Shown here piece after piece: positions 1 to 64,000 of a stretch of DNA of 64,000 nt. Under the pieces are notes generated by a model. The model made no database searches. It was given only the letters and a program-made list of their open reading frames with translations, and was not told the origin of the DNA. This DNA comes from Natronococcus sp. AD-5 (GTDB lineage Archaea; Halobacteriota; Halobacteria; Halobacteriales; Natrialbaceae): assembly GCF_030734285.1 (NCBI RefSeq), contig NZ_CP132294.1, positions 1,364,001-1,428,000 on the forward strand, read 5' to 3'. A program made the translations under genes and the position numbers. Position 1 is the stretch's first letter, and each line of letters begins with the position of its first letter.

Positions 1-384
1 AGGGTCGGCCTCGAGGGGCGCGTCGTCATCGAGACGACGAACACCCTCTCGATAGAGGTTCGTGACGACGGCGAATCTCGGGTCGTCATGGTACCGAAAT
101 CGGGCTCGACGTTCGAATTCGCGATCACAGATGACGCCGCCGACTCCACCAAGGAGTCGGGGACCGCGTCCAAACTGGCCGACACTCAACCCGGTGGGAC
201 CGAGCAATCGGACGCACCGGACCGAGCCGGCGGCATCGCCGCCGGCTGTCGTGACGACGCCCCCCCGCGGGGCCGCCGTCGCGCCGCCGGCGAGGACGTG
301 GCCTACGTTACGGTCGATGGCTCGCGACTGCTCTCACGACCCGCCCGACGCACGGAAACGAATGGTGATTCACCATGGCAATAG
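1..384 (+). CDS. rnp1: RNase P protein component 1 (Rpp29/Pop4), 5' partial
   Basis: Protein subunit of archaeal RNase P, which trims the 5' leader of precursor tRNA. The frame is open from the first base of the window, so the start is missing. The visible N-terminal part has the Sm-like barrel signature of the family ([14 protein letters not shown], then [13 protein letters not shown]). The last 60 residues or so are low-complexity, rich in Arg, Asp and Ala, and go beyond the conserved fold. Its stop overlaps the start of rps17 by 10 bases. Lying just upstream of S17 in the spc ribosomal operon is the usual archaeal position for this gene, which supports the call. Confidence 0.85.
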
Positions 385-824
385 GACTAGACGTTGAAAC
401 CCCTCCGGAACCAGAGAACCCGGAGGAATACGACTACGAGAAGTGTCCGTTCTACGGCGAGCTCTCCGTTCGAGGTCAGATCCTCGAGGGGACCGTCGTC
501 TCGACGGACATGGACAAGACCGTGGTCGTCGAACGAGAGTACGACGTGGCGGTTCCGAAGTACGACCGCCAGATGAAACGTCGCTCGCGCATCCCGGCTC
601 ACGTGCCGGGCGTGCTCGAGCCGCTCTCGGTCGGTGACACGGTCAAGATCGCAGAGACCCGACCACTGTCGAAGACCAAATCGCACGTGGTCGTCGAAGT
701 AACCGAAGAAGCGACTGCGGAGGACATCGCCGAGCTGACCCGCCAGGCCGAACCCGAGCGGGAGCTCTCGAGCGGCGACGTCACCGAAGGCGCAGAACCC
801 GAAGCGACCGAGGGTGATCAGTGA
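375..824 (+). CDS. rps17: 30S ribosomal protein S17 (uS17)
   Basis: Primary 16S rRNA-binding protein of the small subunit. The 149-residue product has the S17 core: [12 protein letters not shown], then [17 protein letters not shown], a basic stretch [15 protein letters not shown] and [17 protein letters not shown]. The C-terminal 40 residues are an acidic tail, common in haloarchaeal ribosomal proteins and absent from bacterial S17. The ATG lies inside the end of rnp1 and the stop overlaps the ATG of rpl14, so translation of the three is probably coupled. Confidence 0.97.
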
Positions 825-1222
825 TGGAGGCGATGAAAGCCGACGTCACGCAGGGCCTCAAGAAGGGGTCGCTGGTCACGTGCGCCGACAACACCGGCGC
901 GCGCGAACTGAAGATCATCAGCGTCTCGGGCTACCACGGCACCAAGAACCGCCAGCCGAAGGCGGGACTCGGTGACAAGGTGACCGTTTCGGTCACGAAG
1001 GGTACCCCCGAGATGCGCCGCCAGGTCCTCGAGGCCGTCGTCGTCCGCCAGCGGAAATCGATCCGCCGACCGGACGGCACCCGGCTGAAGTTCGAGGACA
1101 ACGCGGCGGTCATCATCGACGAGAACGAGGAGCCCCGCGGCACGGAGATCAAGGGGCCGATCGCCCGCGAGGTCGCAGAGCGCTTCGGAGCAATCGCGTC
1201 CACCGCGACGATGATCGTATAG
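824..1222 (+). CDS. rpl14: 50S ribosomal protein L14 (uL14)
   Basis: Large-subunit protein next to the sarcin-ricin loop and factor-binding site. The 132-residue product carries [22 protein letters not shown] and [23 protein letters not shown] (quoted as landmarks), both diagnostic of L14. A GTG three bases upstream would add one residue; I prefer the ATG at 824 because it overlaps the rps17 stop (TGATG) and gives the family-typical start MEAMKADV. Next gene rpl24 begins 3 bases after the stop. Confidence 0.97.
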
Positions 1223-1225
1223 ACA

Positions 1226-1597
1226 ATGAGCGAACAACCACACAAACAGCGAACCCAGACGGAGCGTGCGCCGCTGCACAAGCGACAGAAGCAGCTGCAC
1301 GCGACGCTCTCCGACGAGCTCCGCGAGGAGTACGATACGCGCCGCACCCGCGTCAACGCGGGCGACACCGTCGAGGTTCTGCGCGGCGACCACGCCGGCA
1401 GCGAAGGCGAGGTCCTCCGCGCGATCCTCGAGGACGGCACGATCCACGTCGAGGACGTGACGGTCGAGACGGCCGACGGCGAAGAGGTGCCGCGGCCGCT
1501 CGACCCGTCGAACGTCCGCATCACGGAGCTCGACCTCGAGGACGAGCGTCGCGAGGCACGCCTCGAAGGCGACGCAGACGAAGGTGATAGCGAATGA
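1226..1597 (+). CDS. rpl24: 50S ribosomal protein L24 (uL24)
   Basis: Large-subunit assembly-initiator protein. The 123-residue product has the archaeal N-terminal basic segment ([20 protein letters not shown]), followed by the KOW domain with [18 protein letters not shown]. The last 20 residues are acidic. It overlaps rps4e by four bases (ATGA), the common coupling arrangement in this operon. Confidence 0.96.
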
Positions 1598-2340
1598 CGA
1601 AGCACCAGAAACGACTGTCCGTACCGAAGTCCTGGCCGGTCGAGCGCAAGACCGAGGTCTTCACGGTCAAAGCCGGTGCCGGCCCGCACGGAAAAGACGG
1701 CGTTCCGCTCGTCGTCCTCCTGCGGGACGTCCTCGGCTACGTGGACTCGAAGAAAGAAGCACGATACGCCCTCTCGCAGGACTCGATCCTCGTCAACGGG
1801 GAACCGATCAACGACGAACAGCGCCCGATCGGCATGTTCGACATCATCGCGTTCCCCGGCCGCGAGGAGTACTACCGGGTCTTCCCCGACGAAGGCGGTC
1901 GGCTCGCGCTGACCGAGATCGACGAGGAGTCCGCCGGGAGCCGCCTCGGCAAGGTCGAGGGCAAGCAGCAGGTCTCGGGTGGAGACACCCAGCTGACGCT
2001 GCACGACGGCACGAACGTGCTCGTCGAGGAGAGCGAGTACAGCACGAACGATTCGGTCGTCGTCGACAACGACGACAAGTCGATCGTCGCCCACTTCCCG
2101 TACGAGGACGGCGCACTCGTCACCGCCGTCCGCGGCAACCACGGCGGCAAGATCGGCGAGATCGCCAACATCGACGTGACGCCCGGCAGCGGCTCGAACA
2201 TCGTCACCGTGGAAACGGACGACGGCGCGTTCGAGACCGTCGAGGAGTACGTCGTCGTCATCGACGAGAACTTCACGGGCGACGCGGAAGCGTCGGAAGA
2301 CGCGAACGGTGAAACCGTGAGCGCGGGTGATGACGAATGA
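1594..2340 (+). CDS. rps4e: 30S ribosomal protein S4e (eS4)
   Basis: Small-subunit protein restricted to archaea and eukaryotes. The 248-residue product has the RNA-binding N-terminal part ([17 protein letters not shown]), an S4-like segment ([21 protein letters not shown]), the central S4e domain and a C-terminal KOW-like part ([15 protein letters not shown]). The C-terminal 20 residues are an acidic extension. Start and stop both overlap neighbours by four bases. Confidence 0.96.
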
Positions 2341-2876
2341 GCGAAGCCAGCGACGCTGACTTCCACGAGATGCGCGAACCCCGCGTCGAGAAAGTCGTCG
2401 TCCACATGGGCGTCGGCCGCGGTGGCCGCGAACTCGGCAAAGCCGAGGACATCATCGAGGAGATCACCGGTCAGCAAAGCGTCCGCACCCAGGCGAAACG
2501 CACCGAACCCGACTTCGGCATTCGCCAGGGCGACCCGATCGGCACGAAGGTCACGCTTCGCGACGAAGATGCCTACGACTTCCTCGAGACGGCCCTGCCG
2601 CTCGCGGAACTCGCCGCAAATCAGTTCGACGACACGGGCAACTTCAGCTTCGGGATCGAAGAACACACCGAGTTCCCGAGCCAGGAGTACGACCCGAACG
2701 TCGGGATCTACGGGCTGGACGTCACCGTCAACCTGGTGCGTCCGGGCTACCGCATCGCCAAGCGCGACAAGGCCACCCGATCGATCCCGTCGAAGCACCG
2801 ACTCACCCCCGAGGACGCCATCGCGTTCCTCGAGGCGAACTTCGACGTGAGCGTGGAGGAGTCCACGGATGAGTGA
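2337..2876 (+). CDS. rpl5: 50S ribosomal protein L5 (uL5)
   Basis: 5S rRNA-binding protein that contacts tRNA at the P site and forms bridge B1b with S13. The 179-residue product has the family landmarks [34 protein letters not shown] and the loop [11 protein letters not shown]. Its 3' end overlaps rps14 by eight bases. Confidence 0.96.
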
Positions 2877-3051
2877 AAGCGACGTAGAAAACGAGCAAAC
2901 GGGTGAACACGCGGCGAAGCGCACCGGCCAGATCGAGGAGTGCCAGCGCTGCGGCCGCAAACAGGGGCTCGTCGGCAAGTACGACATCAACCTCTGTCGG
3001 CAGTGTTTCCGCGAGATCGCCCGCGACATGGGATTCAAGAAGTACCGATAA
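2869..3051 (+). CDS. rps14: 30S ribosomal protein S14, zinc-binding form (uS14)
   Basis: Small-subunit head protein. The 60-residue product is the short C+ form: CQRCGRK and LCRQCFRE give a C-x2-C ... C-x2-C zinc site, followed by the conserved end [10 protein letters not shown]. The first 18 residues are a Glu/Asp-rich haloarchaeal extension. It overlaps rpl5 by eight bases and is followed by rps8 one base after its stop. Confidence 0.95.
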
Positions 3052-3052
3052 T

Positions 3053-3445
3053 ATGACCGGAAACGACCCACTCAGCAACGCGCTCTCGGGGATCGACAAC
3101 GCCGAGAGCGTCGGTAAACTGAGCCACGAGGTAACGCCCGCCTCGAACGAGATCGGCAGCGTGCTCGAGGTCTTCTACGACCGCGGGTACATCGACGGCT
3201 TCGAGTTCGTCGACGACGGCAAGGCCGGTCAGTTCGAGGTCGAACTGAAAGGAGCGATCAACGAGTGTGGCCCCGTCAAACCCCGCTACAGCGTCGGTGC
3301 CGACGGTTTCGAGAAGTGGGAGAAGCGATACCTCCCCGCTCGAGACTTCGGCGCGCTCGTCGTGACGACGAGCAGTGGCATCATGAGCCACTACGAGGCG
3401 CGCGAGCAGGGCATCGGGGGCCAGGTGATCGCATACGTCTACTAA
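3053..3445 (+). CDS. rps8: 30S ribosomal protein S8 (uS8)
   Basis: Primary 16S rRNA-binding protein of the central domain. The 130-residue product starts [19 protein letters not shown] and ends with the signature STSS-type turn ([20 protein letters not shown]). The same frame stays open upstream through rps14, but the ATG at 3053, directly after the rps14 stop, gives the correct family N-terminus. Confidence 0.96.
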
Positions 3446-3447
3446 CC

Positions 3448-3981
3448 ATGCGAGTCGAACTGGAAATCCCCGAAAACGTATCCGTCGAGGTCGACCATCT
3501 CGACGTGACCGTCGATGGACCGGAAGGCGCCGTAACGCGGCGTCTCTGGTACCCCGACGTGACCGTCGAGGTCGAAGACGACCACGTGGTCATCGAGAGC
3601 GACGCCGAGGACGCGAAGACGAACGCGACCGTCGGCACCTTCGAGAGCCACGTCCGAAACGCCTTCCACGGCGTGACCGAGGGCTGGGAGTACAAGATGG
3701 AGGTCTTCTACTCTCACTTCCCCATGCAGGTCCGCGTGGAAGGCGACGATGTCGTCATCGAGAACTTCCTCGGCGAAAAGGCAGCGCGACGTACGACTAT
3801 CCACGGTGATACCGAGGTCTCCGTCGACGACGAACGGCTCGTCCTCTCGGGCCCCAACAAGGAAGACGTCGGACAGACGGCGGCCGACATCGAGCAGCTG
3901 ACGCGCGTCAGCGGCAAGGACACCCGCGTCTTCCAGGACGGGGTCTACATCACCGAGAAACCCGCCGCAGGAGGTGCCTGA
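3448..3981 (+). CDS. rpl6: 50S ribosomal protein L6 (uL6)
   Basis: Large-subunit protein near the factor-binding site. The 177-residue product shows the duplicated L6 fold: first repeat with IPENVSVEVDHLDVTVDGPEG, second with VEGDDVVIENFLGEKAARR. The start ATG is two bases after the rps8 stop; the longer open frame upstream belongs to the rps8 region and is not coding. Confidence 0.96.
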   Translation: MRVELEIPENVSVEVDHLDVTVDGPEGAVTRRLWYPDVTVEVEDDHVVIESDAEDAKTNATVGTFESHVRNAFHGVTEGWEYKMEVFYSHFPMQVRVEGDDVVIENFLGEKAARRTTIHGDTEVSVDDERLVLSGPNKEDVGQTAADIEQLTRVSGKDTRVFQDGVYITEKPAAGGA

Positions 3982-3984
3982 TAG

Positions 3985-4698
3985 ATGGCAGACGACGAAC
4001 CGCAGGAACTCGAGGACATCAGTGGCGTCGGTGCGAGCAAGGCAGACGCGCTCCGCGATGCCGGCTTCGAGACGATCGAAGACGTCAAGGAGGCCGACCA
4101 GGCCGACCTGGCCGAGGCCGACGGCGTCGGGAACGCACTCGCCGCTCGTATCAAAGCCGACGTCGGCGATCTCGAGGTCTCCGAGGAGACCGAAGCCGAG
4201 ATCGAAGACGAAGGCGTCGAAGAAGAAGCAGAACCGGAGGAAGACGTCGAGACCGAACTGCAGCCGCGCGGGCTGACCGAGAAGACGCCCGAGCTCTCCG
4301 ACGACGAAGAGCGCCTGCTCAACCGTCGCAAACAGGAGGGCAAGCCGCAGTTCAACCGTCAGGACTACCACAAGAAGAAGCGAACGCCCGAATCATGGCG
4401 CCGCCCGCGCGGTCAGCTGTCGAAGCAGCGCCGCGGCGTCAAGGGCAAGGGCCAGAAGGTCCAGGCAGGCTTCCGCACTCCCGAGGCCGTTCGCGGGAAA
4501 CACCCCAGCGGCTTCGACGAGGTCTACGTCGAGAACGTCGACGACCTCGAGGGCGTCGACGGCGACACGGAAGCAGTCCGGATCGCCTCTTCCGTCGGCG
4601 CGCGCAAGCGCGAACGGATCGAAGAGGTCGCCGAGGACCAGGGCGTTCGCGTCCTGAACCCGACCTACGAGGAAGTCGAGGTGGAATCCAATGACTGA
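3985..4698 (+). CDS. rpl32e: 50S ribosomal protein L32e (eL32) with N-terminal helix-hairpin-helix
   Basis: Large-subunit protein found in archaea and eukaryotes. Residues 8-55 form a helix-hairpin-helix module ([18 protein letters not shown], then [14 protein letters not shown]), followed by an acidic linker and, from about residue 105, the L32e core ([34 protein letters not shown]). At 237 residues it is much longer than eukaryotic L32e; the extension is known in haloarchaeal L32e. The stop overlaps the start of rpl19e. Confidence 0.96.
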
Positions 4699-5140
4699 TC
4701 TGTCCGCACAGAAGCGACTCGCCGCCGACGTCCTCGACGTCGGCAAGAACCGCGTCTGGATCGACCCGGACGCCCAGGGTGAGATCGCGGAAGCGATCAC
4801 CCGCGATGAGATCCGCGAACTCGTCGACGACGGCCGTATTCAGGCCAAAGACGCGCGCGGAAACTCCCGCGGCCGTGCCCGTGAGCGCAACGCGAAACGC
4901 GCCTACGGACACCGCAAGGGCCAGGGCAAGCGCAAGGGCAAGAAGGGCGCACGCCAGAACGAGAAAGAACAGTGGCAGAACCAGATTCGTGCACAGCGAC
5001 GGAAGCTGCGCGAACTCCGCGACAAGGGCGAACTCACGCCCACGCAGTACCGCGAGCTCTACAAGAAGGCTGGCGGCGGCGAGTTCCGTAGCGTCCGGTA
5101 CCTGTTGAACTACATCGACGACAACTACGGTGACCAATAA
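4691..5140 (+). CDS. rpl19e: 50S ribosomal protein L19e (eL19)
   Basis: Large-subunit protein with long helices that reach along rRNA. The 149-residue product has [20 protein letters not shown] at the N-terminus and the very basic middle [19 protein letters not shown], then [20 protein letters not shown]. It overlaps rpl32e by eight bases and abuts rpl18. Confidence 0.96.
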
Positions 5141-5688
5141 TGGCGACAGGACCACGTTACAAAGTACCGATGCGCCGTCGCCGTGAGGTCCGGACGGACT
5201 ACCATCAGAGGTTGCGCCTGCTGAAATCGGGCAAGCCCCGCCTCGTTGCTCGCAAGAGCAACAAGCACACCATGGCGCAGCTGATCGTCCCCGGTCCACA
5301 GGGCGACGAGACGCTCGCGAGCGCACACTCGAGCGATCTCGAGGAGTACGGCTGGGAAGCCCCCACGAGCAACATCTCCGCGGCGTACCTCACCGGCCTG
5401 CTGGCCGGCAAACGGGCGGTCGAGGCCGGCGTCGAGGAAGCGGTCCTCGACATCGGTCTCAACACCGCAACGCCCGGTAACAAGGTGTTCGCGGTACAGG
5501 AGGGCGCGATCGACGCCGGCCTCGAGATCCCGCACAACGACAGCGTGCTCGCAGACTGGTCGCGTACGCGCGGCGAACACATCGCCGAGTACGCCGAGCA
5601 GCTCGACGATCCGCTGTACGGCGGCGAATTCGACGCAACAGAACTGCCAGAACACTTCGACGAGGTACGAGAGGCGATTCTCGAATGA
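5140..5688 (+). CDS. rpl18: 50S ribosomal protein L18 (uL18)
   Basis: 5S rRNA-binding protein. The 182-residue product has the archaeal/eukaryotic L5-type signature: [20 protein letters not shown], then [18 protein letters not shown] and [17 protein letters not shown]-like segments. Starts on the last base of the rpl19e stop and overlaps rps5 by four bases. Confidence 0.96.
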
Positions 5689-6341
5689 GTGGAAACAACT
5701 ACAACGACGGTGGATGGGAACCCGTCACCCGTCTCGGCCGGATGGTCCAGGAGGGCGAAATCGACACGATGGAGGCCGCCCTCAACTCGGGTCTCCCCCT
5801 GAAGGAGCCCGAGATCGTCGACCAGCTCCTCCCCGGACTGGACGACGAAGTGCTGGACATCAACATGGTCCAGCGAATGACCGACTCCGGACGACGCGTC
5901 AAGTTCCGCTGCGTCGTCGCCGTCGGCGACCGCAACGGCTATGTCGGCTACGCGGAAGGCCGCGACGACCAGGTCGGGTCCGCCATCCAGAAGGCGATCG
6001 GTATCGCGAAGCTGAACATCATCAAAGTCCCCCGCGGCTCCGGCTCGTGGGAGGACCGCTCGGACCGACCGCACTCGCTGACCCGACAGACGACCGGCAA
6101 GGCCGGCTCCGTCGAGGTCGAGCTCATCCCCGCTCCCGAAGGGCTGGGACTGGCCGCGAGCGACACCGTCCACGCCGTCCTCGAACTGGCCGGTATCGAA
6201 AACGCCTGGACCAAGAGCCACGGCAACACACGGACGACGGTGAACCTCGCGAAGGCGACGTTCAACGCGCTCGAGAACGCCTCGCAGTCGCGTCACCCGA
6301 GCAGCCGCGGCGGCCGAGACGAAGCCGAGGTGAGTGAGTGA
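5685..6341 (+). CDS. rps5: 30S ribosomal protein S5 (uS5)
   Basis: Small-subunit protein that shapes the mRNA entry site and decoding fidelity. The 218-residue product has the double-stranded RNA-binding-like segment ([17 protein letters not shown]) and the C-terminal fold ([19 protein letters not shown]). Overlaps rpl18 by four bases and rpl30 by one base. Confidence 0.96.
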
Positions 6342-6808
6342 TGAAGGCAGTCGTGCAGGTTCGCGGCGAAGTGAACCGCCAGCAGGACGTCCAGGATACC
6401 CTGGATATGCTCAACATCCACGGCGTCAACCACTGCGCGCTCGTCCCCGAGACCGACGCGTACAACGGGATGATCGCCAAGGTCAACGACTACGTCGCGA
6501 TCGGCGAACCCGACGCAGACGTACTCGAGACGGTCCTCGCGAAGCGCGCGGAACCGCTCGAGGGTCGGCAGTCGGACGTCGACGAGGAATGGCTCGCCGA
6601 GAACACCGAGTACGACGACTTCGGTGCGCTCGCCGAGGCGCTGCTCGCCGAGGAGACGACGCTCCGCGAGGAGGGGCTGTCGCCGACGCTGCGCCTCCAC
6701 CCGCCCCGCGGCGGCCACGACGGCATCAAGAAGCCGACGGCCGAGGGCGGCCAACTCGGAAAACATACAACCGAGCAGATTAACGACCTGTTAGAATCGA
6801 TGCGATAA
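6341..6808 (+). CDS. rpl30: 50S ribosomal protein L30 (uL30), archaeal long form
   Basis: Large-subunit protein. The 155-residue product is the long archaeal/eukaryotic L7-type form: VVQVRGEVNRQQDVQDTLD, LNIHGVNHCALVPET, and a C-terminal segment FRLHPP-type (TLRLHPPRGGHDGIKKP) absent from bacterial L30. A GTG at 6338 is in frame, but the ATG at 6341 gives the family N-terminus and a one-base overlap with the rps5 stop. Confidence 0.95.
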   Translation: MKAVVQVRGEVNRQQDVQDTLDMLNIHGVNHCALVPETDAYNGMIAKVNDYVAIGEPDADVLETVLAKRAEPLEGRQSDVDEEWLAENTEYDDFGALAEALLAEETTLREEGLSPTLRLHPPRGGHDGIKKPTAEGGQLGKHTTEQINDLLESMR

Positions 6809-6811
6809 ACC

Positions 6812-7303
6812 ATGACGAGCAAAAAACGACGCCAGCGCGGATCGCGGACGCACGGGGGCGGCTCCCACAAGAATCGACGGGGAGCGGGCCACCGCGGCGG
6901 ACGCGGGCGCGCCGGCCGCAGCAAACACGAGTTCCACAACTACGAACCGAAAGGCAAACACGGCTTCAAGCGACCGCAGGACATCCGAGAGAACGTCCTC
7001 GAGATCGACGTCCAGAAGTTAGACGAGGACGCGATCCTCTACGTCGCCGACGACCTCGCCGAGGAGACCGACGACAGCTACGAACTCGACGCCCGCGACA
7101 TCGTCGAGGACGGCCACGAGGCCGACGTCGTCAAGGTGCTCGGATCCGGGCAGGTCCGCAACGCGCTCGAGGTGACGGCGGACGCCTTCTCCGAGAGCGC
7201 TCGCGAGAAGCTCGAGGCTGCCGGCGGTGAGGCAGTCCTCTCGGAGCGAGCCCAGGAAGCGAAAGAGGCCGAAGCCGACGAAGCCGAACAGAACGAGGAG
7301 TAA
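6812..7303 (+). CDS. rpl15: 50S ribosomal protein L15 (uL15)
   Basis: Large-subunit protein and late assembly factor. The 163-residue product opens with the basic glycine-rich tail typical of L15 (KKRRQRGSRTHGGGSHKNRR, GAGHRGGRGRAG), then KHGFKRPQDIRENVLEIDVQ. The C-terminal 25 residues are Glu/Ala-rich. secY follows three bases after the stop, the conserved L15-secY junction. Confidence 0.96.
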   Translation: MTSKKRRQRGSRTHGGGSHKNRRGAGHRGGRGRAGRSKHEFHNYEPKGKHGFKRPQDIRENVLEIDVQKLDEDAILYVADDLAEETDDSYELDARDIVEDGHEADVVKVLGSGQVRNALEVTADAFSESAREKLEAAGGEAVLSERAQEAKEAEADEAEQNEE

Positions 7304-7306
7304 CAC

Positions 7307-8776
7307 ATGGGATGGAAGGAAGCCGCTGAACCGGTCTTAACGCGGATGCCGACAGTGCGCCGTCCGGAAGGGCACGTCCCCTTCAAGCGGAAGCTGACGT
7401 GGACGGCCGGCATCCTCGTGTTGTACTTCTTCCTGACGAACATCGCGCTGCTCGGACTGCAGGCCGAGGGCGCAACCGACCTCTTCGGTGAGTTCCGAGC
7501 CGTCCTGGCGGGCGAGTTCGGCTCGCTGTTGCAGGTGGGTATCGGCCCCATCGTCACGGCAAGCATCGTCATGCAGTTACTCGGTGGAGCGAATCTCCTC
7601 GGTCTCGACACCGACGATCCGCGAGACCAGGTGCTCTACCAGGGGCTGCAGAAGCTGCTCGTCATCGTGATGACGGTGCTGACCGCGCTCCCGATGGTGT
7701 TCGCCGGCGGCTTCCTCCCAGCCCAGCAGTCGCTGACGCTCGGCGGGTTCACCTTCGACAGCACGCAGGTCCAAGTGCTGATGTTCCTCCAGATCTTCGC
7801 CGGCGGTGTCCTCATCCTGTACATGGACGAGGTCGTCAGCAAGTGGGGGGTCGGCAGCGGGATCGGACTGTTCATCATCGCCGGCGTGAGCCAGCGACTG
7901 GTGACCGGACTCGTCCAGCCCACCGAGGGCGGGTTCTTCTACGACTGGTACCGGATCATCTTCGGCGAGGTCGAGGTCGGCTCGCTCGTCGCCGGTGACG
8001 GGCTGAACACGCTGCTGCTCAACGAGGGCCACTTCATCGCCCTGTTGACGACGATCCTGATCTTCGCGATCGTCGTCTACGCCGAGTCCGTGCGCGTGGA
8101 AATCCCGCTCAGTCACGCCCGGGTCAAGGGCGCACGCGGTCGGTTTCCGGTGAAACTCATCTACGCGAGCGTCCTGCCGATGATCCTCGTTCGGGCGGTC
8201 CAGGCCAACGTCCAGTTCATGGGACAGATCCTGAACCGAACGTGGGGCGGTGGCATGCCCGCCGTGCTGGGACAGTACAACGCCCAGGGAGAACCCGTCA
8301 GCGGGTTCTTCTACTACACCGCGCCGATCTACTCACCCGCCGACTGGATGTGGTGGACCGGCCAGGTCGCCCAGGAAACCTGGATGGTGCTGATCCGCAT
8401 CTCGATCGACGTGACGTTCATGGTCGTCGGCGGTGCGATCTTCGCCATCTTCTGGGTGGAGACCACCAACATGGGCCCGGAAGCGACGGCCCAGCAGATC
8501 CAGAACTCCGGGATGCAGATCCCCGGCTTCCGGCAGAACGTCGGCGTCATCGAGAAGGTCATGGAACGGTATATCCCGCAGGTGACCGTCATCGGTGGTG
8601 CCCTCGTCGGGCTGCTCGCCGTCTGGGCGAACATGCTCGGCACCATCGGTAACGTCACCGGAACCGGCCTGCTGCTCGCCGTCTCCATCACGTACAAACT
8701 GTACGAGGAGATCGCCGAGGAGCAGATGATGGAGATGCACCCGATGATGCGCCAGATGTTCGGCAGCGAGGACTGA
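7307..8776 (+). CDS. secY: Preprotein translocase subunit SecY
   Basis: Central pore of the Sec61-type protein-conducting channel in the cytoplasmic membrane, partnered by SecE and Sec61-beta. The 489-residue product has the ten expected hydrophobic segments, an amphipathic N-terminus (ACGLTRMPTVRRP-like: EPVLTRMPTVRRPEGHVPFK) and the plug region after TM1. GDPRDQ-type loop is present as DTDDPRDQVLYQGLQKLL, and the cytosolic loop EIPLSHARVKGARGRFPVKL is typical. Last gene of the unbroken spc run; adk, which usually follows in archaea, is 21 kb away. Confidence 0.96.
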   Translation: MGWKEAAEPVLTRMPTVRRPEGHVPFKRKLTWTAGILVLYFFLTNIALLGLQAEGATDLFGEFRAVLAGEFGSLLQVGIGPIVTASIVMQLLGGANLLGLDTDDPRDQVLYQGLQKLLVIVMTVLTALPMVFAGGFLPAQQSLTLGGFTFDSTQVQVLMFLQIFAGGVLILYMDEVVSKWGVGSGIGLFIIAGVSQRLVTGLVQPTEGGFFYDWYRIIFGEVEVGSLVAGDGLNTLLLNEGHFIALLTTILIFAIVVYAESVRVEIPLSHARVKGARGRFPVKLIYASVLPMILVRAVQANVQFMGQILNRTWGGGMPAVLGQYNAQGEPVSGFFYYTAPIYSPADWMWWTGQVAQETWMVLIRISIDVTFMVVGGAIFAIFWVETTNMGPEATAQQIQNSGMQIPGFRQNVGVIEKVMERYIPQVTVIGGALVGLLAVWANMLGTIGNVTGTGLLLAVSITYKLYEEIAEEQMMEMHPMMRQMFGSED

Positions 8777-9518
8777 ATATCTGCGCTCTTCTCCGTTATT
8801 TTCGGCTCAGCAGACGCATCTGTCTCGTTCTGATCGAACCCGTTATACGGAGTGGTCGCGGTGATCGCCCGCAAGTTTCTGCTGTTCCAGCGCCGCGAAT
8901 TCGACGGCACTTCCATCCGTTCGGGACGGGCTGAAACCGTACTACGCGCTTACTGACGTCGGGAAGAGTCACGACTGGAGTACTAACGGAAAGCCATGCG
9001 GTACCTTCGAAGCCGGCGGCGAGACCTGGCGCGTCTGTCTCGACTACGACGACCAGCCGCTTCCGCGGGTCGATCCGTCTTGCGAGCTCGGGACGGAGCG
9101 CGTGAACGGCGAACACGTGACCAGCGAGCGAGAAGGGACGTTTCCGGCGCCTGCTGGCGTACGATCGCCGTAGTCGGTCGCCCGCCTACCCGGACGTCTG
9201 CCCCAGCGTCGAGTCTCGCGTTCGGCTTTACACGCTCCGGTACTCCTTCGAGTGAGAACGCTGGCGGCCGAAACGCGCTTGCCGTTGCGACGAGTCCGTA
9301 CGCGACCGGCGGACGGTATGCAGGTGCCCCGGTGGGGGCGCCAGAGGGGTCTCTCGATCGAGGCGCGAGCGCGGTGTCATCCCGTGTCGTCGGGTAGCTC
9401 CGCTGCCGTCCCGGTCGAACGGTGTGGTGACTACGGCTCGTATGACCGGCCGTCGGGTTCGTCGAACGGTGAGTGATCGAGAACGGAGGTCGCTGCGAGA
9501 AGAAAATCCGCGATGCGG
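8777..9518 (+). other. Intergenic stretch with a possible decayed reading frame at 8901-9173
   Basis: No intact gene is supported between secY and the convergent oxidase subunit IV gene. On the + strand, frame beginning 8901, there is a start-less open stretch of about 90 codons that reads like a haloarchaeal protein (GLKPYYALTDVGKSHDWSTN, then CGTFEAGGETWRVCLDYDDQ, PLPRVDPSCELGTERVNGEH) and stops at 9171-9173. Its start is absent and upstream codons degrade. I read it as a gene relic, family unknown. From 9174 to 9518 nothing recognisable was seen. Confidence 0.35.
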
Positions 9519-9782
9519 TTACTGGATGGAGTAGCCCGCCGCGATGGTCAGCAGGAAGACCATGAACACGGCGACAGCCATCATATACGTGATCGAGCGC
9601 GGCTCCTCGATGAGGTGCTGGAAATATCCGGCGATGAGGCCGACTTTGATAACTGCGAGGATGATCGTTCCTGTGATCGCCATGGTGTAAGTGAACTGCG
9701 GGAGTTCGAAGAAGACGAACTTCCCCGTAGCAAGCGCCACCAGTGCGATATAGACCAGGGTATAGGTCCGAAGACTTGCCAT
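9519..9782 (-). CDS. coxD: Cytochrome c oxidase subunit IV-like small membrane protein
   Basis: Small accessory subunit of a prokaryotic heme-copper oxidase (caa3/bo-type subunit IV family). The 87-residue product has three hydrophobic segments: residues 7-24, 33-52 and 65-84. Sequence YTLVYIALVALATGKFVFFE resembles the family's first helix, with LIAGYFQHLIEEP in the loop. It lies downstream of the oxidase genes on the same strand but is separated by about 460 bases and has its own TATA box 28 bases upstream of the ATG. Confidence 0.8.
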   Translation of the reverse strand: MASLRTYTLVYIALVALATGKFVFFELPQFTYTMAITGTIILAVIKVGLIAGYFQHLIEEPRSITYMMAVAVFMVFLLTIAAGYSIQ

Positions 9783-9804
9783 TGCTACCGAATGCGGGTG
9801 GCGA

Positions 9805-9815
9805 TCACTTATATC
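9805..9815 (-). promoter_or_regulatory. Archaeal TATA box for coxD
   Basis: On the minus strand GATATAAGTG lies about 26-30 bases upstream of the coxD ATG. That spacing predicts transcription starting at or next to the start codon, a leaderless mRNA as is common in haloarchaea. Confidence 0.55.
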
Positions 9816-10248
9816 TTCCTTATCTTGAGACCGCGAGAGGGAATGGATGTTTGGAGCGGAGACGAGCCGTATAGGGCCCGCTTCGCGACCGATATCTGTA
9901 ACCGAATGACGCCGTCGTGAACTCGACTTTTTACTCGGGGAACCTCGCGCGCAGAGCTGCGCGCCGTCCCGACTCTTTCGCGTGGTCTACCGACGGTGAT
10001 CGGTACTCGGGCACCCGCTCGTCGAAGTTGCCGAACGTCGATACGGCTGGCGAACGGAACCGCGTCGGACGAGGTCTCGTCATCGGGCGTCGACTCGTCC
10101 CGTCCCCCGTACGGAGTACGAGGATCGTTCCGACGGAAGCGTCCGTACGCCCCGTCTATCGGACGGAGAAACTGTAATCGAGGGGACGTGCCGGCGTCTC
10201 GGCCGCCTTCGGAATCGTACCGCGAAAAATCGGATCGAATACCCGCCG
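9816..10248 (-). other. Intergenic stretch between oxidase genes, no gene supported
   Basis: Open frames exist on both strands here, but their translations are Arg/Ser/Pro-rich with no domain, no hydrophobic segment and no conserved start, so they look like shadows of high-GC DNA. Some haloarchaeal oxidase loci carry a small membrane gene in this place; none is visible. Confidence 0.4.
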
Positions 10249-12738
10249 TTACATCAGGTAGAACAGCGGGAAGAGCAAGACCCACACGATGTCGACGAAG
10301 TGCCAGTAGAGCCCGAAGAACTCGACCGGTCGGTGGTCCTCGAGGTAGGCATCGATTGACCAGACGCGGTAGATCATGAACGACGCGATCAGCAGACCGA
10401 GGATCACGTGCAGCGCGTGCAGTCCGGTCGTCACGTAGTAGATCGAGTACTCGATGCTGTACCACCAGTAGTGGTCCTCGGCGAACTTGGTGCTGTACTC
10501 GAAGGCCTTGACTCCCATGAAGGTCAGGCCGAGCAGCAGGGTTACACCGAGCGTCGCGAGCAGTCCTCGCTTGTTCTGGCGTTCGGCCATCACGAGCGCC
10601 AGGATGACGGTGAAACTCGAGGTGAGCAGGACGTACGTGTTGAGCAGGCCGGCCATGGTGATGGCCTCGAACTCCCACTCGGACCACCCCATGTGGATTC
10701 GCATGAAGATGTACGCCCCGATGGCGGCGCCGAAGACGACGACGTCCGAGGCGAGGAACACCCAGACCCCGAACTTCGTGTTACCGATGCCCTCGAACGG
10801 CCAGCGTTCGGCGATGGCCATCTCGGGCGCGTCGAACTGCTCGCGACCGAAGTTGAACAGCGTGTACGCGAGGATCGCCAGACCGAGCGCGGTGATCACC
10901 GGATACACGATGCTCGGTTCGGCTTCGGTTGCGGCCTCGGATCCGCTGAACCCCTCGGGTGGAACGCCGGTTCCCTGCGCGAATTCGATGACGTACGGCG
11001 TCAGCCCCGACAGTCCGAGGAAGAGGGAGAACGTACCGATGCCGATCCCGAGCGGCCAGATGCTCGCGTGATCGGCGTGTTCCTCCTCGTGAGTGGCGGT
11101 TGCGGTAGTCGTTTCTTCGCTCTGTGCGATGCCGCCGTCGGTCGCAGCCGTCGAGTCGTCGACGAACTCGAGGTGACCGCTGGCGTAGCTGGGACGACCG
11201 TCCCAGTTCTCGAGCGGCGGCGGCGAGGGGATCGCCCACTCGGCCGTACGCGAGAACTTCCACGGGTTGTCGGGGGCGCGGGGCCCTGCGACCCAACTGT
11301 GGGCGAAGGTCGCGAACATGATCACGAACGAGGAGCCGAGGACGAACGCCCCGACGGTCGCGATCTGGTGGTAGATCTCCAATCCTTCGCCGAAGTGGAA
11401 GACGCGTCGCGGGGTCTCCCAGGCGAGGAACATCGGGAAGTACAGCAGGTTGAAGCCGACGAAGTAGACCGCGAAGTTGAGCTTGCCCAGCGTCTCGGAG
11501 TACATCTTGCCCGTGATCTTCGGCCACCAGTAGTAGAGGCCGGCGATCAGGGCGGTCACGCCGGAGACCATCACGTAGTGGAAGTGGGCGACGACCCAGT
11601 AGGTGCCGCGGAACTCGTAGTCGAGCACGACGGCACCGAGGAACACGCCGGTGATCCCGCCGAGGATGAACAGCACGAGCGCCCCTAACGAGAAGAGGAA
11701 CGGCGTCGTGAATCGGACCCGCCCCTTGACCATCGTGTAGATCAGCGCGAAGACCATCAGGTCGAACGGCAGCGAGATCCCGATGGTCGTCGCCATCATC
11801 AGCGTCTTGATCTCGAGGTTGATAGTCGTCAGGAACATGTGGTGCATCCAGACCAAAAAGGACTGGACGGCCACGAGGACCATCGCGATGATGACCCACT
11901 TGCGACCGACGAGGCGCCGCCCCGTGAACGTCTGGAACGTCTCGAACATGACTCCCAGCGCGGGGAAGAAGACGATGTACACCTCCGGATGGCCGAAGAA
12001 CCAGAACAGGTGTCCCCACAGCAGGCTCGAGCCCTGATCCGTCGCGAAGTACTGCGTCAGGAAGAGGCGGTCGGCGCTCTGCAACAGCAGCGCGGCCAGC
12101 AGCGCGGCGAACGCGAAGAGCATCATCCAGACCGTCAGCAGCCACGACCAGGTGAAAAGCGGCATGTTCCACAGCCCGAGTCCCTCCGCGCGCGAGTGGT
12201 GAATCGTCACGAGGAAGTTCACCGTCCCGATCGTGATCGACAGCACGAACAGGGTCAGTGCGAGGACCGACGCGTTACTTCCCGTCGTCGCATTCAGGGC
12301 GGGCGTGTACATCGGCACGTTCAGCGGCGCGTACATCGTCCAGCCGCCGGCGTAGGCGCCGCCCTGGAAGAACGAGATCCCGAACAGCACGCCCGAGAAC
12401 AGGTAGAACCAGTAGCTCAGGGCGTTCAGTCGGGGAAATGCGAGGTCCTTCGCCCCGATCTGTAACGGGACGAGGTAGTTCGCGAAGCCGGCCGCGAGCG
12501 GCGAGAGGAACCAGAACACCATCAGCAGGCCGTGCGTGGACACCGCCTGGTTGAACTGGTTCCTCGAGAGTAGTTCGGTCCCGCCGCTCTCCCACAGGTG
12601 GGCGCGGAACGCGAGCGCCATCACGCCGCCGAGGACGAGGAAGAACAGCGCAGTCCCGATGTAGAGGACCCCGACGTCCTTGTGGTTAGTCGTGACGAGC
12701 CAGCGCTTGACCGACCGCATCGAGGGCAGATCACCCAT
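10249..12738 (-). CDS. coxAC: Cytochrome c oxidase, fused subunits I and III
   Basis: Catalytic heme-copper oxidase polypeptide that reduces oxygen to water and pumps protons. Residues 1-560 are subunit I with about 12 membrane segments: STHGLLMVFWFLSPLAAGF (heme ligand His), NYLVPLQIGAKDLAFPRLN, the CuB/His-Tyr motif WFFGHPEVYIVFFPALG, the HH pair in WMHHMFLTT and heme ligands in VVAHFHYVMVSG. After a charged, Thr/Glu-rich linker near 540-575, residues 590-829 are subunit III (GVWVFLASDVVVFG, YYVTTGLHALHVILG, LYWHFVDIVWVLLF). A fusion of this kind is known in several oxidases. It starts on the last base of the coxB stop. Confidence 0.93.
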   Translation of the reverse strand: MGDLPSMRSVKRWLVTTNHKDVGVLYIGTALFFLVLGGVMALAFRAHLWESGGTELLSRNQFNQAVSTHGLLMVFWFLSPLAAGFANYLVPLQIGAKDLAFPRLNALSYWFYLFSGVLFGISFFQGGAYAGGWTMYAPLNVPMYTPALNATTGSNASVLALTLFVLSITIGTVNFLVTIHHSRAEGLGLWNMPLFTWSWLLTVWMMLFAFAALLAALLLQSADRLFLTQYFATDQGSSLLWGHLFWFFGHPEVYIVFFPALGVMFETFQTFTGRRLVGRKWVIIAMVLVAVQSFLVWMHHMFLTTINLEIKTLMMATTIGISLPFDLMVFALIYTMVKGRVRFTTPFLFSLGALVLFILGGITGVFLGAVVLDYEFRGTYWVVAHFHYVMVSGVTALIAGLYYWWPKITGKMYSETLGKLNFAVYFVGFNLLYFPMFLAWETPRRVFHFGEGLEIYHQIATVGAFVLGSSFVIMFATFAHSWVAGPRAPDNPWKFSRTAEWAIPSPPPLENWDGRPSYASGHLEFVDDSTAATDGGIAQSEETTTATATHEEEHADHASIWPLGIGIGTFSLFLGLSGLTPYVIEFAQGTGVPPEGFSGSEAATEAEPSIVYPVITALGLAILAYTLFNFGREQFDAPEMAIAERWPFEGIGNTKFGVWVFLASDVVVFGAAIGAYIFMRIHMGWSEWEFEAITMAGLLNTYVLLTSSFTVILALVMAERQNKRGLLATLGVTLLLGLTFMGVKAFEYSTKFAEDHYWWYSIEYSIYYVTTGLHALHVILGLLIASFMIYRVWSIDAYLEDHRPVEFFGLYWHFVDIVWVLLFPLFYLM

Positions 12739-13559
12739 CAGTCGTCACCTCCGCTCTCGGTCTCGTTACCGGCTTCCTCGGTGTCGTCCGTTTCATTACC
12801 GCCGTTTTCTTCGTCGTCACCGTTTCCGTCGTCTGTTTCATTACTGCTGTTTTCGTCACCGCTCCCACCGTCGTCCGGCGCCTCGTCTTCGAGGAATTGT
12901 TCGTACTCCTCTTGACTCACGACTTCGATCTGACCGGTCATCTGCGTGTGACCGTCGCCACAGAGTTCGAAGCACTTGACCTCGTGGGTGTCGCCGGCCT
13001 CGCCCGTCATGAACCACGTCCGGTCGTGCTCACCGGGGATGGCGTCCGCCTTCACGCGTAAGTCTGGCACGCCGAACGTGTGCCAGACGTCGCCACCGGT
13101 CACGTCGATATGGACTGCCGTGTTCTCGGGAACGGTCATCGTCGCGGTCGACTCGGCTCCGTTCTCGTACTCGTAGAACCAGGCGAAGCCTTCGCCCGTG
13201 ACTTGGACCTCGATGGAGTCTTCGTCCGGGATCTCGTTGCTCGGATCCTCGACGTACAGCAGCATTCCGTACGTCCAGATAATGAGCGAGATGACGATGA
13301 TGGCGCTCAGACCGAACGATAGGAACAGTTTCTTGCCGCCCTCTCCTCCTGTCGGTAACTCCCCGAGGGTAGGCCGCGCCTCGTCCGACGTCTCGTCGCC
13401 GGTATCGCGATACTTGTACGCGTTGTACAGGGTATACGCGATTACGACGACGCCAACGAGCGTCCCGAGTCCGAGAAAGACCAGGAAAATTTGCTCGAAG
13501 ATGTCGACGCGCGTTTGTGCCTGCAGGGGAATCATAGCTGCGCTGAAGATTGTATTCAC
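12738..13559 (-). CDS. coxB: Cytochrome c oxidase subunit II (CuA)
   Basis: Electron-entry subunit of the terminal oxidase. The 273-residue product has two membrane helices (about residues 22-47 and 78-102), then a cupredoxin domain outside the membrane. CuA ligands are visible: His in GGDVWHTFGVPDL and the C-x3-C-x3-H-x2-M motif CFELCGDGHTQM, with the usual Glu between the cysteines. The last 45 residues are a low-complexity Asp/Glu/Asn/Gly tail, unusual but common in haloarchaeal surface domains. An in-frame ATG at 13535 (MIPLQAQ) could be the true start, given the TATA-like ATATAAG near 13572-13580. Confidence 0.93.
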   Translation of the reverse strand: MNTIFSAAMIPLQAQTRVDIFEQIFLVFLGLGTLVGVVVIAYTLYNAYKYRDTGDETSDEARPTLGELPTGGEGGKKLFLSFGLSAIIVISLIIWTYGMLLYVEDPSNEIPDEDSIEVQVTGEGFAWFYEYENGAESTATMTVPENTAVHIDVTGGDVWHTFGVPDLRVKADAIPGEHDRTWFMTGEAGDTHEVKCFELCGDGHTQMTGQIEVVSQEEYEQFLEDEAPDDGGSGDENSSNETDDGNGDDEENGGNETDDTEEAGNETESGGDD

Positions 13560-14132
13560 CTCGTTTGAAGTCCGCTTATATGTCGGTCGATGGTTGCCGT
13601 GGGCACTTATCTATTTGGAAACGCCTTGATTGGACCCGCACAGCGACGCGCTGTCGAGCGGGACGTCTCATCGTCGGCCGGATCGTTCGAGTACCCACGT
13701 CTCGATTCATCACCAGCCAGTTGGAGTCAGGGGCCTTTTGTCTATCGTTCGCGTCGCCGTCCCGCGCCGAACAAGCCGGTATTACCGGCCCGTTCTTCGT
13801 CGCGTCGAACCTGTTCGGGTCGAAGGCGACGGTTCGGTCGGCGAAACACCGTGGGGAGGGCCCTCGACGAGCGGAGAACGGCTCGCGCGCTCGCGGTGAA
13901 GTACAACGGGCCGGCAGATCGGGTCTCCAAAAGGTTGGTACCCGGAACGATCTCGAGCCGATCGATCCACGGGGCAGAGCAACGGGGTTGCGCCTCTCGC
14001 GGTATTGCGTCCCCGATCTGGCATCCGTCCGCCGATTTCCGCTCGCGATCGCCCCGAGGACCGCGGTCGGACCGGGCGACGGTCCACGAACAAAAGACAG
14101 GATCCTTCACGGCCGTTGTCGTACGCACGCGC
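13560..14132 (+). other. Intergenic stretch between divergent coxB and the Lrp-type regulator
   Basis: Holds the coxB promoter at its left end (minus strand CATATAAG, about 13572-13580). The frame of the downstream regulator stays open through this stretch, but the translation has no homology-like features and the regulator's own family start is at 14133. Nothing else recognisable was seen. Confidence 0.5.
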
Positions 14133-14876
14133 ATGAGTATCCGCCTTGACGAAGTGTACAAACGTATCATCCACGCGTTGATGGGCGACGCCCGAAATAC
14201 CTCGGCGCCGATGATCGCCGAGGAAGTGGGCGTCTCCCCCGCGACGATTCGAAACCGGATCAACCAGCTCGAGGACGCCGGGATCATCAGGGGCTATCAC
14301 GCGAACGTCGACTTCGGTGCGGCCGACGACAGGCTCACGACGCTGTACGTGGGGACGGCGCCGGTCGGAGAACGTGCACGGCTCGCCCAGCAGGCGCGAA
14401 CGATCGCCGGCGTCGTCAACGTTCGAGAGTTCATGGCCGGGCGGGAAAACCTCCACGTCCTCGCCGTCGGAAGCGACGTCGAAGGGGTGAACGACGTGGC
14501 GCGGGAGCTGACGTCGCTCGGAATCGACATCGACGACGAAAAACTCGTCCGGACCGAGCAGTTCCAGCCCTACCATCCCTTCGGCCCCGCCGAAACCCAC
14601 CAGCAGTTCTCTGACTACGTCAGTCTCGCCGGGGGTAACGAGGTCGTCCAGCTTACCGTCGAGGATAGCGCGCCGATCGCCGACATGACCCTCGAGCGAG
14701 CCGGAACGAAGGGATTGCTCGAAGACGGGTTGCTCGTCGTCTCGATCGAGCGCGAGGATTCCGTACTCACCCCGACGGGCGACAGCGAAATACGGGCCGG
14801 CGACCTGCTCACGGTTCTCTCTCGGGACGGGATTACGGACCGCACGCTCGAGGTATTCGAAGCGGAGGGTGGCTAG
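14133..14876 (+). CDS. Lrp/AsnC-type transcriptional regulator fused to a TrkA C-terminal (RCK_C) domain
   Basis: Predicted DNA-binding regulator with a ligand-binding domain borrowed from potassium-transport proteins. Residues 1-55 are a winged helix of Lrp type (IAEEVGVSPATIRNRINQLED, then AGIIRGYHANVDF); 60-135 an Lrp-like RAM-type region; 165-247 an RCK_C domain (VVQLTVEDSAPIADMTLERA, REDSVLTPTGDSEIRAGDLL). The start was set at the ATG giving MSIRLDEVYKRI; a longer open frame upstream is non-coding. It precedes the permease-USP gene by about 145 bases on the same strand and heads the potassium/amino-acid transport block. The RCK_C ligand is unknown. Confidence 0.85.
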   Translation: MSIRLDEVYKRIIHALMGDARNTSAPMIAEEVGVSPATIRNRINQLEDAGIIRGYHANVDFGAADDRLTTLYVGTAPVGERARLAQQARTIAGVVNVREFMAGRENLHVLAVGSDVEGVNDVARELTSLGIDIDDEKLVRTEQFQPYHPFGPAETHQQFSDYVSLAGGNEVVQLTVEDSAPIADMTLERAGTKGLLEDGLLVVSIEREDSVLTPTGDSEIRAGDLLTVLSRDGITDRTLEVFEAEGG

Positions 14877-15020
14877 GTAATCGGGACTGGAAAGACAATA
14901 CACTTATTCTCCGCGACTGGATCAACACGAGGTATATGAACCCAGTTTCGGAACCAGAAATAGTTCCGATAAAATCACCTCGCTCGAGACGAACGGACGG
15001 CCGTCGGGGTGGGATCGAGA

Positions 15021-17333
15021 ATGTCTGACCAGGAACTCGCCAGGGATCTCGGATTCCTCGAGGCCTACACGCTCGGGTTGGGGACGATGATCGGCGCCGG
15101 GATCTTCGTTCTCCCCGGTATCGTCGCCGAGAGCGCCGGTCCGGCGAGTATGATCTCGTTCGCGATCGGCGGCGTGGTCGCCTTGCTCGCAGCCCTCTCG
15201 CTGTCGGAACTGGCGACGGGGATGCCGAAAGCCGGCGGCAGCTACTACTACGTCAATCACGCGCTGGGGAGTTTCTTCGGAACGATCGTCGGCTGGGGGA
15301 TGTGGGCCGGGCTGATGTTCGCGACGGCGTTCTACATGCTCGGCTTCGGACAGTATCTGCTCAATCAGCCGTCCGAGGCGTTGCCCGTCATCCTCGCCGG
15401 ATTGGCGATGGCCTCGCTCCTCGTGGCGATCAACTACCGCGGCGTCAAGGAGACGGGGTCGTTACAGAACGTCATCGTCATCGCGCTCGTCGGTCTCATT
15501 CTCGTCTTCATCGTCGTCGGCCTGATGAACATCGATACCGAACTGCTCTCCCCGTTCGTCCGTGAGGGGGAGGGATGGCCGGTCGTCGCCGCGACCGCCG
15601 GAACGGTGTTCGTGACGTTCATCGGCTTCGAAGTCATCGCAACCAGCGCCGAAGAGATCAACGATCCCGGCCGAAACCTCCCGCTGTCGATGATCGCGGC
15701 GGTCGTCACGCCCACGATTCTCTACGTGCTCGTGATGCTCGTCAGCACGGGGACGCTCCCGGTCCCGGAACTGGCCGCCTCCGACGTGCCGGTCGCCGAC
15801 GTCGCCGCCGCCGCCGCCGGGACGTTCGGCGCGATCACCGTCGGCGGCTTCACCGTGGAGTTCGCCGTCGTCGGTTCGGTCATCATGATCGTCGGGGCGA
15901 TCCTGGCGACTATCTCCTCGGCGAACGCGTCGATCCTCTCCGCCGCGCGCGTCAACTTCGCGATGGGCCGCGATCGGATCCTCACCAACTGGCTCAACCA
16001 GATCCACGACCGGTACCGGACGCCGTACCGGGCCATTCTCGCGACCGGTGCCGTCATCCTCGCGCTCATCGCCAGCCCGCTCCCGATCGACACGCTCGCC
16101 GACGTCGCGAGCTTCATGTTCCTCATCACGTACGGGCTCGTTCACGCGGCCGTCATCGTACTGCGACGCGCCGACCCCGACAAGTACGAGCCCGACTTCC
16201 GGATTCCGTCCGTCCTCTACCCCATCGTTCCGATCCTCGGCGGGCTGGCGTGTCTCGGCGTCATGTTCCAGATGGAGTGGGAGGTCCAGGCGATCGGCGC
16301 CGGTATCGTCATCGTCGGGATCGCCTGGTATCAGTTCTACGCGAAGGAGAAGGCCATCTCGACCACCCTCATCGGCGAAGCCGTCGCCCCGGATACGGGC
16401 GAGACCGGCGGCGACGACGTCTATCGGGTCGTCGTCCCGGTCTCGAACCCCGAGACCGAACGGCCGCTCATCAGGTACGCTGCGGCCAGTGCGTCCGGTC
16501 GAGCGGGAGCGGCCGAACTCGTCGCGGTCAACGTGATCGAAGTGCCGCCGCAGACCTCTCTCGCCCAGATCGAGTTCGAGGAGGAACGCGTCGAGAATCA
16601 GCGGGCGCTCCTCGAGAACGCCCGCGACATCGCCGAGGACGTAGACGTCGCGGTCAAAACGCGCGCGATCGTCGGTCGGAACGCAGGCGAGACGATCCTG
16701 TCGGTTCTCGGCGAGGAGGACGCGAATCACGTGCTGCTCGGGTGGGCCGGCGAACGCCGCCGGCGCGACGTCCTCTTCGGGTCGACCATCGATCCGCTGC
16801 TCGAGCGGGCACCGTGTGACGTGACGCTCGTCAAAGAGCCGGCGACGTCGCTCGAGGATATCGTGACGCTCGCGGGCGAAGGTCCGCACGCGGCCGCGTC
16901 GGCACGGCGTGCCGGCGAACTCCGTCGGGCGTTCCCCGACAGTACGCTGACCCTGCTCAACGTCCAGCCGGAACCGGACGCCGAGGACGACGTCGAGGTC
17001 GACCCGGCCGAGGACGGCCGCGACACGATCGCGGACGTCGCGACCGCCGCCGGTCTCGAGGACGGCGAGTACGAACCGCGCGTGATCGTCGGTGACGACG
17101 TCCGGGAGACGCTCGTCGATACCGTCACGGAGTACGACACGGTCTGCGTCGGTGCGACGGGGACGAGCGCCGTCGCGCAGGCGCTTTACGGTTCGATTCC
17201 GCAGACGATCGTCGAGCAGAGCGACGGCACGGTCATCATGGCTCGCGGGGAGAACAGGGCGCCGCGGACGGTCCGCCAGGCGCTCATCCAGCGATTGGGC
17301 GGCCGACCCGCGGAAATCGAACCGATCGAATAG
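15021..17333 (+). CDS. APC-family amino acid permease with two C-terminal USP domains
   Basis: Predicted amino-acid transporter of the amino acid-polyamine-organocation superfamily. Residues 1-435 hold about 12 membrane segments with the family helix 1 motif GTMIGAGIFVLPG and the signature NINDPGRNLP-like EEINDPGRNLPLSM. Residues 455-615 and 625-765 are two universal-stress-protein domains facing the cytoplasm; the first has YRVVVPVSNPETERPL and the second FDTVCVGATGTSAVA-like VCVGATGTSAV. A GTG at 15009 would add four residues; I prefer the ATG at 15021. The USP domains suggest control by nucleotide binding (inference). Confidence 0.88.
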   Translation: MSDQELARDLGFLEAYTLGLGTMIGAGIFVLPGIVAESAGPASMISFAIGGVVALLAALSLSELATGMPKAGGSYYYVNHALGSFFGTIVGWGMWAGLMFATAFYMLGFGQYLLNQPSEALPVILAGLAMASLLVAINYRGVKETGSLQNVIVIALVGLILVFIVVGLMNIDTELLSPFVREGEGWPVVAATAGTVFVTFIGFEVIATSAEEINDPGRNLPLSMIAAVVTPTILYVLVMLVSTGTLPVPELAASDVPVADVAAAAAGTFGAITVGGFTVEFAVVGSVIMIVGAILATISSANASILSAARVNFAMGRDRILTNWLNQIHDRYRTPYRAILATGAVILALIASPLPIDTLADVASFMFLITYGLVHAAVIVLRRADPDKYEPDFRIPSVLYPIVPILGGLACLGVMFQMEWEVQAIGAGIVIVGIAWYQFYAKEKAISTTLIGEAVAPDTGETGGDDVYRVVVPVSNPETERPLIRYAAASASGRAGAAELVAVNVIEVPPQTSLAQIEFEEERVENQRALLENARDIAEDVDVAVKTRAIVGRNAGETILSVLGEEDANHVLLGWAGERRRRDVLFGSTIDPLLERAPCDVTLVKEPATSLEDIVTLAGEGPHAAASARRAGELRRAFPDSTLTLLNVQPEPDAEDDVEVDPAEDGRDTIADVATAAGLEDGEYEPRVIVGDDVRETLVDTVTEYDTVCVGATGTSAVAQALYGSIPQTIVEQSDGTVIMARGENRAPRTVRQALIQRLGGRPAEIEPIE

Positions 17334-17538
17334 GCCGCGGACCGTCCGATTCCCGACTCGCTATTCTCACACGCGCCGTCGCAGTCGAAACGAACGTTCC
17401 GTATCCGAGTGCGGAATCGGCATCCGTATCCTTCGAGCGTACCGTTCGGGATGATCCGGCCTCGTCCGAACGTGTCGACTCCGGGCTCGAATTCGAGCGA
17501 GCAGGAGCGGGACGATGAACGTCCGACTCTCGGTCGTC

Positions 17539-19812
17539 CTAGTCGGCTTTTTGCGTGCCGATCAGCCGCTCTCGGAGCGACCGACTGGTCGGCCGTTCAG
17601 CCAGGAGAACGGAACACTCGACGTCGTTGATGACGTCGTAGGCGAGCGAGCCGCGGACGAGCCGCGAGAGGAGTCCGCGCTCGGTAGCGCCGATAATCAC
17701 GAACGAGTGTTCGCGCGCGGCCGCGGCGATCGCTTCCTCGACGTCACCGGACGTGTCGATCCGGATCGACACGTCGTCGAGACCGTGATCCGCGGCCCAC
17801 TCGGTGAGGAACGTTTCTCCCTCGGCTTCGTTCGCCGGATCGTCGACGACGTGCAGGAGCGTGACGTCGGAGCCGAGCTGATCGCGGAGGTGCGTGGCGA
17901 TCTCGGCGCTCAGGTCGGAGTCGGGGCCGCCGGCGGTCGGAACCAGCACGCGGTCGGTCTCGAGACCCCGATCCTTGAGGACGAGAAAGTCGCAGGGGAG
18001 GTCGTGGGTCAGTTCGTCGATCGGTCGCTCCGCGCGGCCGGCCGACCACGGTCTGTCGGTTCCCCAGCCCATGACGACCTTGTCGGCTCGCTCGCGGCGA
18101 GCCACGTCGAACACTTCCTCCAGCGAGCGGTGGGAGACGACCGTCTTGACGTCGACGGGGACGTCCATCGTCTCCGTACTCTCGCGGACGTTTTCCATCA
18201 GCTCGCGGGACTCCGCGTCGATCCGGCGGATGTGTTCGGAGCCCTCCGAGAGCGGCGTCTGGTCCGGCACTTCGACGATGTGAACGGCCTGAACGCGACC
18301 GCCGTTGGCCTTCGCGAACACGCTCGCCAGCGAGAGGAGGTCCGATTCGGTCCGCGGGTTCGACACCGGAACCAGCACCGTGTAATCGTCGTCGCCGGAC
18401 GGACGCGCGGCGGAGGCGGCCGACACTGCGGAGTCGGGCATTTCACTCGACCGGTTCTCGATATACTGTCCTAGTATTCCCTGCTTGGTCGCTTTTCCTC
18501 GAGCGTACAGAAGATACCACACCATTGCAAAAATAACGAACCCGATGCTCAGGGCGATGATAGCGCTCGACATAAACCAGATCAGCGTGATCGAAAGTAC
18601 GGATCCTAGAATCGGCGTGATCGGGTACCCTGGGACGGTAAATGCAGGGTCATAGTCCGGCGGATCGGCCACGCGCATGACGATCAGACCCGCGTTGATG
18701 AGCGCAAAGATGATCAGGTGCAACACGCTCCCTGCCGTGGCGAGCGGTTCAACATCACCGATGGCGATAAAGAGGAGGATTAGCCCGCCAGTCAGCGCGA
18801 TTGCGCGGTAGGGCGTCGAGAACCGATCGTGGATCACGTTGAGCTGCGCCGAGACGATCTTGTCACGTCCCATCGCGAAATTGATCCGAGAGGACGCGAG
18901 AATGGATGCGTTCGCCGACGACGCCGTCGCGAGCAGGGCACCGAACAGTACGACTGCAGCACCAAGAGACGAGAGCTCAAACGGTTCCATCATCACTCGA
19001 GCGGCGTCTACGGCCGCAGTTTCGTTGCCGGCGACGAGCTCGACGTTGACAGCCGCCAGCATGACGACCATGAGTAGCCCGTACAAGACGGTCACGATTA
19101 GCACGCTCCCGACGATGGCCAGCGGGAGGTTCCGGCCCGGGTTCTTGATCTCTTCACCCACCGACGCGATCTGACCGAACCCTAGATAGGAGACGAATAC
19201 GATTGCGGTGACCGGGAGCAGTTCGTCGTACCACTCCGGCTCTATCGGCGTCAACGACGACAGATCGGCGTTCCAGATTCCGACGGCGGTAAATCCGCCG
19301 AGGATGGCCAGTAATACCAGAACGATGGCGTTCTGGAGCCGGCCGGTTTCTTTGGCTCCGAGATAGTTCACACTGATAAAAAACGAAGCTCCGAGCAACC
19401 CCCATAGCTGTTGTGAGTCGAACGCGACGAGACCGACGTCCACGGTGGGAAGCGGGAGAAAGACGCTTACGTACGCCCCGAAGCCGATCATGTAGAACGC
19501 GGAAGCAAAGGCGAGCCCGAGCCAGTTCCCCCAGCCGGCGATCGACCCGAACAGCGGTCCGAGGGAGTGGTTGATGTAGTAGTACATTCCGCCGGATTTC
19601 GGCATCGCGGTGCCGAGCTCGGCGACGGAAAAGGCCGTCAGCATCGCGACCAGACCGCCGATGACGAATGCAAGTCCGACCAGCGATCCAGCCCTCAAAA
19701 CTGCCGGTCCTGGTAACACGAAGATCCCGGCGCCGATCATCGTCCCGATTCCGATAGTTAGAGCCGCCAACGGGCCGAGGTCTTTCGCGAGTTCTTCGTC
19801 GCCGTCAGTCAT
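17539..19812 (-). CDS. APC-family amino acid permease with C-terminal USP domains (second copy)
   Basis: Paralogue of the permease at 15021, convergent with it. The 757-residue product has the helix 1 motif GTMIGAGIFVLPGPAVL, about 12 membrane segments to residue 430, and then two USP domains (YTVLVPVSNPRTESDLLSLA; second ending SFVIIGATERGLLSRLV). The permease half (about 18450-19812) uses visibly more A/T in third positions than the USP half, so the two parts may have different histories. A TTAAATATT box on the minus strand near 19911-19919 may be its promoter, leaving a leader of roughly 75 bases. Confidence 0.88.
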   Translation of the reverse strand: MTDGDEELAKDLGPLAALTIGIGTMIGAGIFVLPGPAVLRAGSLVGLAFVIGGLVAMLTAFSVAELGTAMPKSGGMYYYINHSLGPLFGSIAGWGNWLGLAFASAFYMIGFGAYVSVFLPLPTVDVGLVAFDSQQLWGLLGASFFISVNYLGAKETGRLQNAIVLVLLAILGGFTAVGIWNADLSSLTPIEPEWYDELLPVTAIVFVSYLGFGQIASVGEEIKNPGRNLPLAIVGSVLIVTVLYGLLMVVMLAAVNVELVAGNETAAVDAARVMMEPFELSSLGAAVVLFGALLATASSANASILASSRINFAMGRDKIVSAQLNVIHDRFSTPYRAIALTGGLILLFIAIGDVEPLATAGSVLHLIIFALINAGLIVMRVADPPDYDPAFTVPGYPITPILGSVLSITLIWFMSSAIIALSIGFVIFAMVWYLLYARGKATKQGILGQYIENRSSEMPDSAVSAASAARPSGDDDYTVLVPVSNPRTESDLLSLASVFAKANGGRVQAVHIVEVPDQTPLSEGSEHIRRIDAESRELMENVRESTETMDVPVDVKTVVSHRSLEEVFDVARRERADKVVMGWGTDRPWSAGRAERPIDELTHDLPCDFLVLKDRGLETDRVLVPTAGGPDSDLSAEIATHLRDQLGSDVTLLHVVDDPANEAEGETFLTEWAADHGLDDVSIRIDTSGDVEEAIAAAAREHSFVIIGATERGLLSRLVRGSLAYDVINDVECSVLLAERPTSRSLRERLIGTQKAD

Positions 19813-20105
19813 CTATGGATCCTGCTACTCGTATTTCTTGCTCAAACAGCTCGATGCTTCGACGGTCAAACTTACCGTGTCGCCGATCGGTGCGGCCCAG
19901 AACAGAGGCAATATTTAATGATTTACAGCCAGAACCGATCGCTGTGGCCGCAATCTCTCTCATCCTAGAATTCATTCTTCTCATCCATCACTATATGTAC
20001 ACCAGAGAGCGGTTCGAGTACACTGCTGTAGAGAGAGTTGCGACTGCGTGAGAGACCCCTCGTTCATACTCATGCAAAGAGAGACGCTCTCCTTAACTAA
20101 TTCGG

Positions 20106-20534
20106 TTACTGGTTTGGATGTGGGAGGGACACAACCGGAACGACGGGGTCGGTGACGAGTTTTGACGTCGTGTTTCCCGCGAGGAGTTGTACGATCCGGC
20201 TGCCGCCGCGTGCGCGGATCGCGATCGCGTCGGCTTTCGCGTCGGTCGCTGCATCGAACAGCGCATCGGCGACATCGGCCCCGTAGACCGTTTGGGTATC
20301 GACCGCAACGCGCTCGGCGAGTTCAGATTCCACGATCGCGAGGAAGTCGGCGGCGTCTTCCTGGCGTTTCTCCAACGGCGCCTTGTCCATCGCGCCGCCG
20401 GCTTTTTCGATCACATGAACGGCGGTAACCCGCTCTACGCCCTCGAGATACGGCTCGAGCGCATCGCACGTCGTGCGAGCGTCCTCACCGGTCGCGACCG
20501 GAACGAGGAGGTGGGTGAGGAGCGATTTGCTCAT
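20106..20534 (-). CDS. Universal stress protein family, single domain
   Basis: Small cytoplasmic protein of the UspA fold. The 142-residue product opens with LLTHLLVPVATGEDARTTCD and has the alpha/beta pattern to VVPVVSLPHPNQ. The nucleotide-binding loop is degenerate: RARGGSRIVQLLAGNTTSKL in place of the usual G-x2-G-x9-G-S/T, so ATP binding is uncertain. The frame extends to an ATG at 20549 (METSG); the ATG at 20534 gives a better USP start. It sits just downstream of trkA on the same strand, suggesting a role with the potassium system. Confidence 0.8.
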   Translation of the reverse strand: MSKSLLTHLLVPVATGEDARTTCDALEPYLEGVERVTAVHVIEKAGGAMDKAPLEKRQEDAADFLAIVESELAERVAVDTQTVYGADVADALFDAATDAKADAIAIRARGGSRIVQLLAGNTTSKLVTDPVVPVVSLPHPNQ

Positions 20535-20622
20535 GCCGGATGTTTCCACCTAGTCCACTAAAATACCGACAGTCGTTTCCGTCGATGTCCCGATCGCCGT
20601 GGTGAACTGCACTCGGAGCTCG

Positions 20623-21957
20623 TCATATCGCGGCCGTAACCTCGTCCAGGAGGTGGGTGTCGGTGAACAACACGACGTGATCGCCCGGCTGGATCTCGGT
20701 CTTCCCGCGCGGGATCACGAGTTCTCCCGCCCGCGAAATCGCCCCGATCACGACGCACTCCGGAAGATCGCCGATGGCGTCGGCGATCTCTCGCCCCGCC
20801 AGCGCGCTGTCCCGACCGATTTCGATCTCCAGGACCTCCGCCCGATCGTGTTCGAGCATCGCGACCTTCTCCATCTGATCCGCCCGCGTAAATCGGATGA
20901 TCTCTTCCGCCGTTTCTTCCCGGGGGCTGATCGCCACGTCGACGCCGACGGCTTCGAAGAGCTCGGCGTATTCGACCGTCTCGATCACCGCGACGGTTCG
21001 TTCGACGCCGATTTTGCGGGCGAGCATCGAAACCAGGAGGTTTCGCTCGTCGCTGTCGAGCGCCGCGATTACCATGTCCGCGTCGTCGACGTGCTCCTGT
21101 TCGAGAAAGTCCACGTCGGTCGCATCGCTCTCCCAGACGGACGTGTTCGGGAGGGTTTCGGCGATTTCGCGCGCCCGCTCGCGATCCTGTTCGATGAGGT
21201 GCGGCCGATAGCCGTGTTCTTCGAACACGCGAGCGGTCTGGAATCCGATCTCGCTGCCGCCGATAATGACGACGTCGGTTACCTCCCTGTGTTTGGTGAT
21301 GACGATATCGTTCGCGAACTGCGTGACCGACTCGGTACTGCCGATGACCACGACGCGATCGCCCGGCTGGATGGCGGTCTCCCCTCGCGGAATGATCAGC
21401 TCGTCGTCCCGGAAGAGCGCCGCGAACGTGAGCGAGTCGTAGCGGTCGGCCTCTCGAACGGTCTGATCCGCGATCGGGCTGTCCGCACTGACCTCGAACT
21501 CGGCCATCCGAACGAGACCGCCGGTGAACGTGTTGACGTCGTGGGCGCCCGGAAGTCCGGAGATGCGGAAGATAGCCTCCGCCGTCAGGAGGTCCGAACT
21601 TACCATGAAATCGACGCCGTAGGCGCCTTTGGATCCCTTCCAGGTCGTGAGGAGATTGTGCCGTTTGACGCGGGCGATCGTGAACACGTCGCCGGTCGTT
21701 TTCGCGGTTCCGCAGGTGACGATATTGATCTCGTCGTTGTCCGTCGACGCGATCAGTAACTCCGTTCGTTCGATTCCCGCCTCCCGGAGCGTCTCGAGTT
21801 TCGTCCCGTCGCCCTGAACCACCAAGGCGTCGATCGAGTATGTCAGATCTTCGACGATCTCCTCGTCCCGCTCGATGATGACCACGTCGTGCGTCTCGAC
21901 GAGGTCTTTGGCGATCGATCGACCGACCTCGCCGGCTCCGACGATGATTACGCGCAT
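20623..21957 (-). CDS. trkA: TrkA: potassium uptake regulatory subunit with two RCK modules
   Basis: Cytosolic NAD-binding gating ring of a Trk/Ktr potassium transporter. The 444-residue product is a tandem of RCK_N + RCK_C: Rossmann motif IIVGAGEVGRSIA at residues 4-16, RCK_C with [16 protein letters not shown] near 200, second Rossmann motif VVIIGGSEIGFQTA near 230, second RCK_C with RGKTEIQPGDHVVLF near 430. It is divergent from trkH at 22130 with about 170 bases between, so the two likely work together. Confidence 0.93.
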   Translation of the reverse strand: MRVIIVGAGEVGRSIAKDLVETHDVVIIERDEEIVEDLTYSIDALVVQGDGTKLETLREAGIERTELLIASTDNDEINIVTCGTAKTTGDVFTIARVKRHNLLTTWKGSKGAYGVDFMVSSDLLTAEAIFRISGLPGAHDVNTFTGGLVRMAEFEVSADSPIADQTVREADRYDSLTFAALFRDDELIIPRGETAIQPGDRVVVIGSTESVTQFANDIVITKHREVTDVVIIGGSEIGFQTARVFEEHGYRPHLIEQDRERAREIAETLPNTSVWESDATDVDFLEQEHVDDADMVIAALDSDERNLLVSMLARKIGVERTVAVIETVEYAELFEAVGVDVAISPREETAEEIIRFTRADQMEKVAMLEHDRAEVLEIEIGRDSALAGREIADAIGDLPECVVIGAISRAGELVIPRGKTEIQPGDHVVLFTDTHLLDEVTAAI

Positions 21958-22129
21958 TCCGATCCCTCTCGTTCCATTCTAGTACGGATTTCGGTCGAAG
22001 CGCGAAATGCGTTACGGAGACCGGGACCGCTTCCGGAGCCGATATGCCGATCGTTGCGCCGGGTTTCGGTGATTACTTGTCGGCCAGGGGTTTGCGAATG
22101 GTTATGGGTAGGAAGAGGTCTACGGACGC

Positions 22130-23665
22130 ATGACGTGGCGGATCGACTGGCAGGCGAGCGTGAGCCTCGTCGGGACGGTCGTCAAATATCTCGCACTGAC
22201 GATGCTGATTCCGCTCGCGGTCGCTCTCATCTACCGAGAAGATATCTGGGTATTCGTCGCCTCCATTCTGTTCACCGTCGCGATAGGGCTCTCGCTCGAG
22301 CAACTCGAGGACGATCCGGATATCGGGCCCGAAGAAGCGTTGTTGCTCGTTTCTCTCGCGTGGCTCGCCGCTGCGATCGTCGGGACGATTCCGTACCTGC
22401 TCGCGGGATACGGTACCGAATCGACGCTCGCGCACCCGGTAAACGCCCTGTTCGAATCGATGAGCGGCTTTACGACGACCGGGGCGACCGTCATGGGCGA
22501 GATCGGTTTCGAACGGCACTCGCACGCGCTGTTGCTGTGGCGCCAGCTCACGCAGTGGCTCGGCGGGATGGGTATCATCGTACTGATGATCGCTATCCTC
22601 CCGGAACTGGCCGTCAACGGTGCGCAGCTGATGCAGACGGAAGCTCCCGGCCCCGAGCTACAGAAACTGACGCCGAAGATCGCGGAGACGGCGCGGGCGC
22701 TCTGGCTGGTCTATTTCTGGTTCACGGTCGTGTACATTTGTCTGCTGTACGGGCTGCACCTGGTCGGACTCGCGCCGGAGATGAACTTTTACAACGCCGT
22801 CGCCCACGGGTTTACGACGTTGCCGACGGGCGGCTTCTCCCCGGAGGCCGACAGTATCGCGGCGTTCTCGGCCGCCGTCCAGTGGGTCGTCATCCCGTTC
22901 ATGGTGATCGCCGGCGTGAACTTCGCGCTGTTCTGGCACGCCCTTCGGGGCGAGTTTCGCGAACTCGTCTCGGACACCGAGTTTCGAGCGTACGCCGGCG
23001 CGATAGCCGTGTTTACCGCGGTGCTCTCGGTGCTGTTAGTCCGCGGCGCGGCGCCCGCGCTCGAGATCGGCGGGGAGACCGGCGGACTGACCGAAAATAC
23101 GATACGACAGGCGGCGTTTCAGATCGGATCGCTGCTGAACTCCACGGGGTACGCGACGAGCGACTTCGCCCAGTGGGAGACGAACGCCCAGATCGTCCTC
23201 CTGTTCGCGATGTTCGTCGGCGGATCGGCCGGATCGACGGGCGGCGGAGTCAAGGTTATCCGGTGGCTCGTCGTGTTCAAGGCGATCCGGCGGGAACTGT
23301 TCGTCGCTGCCCATCCGAACGCAGTTCGCCCGGTTCGCCTCGCCGGCCACGTCATCGACGAAGACGCGGTCCGAGGGATCTTCGCGTTCACGCTCCTGTA
23401 CCTGCTGTTGTTCGGCGTCTCGGCCGTGTTCCTCGCGGTCGATTCGGCTCGAATCGGCTACGACCTGTCCACGCTCGAGGCGGTCAGCGCCTCGCTGGCC
23501 ACCATCGGGAATATCGGACCGGGGTTCGGTTCGCTCGGGCCGTTCGGAAGCTACCTCCAGTTCTCCGACGCCTCCAAACTGCTCATGACGTTCCTGATGT
23601 GGGTCGGGCGCCTCGAGATCGTACCCGTCCTCGCGCTGTTTATCAGCGGACTGGAGCAGTCCTGA
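22130..23665 (+). CDS. trkH: TrkH-family potassium transporter, membrane subunit (copy 1)
   Basis: Ion-conducting subunit of Trk/Ktr potassium uptake. The 511-residue product has four repeated M1-P-M2 units with pore loops SGFTTTGATV, HGFTTLPTGGFSP, NSTGYATSDF and ATIGNIGPGFG; the key glycine of each filter is kept. The intramembrane gating loop GGSAGSTGGGVKVIR follows the third pore. Divergent from the two-RCK TrkA at 20623. Confidence 0.93.
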   Translation: MTWRIDWQASVSLVGTVVKYLALTMLIPLAVALIYREDIWVFVASILFTVAIGLSLEQLEDDPDIGPEEALLLVSLAWLAAAIVGTIPYLLAGYGTESTLAHPVNALFESMSGFTTTGATVMGEIGFERHSHALLLWRQLTQWLGGMGIIVLMIAILPELAVNGAQLMQTEAPGPELQKLTPKIAETARALWLVYFWFTVVYICLLYGLHLVGLAPEMNFYNAVAHGFTTLPTGGFSPEADSIAAFSAAVQWVVIPFMVIAGVNFALFWHALRGEFRELVSDTEFRAYAGAIAVFTAVLSVLLVRGAAPALEIGGETGGLTENTIRQAAFQIGSLLNSTGYATSDFAQWETNAQIVLLFAMFVGGSAGSTGGGVKVIRWLVVFKAIRRELFVAAHPNAVRPVRLAGHVIDEDAVRGIFAFTLLYLLLFGVSAVFLAVDSARIGYDLSTLEAVSASLATIGNIGPGFGSLGPFGSYLQFSDASKLLMTFLMWVGRLEIVPVLALFISGLEQS

Positions 23666-23728
23666 CGCCGGTTACACGGCGATCCTGTGCGGTTCCGTCG
23701 TCCGCCTTCCACGATCGGCATCGAGGGA

Positions 23729-23956
23729 TTATCGCGGCTTGCGCGTCGATCGATCGACGGAGCGGTCGAGCGTGTTCTGAATCGCCCACCCCGCCCAGAG
23801 AAAGACGAGGCCGACGAAGGCGGCCATCTCGATGCGGACGATCGAGCCGTGCCAGATCGTAAGTACGATTGCCATAACGATGATGGAGATGGTGGTGACA
23901 CTGAATATGTCGTAGAAGGACCGCGGATCCCGGACGCTTGGCAACCGTATGCGCAC
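23729..23956 (-). CDS. Small two-helix membrane protein, function unknown
   Basis: A 75-residue protein lying between two TrkH genes. Two hydrophobic segments are clear: about residues 19-37 (SVTTISIIVMAIVLTIW) and 43-60 (MAAFVGLVFLWAGWAI), with Arg/Asp-rich ends. It starts with GTG. On the minus strand a TTATTTATG box at about 23979-23988 lies 25-30 bases upstream, the spacing of a leaderless haloarchaeal promoter, which supports it as a gene. I do not recognise a family; a small Trk accessory subunit is possible but only inferred from position. Confidence 0.6.
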   Translation of the reverse strand: MRIRLPSVRDPRSFYDIFSVTTISIIVMAIVLTIWHGSIVRIEMAAFVGLVFLWAGWAIQNTLDRSVDRSTRKPR

Positions 23957-24192
23957 GTCTCACTGTACGCCTGAAACGCATAAATAACACCTGCCAGCGG
24001 CGCGCCAGTATCCGATTCGAAACCCGATAGAAAACCGCTGTAGACGGGCGACCGGAACCAGGGAACTCGAGTGACGACGGCTTTCGATCCGCCCGCGCGC
24101 TTCGCAACGGGTCGTTTCCCTCGAGCGTATCGCGCTATCGGACGAAGCGAGTTGGAGCCCCCCGCTCCGCGATCGCGCGTCTCGGAGGAGAT

Positions 24193-25743
24193 CTATTGAT
24201 CGTACAGCCCGGCGCGCACCATGGCACTGCGGAGGAGGACCAACACGGGAATGATCTCGAGCCGTCCGATCCACATATTGACGAGAAACACGACCTTCGC
24301 GGCGACGGGCATGTCCGGGCCGGTGATCCCGGCAGAAAGCCCGACGGTACTCTGTGCGCTCATGACCTCGAAAATCGCGTACTCGGTCGGAATCTCCGTC
24401 GGAAGCGTCGCGAGGAGAACGGCGAGTCCCACCGCGAGGAAGATCAGCCAGAGAATGAGTACTATCGCCGCCTCCTCGAGTTCCTTACTCGCTTGACCCT
24501 CGTCGAGCGATCGATCGCCGATGTCGAGGTGCCGTACGGCGGAGTCGGGCGTGAACGTGCCAGCGATACGCCACCGGGCGCCTTTCACGAGCGTGATCGC
24601 GCGGATGAGTTTGATTCCGCCGACGGTCGAACCGGCGGCGGCGCCGGTGAGCATTCCCGCGCAGACGATCAGCGTCGTGTCGGCGGTCCAGACCTGTTCC
24701 GTTCCGTTTCCGATCGCCGTCGTGCCGAACCCGGCGTTCGACGTCCCGGAGACGAACTGAAAGAGTCCGTATCGGAACGACTCCTCGAGACTATCGTACG
24801 TACCGCGGAGGTAGAGTACCCCCGTCAGGACGGCCGATCCGACGCTGAACCAGATGAAGACCCACCGTGTCTGGATGTCCGTATAGAGGTTCTTGATCTC
24901 GCCGTTGAATATCAAGTAGTGGACGGGGAATGCGATGCTGCCCGCGACCATCACCGGAACGACCGCGTACTCGACGAGCGGACTGTCGTAGTGCCCGATC
25001 GAGTCGGCGTGAATCGAAAACCCGCCGGTGGAAATACCGGTCATCGCGTGATTGATCGCTCCCCACGCCGGCATTCCGACGGTGAGGAACAACCCGACGG
25101 CCCCGACCGTGAGGACGAGGTAAATCTTCCAGATTTCGTGCACCGTCGAGACGATGCTGGGGTGGATCTTCGTCGATCGAGCTTCGCTCTCGTACAGCGT
25201 GAGCGAGCCGCTCCCCGGTCTCGCGAGGATGCCGACCGTCAGAACGATGACGCCGACGCCGCCGATCCACTCGGTGAACGACCGCCACCACTGCATCGTC
25301 GCGGTGAGTTCCTCCTCCGTGTTCGCCATCGTCAGCCCCGTCGAGGTGAATCCGCTGAGACTCTCGAAGATCCCGTTCAACGGATCCTGGAACGCGGCGG
25401 TCGTCTCGTTGAGCGGAGGCGTGTTCGTCCACGCCGGAAACGGGTCGACGGTGATCGTCCACGCGATCAGGAGCAAGGGGAGCGCACCGAAGACGCCGAC
25501 GATCCCCCACGCGGCCGCTGCGGTAAGCATCCCGTGGAGCTTGTCCGGCTCCGGTGCGTCGGCGAATAGTCGAGCGAAGGCCCCGCCGAATGCGAGCATC
25601 GCGAGACCCGACGCGACGAGCGCCGGGATCGCGTAGTATTCTCGGTGGAGCATCGCAACGGGGATCGAGACGAACGCCATGAGCGAGACGATCTGTACGA
25701 TCCGTCCGGCGTCCCGCCCCACCGTCCGAAACTGGATCCTCAT
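24193..25743 (-). CDS. trkH: TrkH-family potassium transporter, membrane subunit (copy 2)
   Basis: Second potassium-conducting subunit, 516 residues. Pore loops: SGFTSTGLTM, TGISTGGFSI, SGTSNAGFGT and SAQSTVGLSA, each with a filter glycine; gating loop GAAAGSTVGGIKLIR. It differs strongly from the TrkH at 22130 and so is not a recent duplicate. It overlaps the upstream trkA by four bases (ATGA), so the two form one operon. Confidence 0.92.
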   Translation of the reverse strand: MRIQFRTVGRDAGRIVQIVSLMAFVSIPVAMLHREYYAIPALVASGLAMLAFGGAFARLFADAPEPDKLHGMLTAAAAWGIVGVFGALPLLLIAWTITVDPFPAWTNTPPLNETTAAFQDPLNGIFESLSGFTSTGLTMANTEEELTATMQWWRSFTEWIGGVGVIVLTVGILARPGSGSLTLYESEARSTKIHPSIVSTVHEIWKIYLVLTVGAVGLFLTVGMPAWGAINHAMTGISTGGFSIHADSIGHYDSPLVEYAVVPVMVAGSIAFPVHYLIFNGEIKNLYTDIQTRWVFIWFSVGSAVLTGVLYLRGTYDSLEESFRYGLFQFVSGTSNAGFGTTAIGNGTEQVWTADTTLIVCAGMLTGAAAGSTVGGIKLIRAITLVKGARWRIAGTFTPDSAVRHLDIGDRSLDEGQASKELEEAAIVLILWLIFLAVGLAVLLATLPTEIPTEYAIFEVMSAQSTVGLSAGITGPDMPVAAKVVFLVNMWIGRLEIIPVLVLLRSAMVRAGLYDQ

Positions 25744-26411
25744 TCGTGATCTTCGGTGAACGCCGTCACGGCGGCACTCAGCGCGCTATCGTCGGTGAAC
25801 ACCGTCACCGTGTCACCCGCACGGATCGTCGTCTCCCCCCTCGGTGCCCGAATCTCTCCGTCTCGCTCGAGTGCGACGACGAGACAGCCGTCGGGTAGCG
25901 CTCCCGACTCCTTCGCCGTCGCGAGGAGTTCCCCGTCCATCGGCGCGTCTTCGGTGACGTCCAGTTCGACCAGTTCGGTCTGGTCGTCGAGTTCGATGAA
26001 GTCGCCGACGTTCGGATACCGGACGGAGTGATAGAGGGTATCCGCGATCAGTCGCTGGGGGTTCTCGATCAACGTAACGCCGATCTTCCTGAAGACGGGG
26101 AGGTTTTCGGGATCGTGGACGACGCTGACGAGGTTCGGAACGTCGTGTTCCTGGGCGAGCAACATCACCATGATGTTGACGGCGTCGACGTCGGTGGTCG
26201 AAATGATAGCATCGGCGCGGTCGACGTCCGCGTCCTTGAGCGTCGAGTGATTCGTCGCGTCGGCGTTGAGGACGAGACAGTCGTACTCCGCCGAGACCTC
26301 GTTCGCTCGTTTCTCGTCGGTTTCGATAACGACGACGTCGTTGCCGTCGTCCACTGCGAGCTCGATGAGATTCGAACCGATGTTCCCTGCGCCGATGATT
26401 ACGAGATACAT
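25740..26411 (-). CDS. trkA: TrkA-family RCK protein, single module
   Basis: Cytosolic gating subunit paired with the TrkH it overlaps. The 223-residue product has one RCK_N (VIIGAGNIGSNLIELA at residues 4-19, NAD-type Gly motif; VIETDEKRANEVSAEY) and one RCK_C domain (ESGALPDGCLVVALERDGEI, RGETTIRAGDTVTVFT). It is half the size of the TrkA at 20623, so four copies per ring would be doubled to an octamer as in KtrA. Confidence 0.92.
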   Translation of the reverse strand: MYLVIIGAGNIGSNLIELAVDDGNDVVVIETDEKRANEVSAEYDCLVLNADATNHSTLKDADVDRADAIISTTDVDAVNIMVMLLAQEHDVPNLVSVVHDPENLPVFRKIGVTLIENPQRLIADTLYHSVRYPNVGDFIELDDQTELVELDVTEDAPMDGELLATAKESGALPDGCLVVALERDGEIRAPRGETTIRAGDTVTVFTDDSALSAAVTAFTEDHE

Positions 26412-26639
26412 GTGTGATCTTACTACCCTATTGATCGCAGTTATGGTGACAAGAGCGTACGGCTACCGGACGTACCGTTTTACTAGCAAGTGATCGGATT
26501 CGATCGTATAAATGAGTCGATTCAATGATTGTCCGGATAGCGTCGATTACGGCGCCGAATTTTGCTACTCCGGCGACGGAACGTACGGCCGTAGAACACG
26601 ACTGTCCGTCCGGCCATCCCCTCTCGGAATAGAAGGAGC

Positions 26640-27346
26640 GTGCCGTCGAACGTACTCGTTCCGATCACTCTTCCGGAATCAGAACCCGTTCCGGGGTCGC
26701 TCGCCGAGTTGCTTTCCTCGACGAGAGCGTTCGTCCTCGGAGCGTACGGCGTTCCCGACCAGACCGCGCTCGAACTGGCGCGTGACAGCGATCACGGGAA
26801 AGCGAGGAGCGAACCGATACCGTCGTAGATCGGTTCGGCGAGGCCGGCGCCGAGGTCACGTCGAAAATCGTGTACACTCACGATCGTCGCGAGACGATCG
26901 ATCGCGTGGCTACGGAGGAAGGATGCAACGTCGTTCTGGTGCCGAATCACGCCGGTCGGATGGAACGGAATTTGGTCCCCCTTCGTGGCGATACGAGCAC
27001 GGAGCGGATCACCGACTTCGTGGACGATCTCACCACCGACGCGCTGCGGAAGGTGAGCCTGTTCCACGTGGCGGACGCGGAAACGGAACGAGACGGTGGG
27101 AGAGCGCTCCTCGAGAGCAGCCGTCGAAAACCGGTCGACGCGGGGATCGACGACCGGTTGATCGACGTCGATCTCGTCGTATCCAACGACGTGGTCGGAA
27201 CGATTACCGAGCGGGCGAAAGAGTACGACGCGATCGTCACGGGTGGAACCGAACCGTCACTCGTGGACCGCATTTTCGGCGATATTCCGCACCGAATCGG
27301 TCAGGTGGCCGGATGTCCCGCCTTCGTCGTTCCGCCCCGAACATAG
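26640..27346 (+). pseudogene. Two-domain universal stress protein with an apparent -1 frameshift
   Basis: The N-terminal part reads MPSNVLVPITLPESEPVPGS from a GTG at 26640 and ends at a stop at 26826-26828. The rest continues in another frame: SEERTDTVVDRFGEAGAEVT, IVYTHDRRETIDRVATEEGC, then a second USP domain to VAGCPAFVVPPRT. Joined, they make a full protein of a haloarchaeal USP family. The frame is lost near 26784-26792; one extra base there (for example GACAGCG to GACCAGCG) would restore it. Either a genuine loss-of-function mutation or a single-base sequence error. GGAG stands just before the GTG. Confidence 0.75.
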
Positions 27347-27384
27347 CCGTTGTGGCGCATCTACCTCGCCGGCAGGATATCGAG

Positions 27385-29018
27385 TCAGTGAACGAAGGCG
27401 ATGAACCGGTTGACCGTTTCGTCGCTGCCCGCGACGATGAGCGTATCGTCTTCCTCGACGGTGAACCCCGGACCCAGGTCCGTCAGTAACTGCTCCCCTC
27501 GTTCGACCGCGACGACGGTACACCCCGTTCGCGAACGAACGTCGGCTTCGCCGAGCGTTCGACCGACGAGAACCGGCGCGGTCGTTCGAACGATCTCGAA
27601 CTGCGTCTCCGGCGTCAGCACCTCCTCGTCCTCGAGTAACACCGAGGAGAGCATCCGTCCGGTCACCGTCGACAGCGCGAGGACGTACTCGGCTCCGGCC
27701 TGGTAGAGTTTCCTGATATTTTCGGTCTCGTTCGCTCGTGCGATGACCTCGACGTCCGGCGCCAGTTGCTTCAACACGAGCGTAGCGAAGATGGTAGTCG
27801 TATCATCGTTCAACGCGAGGATAACCGCCCGAGAGTCCGCGATCGGCGCCGTCTCGAGCAACTCTTCGTCGGTGATGCTTCCGACCACGTCGACGCCCGC
27901 TTCCTTCTTCGCGTCGACCACCGTACACGAAACGCCCGATTTGGTGAGCATTTCCGCGGCGTTCCGCCCGACCACGCCGTACCCGCCGACGACCACGCGA
28001 TCCGAACGATCCGCCATCGGTGAGACCGTTCGGGCCTGGAGCTCCGTGAGGTTGTCGTGTCGTCCGGCGACCAGCAGGATCGTGTTCTCGTCGAGGCGCA
28101 TCTCCGGCCCGGGAACGGGCACGAACTCGCCGCTGTACCACGCCCCGATGACGGTGACGCCGATCCGATCGCGGATGCCCGACTGGGCGATCGTATCGCC
28201 CGCCAGTTCGCTGTCTTCTTCGATCAGTAGCTCCGTAATCTCCAGCTCCGCTCCGAGTTCGATCGTCTCCTCGAGCTCTGCAGTGATCGACATCGCCGCT
28301 TTCTTTGCGAGACTCCGGCCGAGGACCTGTCGCGGACGAACGACCGCGTCCGCTCCTGCGTAGCGGTGGTAGCTCGCGACGTCGTCGTCTTCGACGACGC
28401 TGATGAGCGTGATGTCGTCGCGCAACTGCTTGGCCGAGAGGATCACCGTCGCGTTCGCTTCGTCGTCCACGTCCGCGACGAGCGCGCGGGCTCCCCCGAC
28501 GTTCGCCGCCCGAAGCGTCTCCTCGAGTTCCGGATCGCCACGATCGCCTCGACTCCGTCTTCCGCGAGATCGATCACCGTTTCGGGATCGTCGTCGACGA
28601 AGACGTACGGGACCTCCGCCGCCTCGAGCTCCCTCCTGAGAACGTCCGCCCGCGGCGTGTACGAGCAGATGATCACGTGATCGTCGAGCGCGGTGGTCTC
28701 GGGCGGTCGGTCCTCGAGTGCCTGCTGAAAGAGCGGCACGACGATCAGCGGGAGGGCGAGAAAGACCAGCAGCACACCGGAGACGTTCATCGCGACGACG
28801 AGGAGGTTCACTTCGTCGCTCTCCCACGGCGCGTCACCGCCGAATCCGGCCGTCGTGAGCGACTCGATGACGACCTGGATCGCGTGAACGTACGACTGCT
28901 GTTCGCCCTCGAACGTCGCCATCGCCCACTGATAGAGGCCGGCGTAAACGAGAACGATGCCGATGACTACGAGAAACGAGAGAACGATCCGTCGCCACCA
29001 CGCGTTCATCAGATCCAC
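27385..29018 (-). pseudogene. Kch-type potassium channel with two RCK modules, apparent single-base frameshift
   Basis: The N-terminal 155 codons (29018 down to about 28542) encode a two-helix channel: TM1 RIVLSFLVVIGIVLVYAG, pore VIESLTTAGFGGDAPW, TM2 VNLLVVAMNVSGVLLVFLAL, then RCK_N start HVIICSYTPRADVLRRELEA. The rest is in another frame: GDPELEETLRAANVGGARAL, VEDDDVASYHRYAGADAVV, and a second RCK module with VVVGGYGVVGRNAAEMLT. The break is at 28538-28540: minus-strand ATCGTGGCGATCCG would be ATCGTGGGCGATCCG with one more G, restoring IVGDP. So one G appears lost. Real pseudogene or sequence error cannot be told apart here. Confidence 0.8.
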
Positions 29019-29198
29019 ATGAATAGTGGGGATACGTAAGTGGGGAGGATCCCGTCGGCCCTATAAGTCAAGGGCTGACGAGGTCCGCGAACGGGGCAGT
29101 CGCCGCCTTACTGCCGCCGGCGACGGACTTCGTCTCGGGATACGCGATAGTCTCTCATCGGCGATAGACTCTCTATCCCGCCGCCCCTACAGATCGGT

Positions 29199-29483
29199 AT
29201 GCCTGAAGAAGTACTCTTCAAATTCGAACGCTCGATGGAGCGCGGCGAGATCGCGGACTACCTGCGGTCCGTCGCCGACACGCTCGAGCGCGGTGACGAC
29301 CTCACGCTCGAGGCCGGCGACGAATCGATCACGCTGTCGCCGCCAGCGCGTCCGACCTTCGAGATCAAGGCCGAACGCGAAACCTCGCGTTCCGGCGGTC
29401 CGGCCGAGCTCAGCGTCGAGTTCGAACTCGAGTGGGACGAGGGCGACGAGAACGGCGGCGACGGCGAACTCCGGATCGAGTAG
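29199..29483 (+). CDS. Amphi-Trp domain protein
   Basis: Small acidic protein of a family common in haloarchaea. The 94-residue product shows the pattern EEVLFKFERSMERGEIADYL, LTLEAGDESITLSPPARPTF and PAELSVEFELEWDE near the end. I match this to the amphi-Trp family from memory; molecular role is not established. Convergent with the next gene, whose stop directly abuts. Confidence 0.7.
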   Translation: MPEEVLFKFERSMERGEIADYLRSVADTLERGDDLTLEAGDESITLSPPARPTFEIKAERETSRSGGPAELSVEFELEWDEGDENGGDGELRIE

Positions 29484-29894
29484 TCAGAGATCGACGACCC
29501 ACACCCGGAACTCCTCGGGGAGTCCGTACGCACGACGGAACACCGTATCGAGAAACTGCCCGATCCGGTTCGGATCCGCCTTCGCGCTGATCCGGACGTT
29601 GACGCCCTCGGTTTCCTCGGGTCGGTTCAGTTCGTCTATTTTGAACACCGGATACTCCGAGAGCAGCCCCTTGAGCGCCTCGAGTTCCGCGTCGGTGCAG
29701 TCGAGGTTGATCGTCCCGTCGGCGAACTGGATCCACGGCGTGCCCAGTTCGGGGTCGAGGCCCTCCGCTGCCGCGAGCGACTCCTCGTCGACTTCGAAGG
29801 TCACGAACCCGCCACCGCGCTCGCGGTGCGCCTGGATCCCCTCGGCGTACAGTTTCCGCCGGGCCGTCGGATCGACGGCGTCGAATCGAGTCAT
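29484..29894 (-). CDS. Conserved haloarchaeal protein, function unknown
   Basis: A 136-residue soluble alpha/beta protein with no membrane segment: [20 protein letters not shown], then [40 protein letters not shown] and a C-terminal [13 protein letters not shown] recognise it as a type seen in other haloarchaea but cannot name the family. It is divergent from adk, with about 60 bases between. The frame opens four residues earlier (29906); the ATG at 29894 is the better start. Confidence 0.65.
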
Positions 29895-29953
29895 ACCCGT
29901 ACGCATGTGCCCGATTCTTTAAGCCTTTATGCGGCGCCGCTGAACGTGGGGAC

Positions 29954-30589
29954 ATGGCACAGCCACGAATCCTGATCCTGGGCGCGCCCGGAGCAGGGAA
30001 AGGAACCCAGAGCGCAAAGATCGCGGACGAGTTCGACGTCGAGCACATCACGACCGGCGACGCGCTCCGTGCGAACAAGGACATGGACATCTCGGAGATG
30101 GACACCGAGTACGACACGCCCCGAGAGTACATGGACCAGGGCGAACTCGTCCCCGACGAGGTCGTCAACGCCATCGTCGACGAGGCCCTCTCCCAGGCCG
30201 ACGGCTTCGTCCTCGACGGCTACCCGCGAAATCTCGAGCAGGCCGAGGAACTCGAGGACATGACCGACCTCGACGTCGTCCTCTACCTCGACGTCGGCGA
30301 GGACGAACTCGTCCACCGCCTGACCGGCCGTCGGATGGACCCCGAAACGGGCGAGATCTACCACGTCGAGTACAACCCGCCGGAGGATCCCGAGGTCGAG
30401 GCGCGACTCGAGCAGCGCGACGACGACACCGAGGAGACGGTCAAAGAACGGCTGCGAGTCTATCGAGAGAACACCGAACCGGTTATCGAATATTACGAGG
30501 ACGAAGGGACGCTCGAGCGCGTCGACGGCGAGCAGTCCCCCGACGAGGTCTGGAAAGACGTCAAAGCGACGATCGAAGACGCCGCGTAA
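29954..30589 (+). CDS. adk: Adenylate kinase
   Basis: Converts ATP + AMP to two ADP. The 211-residue product has the P-loop [18 protein letters not shown]-binding region [15 protein letters not shown], the [13 protein letters not shown] motif and a lid region [20 protein letters not shown], without zinc cysteines. In most archaea adk follows secY directly; here it lies about 21 kb downstream. The gene ends next to the converging pilin-like gene. Confidence 0.95.
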
Positions 30590-32077
30590 TCAGTTCTCTT
30601 CTATTTCGATCTGGTGTTCGGCGACGTTAAGATAGGTGATCTGTGGTGGGAGCAGGGATTCATCTGGATAAATATCGAGCTCAGCGTCCTCGAGGCTCTC
30701 GTCGTATTCGAACTCTCCAGCGCTGGACTGGACCTCAACTGATGAGGCGACCACCGACCCGTAAAAATCAAAGTTTGATTGGAAGCACACCTGCATTCCA
30801 CAACTCGAGCTCCAGTCTTCTCCGCTTCCGCCTGCATAGATTACACCTTCGTACCGCGCACCACTACCGAACCCGATCTCAGCGATGGATTCGGAAGATA
30901 GAACCATCTGTATTACTGTCGCATCCTCGTTTTCTTCACAATCGTTTTTAGTGACACAGACGTGTCCTGCATGGTTGCTACTCGCAAGATAATCGCCAGT
31001 AGTGTACACACCTAAACTGTTCCCTTCCTCGTAATCGTTTACGGTGATCGTCTCGTCTTCAGTCTTGATATCCCCATCTACGACGAGTGTCGCGTTCCCG
31101 TCCGAAAGATTGAAATCCAACTGTCCACCATCGATTTCGTCTGCGTAATAGACGCCGTCCTCGAGGGAGTGGTACCCGCTAACCGTCTCGAGATCAGTCA
31201 CGTCTTCATCCTCGGGATCCGTCTCGTTCATTAACCGATTTATTTCCTCGTCGAGTGGCGGGAAGGACGCGTTCTCAGCCGAAACGTTTTGATGTTTGTG
31301 ACTTTCGAAATCACTTGCGTAAACTGCACCTGAAGAGAATGCGTCGGATACTTCTCGGTACCCAAACTCAACGGTGACCGTTCCGCTCTGGTTCTCCTCA
31401 TAGGTTTCGACTCCTTGAACTGATGTTGGCCCACCCTGACGCTCAAAATATGTTTCCCAACCGCGATAGTATTCGCTTGTAATCTTGACTGTGACGGTAT
31501 CTCCCTGAACGAGGTTCGCTTCCGTCAGTGGATCTGTCTCGCTGTGTCTGACGGTGATGTCCCCCGAGCTGAGATCCGCCTCGTCTTTCGCCTTGATGAT
31601 CGGGAACGAGAGCGATTCGGCCTCGGCGTCGAAGTAGATCGGTGGCGAGGAGACGACCTGCGTCTCTTCGCCCGTTTCGTGGAAGACGGCTCCGGCCTGG
31701 TAAGCGATTCTGGTACCGTCGTCTCCCTCGTACTCGATCGCACCGATGTGGATGGTCTCGTTGACGTCTCCGCCCGAGATATGAAGCGTACTCGTGTTCG
31801 TCTTCACCACCGCCCCGTGCTCCCCCGCGTCGAGATCGATCGATTGTGAGACGTCGTCATTTGCCGAGACGGTGTGCATGTTCTGACTGAGTTCGATAAA
31901 CGCCTGCAAGACGCGTTCTTCCTCGGTCTGGTGTTCGGTCGCGGTCAGGACTTCGCCACCGACCAGCAGGATTCCGGCGCTGGCGACGGCCACCATTCCG
32001 ATCAGTATCACGAACCCGATTAATGCGGCTTGACCGCGCTCCGTCGAAATAGGTGCTCCGTCGCCGACATCACTCAT
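30590..32077 (-). CDS. Type IV pilin-like secreted protein of haloarchaea (DUF7289-like)
   Basis: Predicted surface protein. The N-terminus has a class III-type pilin signal: charged STERGQ followed by hydrophobic AALIGFVILIGMVAVASAGI. The 495-residue rest is acidic, Ser/Thr/Asn-rich, beta-structured, with many N-x-S/T sites (HISGGDVNETIH, ENQSGTV) and two cysteine pairs (HVCVTKNDCEE, SSCGMQVCF) near residues 375 and 430. GC content, especially in 30600-31500, is lower than in neighbours. It sits between adk and DUF106, which normally belong to one operon, so it looks inserted. Family call from memory. Confidence 0.65.
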   Translation of the reverse strand: MSDVGDGAPISTERGQAALIGFVILIGMVAVASAGILLVGGEVLTATEHQTEEERVLQAFIELSQNMHTVSANDDVSQSIDLDAGEHGAVVKTNTSTLHISGGDVNETIHIGAIEYEGDDGTRIAYQAGAVFHETGEETQVVSSPPIYFDAEAESLSFPIIKAKDEADLSSGDITVRHSETDPLTEANLVQGDTVTVKITSEYYRGWETYFERQGGPTSVQGVETYEENQSGTVTVEFGYREVSDAFSSGAVYASDFESHKHQNVSAENASFPPLDEEINRLMNETDPEDEDVTDLETVSGYHSLEDGVYYADEIDGGQLDFNLSDGNATLVVDGDIKTEDETITVNDYEEGNSLGVYTTGDYLASSNHAGHVCVTKNDCEENEDATVIQMVLSSESIAEIGFGSGARYEGVIYAGGSGEDWSSSCGMQVCFQSNFDFYGSVVASSVEVQSSAGEFEYDESLEDAELDIYPDESLLPPQITYLNVAEHQIEIEEN

Positions 32078-32101
32078 AGCTTCCTAGATGAAACATCACG
32101 A

Positions 32102-32113
32102 TAATAAAACTCT
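32102..32113 (-). promoter_or_regulatory. Archaeal TATA box for the pilin-like gene
   Basis: Minus-strand TTTTATTATC lies about 26-35 bases upstream of the ATG at 32077, a spacing that fits a leaderless or nearly leaderless transcript. Confidence 0.45.
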
Positions 32114-32326
32114 CGACTGATCAAACAATCCGCCATCGTCCATCTCGCTCGTTTTCACGGCCCGAGGGATAGGACGCCCAACTCGAGTAGAGAACGAGCG
32201 ATGGTCGCAGCCGACATGAAGAAGCGAAGCGGTTCGAGCACCGATTCGCCACTCGCGCGAGAATCGGAACCGCGGTATCCCCGAAGATAAACACTTGTAT
32301 ATCGGACGTGCCCTACCTTCCGTCAG

Positions 32327-33274
32327 ATGACGCGTACAGCCGAGAAGATCAACGCCCTCGTCCGCGAGGATTCCTCGATGACGGACGCCCTCGAGGCCAT
32401 TCGGGAGGAAGCCGACAGGAACGGCGGCGAGGTCCAGTGGGGCGACGTCAACGACGATCTGACCAGCGGACAGTGGGGTCGACTGATCGAGAAAGGTGTG
32501 CTGGTCGACGGCGACGATGGGTTCGAAATCGCCGACCGCGAGGCCTACGACGAGGCGCTCGACAGCGACGGTAGCACCGACGTTTCCGACGTCGACATCG
32601 ACGAGGAGGAAGCGAGCTGGTCGCAGTGGGACAAGATGGCCGGCGCCGGGTCGGTCCTGCTGATGATCGGCTACTGGTTCGACTCGGTGCGAGACACCGT
32701 CGGGAGCACGATCAACTTCGCACTGGGACCGCTCGACGCGGCGCTGCCGTTCTACGCCGTGATCCTCTCCGTCGCGCTGCTGACCGGCCTGTACTCGACG
32801 CTCCTGCAGGCGAACCTGATGAATCCGGAACGCATCGGGAAGTACCAGGAGCGGATGAAGGCGATGCAGGATAAACAGCAGGACGTTCGCGACCGCAAGA
32901 ACGAAGCCGAAGAGCGCGGCGCGAGCGAGGCCGAGATCGAGCGCCTCGAGAACGAGATGGAGAAAGTCCGCGAGGAGCAGATGGAGGCCATGGCGGACAA
33001 CATCGGGATGTTCAAAGAGCAGTTCCGACCGATGGTCTGGATCATGCTGTTGACGATCCCGCTGTTCCTCTGGATGTACTGGAAGATCCAGAGCGTGGGC
33101 GTCGCCGATGCGGAAGCGACCGTCATCATGCCGATCGTCGGCGAGACCGGCTGGAGCGACGGACTGCTCGGCCCGATGCAGGCCTGGATCGTCTGGTACT
33201 TCCTCTGCTCGATGGGCTTTACGCAACTGCTTCGCAAGTCGCTGAACATCGACATGACGCCGACGAGCGCCTGA
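32327..33274 (+). CDS. DUF106 / EMC3-type membrane insertase homologue
   Basis: Archaeal YidC/Oxa1-like protein thought to help insert membrane proteins; it is related to EMC3/TMCO1. The 315-residue product has an N-terminal soluble domain (residues 1-100, helical, ends acidic), TM1 near 110-125, TM2 near 145-165, a cytosolic coiled coil about 170-220 ([38 protein letters not shown]), and further TM segments at 230-248 and 280-300. It stands upstream of cmk and truB, as is typical of the archaeal spc operon tail. Confidence 0.9.
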
Positions 33275-33411
33275 ATCCGGCGTCGACCGCTCCCCTGTTA
33301 ACGGCGTCCGCCACGAGCGGTCGTCGAAACGCGTCCCTCAGTCACACGTTCACGAGCGTATTTCGTCCGCGGATTCAAAACCCATTTTACCCGTCCCATC
33401 GCAGTTCGGAT

Positions 33412-33990
33412 ATGTTACTCACCGTCTCCGGCCCGCCGGGAAGCGGGAAGAGCACGACTGCGGAGTTGCTCGCCGACGCGTTCGATCTCGACCACGTCAG
33501 CGGCGGCGACATCTTTCGTGAGCTGGCTGACGAGCGCGGCTACACCCCCCTCGAGTTCAACAAGCTCGCGGAGGAGAACGAGACGATCGACCGCGATCTC
33601 GATCGCCGGCTTCGCGAAATCGCCATCGAAGAGGATCACCTCGTGCTCGAGTCGCGCCTGGCGGGTTGGCTCGCCGGCGACCACGCCGACTTCCGGTTCT
33701 GGCTCGACGCGCCGCCGCAGGTCCGCGGTCACCGGATCGCCGAACGCGAGGAGAAAGATCACGCTCGAGCGACCGAGGAGACGAAGGCGCGCGAGGCGAG
33801 CGAGGCCCAGCGGTACGAGGAGTACTACGGCATCGACATCCGGGATCTGACGATCTACGATCTCTCGGTGAACACGGCCCGCTGGGATCCCGATGCCGTC
33901 CTCGACATGCTCGTGACCGCCGTCGAGGAGTACGATCCGAACGGTGACGAAGGAAAGTCGACCGTCACCGGCGTCGAGTACGACTTCTGA
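33412..33990 (+). CDS. cmk: Cytidylate kinase, archaeal type
   Basis: Phosphorylates CMP/dCMP with ATP. The 192-residue product has the P-loop [14 protein letters not shown], the NMP-binding segment [17 protein letters not shown] and a lid-like region [20 protein letters not shown] with [11 protein letters not shown] following. The last base of its TGA stop is the first base of the truB start, so they are likely co-transcribed. Confidence 0.94.
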
Positions 33991-34892
33991 TGGCACTCCG
34001 TGGCCCACCCGAGGAACGCTCGCCCGCCGACCTCCTCACCTTCGGGGTCGTCAACCTCGACAAATCCCCCGGACCGTCCTCCCACCAAGTGAGCGGCTGG
34101 CTTCGCGACGCGGTCGCCGACACCTTAGCCGAGCGCGATGAGGGAACGATCGACCAGGCGGCCCACGCCGGCACCCTCGATCCGAAGGTGACCGGCTGCC
34201 TCCCGATCATGCTCGGCGACGCGACGCGGCTCGCACAGACGTTCCTCGAGGGCGCGAAGGAGTACGTCGCCGTCCTCGAGTGTCACGCCCCCGTTCCGAC
34301 CGACGTCGAGTCGGTCGCCGCCGAGTTCGAGGGGCCGATCTACCAGAAGCCGCCGCGAAAGAGCGCGGTCTCGCGTCGCCTGCGCGTGCGCGAGATTCAC
34401 GACTTCGAGGTGCTCGAGACCGACGACCGACGGGCGCTCCTGCGAATTCGGTGTGAAAGCGGCACCTACGTCCGGAAGCTCTGTCACGATCTCGGCCTCG
34501 CGCTGGGGACGGGAGGGCACATGGGACACCTCCGGCGGACGGCGACGACGCCGTTCGACGACTCGACGCTGCACACCGCCCAGGAGTTCTACGACGCGCT
34601 CGCCTTCTGGCTCGAGGACGACGATCCCGAGCCGCTGTTCGAGGTCGTCGAGCCGGCCGAGCGGATCCTCGAGCACGTTCCGAGCGTGGTGATCGCCGAG
34701 AGCGCGGCCCGACAGGTCGCGACGGGCGCCCCGGTGTACGCGCCGGGCGTGCTCGAGGCGGACGACGTCGATCACGGCTCGCTCGTCGCGTGTTACACGC
34801 CGAACGGGGCGGCGGTCTGCCTGGGAGCGGTAGCCGGCGATCCGGACGCGGAGAGCGGCGTCGTCGTCGACCTCGAGCGCGTGCTGGTCTGA
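33990..34892 (+). CDS. truB: tRNA pseudouridine synthase / Cbf5 (H/ACA RNP catalytic subunit)
   Basis: Makes pseudouridine in rRNA with H/ACA guide RNAs and at tRNA position 55. The 300-residue product has NLDKSPGPSSHQVSGWLR, the catalytic-Asp motif HAGTLDPKVTGCLPIMLG, the RIRCESGTYVRKLCHDLGL motif, and a C-terminal PUA domain (VYAPGVLEADDVDHGSLVAC). The Asp of GTLDPK is intact. Confidence 0.94.
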   Translation: MALRGPPEERSPADLLTFGVVNLDKSPGPSSHQVSGWLRDAVADTLAERDEGTIDQAAHAGTLDPKVTGCLPIMLGDATRLAQTFLEGAKEYVAVLECHAPVPTDVESVAAEFEGPIYQKPPRKSAVSRRLRVREIHDFEVLETDDRRALLRIRCESGTYVRKLCHDLGLALGTGGHMGHLRRTATTPFDDSTLHTAQEFYDALAFWLEDDDPEPLFEVVEPAERILEHVPSVVIAESAARQVATGAPVYAPGVLEADDVDHGSLVACYTPNGAAVCLGAVAGDPDAESGVVVDLERVLV

Positions 34893-34912
34893 TATCGACG
34901 GCGGACTTCCGC

Positions 34913-35023
34913 TCACCCGGGCGGCTCGTACTTCACCGGACGATACCCAGAGCGGCGGAGCGACTCGACGAACCGCTCGCGTTGTTCGGGGACCGTCCTC
35001 TCGACGCGTACCGTTCGTCGCAT
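34913..35023 (-). CDS. Possible 36-residue protein
   Basis: Short minus-strand frame between truB and the Liv operon: MRRTVRVERTVPEQRERFVE, then SLRRSGYRPVKYEPPG. It is soluble, strongly basic, and has codon use and word composition like a real haloarchaeal peptide, but no promoter or family supports it. It faces away from the downstream operon. Listed for completeness. Confidence 0.3.
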   Translation of the reverse strand: MRRTVRVERTVPEQRERFVESLRRSGYRPVKYEPPG

Positions 35024-35109
35024 CGAACTCGCGACGTCGGATTCTCCGCGCCGGTGTTGACATGTCAACCGTTCACCTGATGCCGACATAGGGGAAGTAT
35101 ATACCCATC

Positions 35110-36465
35110 ATGGGGAGCGACGTCACACGACGCGCAGTGCTGAGGCGGACCGCCACGGTCGGCGCGATCGGTTCGGTCGGTATCGCCGGCTGTCTCGACG
35201 AGAACGGTACCGCAGGAACCGACGACACGCTGACGATCGGGGCGATCCAGCCCGTCTCGGGCGAACTCGAGTACTACGGCCGGATCAGCCTGATGGGGTT
35301 CTACTCCGGACTGGCGTACAAGTACGACCTCGAGCCGATCGAGGAGCTGACGACGGGGACCTACGAGCTGGAGCCCGACGACGGACCGACGATCGAAATC
35401 ATCGTCGAAGACACCGAGTTCGTTCCGGATAGGGCCCAGCGCGTCGCGGAGGATCTGGTCGTCGACGACGATATCGACATCCTGTTCGGGGGATCGTCCT
35501 CCGACGGCGTTCGCCAGATCATTCCCAACGTGGTCGACGAAGCGAACGTTCCGTTCATCATCGGCCCCGCCGCCGACGGGGACATCACTGTCTCCGAAAA
35601 CCACTGTCACGAACTCGCGTTCCGGGCGAGCGAGCACACGGCGATGGACGCCCGCGCCGGCGGCCGGTACGTCGCGGAAGAGGGCGACGTCTCGACGGTC
35701 GCCATCTTCGCGGCGGAAGGGGCGTTCGGAGAGGGAGTCGCCAACAACTACCGGGAGGTGTTAGAAGCGCAAGGCGTCGAGGTGCTCGAGCCGCGCTTCG
35801 TCGAAGCGGGGTACAGCGAGTTCGAGGGCATGTTCGACGAGGCGATCGACCAGGGTGCCGACGGCGTCGTCGGGGGGTTTACGTTTATCACGCTACCCGA
35901 GTTCCTTCCGACGGCGATGGCCTACGAAGACGTCCAGGTTTTCGGCGGGTTCGCGGAACTCGTCACCACGCGGGTCGTGGGCCAGTCCGTCGTGGCGACC
36001 CTCGGCGAGAATTTCACCGCGGAAGATATCGAAGACGCGGGGCTCGGTCCGTTCACGACGCGGTACCACTGGAACCAGTACGACAACGAGATCAACGACG
36101 ATTTCGTCGTTCTCCACGTCAACGCCTACGATCAGGTCCCCGACCTCTTCAGCGCCGGGACGTTCGTCGGCGCGTCGGCGCTCGCCCAGGCGGTCGAGGA
36201 GACCGACTCGACCGCCGGCGAGGAGATCGCCGAGGCGATGCGCGGGATGACGGTCGCGGATACGCCGAAGGGCGAGGACGCCTACACCTTCCAAGAGCAC
36301 AACAACCAGGCCGCCTCCGCGATGACCGTCGCCTGGCCGGTCCCGACGAGCGAGGTGTACGAGGACACCTGGGACGCATCGGTGATGCCCGGAGAGCCGA
36401 TCCGGACCTACGAGCCCGACGAGGTAACGGTTCCGGCGGACGAGGCGAGCTGCGATCTCAGCTGA
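35110..36465 (+). CDS. livK: ABC transporter substrate-binding lipoprotein, branched-chain amino acid type
   Basis: Captures substrate outside the membrane for the Liv-type importer that follows. The 451-residue product has a Tat signal (TRRAVLRRTATVGAIG) and a lipobox GIAGC at about residue 33-37, so it should be exported folded and lipid-anchored. The mature part is a periplasmic-binding fold of the LivK family: IGAIQPVSGELEYYGRISLM, RAQRVAEDLVVDDDIDILFG, VNEANVPFI-type segment. Substrate could be branched-chain amino acids, urea or short amides; sequence alone does not decide. First of a five-gene operon. Confidence 0.9.
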   Translation: MGSDVTRRAVLRRTATVGAIGSVGIAGCLDENGTAGTDDTLTIGAIQPVSGELEYYGRISLMGFYSGLAYKYDLEPIEELTTGTYELEPDDGPTIEIIVEDTEFVPDRAQRVAEDLVVDDDIDILFGGSSSDGVRQIIPNVVDEANVPFIIGPAADGDITVSENHCHELAFRASEHTAMDARAGGRYVAEEGDVSTVAIFAAEGAFGEGVANNYREVLEAQGVEVLEPRFVEAGYSEFEGMFDEAIDQGADGVVGGFTFITLPEFLPTAMAYEDVQVFGGFAELVTTRVVGQSVVATLGENFTAEDIEDAGLGPFTTRYHWNQYDNEINDDFVVLHVNAYDQVPDLFSAGTFVGASALAQAVEETDSTAGEEIAEAMRGMTVADTPKGEDAYTFQEHNNQAASAMTVAWPVPTSEVYEDTWDASVMPGEPIRTYEPDEVTVPADEASCDLS

Positions 36466-36474
36466 GGGCGACGC

Positions 36475-37320
36475 ATGTTACTCTCGACTCAGAACCTCAC
36501 CAAAGAGTTCGACGGGATCACCGCCGTCGACGGCGTCGACTTCGCGCTCGAGGAGGGCGAACTCTGTTCGGTGATCGGCCCGAACGGAGCGGGCAAAACG
36601 ACGTTCTTCAATCTGCTCACGGGCGTCCTCGAGCCGACGGCGGGAACGGTCGAGTTCGACCCGTCGGATCGAGACGCGGAGACGACCGGCGCTGACGACG
36701 AGGGCGTCGTCGACATCACCGCGGCCTCGCCGCACGAAACCGCGCTGCTCGGGCTCCACCGATCGTACCAGATCACGAACGTCTTTCCGACGGTCTCGGT
36801 CCGCGAGAACGTCCGGGTCGCCGTCCAGGCCCACCGCGGGCGCGACTCCTGGAAGTTCTGGCGCAACGTCAACACCTTCGACGACCACGTCGCGGCGGCC
36901 GACTCGATCCTCGAGCGGATCGGTCTCGCGGGCGTCGCCGACCGGACCGCCGAGAACCTCAGTCACGGCGAGAAACGCAACCTCGAGATCGGCATCGCCC
37001 TCGCCGGCGATCCGGACGTGCTGTTGCTCGACGAGCCGACGGCCGGCGTCTCGAGCGAGGACGTCGATCAGGTGACGGAGATCATCGAAGACGTCGCCGA
37101 GGATCACGCGATCGTGCTGATCGAGCACAACATGGACGTCGTGATGGGGATCAGCGACCGCGTCGCCGTCCTGAACGGGGGCGAACTGATCGCCCAGGGC
37201 GAACCCGAAGACGTGCGACGGAGCGAGGACGTTCGGCGCGCCTATCTGGGCGGCTACGAGAGAAACGCCTCGAGCGCCGATCCGGAGGACGGTACCGATC
37301 GAGGGGTGTCGGCCGGATGA
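36475..37320 (+). CDS. livG: ABC transporter ATPase, LivG type
   Basis: One of two ATPases powering the Liv importer. The 281-residue product has Walker A GPNGAGKTTFFNLLTG, the Q-loop area RSYQITNVFPTVSV, signature ENLSHGEKRNLEIGIALAGD, Walker B VLLLDEPTAGVS and the switch His in VLIEHNMDVV. An insert with an acidic stretch (DPSDRDAETTGADDEGVVDI) lies between Walker A and the Q-loop. It overlaps livF by four bases. Confidence 0.93.
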   Translation: MLLSTQNLTKEFDGITAVDGVDFALEEGELCSVIGPNGAGKTTFFNLLTGVLEPTAGTVEFDPSDRDAETTGADDEGVVDITAASPHETALLGLHRSYQITNVFPTVSVRENVRVAVQAHRGRDSWKFWRNVNTFDDHVAAADSILERIGLAGVADRTAENLSHGEKRNLEIGIALAGDPDVLLLDEPTAGVSSEDVDQVTEIIEDVAEDHAIVLIEHNMDVVMGISDRVAVLNGGELIAQGEPEDVRRSEDVRRAYLGGYERNASSADPEDGTDRGVSAG

Positions 37321-38072
37321 GCGGCGGTAGCGTCGAAACGACGGACGCTCGAGCGGGCGACCGCGAGCGGTCGACGACCCTGCTCGAACTCGAGAACGTC
37401 CACACCTACTACGGCGAGAGCCACGTCCTACAAGGGGTCGATCTCTCGGTCGAGGAAGGCGAGATCGTCGCCCTCATCGGCCGCAACGGGGTCGGAAAGA
37501 CGACGACGCTCCGGTCGATCCTTCAGTTGACGCCGCCCCGCGAGGGGACGGTTCGATTCAGGGGCGAGGACGTCACCGGCGAGCGCACCCACGAGGTCGC
37601 CGGCGAGGGGATCGGGTGGGTGCCCGAAGGGCGGCGGATGTTCGGCTACCTCACCGTCGAAGAGAACGTTCGCGTGTCGGTCGGATCGGATCGGGACTAC
37701 GAGGCGTTACGCGACCACGTCTTCGAGTTGTTCCCCGACCTCGAGCGGTTCCGCGACAAGGAGGCGCGGAACCTGAGCGGCGGACAGCAACAGATGCTCG
37801 CGATCGCGCGCGGGATGGTCGGCGACAACGATCTCCTGCTGGTCGACGAACCGAGCGAGGGGCTGGCGCCGATGATCGTCGACCAGGTCGTCGACGCGCT
37901 CCGGGAAGCGTCGACGGAGACGACCATGATCCTGGTCGAACAGAACTTCCCGCTGGCGATGGATCTGGCCGACAGGTTCTACCTGCTCGATCACGGGACG
38001 GTCGTCGAGTCCGGATCCACGGAAGGTGTTACCGCCGACGACGAACGACTCCGGAGGTATCTGTCGGCATGA
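37317..38072 (+). CDS. livF: ABC transporter ATPase, LivF type
   Basis: Second ATPase of the Liv importer. The 251-residue product has Walker A GRNGVGKTTTLRSIL, signature NLSGGQQQMLAIARGM, Walker B LLLVDEPSEGLAP and the switch region MILVEQNFPLAM. The first 22 residues are a short charged extension. Overlaps both livG and livH by four bases (ATGA). Confidence 0.93.
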   Translation: MSGGSVETTDARAGDRERSTTLLELENVHTYYGESHVLQGVDLSVEEGEIVALIGRNGVGKTTTLRSILQLTPPREGTVRFRGEDVTGERTHEVAGEGIGWVPEGRRMFGYLTVEENVRVSVGSDRDYEALRDHVFELFPDLERFRDKEARNLSGGQQQMLAIARGMVGDNDLLLVDEPSEGLAPMIVDQVVDALREASTETTMILVEQNFPLAMDLADRFYLLDHGTVVESGSTEGVTADDERLRRYLSA

Positions 38073-39148
38073 CGGGGGTCGCGACTGCACTGACGTCGCT
38101 CGTTCCGGCGCTGGTACCGGCGGCGGTCGTTCAGGACGCGCCGCTCGCTATCGACGCGGTCGGTCGCCTCGTCCAGCCCGGTACCCTCGCGCGGATCGTC
38201 ATCGAGGGGCTCGGCAAGGCGGCGGTCTACTTCATCATCGCCGTCGGGCTGACGCTCGTCTTCGGCCTCATGGGCGTGCTCAACTTCGCTCACGGCGCGT
38301 TCGCGATGCTCGGTGCGTATCTCGGCGGCGTCTTGCTGGTCCTTGCCGTCTCGAGCGGCACGGGGCCGATCGCCCGGGTCGCCTTCTTCGTCGTCGTCGC
38401 AGCCGTCGTCTTCGCGCTCATGACGGCCTTCGGCAGCGTCCTCGAGGTCGGTCTCGTCAGGCCGATCTACGATCGGACGCCGATGTATCAGATCCTGCTG
38501 ACGTTCGGTATCGGTCTGATCCTGGAGGAGGGGGCCCGGATCGTGACGTCGGTACGGGGACTCCAGCCCGAGCCGTCCTGGACGGCAGCGGCATCGACGA
38601 TTCCTGCACCGTTCGAAAATTCGATCGGCGTCGTTCAGACGCTGTTCGGCGTGAGTATTCCCGGGTTTTACCCGTTCGCAATCGCGGCCGGCACTGTCGT
38701 CGCCGGTAGCGTGTGGTTGTTCCTCAATCGGACCCTGTACGGCCTGTACATCCGGGCGGGAAGCGAAGACCCCGAGATGGTCGAAGCCCTCGGTATCGAC
38801 GTCCGCAAGGCGTTCACGGTCGTCTTCGGTCTCGGAACCGGCCTCGCGGCCGTCGGCGGCGTCTTCCTCACGTGGGATCCGACCTGGGGCGCGAGCGTCC
38901 TGCTCAACATGGACGTGTTGCTGTACGCGTTCGTCGTCGTCGTCATCGGCGGCCTCGGCTCGTTCAAAGGAACCCTCGCGGCGGCGGTGATCGTCGGCGT
39001 CGCCGACTCGCTGACGACGTGGCTGTTCAACACCGGGATCGTCCCCTTCCCCGGCTTGTCGGAGGTTACGGTCTTCGCGCTGCTCGTGATCGCGCTGATC
39101 GTGCGTCCACAGGGGCTGTACGGCGTCGAGGAGGTGGGCGGCCATTAG
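38069..39148 (+). CDS. livH: ABC transporter permease, LivH type
   Basis: Membrane channel half of the Liv importer. The 359-residue product has about eight hydrophobic segments and the family motif GLTLVFGLMGVLNFAHGAF near residue 66-84, as well as VVVIGGLGSFKGTLAAAVIVG near the C-terminus. The same frame is open further upstream over livF, but the ATG at 38069, overlapping the livF stop, gives the right start. Confidence 0.93.
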   Translation: MTGVATALTSLVPALVPAAVVQDAPLAIDAVGRLVQPGTLARIVIEGLGKAAVYFIIAVGLTLVFGLMGVLNFAHGAFAMLGAYLGGVLLVLAVSSGTGPIARVAFFVVVAAVVFALMTAFGSVLEVGLVRPIYDRTPMYQILLTFGIGLILEEGARIVTSVRGLQPEPSWTAAASTIPAPFENSIGVVQTLFGVSIPGFYPFAIAAGTVVAGSVWLFLNRTLYGLYIRAGSEDPEMVEALGIDVRKAFTVVFGLGTGLAAVGGVFLTWDPTWGASVLLNMDVLLYAFVVVVIGGLGSFKGTLAAAVIVGVADSLTTWLFNTGIVPFPGLSEVTVFALLVIALIVRPQGLYGVEEVGGH

Positions 39149-39191
39149 CCCGACCCGCGACGGCCGCGTCAGCGGTGACGGCGGTACCGAC

Positions 39192-40490
39192 GTGGACGCG
39201 ACCGCGGAACAGCCCGGGGCGACAGCGACCGAGACCACTCGCGAGGTCGCGAGCGACGGACACCGGCTTCGCCGGTACGCCCGCGATCACGTCGTCCACC
39301 TGTTCGTGATCGCCGTCTTCGTCGTCTATCCGCCGCTGTACGGCGTCCTGCTCCGAACGCCGCTCGGGGCGGAGTTCGACACCTTCCTCCCCGGCCCGAC
39401 GTTCGTGATCGCGATGCTCTTCCTCGGACTGTTCGCGATGAGCTTCGACTTCATCAGCGGCTACACCGGCTACCTCTCGTTCGGCCACGCCGCTTTCTAC
39501 GGGGTCGGTGCGTACTTCGTCGTCCTCGTGGCGAACGGGGACGTTCCGGGGCTCCCGGAGGGCACGCCGTTTACGATCGCGATGCTCCTCGGGGGCCTCC
39601 TCGCGTTCGGGCTCGCGCTCGCGATCGGCGCCGTCTCGTTCCGGCTGTCCGGCGTCTACTTCGCGATGATCACGCTCGGGGTCGCCCAGGTGATCTACGA
39701 ACTCGTCCGAAACTGGGGGTACGTCGCCCCGAACCCCCAGGAGGGGCCGAACCTCGCGGGGCCGACGCCCGAGGTCGGCGTTCCCTTCGTGGACTCGCTC
39801 TCGGTCGCGCTCGGACGACTGTCGGGCGACAGCTTCGAAAACGTGCTCGGGCTGGGAATCGACGTCTCGGCGACGATGACCTCCTACTACGCGATCGGGC
39901 TGATCGTCTTACTCAGTTACTTCGCGATGCAACGGATCATCCACTCGCCGTTCGGCCGCGTGATGATCGCCATCCGCGAGAACGAAGAGCGAGCCGGGGC
40001 GGTCGGCTACAACGTGTTCTGGTACAAGATGGTCGCGTTCGGATTCAGCGCCTTCTTCGCGGCCGCCGCCGGCGCCCTGTTCGCCGCGTACGCGGGCGGC
40101 GCGTCGCCGGACAACACGTTCTACTTTCTGGTGACGGCCGACGCCCTGATCGTCGCGATCATCGGCGGACTCGGCACGCTCGCCGGCCCGCTGTTCGGCA
40201 CCGTCCTCTACGAGTGGCTCGAGGACGTCCTCTCCGCCGAGCAGGGCGGGCTCGCGTCGTACCTCAGGGAGACGCTTCCGGAGGGGGTGTTGACGACCGA
40301 CGTCGCCGGCGTAACGATCCTCGACGTGATCAACGCGGTTGTCGACGGCCGCAGCCAACTGTACCTCGGGATCGTCTTCGTCCTGTTCGTGCTGTTCGTC
40401 CCGAACGGTCTGCTCGGTTCGGTCCGAGACCGGCTCGGCGGCACCGCCGCGAAACGGCTTCCGGCGCATCTCGAGCGATACCGCCGCTGA
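39192..40490 (+). CDS. livM: ABC transporter permease, LivM type
   Basis: Second membrane half of the Liv importer. The 432-residue product has about nine hydrophobic segments with the family signatures FDFISGYTGYLSFGHAAFYG, VYFAMITLGVAQVIYELVRN and AIIGGLGTLAGPLFGTVLYE. The likely start is a GTG 44 bases after livH; no ATG lies close to it, so the N-terminus is uncertain by some residues. Confidence 0.92.
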   Translation: MDATAEQPGATATETTREVASDGHRLRRYARDHVVHLFVIAVFVVYPPLYGVLLRTPLGAEFDTFLPGPTFVIAMLFLGLFAMSFDFISGYTGYLSFGHAAFYGVGAYFVVLVANGDVPGLPEGTPFTIAMLLGGLLAFGLALAIGAVSFRLSGVYFAMITLGVAQVIYELVRNWGYVAPNPQEGPNLAGPTPEVGVPFVDSLSVALGRLSGDSFENVLGLGIDVSATMTSYYAIGLIVLLSYFAMQRIIHSPFGRVMIAIRENEERAGAVGYNVFWYKMVAFGFSAFFAAAAGALFAAYAGGASPDNTFYFLVTADALIVAIIGGLGTLAGPLFGTVLYEWLEDVLSAEQGGLASYLRETLPEGVLTTDVAGVTILDVINAVVDGRSQLYLGIVFVLFVLFVPNGLLGSVRDRLGGTAAKRLPAHLERYRR

Positions 40491-40631
40491 CGGATGCAAA
40501 TGTGTAGGGCGGCACGCTCGAGACTTTTTCTGTGGCGACGGGACGTCTCTCGGGGTGCTCGAGGCGGACGAACGACGCGTGCGATTCGGCTCGTCCTGTC
40601 ACTCGAAGTGGGCCGCTGCTTCCAAAACGAT

Positions 40632-40645
40632 ACCCTTAAACGATA
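40632..40645 (+). promoter_or_regulatory. Putative TATA box of tRNA-Pro
   Basis: CCCTTAAACGAT lies about 25-30 bases upstream of the tRNA 5' end, the expected distance for a haloarchaeal tRNA promoter. Confidence 0.45.
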
Positions 40646-40666
40646 GACGGCCATCGATCCACATGC

Positions 40667-40737
40667 GGGACCGTGGGGTAGTGGTATCCTCTGCGGATGG
40701 GGTCCGTAGGACCCGAGTTCAATTCTCGGCGGTCCCA
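40667..40737 (+). tRNA. tRNA-Pro (anticodon GGG)
   Basis: A full cloverleaf can be drawn: acceptor GGGACCG with CGGTCCC and discriminator A; anticodon stem TGCGG/CCGTA with loop ATGGGGT, giving anticodon GGG; T arm CCGAG-TTCAATT-CTCGG. The variable loop is GGAC, four bases. The 3' CCA is not encoded. A run of five T follows within a few bases and may terminate transcription. Partial copies of its 3' half follow in the next 200 bases. Confidence 0.93.
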
Positions 40738-40739
40738 CT

Positions 40740-40754
40740 TTTTGCGAAGCAAAA
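40740..40754. repeat. Inverted repeat TTTTGC-GAA-GCAAAA
   Basis: Perfect 6-base arms with a 3-base loop, directly after the tRNA. Could act as a 3' end processing or termination hairpin, or be part of a recombination site. Confidence 0.6.
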
Positions 40755-40762
40755 TGGGAGCA

Positions 40763-40787
40763 CGAGAGGCCACTCCGGGGCCTCTCG
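40763..40787. repeat. Strong hairpin CGAGAGGCC / GGCCTCTCG
   Basis: Perfect 9-base arms separated by a 7-base loop (ACTCCGG). Its right arm runs into the first partial tRNA copy, sharing TCTCGG with it. Confidence 0.7.
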
Positions 40788-40800
40788 GAGGTCCCACTTT
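40783..40800 (+). repeat. Partial copy of the tRNA-Pro 3' end
   Basis: TCTCGGAGGTCCCACTTT matches 40724-40741 (TCTCGGCGGTCCCACTTT) in 17 of 18 positions; the match runs from the T arm through the acceptor into the flank. Such direct duplication of a tRNA 3' end is what site-specific integrases leave as attL/attR. Confidence 0.7.
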
Positions 40801-40911
40801 CTGTCGCGAACAAAAACGTGAGCGGCAGAACTGTGGAACGAGCCGAGAAGTGGACACGCAAGTCGCAGCCGATGAGCGACCAACGAGTGCGAATCGGACC
40901 GTCTTGCACCT

Positions 40912-40924
40912 GTTCAATTCTCGG
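40912..40924 (+). repeat. Second partial copy of the tRNA-Pro T arm
   Basis: GTTCAATTCTCGG is identical to 40717-40729 in the tRNA T arm and loop. A 13-base exact match 195 bases away is unlikely by chance. Confidence 0.55.
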
Positions 40925-41138
40925 CAACCCCGCTCGAAGTTCCTCAGTATTCGACTCTCAGTAGCTCATGCCCCTGAAAATGACGTCAACAGCGTTTGGA
41001 GGCGGGCGCAATGTTGGCAGAATCATTCACACCGCTGACTGAACATGCCGCCACTGCGGGTGCCACGTTTCGGATCGATTCCGGCGTGCCTTCGGCGAAA
41101 TTCTGAGGTCTGGGGTCTATATTGTATCTCTTTCAGTA

Positions 41139-41756
41139 TCACATTGGACCAACGGCGCATGCAGCGCATAACAGGCAAAACACAATTTCATCAGCAGGGA
41201 CTGGATTCGGAATTGTTGCAGCGCAAAGTGAACACCAGTACAAGCTCTTTGGACTTGGACCAACTCCGATTCCCGCCTCAACCTCCGATTGAGCACGCGC
41301 ATCTTGGCGTTTAAGATATTTGAAGTAGTCTTCGTAAGGTACCAGTGGATAAACAGTGGAGAAAAATTTATGGCGAAATTCAGAATTGAACGATTGCTGA
41401 ACAAACAACCTATGAATATCTTCCGGCATAGGAATTGATAATTTCTCGTTTTCTATTTTCTCTTTTAATTCATACCCGACTTCAATCATGTTTCCCATAC
41501 TTCGAACCTGGTCCCCATTAGAGACAATTTCAATACTGAAAGTAGGGTAGCGAGAGTAGTCATATTCAATAGTTGCTGACGATCCATGATCGGTTATCTC
41601 AATATCGCAAATTCCGTCATGATAACAGTACGAAACTGAAGAAGTTGCCGTAGCTACCGCATAGCCACCTTCTATTGCACTGAGATTATATTCTCTCCCC
41701 CCTAATATGAAGTCTATATCTATATCTGGTCGGTTATATTCAAGCCTTTCGAGACG
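41139..41756 (-). pseudogene. Start-less AT-rich reading frame with a Cys-rich C-terminal end
   Basis: On the minus strand one frame is open from just after TAA at 41757-41759 to a stop at 41139, 205 codons, in DNA much poorer in GC than the window. It reads like protein: PDIDIDFILGGREYNLSAIE, YCYHDGICDIEITDHG, VPYEDYFKYLKRQ. The first ATG in frame is only at 41498, so the 5' end is missing or lies in another frame. The last 35 residues are Cys-rich and hydrophobic: LYWCSLCAATI then FCLLCAACAVGPM. No family recognised. A C-terminal Cys-rich peptide on a larger precursor is seen in halocin C8-type proteins; the likeness is loose and speculative. Confidence 0.45.
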
Positions 41757-42113
41757 TTATTGTTACCCTGTCCTTTTGTGGATGAAATTTATAATATATA
41801 GGGAATATTGATCGATGATTTATTAGTTATTTCACCTACAGTTATCCTACCTTTCACATCTACCACTAAGTAAAGAAGTCATGTTGCTATCTACTGCTAA
41901 TTTTCGGACCCGTTATCGGCCGTGAGTCCGACCGATAGCGGGTCCCGTATTAGCCCGGGTAACTGCCCGCATTGCCATAGTAAGCACTTGCACACGAGGG
42001 CCCAATCCGTATTCAAATTTGACCCCTTCATTCGAACGATGACATCTCTCGAGCGTGACTGGTGTGGCTGCCGGAATATGCGAATCATCGACCGCGGAGA
42101 CTTCTAAGGACCG
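41757..42113 (+). other. AT-rich non-coding stretch between the start-less frame and the NRAMP-like gene
   Basis: Contains A/T runs at 41780-41880 (ATTTATAATATATAGGG) with TATA-like elements on both strands, the 14-base inverted repeat at 41906-41945 and ordinary GC-rich sequence after it. No coding frame is supported. Confidence 0.45.
41906..41945. repeat. Imperfect inverted repeat, 14-base arms
   Basis: GGACCCGTTATCGG (41906-41919) and CCGATAGCGGGTCC (41932-41945) pair at 13 of 14 positions, with a 12-base spacer. It lies at the right boundary of the AT-rich island and about 170 bases before the NRAMP-like start. Could be an element end or a regulator site. Confidence 0.55.
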
Positions 42114-43376
42114 ATGAGCACGGAAACCAAATTCGGCAGCGAAGTTGTCACCGATTTCGCGCACAAGTACGGCCTCGCGTTCGTGATGGTCGCCAGTTAC
42201 TTCGGCTCCGGCTCGGTCTTCATCGCGAGCCAGGCCGGCGTGATGCACGGCTACGCGCTGCTGTGGGCCGTCGTCGGCGCGGCGCTGCTCGGGTTCATGG
42301 CCCAGGACATGAGCGCCCGGCTCGGCATCCACGGGACGTCGCTGATGGTCTTCGTCCGCGAGAAACTGGGTCGCCCGCTCGCGATAACGATCGCGCTGTT
42401 CCTCTCGGTCGGCTGTATCGCCTGGACGCTCGGCCTCGTCGCCGCCGTCGGCGCGGGGGTCTCGTTCCTGACCGGCGGCGCGGTCGCCTGGCAACCCGTC
42501 GCCGTCGCGGCCACGCTCGCCGCGATCGGCGTCGGCCTCTTCAACTACGGCAAGGTCGAGAACCTGATGATCGCGATGATGCTCGCGCTGCTCGTCGTCT
42601 ACGTCGTCGTCGCCCTCCCCAGCGGCGCGAACCCGGGCGAGCTCGCGCTCGGGTTCGTCCCGACGACGGTCTCGACGGGCGCGCTCGTGATGGCCGCCGG
42701 CCTGCTCGGCACGACCGCCCTCTGGCCGAACTTCTTCCTCGAGTCCATCCTCGTCGAGGAGAAGGGATGGACGAAGGAGAGCGACGTGATCGACGCGCGC
42801 CGCGACCTCGCGATGGGCTACGCCGTCGGCGGCATCGCGACGATCGCGATCCTGATCGTCGCCGCCGCGGTGCTCCGCCCGATGGGGTTCGAACAGCTCG
42901 ACTCCTTCCTGACGCCGGGCAGGGCGCTCGTCGACGTGTTCGGCACGTGGGCGATGGTGCTGTTCGTCGGCGGCGTCACCGCCGCGGCGTTCAACAGTAT
43001 CGTCCCGATCATGTGGGCCCCGGCGTACATCATTCCGGAGGCGATGGGCTACGAGGTCGACCAGGGCGACCGCCTCTTCAAGATCCTGTTCGCCGGATTA
43101 ACCGGCGTCGGGATCCTCTCGCCGGTCGTCAGCGCCGCGCTCGACCTCTCGGTCGTCGACATGGTGATCCTCTTCCCCATGTACAACGGCATCTTCGGGC
43201 TCCCGATCGCCACGATCCTGCTGTTCTGGGCGGTCAACGACCGCGAGACGATGGGCGAGTACCGTAACGGCGCGAAGCTGAACGCGATCAACGCCCTGCT
43301 CGTGCTGCTGGCGGTCATCCTCGCCGCGCTCTCGATCGGGGATTTCATCGAACTCATCACGACCGGCGGGTTCTGA
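42114..43376 (+). CDS. NRAMP-like transporter with non-canonical metal-site motifs (copy 1)
   Basis: Predicted membrane transporter of the NRAMP fold, 420 residues with about 11 hydrophobic segments. Helix 1 reads YGLAFVMVASYFGSGSVFIASQAG: the position of the NRAMP DPGN motif holds FGSG. Helix 6 reads TALWPNFFLESILVEEKGW: the MPHN motif is replaced by WPNFF. So the Asp, Asn and Met metal ligands of Mn/Fe NRAMPs are missing. Transport of Mn2+ or Fe2+ should not be assumed; an Mg2+ or other substrate is possible. GGAC precedes the ATG by three bases. Confidence 0.8.
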   Translation: MSTETKFGSEVVTDFAHKYGLAFVMVASYFGSGSVFIASQAGVMHGYALLWAVVGAALLGFMAQDMSARLGIHGTSLMVFVREKLGRPLAITIALFLSVGCIAWTLGLVAAVGAGVSFLTGGAVAWQPVAVAATLAAIGVGLFNYGKVENLMIAMMLALLVVYVVVALPSGANPGELALGFVPTTVSTGALVMAAGLLGTTALWPNFFLESILVEEKGWTKESDVIDARRDLAMGYAVGGIATIAILIVAAAVLRPMGFEQLDSFLTPGRALVDVFGTWAMVLFVGGVTAAAFNSIVPIMWAPAYIIPEAMGYEVDQGDRLFKILFAGLTGVGILSPVVSAALDLSVVDMVILFPMYNGIFGLPIATILLFWAVNDRETMGEYRNGAKLNAINALLVLLAVILAALSIGDFIELITTGGF

Positions 43377-43537
43377 TCGCCGACGGTCGAGCGCGGTACC
43401 CGATCGTTCGCTCGGACCGCGCTTCCTCTCGTTCGGAGTAGAGCCCCCTGTCGACCGGCCGCAGTCCCGGTCGACGGGACGTCCGCTCCCACAGGCGATC
43501 AGCGGATTTATCGGGACTCGCTCCCGATCGGTCAGCT

Positions 43538-44353
43538 ATGACGGTCGTTCTCGCCGGCGTCGGTGCGGACAGCACGAACCTCGGCGCCCTGGGACCGCTG
43601 TACGACGACGGGACCTTCGAGTACGTGCCGATCCCCGAGAAGACCCGCGAGACGGCCGAAACCGAAACGCTCGGCTCGTGGCCGCTCCGCGGCGACGACG
43701 GGGTCGCCGCCGACCTGACGACCCGGATCGAACCCCAGCCCGTCCGCGGCGGCGAAGCGGCCGTCTCGGGCGAAGCGCTCGCGTCCTGGCCGCTCCACCG
43801 CGATCCCAACTTCGAGGCGCTGACCTACGGCGAGCACCGGACCAGCGGCTACGTCTCGCGGCTGCGCGCCGTAGACCCCGGCGATGTCGTCGGCTTCTAC
43901 GCGGGACTGCGCCGGCCGGGCGGCGACCGAGCCCACCGGTACCTGATCGGCTACTTCACCGTCGACGACGTCGCCGTCGTCACGCCCGACATGCCCCTCG
44001 AGGAGCGACGGGCGATCCTCGAGGCCCACCCGGACAACGCCCACGCCAAGCGCGCTCGAGAGGGGTCCCTCTACCTCGAGAAGCCGGTCGTCATCGTCGA
44101 CGGCCGCGAACCCGGCGGACTGTTCGAGCGCGACCCGATCCGACTCAGCGATTACTACGTGCAAGACGGAAACGTTCGGGCGCAGTACTACCTGCGCGAG
44201 GAGATCGAGTCCGCCTGGGCCGTCCGCGTCGGCGGCGCGAACATGATGTTCAAGCCGGCCTACCGCTGCGGACTCTCGGGCGAGCGCTTCCGCGAACTCG
44301 TCGGCGTGCCCGGCGAGCGGGAGGCCGCCCACGCGGTCGTCGGCGACGACTGA
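43538..44353 (+). CDS. Nmad3-like protein (putative nucleotide-modification-associated)
   Basis: The N-terminus MTVVLAGVGADSTNLGALGP, then LYDDGTFEYVPIPEK, resembles the start of Nmad3 proteins, which were proposed from genome context to act with enzymes that modify DNA bases. The rest: YGEHRTSGYVSRLRAVDPGD, VVGFYAGLRRP, HRYLIGYFTVDDVAVV and the C-terminal FKPAYRCGLSGERFRELVG. All-soluble, 271 residues. No DNA-modifying enzyme is nearby, so biochemical function is open. The family match is from memory. Confidence 0.6.
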   Translation: MTVVLAGVGADSTNLGALGPLYDDGTFEYVPIPEKTRETAETETLGSWPLRGDDGVAADLTTRIEPQPVRGGEAAVSGEALASWPLHRDPNFEALTYGEHRTSGYVSRLRAVDPGDVVGFYAGLRRPGGDRAHRYLIGYFTVDDVAVVTPDMPLEERRAILEAHPDNAHAKRAREGSLYLEKPVVIVDGREPGGLFERDPIRLSDYYVQDGNVRAQYYLREEIESAWAVRVGGANMMFKPAYRCGLSGERFRELVGVPGEREAAHAVVGDD

Positions 44354-44403
44354 CCGACTTCGCCGCCTCGCCGCGCTCGCACGAGCCGCGTCGGATCGGT
44401 CGC

Positions 44404-44411
44404 TTTCATAT
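44404..44411 (+). promoter_or_regulatory. TATA-like box for the acetyltransferase gene
   Basis: TTTCATATA lies about 26-33 bases before the GTG at 44437. This spacing favours that GTG over the in-frame GTG at 44413 as the start and predicts a leaderless transcript. Confidence 0.45.
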
Positions 44412-44436
44412 AGTGACAGATCGAACGACCCTCGCA

Positions 44437-44982
44437 GTGACCGACGACACGACCTCGCGACACGACCGCGTCCGGTCGCATCCGACCCGCGGCGCGCCCA
44501 ACTCGCTCGCCCACTGGACCAGCGCCCGCCACCCGCTGCGGGTCGCGATCAATTACGCGGTCGTCTGGCTCGTCCGCGTCTCGCCGAGCCTCCGGCTCAA
44601 GCGCTGGCTGCTGCGCCGGATCGGCGCGACGGTCGGCGAGGGCGTCTCCTGGGGACTCGAGGCGACGCCGGACGTGTTCTGGCCCGACCTGATCACCGTC
44701 GAGGACCACGCGATCGTCGGCTACGACGCGACGATCCTCTGTCACGAGTTCCTGCAGGACGAGTACCGGACCGGCGAGGTCGTCGTCGGCGAGCGGGCGA
44801 TGATCGGCGCGGGCGCGATCGTCCTGCCGGGCGTCGAGATCGGCGCGGACGCGAGCGTCGCGGCGAACTCGCTCGTAACTACGGACGTCGAACCCGGTAC
44901 CACGGTCGCCGGCGTACCGGCTCGACCGATGAACAGCGACGCGCTCGAGGACGGAGACGGGGACTCGAGCGCGGACGGATAA
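44437..44982 (+). CDS. Left-handed beta-helix acetyltransferase (Maa/NodL-like)
   Basis: Likely transfers an acetyl or other acyl group to a sugar or similar acceptor. The 181-residue product has an N-terminal helical part (ASLAHWTSARHPLRV-type) and then hexapeptide repeats: ITVEDHAIVGYDATILCHEF, VVVGERAMIGAGAIVLPGVE, IGADASVAANSLVTTDVEPG, ending TTVAGVPARPM. His in ILCHEF is the usual catalytic position. The frame is open upstream through the Nmad3-like gene, but that part is antisense noise in another frame. Confidence 0.8.
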   Translation: MTDDTTSRHDRVRSHPTRGAPNSLAHWTSARHPLRVAINYAVVWLVRVSPSLRLKRWLLRRIGATVGEGVSWGLEATPDVFWPDLITVEDHAIVGYDATILCHEFLQDEYRTGEVVVGERAMIGAGAIVLPGVEIGADASVAANSLVTTDVEPGTTVAGVPARPMNSDALEDGDGDSSADG

Positions 44983-45039
44983 CGAACGGGTCGTCGGATT
45001 GCGGGAGACGGTTGCGCGGACGAAACGGCGGGACGGCGA

Positions 45040-46209
45040 TTACAGCGAGGACCAGGCCCGGCGGGCCCGGTTCCAGGAGGTGAGATCCGCGATCCAGCGC
45101 GCGGCGATGAGCTTCTTCAGCTTCTGGGCCGGGAAGCCGCCGAACGTATCGACCGGCATGGAGACGCCGAAGGCCGGCTTGACGCCGTGGGCGACGGCCT
45201 TCTCGCCGACGGAGACGACGGTTCCTTTGTCCTCGTGCTCCCAGGTCTTCAGGGGTCGGTTCTCGATGGCGCGGCTGATGTTCTCGCCGGCGACCTCCGC
45301 GGCCTGCCAGGCGGCCTGCGCGGTCGGCGGCGCGGGCTGGTCGCCCTGGTCGATGATCGCCGAGTCCCCGATCGCGAAGACGCGCTCGTTCGAGGTCTGG
45401 AAGTTCGCACCGGCGTTGACGCGGTTGTGTTCCTTCTCGAGGTCGGCGCCGTCGAGGGCGTCGCGACCCGTGATCCCGCCCGTCCAGACGAGCACGTCGT
45501 GCTCGAGCGGGTCGCCCTCGTCGAAGTGGATGACCTCGTCGTCGGCTTCCGTGATCGGGTCGTCCGTGTGGATCTGGACGCCGGCGTCCTGGAGCAGGTC
45601 GCGCAGCGCCTGCTGGATCTCCGGATCGTTGCCGGGGAAGATCTCGTCGAGCGCCTCGACGAGGTGGATCTCGAGGGGTGCGCGGTGGACGTCGCGGAAC
45701 TCCGCGATCTCGCCGGCGGTCTGGATGCCCGAGAGGCCGGCGCCGCCGATCACGATCTGGGCCGGGTCGCCCCGCGTGGCGTCGCGGCTCGCCTGCTTGA
45801 CCGACTCGTGGATCTCGAGGGCGTCGTCTAAGCTCTTGAGCGTCAGCGAGTGCTCCTCGAGGCCGGGGATGCCGTAGTAGGCGGTCTGGCTGCCGAGTCC
45901 GACGAGAACGTAATCGTACTCGACGTCGTCCGTGTCGGCGAGTTCGACGACCTGCTCGTCCGTGTCGAGTCCGGTAACTTCGTCCTGGATGAACTGCGTC
46001 GACGGGTCCGCGATCTCGTCGACCGGGATCGTGATGTCCGAGCGGACGTCCGGATCGCGGATTACGCGGTGAGATTCGTGGAGAACCAGGTGATAGTCGA
46101 CATCCGCGATCCAGGTTAGCCGCGCGTTACCCTCGAGCTCCGATTGGAGCTTTGTGATCGCACCGGCACCGGCGTATCCGGCACCGAGCACGACGACGTT
46201 CTCTGCCAT
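45040..46209 (-). CDS. ndh: NAD(P)/FAD-dependent oxidoreductase, type II NADH dehydrogenase-like
   Basis: Predicted membrane-associated NADH:quinone oxidoreductase without proton pumping. The 389-residue product has the FAD Rossmann motif VVVLGAGYAGAGAITKL at residues 4-20, the NAD motif IVIGGAGLSGIQTAGEI near 155, FAIGDSAIIDQ near 285 for FAD ribityl binding, and PPTAQAAWQAAEVAG after it. The C-terminal amphipathic segment (KLKKLIAARWIADLTSWNRA) may anchor it to the membrane. A GTG at 46218 is in frame; the ATG at 46209 is the usual start. Confidence 0.88.
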   Translation of the reverse strand: MAENVVVLGAGYAGAGAITKLQSELEGNARLTWIADVDYHLVLHESHRVIRDPDVRSDITIPVDEIADPSTQFIQDEVTGLDTDEQVVELADTDDVEYDYVLVGLGSQTAYYGIPGLEEHSLTLKSLDDALEIHESVKQASRDATRGDPAQIVIGGAGLSGIQTAGEIAEFRDVHRAPLEIHLVEALDEIFPGNDPEIQQALRDLLQDAGVQIHTDDPITEADDEVIHFDEGDPLEHDVLVWTGGITGRDALDGADLEKEHNRVNAGANFQTSNERVFAIGDSAIIDQGDQPAPPTAQAAWQAAEVAGENISRAIENRPLKTWEHEDKGTVVSVGEKAVAHGVKPAFGVSMPVDTFGGFPAQKLKKLIAARWIADLTSWNRARRAWSSL

Positions 46210-46312
46210 ACCACACACTCTGAAATCCTCCGATACAAAGGTGTTGAAACGGATACCCGCGTGCGTTACGTTGCCACAGGCAGAACCTGCCGCGTTCGCT
46301 CGGAGTCGCGAG

Positions 46313-47233
46313 CTAGAGGATGCGCTTGCCGAACGCGCTCGCCGTGAGTTCGGCCGCGAGCGTCGCCGTCTCGTTTCGCTCGTCGAGGATCGGGTTCACC
46401 TCGACGACGTCCATCGACCGGAGGACGTCCTCTCGCTCGTGGCGCGTCGAGACGGTCTCGAGCGCCGAGTGCGCCTCGCGGTAGGTAACGCCGCCGCGAA
46501 CGGGCGTGCCGACGCCGGGTGCGGCCTTCGGGTCGAGCCAGTCGAGGTCGAGGCTGACGTGGATTCCGTCGGTTCCGGTCGTCGCGAGGCCGAGGGCCTC
46601 TTCGACGACGCTCGTGATCCCGCGCTCGTCGATGTCGGACATGGTAAAGGCCGTCATCTCGCTCTCGCGAACGAGTTCGCGCTCGCGCTCGTCGATGCTT
46701 CGCAGGCCGACGTAGACGATCGACTCCTCGCGGACGCCCGGCGCGTTCGCCCACTCCAGGTCGCCGAAGCTTCCCCGCCCGAGCGTCGCGGCGAGCGGCA
46801 TCCCGTGGACGTTACCGCTGGGCGAGGTCTCGGGCGTGTTGAGGTCGGCGTGGGCGTCGAACCAGACGACGCCCAGTTCCCCCGCCTGCGACGCCCCTCG
46901 TATCGACCCGATGGCGACCGAGTGGTCGCCGCCGAGGACGAGGGGAAACTCGCCGTCGTCGATCGCCTCCGCGACCTGATCCGACAGGCGCGAACAGACG
47001 TCGCCGACCTCCCGGAGGAACTTCGCGTTCCCCTCGCTGGGCTGTGACGCGTCGGGATCCCGCTCCTCCGCGCGGGGCATGAGCAGATCGCCGGCGTCCA
47101 CCGGGTCGACTCCCGCTTGCTCGAGTTCGTCGGCCAGCCCCGCGTACCTGATCGCCGACGGTCCCATGTCGACGCCGCGACGGTTCGCCCCGTAGTCCAT
47201 CGGCGCACCGATAATTCGGACTGTCTGTCCCAT
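46313..47233 (-). CDS. rocF: Arginase
   Basis: Hydrolyses arginine to ornithine and urea with a dimanganese centre. The 306-residue product begins IIGAPMDYGANRRGVDMGPS like Bacillus RocF and has all metal motifs: LGGDHSVAIG, WFDAHADLNTPETSPSGNVHG, SLDLDWLDPKAAPGVGTP and VEVNPILDERNETA near the end. The arginase-type loop SPSGN argues for arginase over agmatinase. It is next to the regulator gene but on the opposite strand. Confidence 0.9.
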   Translation of the reverse strand: MGQTVRIIGAPMDYGANRRGVDMGPSAIRYAGLADELEQAGVDPVDAGDLLMPRAEERDPDASQPSEGNAKFLREVGDVCSRLSDQVAEAIDDGEFPLVLGGDHSVAIGSIRGASQAGELGVVWFDAHADLNTPETSPSGNVHGMPLAATLGRGSFGDLEWANAPGVREESIVYVGLRSIDERERELVRESEMTAFTMSDIDERGITSVVEEALGLATTGTDGIHVSLDLDWLDPKAAPGVGTPVRGGVTYREAHSALETVSTRHEREDVLRSMDVVEVNPILDERNETATLAAELTASAFGKRIL

Positions 47234-47304
47234 ACGATACCATTCGCGAGCAACGCTTTGGTCGTGCTGGTTCGATCGCGTGATCGACGGCGATAGGTTT
47301 AGGG

Positions 47305-47318
47305 TTAGACGGTTCTAA
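47305..47318 (+). promoter_or_regulatory. Predicted metal-regulator operator TTAGA-N4-TCTAA before the DtxR-type gene
   Basis: TTAGACGGTTCTAA is a perfect 5+4+5 inverted repeat ending 11 bases before the ATG at 47330. It overlaps the expected core promoter, so binding would block the gene itself. The same half-sites with the same spacing occur before the ZIP gene at 48091-48104. Confidence 0.65.
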
Positions 47319-47329
47319 ATTCGACCGAA

Positions 47330-48010
47330 ATGATGCTGAGCGACGTGATGGAAGACTATCTCAAAGTCATCTATCAGCTCCAGCAGAGCACCGACGACCG
47401 GATCAAGACGTCCGCGATCGCCGACGAACTGGACGTCACGTCGCCGACGGTCACCAGCATGATCGAGAAACTCGAGGATCGCGGGCTCGTCGACCGCAAG
47501 AAGTACCGCGGCGTCACCTTAACCGACGAGGGCGAGACGGTCGCCCTCGAGGTGATTCGCCACCACCGGCTCCTCGAGTCTTACCTGACCGAGCACCTGG
47601 ATTACGACTGGTCCGAGGTCCACGAGGAGGCCGACCGGCTCGAACACCACATCAGCGAGGACTTCGAGGCCCGGGTCGCGGCCGCCCTGGGCGAACCCGA
47701 GGTCGATCCCCACGGCGCGCCCATCCCGGGTGCCGACCTCGAACCGCCCCAGCGGCCCGACGGCGAGTCCGTCACCGAGTTCAGCGAGGGCGACGTCGTC
47801 GTCGTCGAGGAGGTCGCCGACCGCGACCCGAAGATCCTCTCCTATCTCGCCGAGCACGGCGTCGAACCCGGCGTCGAACTCGAGATTCTCGAGGTCGCAC
47901 CGTTCGGGATGGTGACGGCCCGCTCGAACGAGCGGGGCGACGCGGTGTCGCTCCCCGAGTCCGTCGCCCACCACGTTCGCGTCGCCCAACCGGCGGAGGT
48001 CGAATCGTAG
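47330..48010 (+). CDS. Metal-dependent transcriptional regulator, DtxR/MntR/SirR family
   Basis: Predicted metal-sensing repressor. Residues 1-70 are a winged helix (AIADELDVTSPTVTSMIEKL, LVDRKKYRGVTLTDEGE), 75-125 the dimerisation/metal domain (HHRLLESYLTEHLDYDWSEV, ADRLEHHISEDFEAR), 160-226 a FeoA/SH3-like domain (VVVEEVADRDPKILSYLAEH, GVEPGVELEILEVAPFGMV). Potential metal ligands are the Glu/His/Asp of helices around residues 80-105. Precedes a ZIP transporter on the same strand and shares its operator. Confidence 0.92.
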   Translation: MMLSDVMEDYLKVIYQLQQSTDDRIKTSAIADELDVTSPTVTSMIEKLEDRGLVDRKKYRGVTLTDEGETVALEVIRHHRLLESYLTEHLDYDWSEVHEEADRLEHHISEDFEARVAAALGEPEVDPHGAPIPGADLEPPQRPDGESVTEFSEGDVVVVEEVADRDPKILSYLAEHGVEPGVELEILEVAPFGMVTARSNERGDAVSLPESVAHHVRVAQPAEVES

Positions 48011-48047
48011 CGTCTTCCATCCGCACTCGGCAGCGTCGCTCGGTTTA

Positions 48048-48064
48048 CCTAGATCGAATCTAGG
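48048..48064. repeat. Perfect 17-base palindrome CCTAGAT-CGA-ATCTAGG
   Basis: Seven-base arms around CGA, 37 bases after the regulator stop and 27 bases before the TTAGA-N4-TCTAA site. It shares TAGA/TCTA cores with the operator and may be an extra regulator site or a 3' hairpin. Confidence 0.5.
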
Positions 48065-48082
48065 AGCTGTCCCGTTGACAAG

Positions 48083-48104
48083 ATATATATTTAGACTCGT
48101 CTAA
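48083..48104 (+). promoter_or_regulatory. ZIP promoter: TATA box with overlapping TTAGA-N4-TCTAA operator
   Basis: ATATATAT (48083-48090) is a clear TATA box. TTAGACTCGTCTAA follows at once (48091-48104), a perfect 5+4+5 inverted repeat with the same half-sites as before the DtxR-type gene. Binding here would hide the initiation region. With the TATA spacing, transcription should start near 48112-48117. Confidence 0.65.
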
Positions 48105-48114
48105 TCCTCTGGCA

Positions 48115-48159
48115 ATGCAACGAACTCGGAGTCTCATCGCACGGGTGGTCGCGGGATGA
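48115..48159 (+). CDS. Possible 14-residue leader peptide before the ZIP gene
   Basis: MQRTRSLIARVVAG starts at an ATG at the predicted transcription start and its TGA overlaps the ZIP ATG (ATGA at 48156-48159). This is the layout of translational coupling. Alternatively it is chance, and ribosomes start directly on the ZIP ATG. Confidence 0.3.
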   Translation: MQRTRSLIARVVAG

Positions 48160-49088
48160 CCGACCGACCCATCGACGACCTGTCGCGCTGGCTCGTCGCG
48201 ACCGGACCGGTCGTCATCCTCGGGGCGATTTTCGGCGTTCTCTATCTCACCTCGCCGTTCGGCGACCTCGGTGCGGTCGACGGGGCGAGCGCGCTCGAGA
48301 TCCTCTGGATGCTGACGATCATCGGCGCGCTCGCCGGGATCGTTCCGGTCGCGATCGGCATGCTCTGGTTCCCGATCATCAGGGATCTCGATCCGCAACG
48401 CATGCACGCGTTTCTGGCGCTCGCGGCGGGCGTGCTCGCGTTCATCGCCATCGAGATGACCGAGGAGGTCATCGAGCAGTCCGCGGAAGCGGAACAGACG
48501 CTCCTCGCGACGGGACTCGCCGTCGCCGGCGTCGGCGGCACCTTCGCGGCGATGTACCTCGTCAGCGAGTGGCGCCAGCGAACGGTGGCGACGGCCCACA
48601 AGAGCGGACTCGAGATCGCCTACCTCGTCGCGCTCGCGCTCGGACTCCACAGCGTCGGCGAAGGACTCGGGATCGGCGTCGCGTTCATCCAGGGCGACTC
48701 CACGATGGTCATGCTGCTCGTGCTGGCGTTCGTCCTCCACAACGTGATGGAGGGCCCGACCGTGGTCGCCGCGGTCGCGCGCGATCGGAAGACGCCCCCG
48801 CTGCGACACTTCGCCGCGATGGGAGTCATCGCCGGCGGGCCCGTCATCCTCGGCGGCTGGATCGGCAGCGTCGGCGAATCGCCGCTGCTCGCCGTCCTGT
48901 TCTTCGCGATCGCCGTCGGCGCGATCCTGCAGGTGCTCATCGAGGTGGCCGAACTAATTCGGTTCGACGCCGAGGCCGTCGTCACCCGGACGAACGCGGC
49001 GACGTTTTCCGTCGGTTTCGGCCTCATGTTCCTGCTCGAGGACGTCGTCAGTAATCTGCTGCTCGAGGGCGGCTTGCTTTCCCTCTGA
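48156..49088 (+). CDS. ZIP-family metal transporter
   Basis: Predicted divalent metal (Zn, Mn or Fe) transporter in the cytoplasmic membrane. The 310-residue product has about eight hydrophobic segments. The ZIP signature in the fourth segment is ALGLHSVGEGLGIGVAF and in the fifth VLHNVMEGPTVVAA, giving the His/Glu binuclear-site residues (H-x3-E and HN-x2-EG). A DtxR-type regulator lies upstream and both share an operator, so its expression is probably metal-controlled. Confidence 0.88.
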   Translation: MTDRPIDDLSRWLVATGPVVILGAIFGVLYLTSPFGDLGAVDGASALEILWMLTIIGALAGIVPVAIGMLWFPIIRDLDPQRMHAFLALAAGVLAFIAIEMTEEVIEQSAEAEQTLLATGLAVAGVGGTFAAMYLVSEWRQRTVATAHKSGLEIAYLVALALGLHSVGEGLGIGVAFIQGDSTMVMLLVLAFVLHNVMEGPTVVAAVARDRKTPPLRHFAAMGVIAGGPVILGGWIGSVGESPLLAVLFFAIAVGAILQVLIEVAELIRFDAEAVVTRTNAATFSVGFGLMFLLEDVVSNLLLEGGLLSL

Positions 49089-49215
49089 GCGACGGCCGCT
49101 TTCGATCGGCCGCGAAAAGAAACCCCTTACTATCCGCGAACGTAATCTCGAAATCCATCGTAAACCGGCGGTCACACCCGTCGGGTTTAAGGAAATCAAT
49201 TACGAATAATACAGC

Positions 49216-49746
49216 ATGTCATCAATCGAACTCACCCCCAGCCAGAAGAAAATTCTCCGTGCATTGACAAATCTCCACAAGGAGTCGGAGGACGCGATCA
49301 AGGGGGAAGACATCGCCGAACAGGTGGACCGGAACCCGGGGACGATCCGGAACCAGATGCAGAGCCTCAAAGCCCTCCAGCTCGTCGAGGGCGTACCGGG
49401 GCCGAAAGGCGGCTACAAGCCGACCGCCGCCGCCTTCGAAGCGCTCGAGATCCAGCAGATGGACGACCCCGCCTCGGTTCCCCTCGAACACGAGGGCGAA
49501 CCCGTCGAGGGCATCATCGTCGAGGAGATCGACCTCTCGAGCGTTCACCACCCCGAACTCTGTCGCGCCGAAATTCACATGCAGGGAACGGCCGACATTC
49601 AGGAGGGCGACTCGGTCACCGTCGGTCCGACGCCGCTCTCGAAACTCGTCATCGAGGGAACGCTCGACGGCAGGGACGACACGAACAACATTCTCATTCT
49701 GCGGATCGACGACATGACCGCGCCGGCCGAGGAGCCGAACCACTGA
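49216..49746 (+). CDS. Winged-helix transcriptional regulator with C-terminal ligand-type domain
   Basis: DNA-binding protein. Residues 5-75 form a winged helix: LTPSQKKILRALTNLHKESE, IAEQVDRNPGTIRNQMQSLK, GVPGPKGGYKPTAAAFEALE, the last resembling the Rrf2 wing. Residues 80-165 are a beta-rich domain (EGEPVEGIIVEEIDLSSVHH, then ELCRAEIHMQGTADIQEGDS) with one Cys and no iron-sulfur cluster motif. Its ligand and targets are unknown. Runs alone, ahead of convergent gyrA. Confidence 0.75.
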   Translation: MSSIELTPSQKKILRALTNLHKESEDAIKGEDIAEQVDRNPGTIRNQMQSLKALQLVEGVPGPKGGYKPTAAAFEALEIQQMDDPASVPLEHEGEPVEGIIVEEIDLSSVHHPELCRAEIHMQGTADIQEGDSVTVGPTPLSKLVIEGTLDGRDDTNNILILRIDDMTAPAEEPNH

Positions 49747-49813
49747 CTGGCTCGGGTTTCGTCTCTCGTTTCTGCTCTCGCATCGGAGAAGAGTGACGAC
49801 GAAATCGAGACGC

Positions 49814-52300
49814 TCAGCTCGATTCGACGGTCTCGTTCTCGTCCGCCACGGAGGCCGCCGGTAGGACGTCGACGCTAGCGACGGCGTCGCCGGCTTCGAC
49901 GTCCATCACGATCACGCCCATCGTGTTGCGGCCGACCGACGAGACTTCGTCGGCGCGCGTACGGACGATCTGGCCGCGCTCGCTCATCAGCACGAGGTGG
50001 TCGTCCGCGTCGACCGCCTTGACGGCCGTTACGGGACCGTTTCGGCCGTCCGTCTTGATGTCGATCAGTCCCTTGCCGTACCGGGACTGCGTGCGGTACT
50101 CCGAGAGCGGCGTTCGCTTGCCGTACCCGTTCCGGGTGACGGTCAGCAGCGCCTGCCCGTCGTCCTCGTCGGTCGCGACCAGCCCGGCGACCGCGTCGTC
50201 GTCCTGGAGTTTGATCCCGTTGACGCCGCGGGCGCTTCGGCCCATCGCCCGAACCTCGTCCTCGGCGAAGCGGATCGTCATGCCGTCCTCGGTCGCGATC
50301 ACGAGGTCCTGCGAGCCGTCCGTCACCTCGACGTCGACGAGTTCGTCGCCCTCTTCCAAGTCGGCGGCGATGATGCCCGTCGAGCGGATGTTGTCGAACT
50401 CGTCGCCGGCCGTTCGCTTTACGTAGCCGTTCCGGGTGGCCATCGTCACGTACTCGCCGTCGCCGAAGGCCGCCGTGTCGACGATCGCCGTGATGTCCTC
50501 GCCGGCGCCGAGATCGAGTATGTTGACCGCGGATTTGCCGCGGGCCGTCCGGCCCATCTCCGGGATCTCGTAGGTCTTCAGCTGGTAGACCTTGCCGTGG
50601 TTCGTAAAGCACAGCAGGTAGTCGTGCGTGTTCGCCCGGAAGACCGAGGCGACGCGGTCGCCCTCCTTGACGTCCGCGCCGATGATCCCTTTGCCGCCCC
50701 GACCCTGGGGGTCGAACTGGTCGATCGGCATCCGCTTGACGTAGTCGTCTTCGGTCATCACGACGACGACCTCCTCCTCCGGGATGAGGTCCTCGTGGGT
50801 GACCGTGCCCTGATCCTCGACGATCGAGGTCCGACGCTCGTCGCCGTACTCGGCCTTAATCTCGCGGAGTTCGTCCTTGATGACCCCCAGCAGTTCCGCC
50901 TCGCTCTCGAGAATCTCCGTCAGGCGTTCGATCTCGGCCTGGACGTCCTCGTACTCGTCCTCGATCTCGGCCGCCTCCATCGAGGTGAGACTGCCGAGTT
51001 GCATTCGGACGATGTGCTGGGCCTGGTCCTCGGAGAAACCGAACTCCTCCTGCAGGCCGGCCCTGGCGGCCGAGCGGTCCTCGCTGTTGCGGATCAGGTC
51101 GACCACGTCCTCGGCGTTCTCGACGGCCTTCAGCCGCCCCTCGAGGATGTGGGCCCGATCCTCGGCCTCGGCGAGGTCGTACTCGCTGCGCCGGCGGACG
51201 ACCTCGCGCCGGTGGCTGATGTACTCCGCCAGGGTCTCCTTGAGCGAGAGCACCTGGGGCTGGCCGTCGACCAGCGCGAGGTTGATGATGCCGAACGTCT
51301 TCTCGAGGTGGTTCTCGAGCAACTTGTTCTTGACGACCTCGACGTTCGCACCGCGCTTGCACTCGATGACGATCCGGACGCCGTCGCGGTCGGACTCGTC
51401 GCGCAGGTCGGTGATCCCCTCGAGTTCGCCCTCGTTGACGTCCTCGGCGATGCGCTCGACCAGCCGAGCCTTGTTGGCCTGGAAGGGGAGTTCGGTGACG
51501 ACGATCCGTTCGCGCCCCGCCTTCCACTCCTCGACCTCGAACTCGGCGCGGACGCGGACCCGTCCGCGGCCGGTCTTGTAGGCCGAGTAGATGGCGTCGC
51601 GGCCGACGATGTTGGCGCCCGTCGGGAAGTCCGGCCCCTTGACGTGGTCCATCAGATCCTCCACCGTCGCGTCGGGGTCGTCGATCAGCTCGATCGTCGC
51701 GTCGATCACTTCGCCGAGGTTGTGCGGCGGGATGTTCGTCGACATCCCGACCGCGATCCCCGACGAACCGTTCACGAGGAGGTTCGGGAACGCCGCGGGC
51801 AGGACGTCGGGCTCCTGCAGGCGGTCGTCGTAGTTCGCCGAGAAGTCGACCGTGTCCTTCTCGATGTCGGAGAGCAACTCCTCGGAGACGGGGGCCATCC
51901 GCGCCTCCGTGTACCGCGGCGCCGCGGCCGGATCGCCGTCCATCGAGCCGAAGTTCCCCTGGCCGTCGACCAGCGGATAGCGCATCGAGAAGTCCTGGGC
52001 CATCCGGACCAGGGTGTCGTAGATCGCGCTGTCGCCGTGGGGGTGGTAGTCACCCATCGTCTCCCCGACGATCGAGGAGGACTTGCGGTGGGAGGAGCCG
52101 CTGGTGACGCCCATCTCGTGCATCGCGTAGAGGATGCGCCGGTGGACGGGTTTCAGGCCGTCCCGGGCGTCCGGGAGGGCCCGGCCCGCGATGACGCTCA
52201 TCGCGTAATCGATGTAGCTCTGCTCCATCTCGTCCTCGATCCGGACGGACTCGATCGATGCCGCCTCGATGTCCGTCGGATCGGGTACCTCCGAACTCAT
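49814..52300 (-). CDS. gyrA: DNA gyrase subunit A
   Basis: Breakage-reunion subunit of the type IIA topoisomerase that puts negative supercoils into DNA. The 828-residue product has the family opening [20 protein letters not shown], the catalytic-Tyr motif [15 protein letters not shown] at about residue 120 and a C-terminal beta-pinwheel with the GyrA box QGRGGKG near 535 (one residue off the consensus QRRGGKG). The end is a short acidic tail. gyrB lies 52 bases upstream, so they are one operon. Confidence 0.95.
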
Positions 52301-52352
52301 GTGTGCGTAGTCACCTTGTCTCGTATCTGCGTAATCGTCTGCATTCGGTCGC

Positions 52353-54284
52353 CTATATGTCGATCCACTCGGCTTCGGGGGCGTTCTCCTTGATGAACTG
52401 CTTGCGCGGTTCGACGGCGTCGCCCATCAGCACGGAGAACATCTTGTCCGCCGCGGCCGCGTCCTCGACGGTGATCTGCTTCAAGATGCGGTTGTCGGGG
52501 TTCATCGTCGTCTCCCAGAGCTGTTCGGGGTTCATCTCGCCCAGTCCCTTGAACCGCTGGACCTGGGTGGGGTTGCCGTCGCACTTCTCTTCGACGATCT
52601 CGTCGCGCTCCGCGTCGGTCATCGCGTCGTAGGTCTCGCCGCGATACCGGATGCGGTACAGCGGCGGCTGGGTCGCGTAGACGTAGCCGCCCTCGAGCAG
52701 CGGCCGCATGTGCCGGTAGAAGAACGTCAGCATGAGCGTGCGGATGTGCGCCCCGTCGACGTCGGCGTCCGTCGCCATGATGATCTTCTTGTACCGGATG
52801 TCGTCGATGTCGAACTCGTCGCCGATCCCGGCGCCGATCGCGGTGATCATGCTCCGGATCTCGTCGTTCTCGAGGATGCGATCGAGCCGGTGTTTCTCGA
52901 CGTTTAAGATCTTCCCCTTGATGGGGAGCACCGCCTGGAACTCCGGATTACGGGCCTGCTTTGCGCTGCCGCCCGCGGAGTCGCCCTCCGCGATGAACAG
53001 TTCGGCCTCCTCGGGATCTTTCGTCTGGCAGTCCGCCAGCTTTCCGGGAAGGGAGGTGGCCTCGAGCGCCGACTTCCGGCGCGTGAGCTCTTCGGCCTTC
53101 TGGGCGGCTTTTCGAGCCTTGGCGGCCTCGACGGCCTTGACGACGATCGCCTCGGCCGTGTCCGGGTGTTCTTCGAAGTAGGTGCCGAGGCGCTCGTGCA
53201 TCGCGCTCTCGACGATTCCCCGCACTTCGGAGTTGCCGAGCTTCGTCTTCGTCTGGCCCTCGAACTGCGGATCGGGGTGTTTGACCGAGATCACCGCCGT
53301 GAGTCCCTCGCGGATGTCCTCGCCCTTGAGGTTCTCCTCGAGGTCGTCGAGCAGGTCGCGCTCGTTGGCGTAGTCGTTTACGACCCGGGTCAAGGCGGTC
53401 TTGAACCCGGTGAGGTGGGTCCCCCCCTCGCGCGTGTTGATGTTGTTCGCGAAGGCGTGGATCGACCCCTGCAGGTCTTCGGTCGCCTGCATCGCCACCT
53501 CGACCTGGATGTTCTGATCCTCGTCCTCGAAGTAGATGACGTCGTCGTGCATCACCGAGCGCGTCTCGTTCAGGTACTCGACGAACTCGCGGATGCCGCC
53601 CTCGTACTCGTAGGTCTCCTCGACGAACGTCCCCTCGTCGGTCTCCTCGCGCTCGTCGCGGAGGGTGATGCGGACGCCCGAGTTGAGAAAGGCCAGCTCG
53701 CGAAGCCGATTCGACAGCGTCGAGAACGAGAAGTCGGCGGTCTCGAAGATGCCGTCGTCCGGCCAGAACCGAATCTCCGTGCCGGTCTCTTCGTCCGGCT
53801 CCATGTCGCGAACCCGTTCCATGTCGCCGACGGGTTCGCCCGCTTCGAACGCGTGGCGGAAGACGCCGCCGTTGCGTTTGACCTCGGCCTCGAGGCGCCC
53901 CGAGAGGGCGTTCACCACGGAGACGCCGACGCCGTGGAGGCCGCCGGAGACCTGGTACGACTTGTTGTCGAACTTCCCCCCGGCGTGGAGGACGGTGAGA
54001 ATCACCTCGAGTGCAGGGCGGTCGTACTCGTCGTGCGTGTCGACGGGGATCCCGCGGCCATCGTCCGCGACGGTCACCGAGCCGTCGGCGTTGATGGCGA
54101 CGGTGATGTCGTCACAGTGGCCGGCGAGGGCCTCGTCGATCGAGTTGTCCACCACTTCGTAGACGAGGTGGTGGAGCCCTCGAGCATCGGTGGAACCGAT
54201 GTACATCGCTGGCCGTTTTCGTACAGCTTCCAGGCCTTCCAGGACCTGGATCTGTCCGGCGCCGTACTCGCTTTCCTGGGACAT
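52353..54284 (-). CDS. gyrB: DNA gyrase subunit B
   Basis: ATPase subunit of gyrase. The 643-residue product has the GHKL motifs [23 protein letters not shown] and [15 protein letters not shown], the TOPRIM motif [15 protein letters not shown] with [14 protein letters not shown], and the C-terminal [20 protein letters not shown]. The frame continues 59 codons further upstream without family resemblance; the ATG at 54284 ([20 protein letters not shown]) is the right start and fits the TATA box. Confidence 0.95.
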
Positions 54285-54312
54285 GAGAAACCTGCTTTCG
54301 GGTAGCGCCTGG

Positions 54313-54322
54313 CTGTTTATAA
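54313..54322 (-). promoter_or_regulatory. TATA box of gyrBA
   Basis: GTTTATAAAAC-type box (TTTATAAA) centred about 34 bases upstream of the gyrB ATG. Predicted transcription start is within ten bases of the start codon. Confidence 0.6.
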
Positions 54323-54632
54323 AACTTCGCGTACGCGCGCGAGCGCGACAGAACGACTCAAACTCCCCGATAGGTTCCGCTGTCGAACCGATAGTAACGA
54401 ACGACATTCGCGGCAAAACCACTGTCGGTCCAGCTCTAATTTTCTCGATAACATACGACATCTCAAGCTATCTGCTCAAACAGGTCCGCGCCGTTCGTTC
54501 TGGTAGATTCGCCACAGCAGTTCCCAGCCACCGCTCGCCGGTCGATCGTTCCGGTTTCGAACGGTCACCTCGTCCGGAAACGGATTCGAGTCGGACGATC
54601 CGGTCCCGGCGCGGTTTCGGAAACCACTATCC
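54323..54632 (+). other. Intergenic stretch between divergent gyrB and the second NRAMP-like gene
   Basis: Besides the gyrB TATA box at its left edge, it has a GCGCGCGAGCGCG run near 54330-54345 and nothing that I recognise as a gene, repeat or operator. Confidence 0.4.
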
Positions 54633-55871
54633 ATGGAAGAAACCAGTTCCGTCTTCGACGTTCCGTTCAGCAAAGCGAAAGGAATGGTGAACCAGTACGG
54701 ACTCGGCCTCCTGTTCGCGGCGAACATCTTCGGGGCCGGATCCGTCTACATTCTAACCGAGGCGGGCGTTCTGTTCGGGTACGGTCTGCTCTGGGTGTTG
54801 CCCCTCGGACTCGGAGTCGGGCTAGTGATGCACGAGATGTCCGCGCGACTGGCGGCCCGGGACCTGCCGCTGATGGTCTACATCAGAGACGTCATCGGAC
54901 CGACGGCGGCGAAACCGTTCGCGCTCGGTATCGCGTTCATCATGCAGTTCTGGAGCGTCGCGAACTACGCGCTCACGGGCGCCGCGCTCGCGTATCTCAC
55001 GCCGCTTTCGAACCTCTACGTGGGGATCATCGTTTCCGCCGCGCTCGGGATCTCGCTCGTCGAGCTCCGGGTGTACAGTCGAATCGAGGGCGTCATCGCC
55101 GCGCTCGTGCTCGCGATTTTCGCCTCGTATCTCGCCATCGTCGCGAATCTGGACCCGTCGGTCGGCGCGGTGGCGTCCGGGTTCGTTCCCGGCGTCGTCC
55201 GAGAGTTCGAGTACATGACGATGATCATCGCCCTGCTCGGAACGACGGTCTACTACCCCAACTTCTTCATCCAGACGAGCATGAGCGGCGAAAAGGACTG
55301 GGATCTCGTCTCCCGCTACCGTCGCGATCACACCGTCGGTCTGACCGCGGTGGTCGCGCTCAGCGTAACCGTGATCGTCGCCGCCGCCATGGCCGTCCCC
55401 GAAGCGGCCCTCACGCTCACGGCGCCGGCCGAACCGCTCGTCGAGTTGATCGGGCCGTGGGTGCTCGGCATCTTCGTCCTGGCTGTCGGCGCCGCCTCGT
55501 TCACCAGCGCGACCGGGACCCTGTTCGCGGCCGGCTTTATGGTTCCCCAGGCCTACGAGATCCCGACGCGGTTCGGGGACGTTTACTTCCGGCGAACGCT
55601 GCACTTCCTGATCGGCCTGTCGGTCGTCCTCGCGATTCCGATCCTCGCGTTCACCGACTTCACGCCGGTTAGACTCGCGCTCCTGATGCCCGCCGTCAAC
55701 GGCGTCGTCGGGCTTCCGATCACCGCGCTCGCGCTGTACGCGGCGGTCAACCGCTACTTCGATCCGACGGCGACCGAACGGGCGATCTTCCTCGCGGCCG
55801 TCGTCGTGATGTTCCTCACGTCGATCACGACCGGTCACTCGCTCGCGCAGTCGATCATCGAACTCCTCTAA
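54633..55871 (+). CDS. NRAMP-like transporter with non-canonical metal-site motifs (copy 2)
   Basis: Paralogue of the protein at 42114, 412 residues with about 11 hydrophobic segments. Helix 1: YGLGLLFAANIFGAGSVYIL; the DPGN position holds FGAG. Helix 6: GTTVYYPNFFIQTSMSGEKD; MPHN is replaced by YPNFF. The two copies share FG[SA]GSV and PNFF, so these are conserved features of a subfamily, not random loss. Substrate unknown. Divergent from gyrB. Confidence 0.8.
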   Translation: MEETSSVFDVPFSKAKGMVNQYGLGLLFAANIFGAGSVYILTEAGVLFGYGLLWVLPLGLGVGLVMHEMSARLAARDLPLMVYIRDVIGPTAAKPFALGIAFIMQFWSVANYALTGAALAYLTPLSNLYVGIIVSAALGISLVELRVYSRIEGVIAALVLAIFASYLAIVANLDPSVGAVASGFVPGVVREFEYMTMIIALLGTTVYYPNFFIQTSMSGEKDWDLVSRYRRDHTVGLTAVVALSVTVIVAAAMAVPEAALTLTAPAEPLVELIGPWVLGIFVLAVGAASFTSATGTLFAAGFMVPQAYEIPTRFGDVYFRRTLHFLIGLSVVLAIPILAFTDFTPVRLALLMPAVNGVVGLPITALALYAAVNRYFDPTATERAIFLAAVVVMFLTSITTGHSLAQSIIELL

Positions 55872-55949
55872 CCCGACCGCTCCCGAGTCGCAAACGACAG
55901 CGTTAGGGGTTCCGAGGCGGACAAGAGGATAACGCGAGTACAGAATCAG

Positions 55950-56729
55950 ATGCTGAGTATCCCATTCGAGGTCTCGCTCGCGCTGTTGCTCGTCTGTATC
56001 GCCTTTTTCTCCGGCGTCGGGATCACCACGATCGGCCCGGGCGGCATCTTCGTGACGATCGCGCTCTACTCGCTCACGGCGCTGCCCTCGAGCCAGGTCG
56101 CCGGAACGGCCCACGCGACGTTCATCGTCACGGGTCTCGTCGGCAGCGCCGCGTACGTCTACTCCGGGGAGATGCGGACCGGCGAGAGTCGCGCGATCGC
56201 GATCGTCCTCAGCGTCTCGAGCATCGCCGGCGCGCTCGCCGGCGCGTACGTGAACGCGCACGTTCCGCACGCGATCTTCGGCGCGCTTCTCGGCGGCGTC
56301 TCGATGGCCGTCGGCGGGATCATCCTCTACCGGGAACGGCGCGGCTTCACGCCGCTCGTCGACCTCGAGCCGTTGACGCGATTCGGACAGTTCTCGCTCG
56401 GCGGACTCGGGTTCGTCCTCGGCGTCTGCAGCGGCCTGCTGGGGATCGGCGGCCCCGTGCTCGCGGTCCCGGCGCTCGTGCTCGTCGGCGTGCCGATGTT
56501 GCTCGCCGTCGCGGTCGCCCAGGTGCAGTCGATCTTCATCGCGACGTTCGCGACGGCCGGCTACGCCCTCCAGGGGAACGTCCTGCTCCCGGTCGCGATC
56601 GTCGTCGGCGCGCCGCTGCTGCTCGGCGTCGTCGCCGGCTGGAAGATCGCACACCTCGTCGATCCCGCGAGACTGAAAGTCGCGCTCGGCGCCGTCCTCC
56701 TGGGCGTCGGGCCGTACCTCGCGCTGTGA
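55950..56729 (+). CDS. TauE/SafE-family membrane exporter
   Basis: Predicted anion exporter (sulfite, sulfoacetate or similar). The 259-residue product has about eight hydrophobic segments in two repeats, the first with GVGITTIGPGGIFVTIALYS and the second with GLGFVLGVCSGLLGIGGPVL, both carrying the family's Gly-rich motif. It follows the NRAMP-like gene by about 80 bases. Confidence 0.83.
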   Translation: MLSIPFEVSLALLLVCIAFFSGVGITTIGPGGIFVTIALYSLTALPSSQVAGTAHATFIVTGLVGSAAYVYSGEMRTGESRAIAIVLSVSSIAGALAGAYVNAHVPHAIFGALLGGVSMAVGGIILYRERRGFTPLVDLEPLTRFGQFSLGGLGFVLGVCSGLLGIGGPVLAVPALVLVGVPMLLAVAVAQVQSIFIATFATAGYALQGNVLLPVAIVVGAPLLLGVVAGWKIAHLVDPARLKVALGAVLLGVGPYLAL

Positions 56730-56818
56730 GCAAGGACGCGGCGGGCGGTCGGAGTCGGTCACCTCGAGCCGTCGATCAGGTAGCAGACTGAAGAAGCGCG
56801 GCGCCGTTACGGTCAGTC

Positions 56819-57244
56819 ATGCCACGGCGCATCCTCGTTCCGTTCGACGGCTCCGAGTCCGCCCGGGAGGCCCTCGAGTACGCGATCGAACTGTTTCCCG
56901 ACGGCGAGTTCGTCGCGTTGACGGTCGTCGACACCTCCGCCGTGCCGTTCATCCCGAACACCGCCTCGCCCGAGACCAACGACGAGTTGCGAGCGATGTT
57001 GCGGGAGGCCGACGAGGAGCTGGGCATCGCCGAGCGTCTCGCCGACGACGCCGATGTCGACCTCGAGCCGCTGACGCGGATCGGCTCGCCCGCCCAGGAG
57101 ATCGTCGACTGCACCGAGAGCGAGTCGATCGACCACGTCGTCATGGGCAGCCACGGCCGTTCGGGCGTCACGCGGATCCTGCTCGGCAGCGTCGCGGAGG
57201 TCGTCGTCAGGCACTCCTCGGCGCCCGTCACCGTCGTCCGGTGA
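56819..57244 (+). CDS. Universal stress protein (UspA family), ATP-binding type
   Basis: Single-domain USP of 141 residues: RRILVPFDGSESAREALEYA at the start, ending VVVRHSSAPVTVVR. The nucleotide loop VMGSHGRSGVTRILLGSVAE keeps the G-x2-G-x9-G-S pattern, so unlike the protein at 20106 it should bind ATP. Confidence 0.88.
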   Translation: MPRRILVPFDGSESAREALEYAIELFPDGEFVALTVVDTSAVPFIPNTASPETNDELRAMLREADEELGIAERLADDADVDLEPLTRIGSPAQEIVDCTESESIDHVVMGSHGRSGVTRILLGSVAEVVVRHSSAPVTVVR

Positions 57245-57383
57245 CTCCGACTCGAGTCCCCCGTTCAGGGGATCGTCCTCGAGCTGCCGTCCGGAACGGC
57301 GCGTTCAGCCCGCGCGTTCCCTGAAGGGGCGCGCACCAGACTCTTCTCGAGGGACGTGTAGCTTCCGTATCGAGGTCGAACCG

Positions 57384-57893
57384 ATGAACGACGACACGCG
57401 CGACGCGAGCGGACACGATCCGGACGCGAAACACGACGAGCGCGGCGGCCGCGACGTGACCACTCGCGACCGGATCGAACACCAGCCGAACCCGGACGAG
57501 CGCGGCACCCGGCTCTCGGCGGCCATCGGCCTGCTCGGCCTCTGGCTGGTCGTTCAGGCCGTCTGGCTGAATCCCGCACCGGGCCGGTTCTGGAACGCCG
57601 TTCTCGTCGGCGGGGCCCTGCTCGCCGTCGGCGCGTACAACTTCCACCGGCGCGCGAACGAAGAATTCGGGAGCGCCGGCGTCGCGACGTTCGCCGCACT
57701 TCTCGGGCTGTGGCTCGTCGCATCCCCGCTCCTGTTCGGCGGAGAGTCGGGGACCGCCGCGGCCGCCGCGGGCGAGGTCGTCGTCGGCCTCCTCGCGGTC
57801 GGCTTCGGCACCTACAGCGCCGTCGCGATCCGGAACCGGCGCAAGGAAGCCGACGCTCGGTCGACCGCGACGTACGATCGGACGGGACAGTGA
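57384..57893 (+). CDS. SPW repeat membrane protein
   Basis: Membrane protein of 169 residues with a charged, hydrophilic N-terminal 40 residues and four hydrophobic segments forming two SPW-type units: GLLGLWLVVQAVWLNPAP and ALLGLWLVASPLLFG. Function of the family is not known. Lies between a USP and an SGNH-type gene. Confidence 0.7.
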   Translation: MNDDTRDASGHDPDAKHDERGGRDVTTRDRIEHQPNPDERGTRLSAAIGLLGLWLVVQAVWLNPAPGRFWNAVLVGGALLAVGAYNFHRRANEEFGSAGVATFAALLGLWLVASPLLFGGESGTAAAAAGEVVVGLLAVGFGTYSAVAIRNRRKEADARSTATYDRTGQ

Positions 57894-58001
57894 CCGGGAG
57901 ACCCCGCCGGCCCGCTCGCCCGCGGCCGTCGTTTCACTCGCCGCGAAAGTGGACATTGCTGGCCCAATTCACTTCCTCCGCGTTCCACTACACTCGGTCG
58001 A

Positions 58002-59297
58002 ATGCTACCGTTCGTGGCTCTCGTCGTCGGCCTTGTCGTCGTACTGGTCGGTCTCGAGGTCGTCTCCTACGCCTCGCTCAAGCAGATTCCGTCGGTCGCG
58101 ACGGACGAGTTCCCGGAGATCGACCGCGAGCTACTCGACAAGTTCAGCAGTTACGACGCCGAACTCGGCTGGTGTCCGCAGCCGAACCGGGAGAAACAGA
58201 AGGACACCGGCGACCACCTTCCCGGCGAGGAGGTCCGCAGCGTCGTCACGTACTCGACGGACGAGTACGGCAGCCGGATCTGTCCCGCGAAGGAGCGGGA
58301 CGAGGATCGGGCGGCCGACGCCGCCGAAACGGAGCGTTCTTCGGGGAACGCGAACGCCGACGTGACGGTCTCGACCTACGGCGACTCGTACTGCTTCTGT
58401 CGGGAGGTCGACGACGACGAGACCTTCCAGCACTACCTGGCTCAGGAACTCGACACGCACGTCGCGAACTACGGCGGCGGCAACTACGGCCTCGACCAGG
58501 CGCTCATGCGCCTCAAGCGCCAGTACCCGGAGGATCCGACCGACTACGTCTTCGTGGTCGTCACCGCCTCCTCGATCGCACGCATCCTGAGCGTCTGGAA
58601 GCACTACCAGGAGTTCGGCAACATCCTCGCGGTCAAACCCAGGTACGCGCTCGAGAACGGCTCGCTTGAGCGCATCGAAAGCCCGGTCGACGAGAAGGAG
58701 GATCTGCTCGACCTCGAGTCGAAGGCCGACTTCCTGCGCGCGCACGACTTCCACTACGACCACTGGTTCAAACCCCACCACGCGACGTTCCCCTACACGC
58801 CGGATCTCCTCGACGACGCCGAGAAGCTCCGGTACGCGCTGTACGAGGCCGGCATCGAGTTCGAGAAGCGCACCGGCAAACCGATTCCCGGAATCGACTT
58901 CGACGAAGCCCAGACACAGTCTGCGCTGCGGATGGAACAGCCCCGGGTCCGGTACCACGAGCGGCTGTTCGACACCCACGAGCCGCTGTTCGACGCCCTG
59001 ATCTCCGAGTTCGTCGACTACGCCGACGAGCGGGAGTTCACGCCGGTGTTCGTGATGGTTCAACAGCTCCGGTACGCGACGTACGAGTCCGAGCACGGCC
59101 CCATCTACGGCGACCTGCTGGACCGACTCGACGACCGGTACGACGATCTCGAGACGATCGACATGGCCCGCCACCTCGATCCCGACGACGGCGTCGAGTC
59201 GCTGTACGTCGAACGCGGCGAGGGCGGCCACTACAGCCCGGAGACGAACCGGGAGATCGCGAACGTGCTGGCCGACGTCGTCGACGAGGATCGGTAG
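58002..59297 (+). CDS. Membrane-anchored SGNH/GDSL-like hydrolase
   Basis: N-terminal anchor at residues 2-24 (FVALVVGLVVVLVGLEVV) followed by a large extracytoplasmic or cytosolic domain. Block I is STYGDSYCFCREVDD (nucleophile Ser in GDS), block II ANYGGGNYGLDQALMRLKRQ (Gly/Asn oxyanion residues), and GGHYSPETNREIANVL near the C-terminus supplies the His. The layout matches SGNH hydrolases that add or remove acetyl groups on polysaccharides. A charged low-complexity insert lies at residues 95-125. Substrate not determinable. Confidence 0.68.
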   Translation: MLPFVALVVGLVVVLVGLEVVSYASLKQIPSVATDEFPEIDRELLDKFSSYDAELGWCPQPNREKQKDTGDHLPGEEVRSVVTYSTDEYGSRICPAKERDEDRAADAAETERSSGNANADVTVSTYGDSYCFCREVDDDETFQHYLAQELDTHVANYGGGNYGLDQALMRLKRQYPEDPTDYVFVVVTASSIARILSVWKHYQEFGNILAVKPRYALENGSLERIESPVDEKEDLLDLESKADFLRAHDFHYDHWFKPHHATFPYTPDLLDDAEKLRYALYEAGIEFEKRTGKPIPGIDFDEAQTQSALRMEQPRVRYHERLFDTHEPLFDALISEFVDYADEREFTPVFVMVQQLRYATYESEHGPIYGDLLDRLDDRYDDLETIDMARHLDPDDGVESLYVERGEGGHYSPETNREIANVLADVVDEDR

Positions 59298-59479
59298 GCG
59301 AAGGTTCCCACCGCGACTCGATCCCAGTTCGACCCCGTCGCCCGCTCTATCGCCGATACGTTCCCGCAGACTGCCGAGCGCTTTCGTGAGAAGAAACGCA
59401 GCGGCGTTAGTGACGCGGTGAAAACCCCGCGCAGTAACCGGGGCACGGTTCACGGGGATCGGGATCGTAGCGCGAGGAA

Positions 59480-60529
59480 ATGCGACCGCTGTATCTCGCG
59501 ATCGGGATCGTCGTACTGGTCGCCGTCATCGTCGACATCATCTGGACGACGCTGTGGGTCGACGGCGGCTCCGGCCCGCTCTCGGGTCGACTGACGACGG
59601 GCGTCTGGCGCGGACTCCGGGTCTCGAGCGGCGACCACCCGAAAGTGCTGAGCATCGCCGGTCCGCTCATCCTCGTGCTCACGCTCGCGATGTGGATCGG
59701 ACTGATCTGGATCGGCTGGACCTTCCTCTTCGCCGGCGACGAAACGGCCCTCGTCAGCACGCAGACCGGCGCCCACGCCGACTGGACGGGCCGGCTCTAC
59801 TACGTCGCCTACACGATGTTCACGAACGGAAACGGCGATTACTCGCCCGCGACCGGCACCTGGGAGATCGCGAGTTCGTTCACGACGGCGACGGGGATGG
59901 CGTTGGTCACGCTCGGCGTCTCTTACATCCTCACGGTGCTCGGCGCCGTCTCCGAGAAGCGGGCGTTCGCGAACAGCGTCACCGGCCTCGGCGAGCGCAG
60001 CGAGGCGTTCGTCCGGGCCGGCTGGACCGACGAGGAGTTTCGCGGCCTCGACCTGCCCGTCGAATCGCTCGCCTCGGACCTCTCCCACCTCGCCGACCAG
60101 CACAAGGCCTACCCGATCCTCCACTACTATCACAGCGAACGGGGCAAGCGCGCCTCGGCCATGGCCGTCCCGATCTTCGACGAAGCGCTGACCCTCTTTC
60201 GCCACGGCGTCGCGGAGGACGCTCAGCTCGATCCGGCGCTGGTCGAGAACGCCCGGTCGAGCACGGACAGCTACCTCGATACGCTCGAGACCGCGTTCAT
60301 CGAGCCGGCCGACGAAGTGCCGCCCCCGCCGGATCTCGACCGGCTCCGCGGGGAGGGCATTCCGACCGTCGACGACGACGAGTTCGAGGACGCGCTCAAG
60401 GACCTGACCCAGCGCCGGCGGAGCCTCCTCGGCGTCGTTCGCGCCGACGCCTGGCACTGGCCGTCGATCGGCGGCCGGGAGTCGGTTTCGACGACCGACG
60501 GCGACGACCTCGGGAACTCCCCGCAGTAA
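59480..60529 (+). CDS. Ion-channel-like membrane protein with altered selectivity filter
   Basis: 349 residues. N-terminal segments at 3-25 and 54-82, a pore-like segment YYVAYTMFTNGNGDYSPATG and a final helix ATGMALVTLGVSYILTVLGA fit the two-helix channel fold. The filter position reads TNGNGD in place of the TVGYGD of potassium channels. The C-terminal 190 residues are soluble (DLPVESLASDLSHLADQHKA). Lies directly before top6B. Ion selectivity cannot be predicted from this filter. Confidence 0.6.
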   Translation: MRPLYLAIGIVVLVAVIVDIIWTTLWVDGGSGPLSGRLTTGVWRGLRVSSGDHPKVLSIAGPLILVLTLAMWIGLIWIGWTFLFAGDETALVSTQTGAHADWTGRLYYVAYTMFTNGNGDYSPATGTWEIASSFTTATGMALVTLGVSYILTVLGAVSEKRAFANSVTGLGERSEAFVRAGWTDEEFRGLDLPVESLASDLSHLADQHKAYPILHYYHSERGKRASAMAVPIFDEALTLFRHGVAEDAQLDPALVENARSSTDSYLDTLETAFIEPADEVPPPPDLDRLRGEGIPTVDDDEFEDALKDLTQRRRSLLGVVRADAWHWPSIGGRESVSTTDGDDLGNSPQ

Positions 60530-60585
60530 CCACTTTCACTGCGGTAGCGTACACCTTTTACCCCCGCCGTTAGTATGAGGAGACG

Positions 60586-63039
60586 ATGACGTCGTTCCAG
60601 TCGACACTCGGCGACGAGCCGGGGATCGCCGAGGAGCTGGCCGAGAGCCAGCAAGCGATCTCTATCGCCGAGTTTTTCGAGAAGAACAAGCACATGCTCG
60701 GCTTCGACAGCGGCGCTCGGGGCCTCGTCACGGCCGTCAAGGAGGCCGTCGACAACGCCCTGGACGCCGCCGAGGAGGCAGGCATCCTCCCGGACATCTA
60801 CGTCGAGATCCAGGAGTCGGGCGATTACTATCGTCTGATCGTCGAGGACAACGGACCGGGTATCACGAAAGAGTCGCTGCCGAAAGTCTTCGGCAAGCTC
60901 CTCTACGGGTCGCGCTTTCACGCCCGCGAACAGTCCCGCGGACAGCAGGGGATCGGCATTTCGGCCGCGGTACTCTACTCTCAGCTGACCAGCGGGAAAC
61001 CCGCGAAGATCACCAGTCGCACCCAGGGCTCGAGCGAGGCGGAGTACTTCGAGCTCATCGTCGACACCGACGAGAACGAGCCCGAGATCAGCGTCGAGGA
61101 GACCACCTCGTGGGACCGTCCCCACGGCACCCGCATCGAACTCGAGATGGAGGGGAACATGCGCGCCCGCCAGCAGCTTCACGACTACATCAAGCACACG
61201 GCGGTCGTCAACCCCCACGCGCGCCTCGAGCTGCGGGAGCCGAGCGCCCACTTCAAGTTCGAGCGGGCGACTGACCAGCTCCCCGAGGAGACCGAGGAGA
61301 TCCGGCCCCACCCCCACGGGGTCGAGCTCGGGACCGTCATCAAGATGCTCTCGGCGACGGACTCCCAGACGATCTCCGGCTTCCTCCAGGAGGAGTTCAC
61401 CCGCGTCGGGAAGAAGACGGCCGACTCGATCATCGACGAGTTCCGCGACCGCCACTACGGCCGCGAGATGCGCTGGCGGCCGCCCGCCGCGCACGAAGAG
61501 CTCGATCTGCGGGCGACCGTCTCGGACGCGACCGCGAACAAGGGCCCCGACGCAACGACCGCCTTCGCGGACGCCATCGCCGACGCCGTCGACGACCGCG
61601 ACCGGATCGCCCACCACGAACTGGTCGATCTCGTCGAGACGGCCGCCGATCGCGTCGAGGACGAGCACGGGACGGCGTTCGGCGAGACGGTCCAGGAGAA
61701 CGCCGTCGACGCCGTCTGGCGAGCGCTGATCGACGCGCCCGAGGACGCGGCCGACCCCGACGAGAACGCGGCCGAGGAGTCGCGGCTCGTGACCGACTGT
61801 TACGAACTCGCCGACGGGGCGACGAGCACCCGGAAGGACGACGAAGTGATCCACGCCTTCGCCGGCCGACTGGCGGCCAAGTTCGAGAACGAAGAGGACG
61901 AACGCCACCGGCTCACCCGGAAGCGACTCCGCGAGCACGTCGACCGCGCGGCCGACCTCACCGAGGAGTACGACGAGGTCTCCTTCGGCGACACCGCCCG
62001 CGAGAACGTGACCGACGCCGTCTGGAACGTGATGGTGACCGTCCCCGACGAGCCGCCGCTCGTCCGCGAACTCGCGGGCGACCGCGACGCGACCAGCGAC
62101 CTCGTCGACGGCATGCGCGCGACGGACATCATGGCGCCGCCGACGCGGTGTCTCTCGCCGATCTCCGACGACCTCATCGAGGCCGGCCTCGAGAAGGAGT
62201 TCGACGCGGACTTCTACGCCGCGGCGACCCGCGACGCGGAGGTTCACTCCGGCGATCCGTTCATCGTCGAGGCCGGCATCGCCTACGGCGGCGACGTCCC
62301 GGCGGAGGGGGGCGCCGACGTCCTCCGCTTCGCCAACCGCGTCCCGCTGGTCTACCAGCGCGGCGCCTGTGCGACGACCGACGTCGTCAAATCGATCGGC
62401 TGGCGCAACTACGGGCTCGACCAGCCCGGCGGCTCCGGCCTGCCGAACGGCCCCGCCGTGATCATGATCCACGTCGCCTCGACGAACGTCCCGTTCACGA
62501 GCGAGTCCAAGGACGCCATCGCCAACGTGCCGGCGATCGAAGACGAGATCGAACTCGCGATCCGCGAGGCCGCGCGCGAACTGAAGAGCTACCTCAACAA
62601 GCGCCGCTCGATGCAAAAGCGCCGGAAGAAGCAGAACGTCCTCGGGAAGATCCTCCCGGAGATGGCCGAGAAGGTCGCCGAAGTGACCGACCGGGACGAA
62701 CCCGACATCGACGACGCGCTCGCTCGCATCATGAACAACGTGCTCGTCGAGCGCCGGACGGAAGCGAACGGCGACGGCCGGGCCGTCTCGCTCGTCGTCG
62801 AGAACCACTCGAGCACGAGCGAGTCGCTCGAGATCACTGACATCGTCTCCGCCGAGCCGCGGAACCTCTCCGACGGCGCGACCGCCGTCGAGATGGACGG
62901 CGAGTGGTTCGTCAAGTGGGAACCGGACGTCTCGAGCGAGGACGAGGCCGTCCTCGAGTACGAGGTCGACGACGACGCCGACTTCGATATCGACGTAAAG
63001 GGCGTCGAAAGCGCGAAACTCACCGTAACAGACCAATGA
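60586..63039 (+). CDS. top6B: DNA topoisomerase VI subunit B
   Basis: ATPase subunit of the archaeal type IIB topoisomerase. The 817-residue product has GHKL motifs [28 protein letters not shown] and [18 protein letters not shown], a helix-two-turn-helix region near 245-300, and a transducer domain. The segment about residues 300-500 ([20 protein letters not shown] onward) is a long acidic insert, typical of haloarchaeal Top6B. Its TGA overlaps the top6A ATG by four bases. Confidence 0.95.
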
Positions 63040-64000
63040 GTGCAGAAAACGACCAGCAGGCGAAAGCACAGCTGCTCGATCTCGCGGCGCAGTTCTACGA
63101 CCAGTTCGAACTGGGCGAGATCCCTCACATGTCCGTGCCGACGCGGACGAAGAACAACATCGAGTACGACGAGGACAAGGACGTCTGGGTGTACGGCGAC
63201 CGGACGTCGACTCGCTCGGCGAACTCCGTCCGGGGCGCCCGGAAGCTCCTGAAGGCCGTCTACACGATCGAGTTCCTGGCGAACCAGCTCGAGGAGGACC
63301 GCTCCTCGACCCTGCGTGAACTCTACTACCTCTCGGAGAGCTGGGACAACGAGGAGGCCCAGTTCAACGACCAGGACGAGTCGAACGGCTTAATCGAGGA
63401 CCTAGAGATCGTTTCGGAGGTCACGCGCGAGGACTTCCACATGCGCCCGGAGGAATCGGGGGCGACGATCATGGGGCCGCTCCACCTCCGCGAGCAGACC
63501 CGTCGCGGCGAGCGCGAGATCCACTGCCAGAAGGACGTCGGCGAGGGCGGCTACCAGATCCCGAACAACCCGGACACGATCGAGTTCCTCGACAGCGACG
63601 CCGACTTCATCCTCGCGGTGGAGACCGGCGGTATGCGGGATCGACTCGTCGAGAACGGGTTCGACGAGGAGTACAACGCCCTGATCGTCCACCTCAAGGG
63701 ACAGCCGGCCCGGGCGACGCGCCGGATCACGAAGCGACTCCACGACGAACTCGACCTGCCGGTGACCGTCTTCACGGACGGCGATCCGTGGTCGTATCGC
63801 ATCTACGGCTCCGTCGCGTACGGCTCGATCAAGTCCGCGCACCTCTCGGAGTACCTCGCGACGCCCGAGGCGCAGTACATCGGCATCCAGCCGGCCGACA
63901 TCGTCGAGTACGACCTGCCGACCGATCCGCTCAGCGATTCGGACATCAACGCCCTCGAGAGCGAACTCGAGGACCCGCGCTTCCAGACCGACTACTGGGA
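63036..64000 (+). CDS. top6A: DNA topoisomerase VI subunit A, 3' partial
   Basis: DNA-cleaving subunit (Spo11 homologue). 321 residues are visible before the window ends. Active-site Tyr region: [26 protein letters not shown] residues: [13 protein letters not shown] (Glu) and [20 protein letters not shown] (the DGD pair). Usually about 365 residues, so some 45 are missing. Confidence 0.94.

Follow-up and report, generated by a model that had tools for sequence, protein, structure and literature searches.

Two copies of the palindrome TTAGA-N4-TCTAA were identified in the core promoters of a DtxR-type regulator gene (dtxR) and a ZIP-family transporter gene in the window (the whole 64-kb stretch of DNA that was analysed). 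The reading that explains the locus best, and which is held with considerable confidence, is that a SirR/MntR-type repressor, probably dependent on Mn(II), acts on operators at dtxR and ZIP; that a second dimer binds at the ZIP promoter; and that the transporter is translated by reinitiation after a mini-ORF. The palindromes TTAGACGGTTCTAA (47305-47318) and TTAGACTCGTCTAA (48091-48104), both read on the plus strand, were found where the original prediction had placed them. It was also right in describing them as lying at the core promoter of each gene: the first ends 11 nt 5' of the dtxR ATG (47330), and the second adjoins the TATA-like element of ZIP. The genome-wide search that it proposed was run and returned two exact matches in 5,168,305 bases, one at dtxR and one at ZIP, whereas the reversed control pattern gave none. 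Moreover, the predicted repression of both the regulator gene and the transporter gene is supported at the sequence level by the presence of the site in both core promoters, its near-uniqueness in the genome, and its conserved positions in the family and the class.

According to the proposed mechanism, when the metal is sufficient, a metal-loaded dimer would bind TTAGA-N4-TCTAA between the TATA box and the transcription start of both dtxR and ZIP, and the bound regulator would block TBP/TFB or the polymerase at both promoters. When the metal is low, the regulator would leave and the two genes would be transcribed. A further palindrome with a 5-base spacer, upstream in the ZIP promoter, might accept a second dimer, which would make the control tighter or biphasic. 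The mRNA of ZIP is predicted to begin at, or a few nucleotides from, the ATG of a leaderless mini-ORF of 13-18 codons; ribosomes would start on this mini-ORF, terminate at the start codon of ZIP, and reinitiate there to produce the transporter. The first reading of the locus had overlooked the mini-ORF as well as the additional operator at ZIP.

The regulator (47330-48010, plus strand, 226 aa) contains a winged helix-turn-helix domain (PF01325, 3.7e-20) and a metal-binding and dimerisation domain (PF02742, 2.6e-29), both above the cut-off for the DtxR family, followed by a FeoA domain (PF04023). Matches to PDB structures and alignments suggest MntR-like ligands (D9, D102, E105 and H106). Among the conserved metal-ligand residues of the DtxR family, D9, H79, E83, H98, E105 and H106 are invariant, and D102 is kept in at least 90% of the sequences. 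The element TTTAGGG (47298-47304, plus strand) directly precedes the operator; since (t)TTAGGG is found at the same place in nearly all family members, it is probably the TATA box of dtxR. No second operator was found at the dtxR promoter. An arginase-family gene (46313-47233, minus strand) is divergent from dtxR, and 38 of 46 close loci retain it. The dtxR operator is located within the 96-bp gap common to the two genes, 71 nt from the arginase-family start. Arginase-family enzymes are usually Mn-dependent, and the regulator might influence this gene too.

The metal sensed by the regulator is likely to be manganese, with Fe and Zn as possible alternatives, because four lines of evidence point in this direction. 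Firstly, the alignments place Asp (D9 and D102) at the two positions occupied by Met10 and Cys102 in the iron-type DtxR/IdeR; as known from the MntR and DtxR structures, acidic residues at these positions are diagnostic of the MntR subgroup. Secondly, the best curated model is the NCBIfam MntR model NF047407 (2.8e-61), with 207 bits against a cut-off of 350 and a model name that may point to a thermophile group. Thirdly, outside the family a GDT1 gene is located directly behind the regulator gene in 32 loci, in place of ZIP, and the GDT1 family includes transporters of divalent cations, Mn2+ among them (PMC7380456). Finally, the SirR of Halobacterium is reported to repress its own gene in a Mn(II)-dependent manner (PMC3600143), and deletion of its gene raised the zurA/zurM/ycdH (Mn/Fe ABC) mRNA in Mn (PMC1779511). 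The same operators might instead be used by a regulator that senses Fe(II) (IdeR/Idr-type) or Zn, so that ZIP would import iron or zinc. In its favor, transporters of the ZIP family carry Zn, Fe and Mn, the ZnuA-type binding proteins among the targets can be zinc systems, and the Haloferax proteins SirR, TroR and Idr were discussed as regulators of iron homeostasis (PMC11349517). However, Asp replaces the iron-type Cys and Met ligands, the regulator gene adjoins GDT1 in the relatives mentioned above, the exact sites examined in relatives were not at siderophore-type genes, and the Halobacterium sirR phenotype is one of Mn (PMC1779511, PMC3600143). Sensing of Fe or Zn is therefore regarded as possible but rather unlikely.

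By its sequence, the product of 48156-49088 (plus strand, 310 aa) is a divergent ZIP-family divalent metal transporter with the motifs HxxxEG (H165) and HNxxEG (H195). The match to Pfam Zip (1.1e-6) reached 28.6 bits, below the gathering score of 35.1 bits; the same model matched 12 of 12 family homologues scanned at E<0.01, and the ZIP profile matched the BbZIP structures (4e-7). Residues H165, E169, H195, N196 and E199 are invariant in the ZIP homologues. The core operator TTAGACTCGTCTAA abuts the TATA-like element AAGATATATAT (48080-48090, plus strand), and ends 10 nt 5' of the ATG at 48115, which is the start of the mini-ORF and not of ZIP. The site is likewise located directly 3' of the TATA box in 32 relatives, where the consensus of the box is aAAgatATAtgt.

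About 42 bp upstream of the core operator is the additional operator with the 5-base spacer, CTAGATCGAATCTAG (48049-48063, plus strand), which is the sole match of its kind in the window (0 expected). A TTAGA-N5-TCTAA-like site (at least 8 of 10 positions) was present in 27 of 33 ZIP promoters of relatives against 1.2 expected, located 38-43 bp before the core operator. This enrichment is specific to a spacer of 5, and the other spacers from 0 to 8 were far weaker. Searched genome-wide with two mismatches, the N5 pattern gave 531 matches against 781 for the control, and it is useless alone. The centre distance between the two ZIP operators is about 42 bp in 18 promoters and 37.5 bp in 9. This arrangement could also belong to a bifunctional regulator, which activates from the upstream ZIP operator at low metal and represses from the core operators at high metal. 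The N5 operator indeed precedes the TATA/BRE region of ZIP and has no counterpart at dtxR; moreover, the sirR mRNA of Halobacterium correlates positively with its targets, yet the deletion derepresses them (PMC1779511). On the other side, paired operators about four turns apart would suit cooperative repression equally well, and the best upstream site is shifted to the shorter centre distance in the 9 promoters. Activation from the upstream site is thus considered possible but rather unlikely, on a par with the sensing of Fe or Zn, and repression by two dimers is preferred.

The mini-ORF MQRTRSLIARVVAG (48115-48159, plus strand) consists of 14 codons, and is predicted to be leaderless; its TGA overlaps the ZIP start codon in the sequence ATGA (48156-48159). 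Its ATG is about 29 nt from the centre of the TATA box, the distance at which a leaderless mRNA of haloarchaea would be expected to start. Of 33 distinct ZIP leaders, 30 have an ATG 9-10 nt 3' of the operator, a spacing that nearly matches the regulator's own (11 nt here). In all 30 leaders having this ATG, its reading frame ends with a stop at the ZIP start, 39-54 nt downstream; the two other frames have a stop in the range of 36-60 nt in only 0 and 5 of the 30. This frame comparison was used as the test, since shuffles with a fixed ZIP start are uninformative (the ATGA itself supplies the stop). The mini-ORF is never in the frame of ZIP, its stop overlaps or adjoins the ZIP start in 28 of 30 relatives, and the overlap is most often ATGA or GTGA. 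Its length and end are conserved across relatives, whereas its peptide sequence is not. An SD-like stretch is present 5' of ZIP in the leaders of 28 of the 30 relatives, which is weak in this genome (GGTGG) and stronger in relatives.

The conserved stop/start geometry together with the SD-like stretch suggests that ZIP might be translated in two steps, a leaderless start on the mini-ORF and then termination-reinitiation. In Haloferax volcanii, 72% of the protein-coding transcripts are leaderless (PMC4983044), and haloarchaea amply use SD motifs for reinitiation but rarely for de novo starts (PMC6728339). It could also be that the mini-ORF is untranslated, that its ATG is only initiator-like, and that ribosomes enter ZIP directly through its own SD in a leader of 40 nt. 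The unconserved peptide and the frequency of the SD-like stretch are consistent with this; however, the frame-specific stop, which falls at the ZIP start in all 30 leaders, and the scarce de novo use of SD motifs in haloarchaea (PMC6728339) make an untranslated mini-ORF improbable, somewhat more so than the alternatives on the metal and on activation. Beyond reinitiation itself, the idea of a double-operator metal promoter joined to a leaderless, sequence-free 'launching' mini-ORF, which exists only to deliver ribosomes to ZIP, is narrowly favored.

The window comes from a haloarchaeon. When the locus is compared, its closest named relatives prove to be Halopiger, Natrinema, Natronorubrum and Natrialba, a group which we take to be the Natrialbaceae in current naming. 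Forty distinct regulator upstream regions from homologues of at least 74% identity were compared. The dtxR site matched at least 9 of 10 positions in 33 of these 40, against 0.0005 per region in shuffles; the corresponding ZIP core site did so in 32 of 35 relatives (10 of 10 in 24) against 0.003. The dtxR site is located 23-26 nt before the ATG throughout the family, and the ZIP site at about -60 to -72. A good dtxR site was missing in the relatives L043, L045, L049 and L122. Outside the family the site is often kept at the regulator gene. For example, the homologue of Halobacterium salinarum (L141, 61% identical) has TTAGATGCATCTAA at -25, and the Haloferax homologues have TTAGACACGTCTAA and TTAGACGCATCTAA at -19. 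One genome (G057) has three copies of TTAGACGCGTCTAA, a version with perfect symmetry (L066, L091 and L092), at the regulator gene, a DoxX-type gene and a ZnuA-type lipoprotein gene.

Exact sites elsewhere were sought in 60 relatives. They precede genes of ZnuA-type binding lipoproteins (many), the ArsP_2 (PF11449) membrane protein, GDT1 and MgtE; a few others are located at genes without an evident role in metal uptake, such as those of DoxX and a multicopper oxidase. The conserved dtxR and ZIP sites, together with these further sites before metal-transport genes, indicate that the sites define what appears to be a real metal regulon. In this genome, the ArsP_2 gene (G000:C1:3229374) has a one-mismatch site TTAGACATGACTAA 40 nt upstream (G000:C1:3229303-3229316, L008), and is probably the third member. 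The exact motif, which had been proposed as a concrete means of finding the regulon, therefore serves in part: it recovers two genes here, but the likely third carries only a one-mismatch version. Because exact sites are found at the same gene in several relatives, the ArsP_2 family of 'heavy-metal exporters' may handle the metal of the regulon.

Allowing one mismatch across the whole genome gave 11 further places against 27 for the reversed control, and 1 of the 11 is at a metal-type gene. As a regulon finder this search was no better than the control, and only the ArsP_2 site is sensibly placed. In this genome, no site was found at the genes for Nramp, ZnuA and the remaining ZIP proteins, and a GDT1 gene was sought and is absent. 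Seven Nramp matches are present in the genome; two such genes (about 42228-43271 and 54756-55751) flank the locus and a third is 3.6 kb beyond the window, with the operator at none of them. Near ZnuA-type genes of relatives (loci L086, L088, L089 and L096), an extra TCTAA half-site is located several bases before the palindrome (site at 1801), which suggests that the operator is extended or tandem.

The sites might also be bound mainly by a second DtxR paralogue (C1:302411, a 174-aa frame with PF02742) and not by the adjacent regulator; apart from these two, the genome encodes no PF02742 protein. This is very unlikely, as the motif travels with the regulator gene at 47330 through the class, and no site was found near the paralogue's own gene. 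Finally, a chance origin of the two palindromes in AT-rich promoter sequence, for which it may be said that the one-mismatch versions are no commoner than the control, is refuted by conservation, since the position-specific matches are far above shuffles, and the window contains two exact sites against 0.02 expected, a count reached in 0 of 100 shuffles of the window.

DtxR-family repressors of metal uptake that regulate their own genes are already known, including the haloarchaeal SirR and the predicted archaeal MntR/FetR/ZntR regulons. For the latter, Leyn and Rodionov (2015) reportedly predicted palindromic operators of the DtxR family at ZIP, NRAMP and TroA transporters. The TTAGA-N4-TCTAA operators may be new or already predicted there. 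The haloarchaeal SirR (Halobacterium; HVO_0819 in Haloferax volcanii) resembles the present regulator in its three domains (DtxR with FeoA), its autorepression and its control of metal uptake, the last two being predicted here; L141, the presumptive sirR of Halobacterium salinarum, also has the same operator. The differences are that the neighbour is ZIP and not GDT1, and that ZIP has two operators and a mini-ORF. The bacterial MntR/SloR/ScaR proteins share the DtxR fold and the Asp at the first metal-ligand position; however, their operators are not known to resemble the present one, and the archaeal promoter context (TATA/TFB) would set how repression works here.

In mycobacteria, a leaderless short ORF delivers ribosomes to a coupled gene (PMC4633059; reviewed in PMC12548453). 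As in those cases and in the termination-reinitiation of Haloferax (PMC6728339), a short 5' ORF has a stop that overlaps the next start; whereas the mini-ORF described here is archaeal, keeps its length and position while its sequence varies, and is joined to a metal operator. The combination of a double operator with a launching mini-ORF looks new, as no description was found in the literature checked, which did not extend to the key archaeal regulon predictions.

These results suggest that a large family of haloarchaea has a well-bounded metal regulon, open to testing, which comprises dtxR, ZIP and probably the ArsP_2 gene. The motif TTAGA-N4-TCTAA could be used class-wide to assign a metal to transporters, such as ArsP_2, that lack a known substrate. 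With the conserved mini-ORF, nature provides a simple system for testing how translation starts on a regulated haloarchaeal mRNA, here by a leaderless start and then reinitiation; if the proposal is true, it would be a well-defined example, in an archaeon, of initiation that strictly requires a uORF and is coupled to the regulation by metal.
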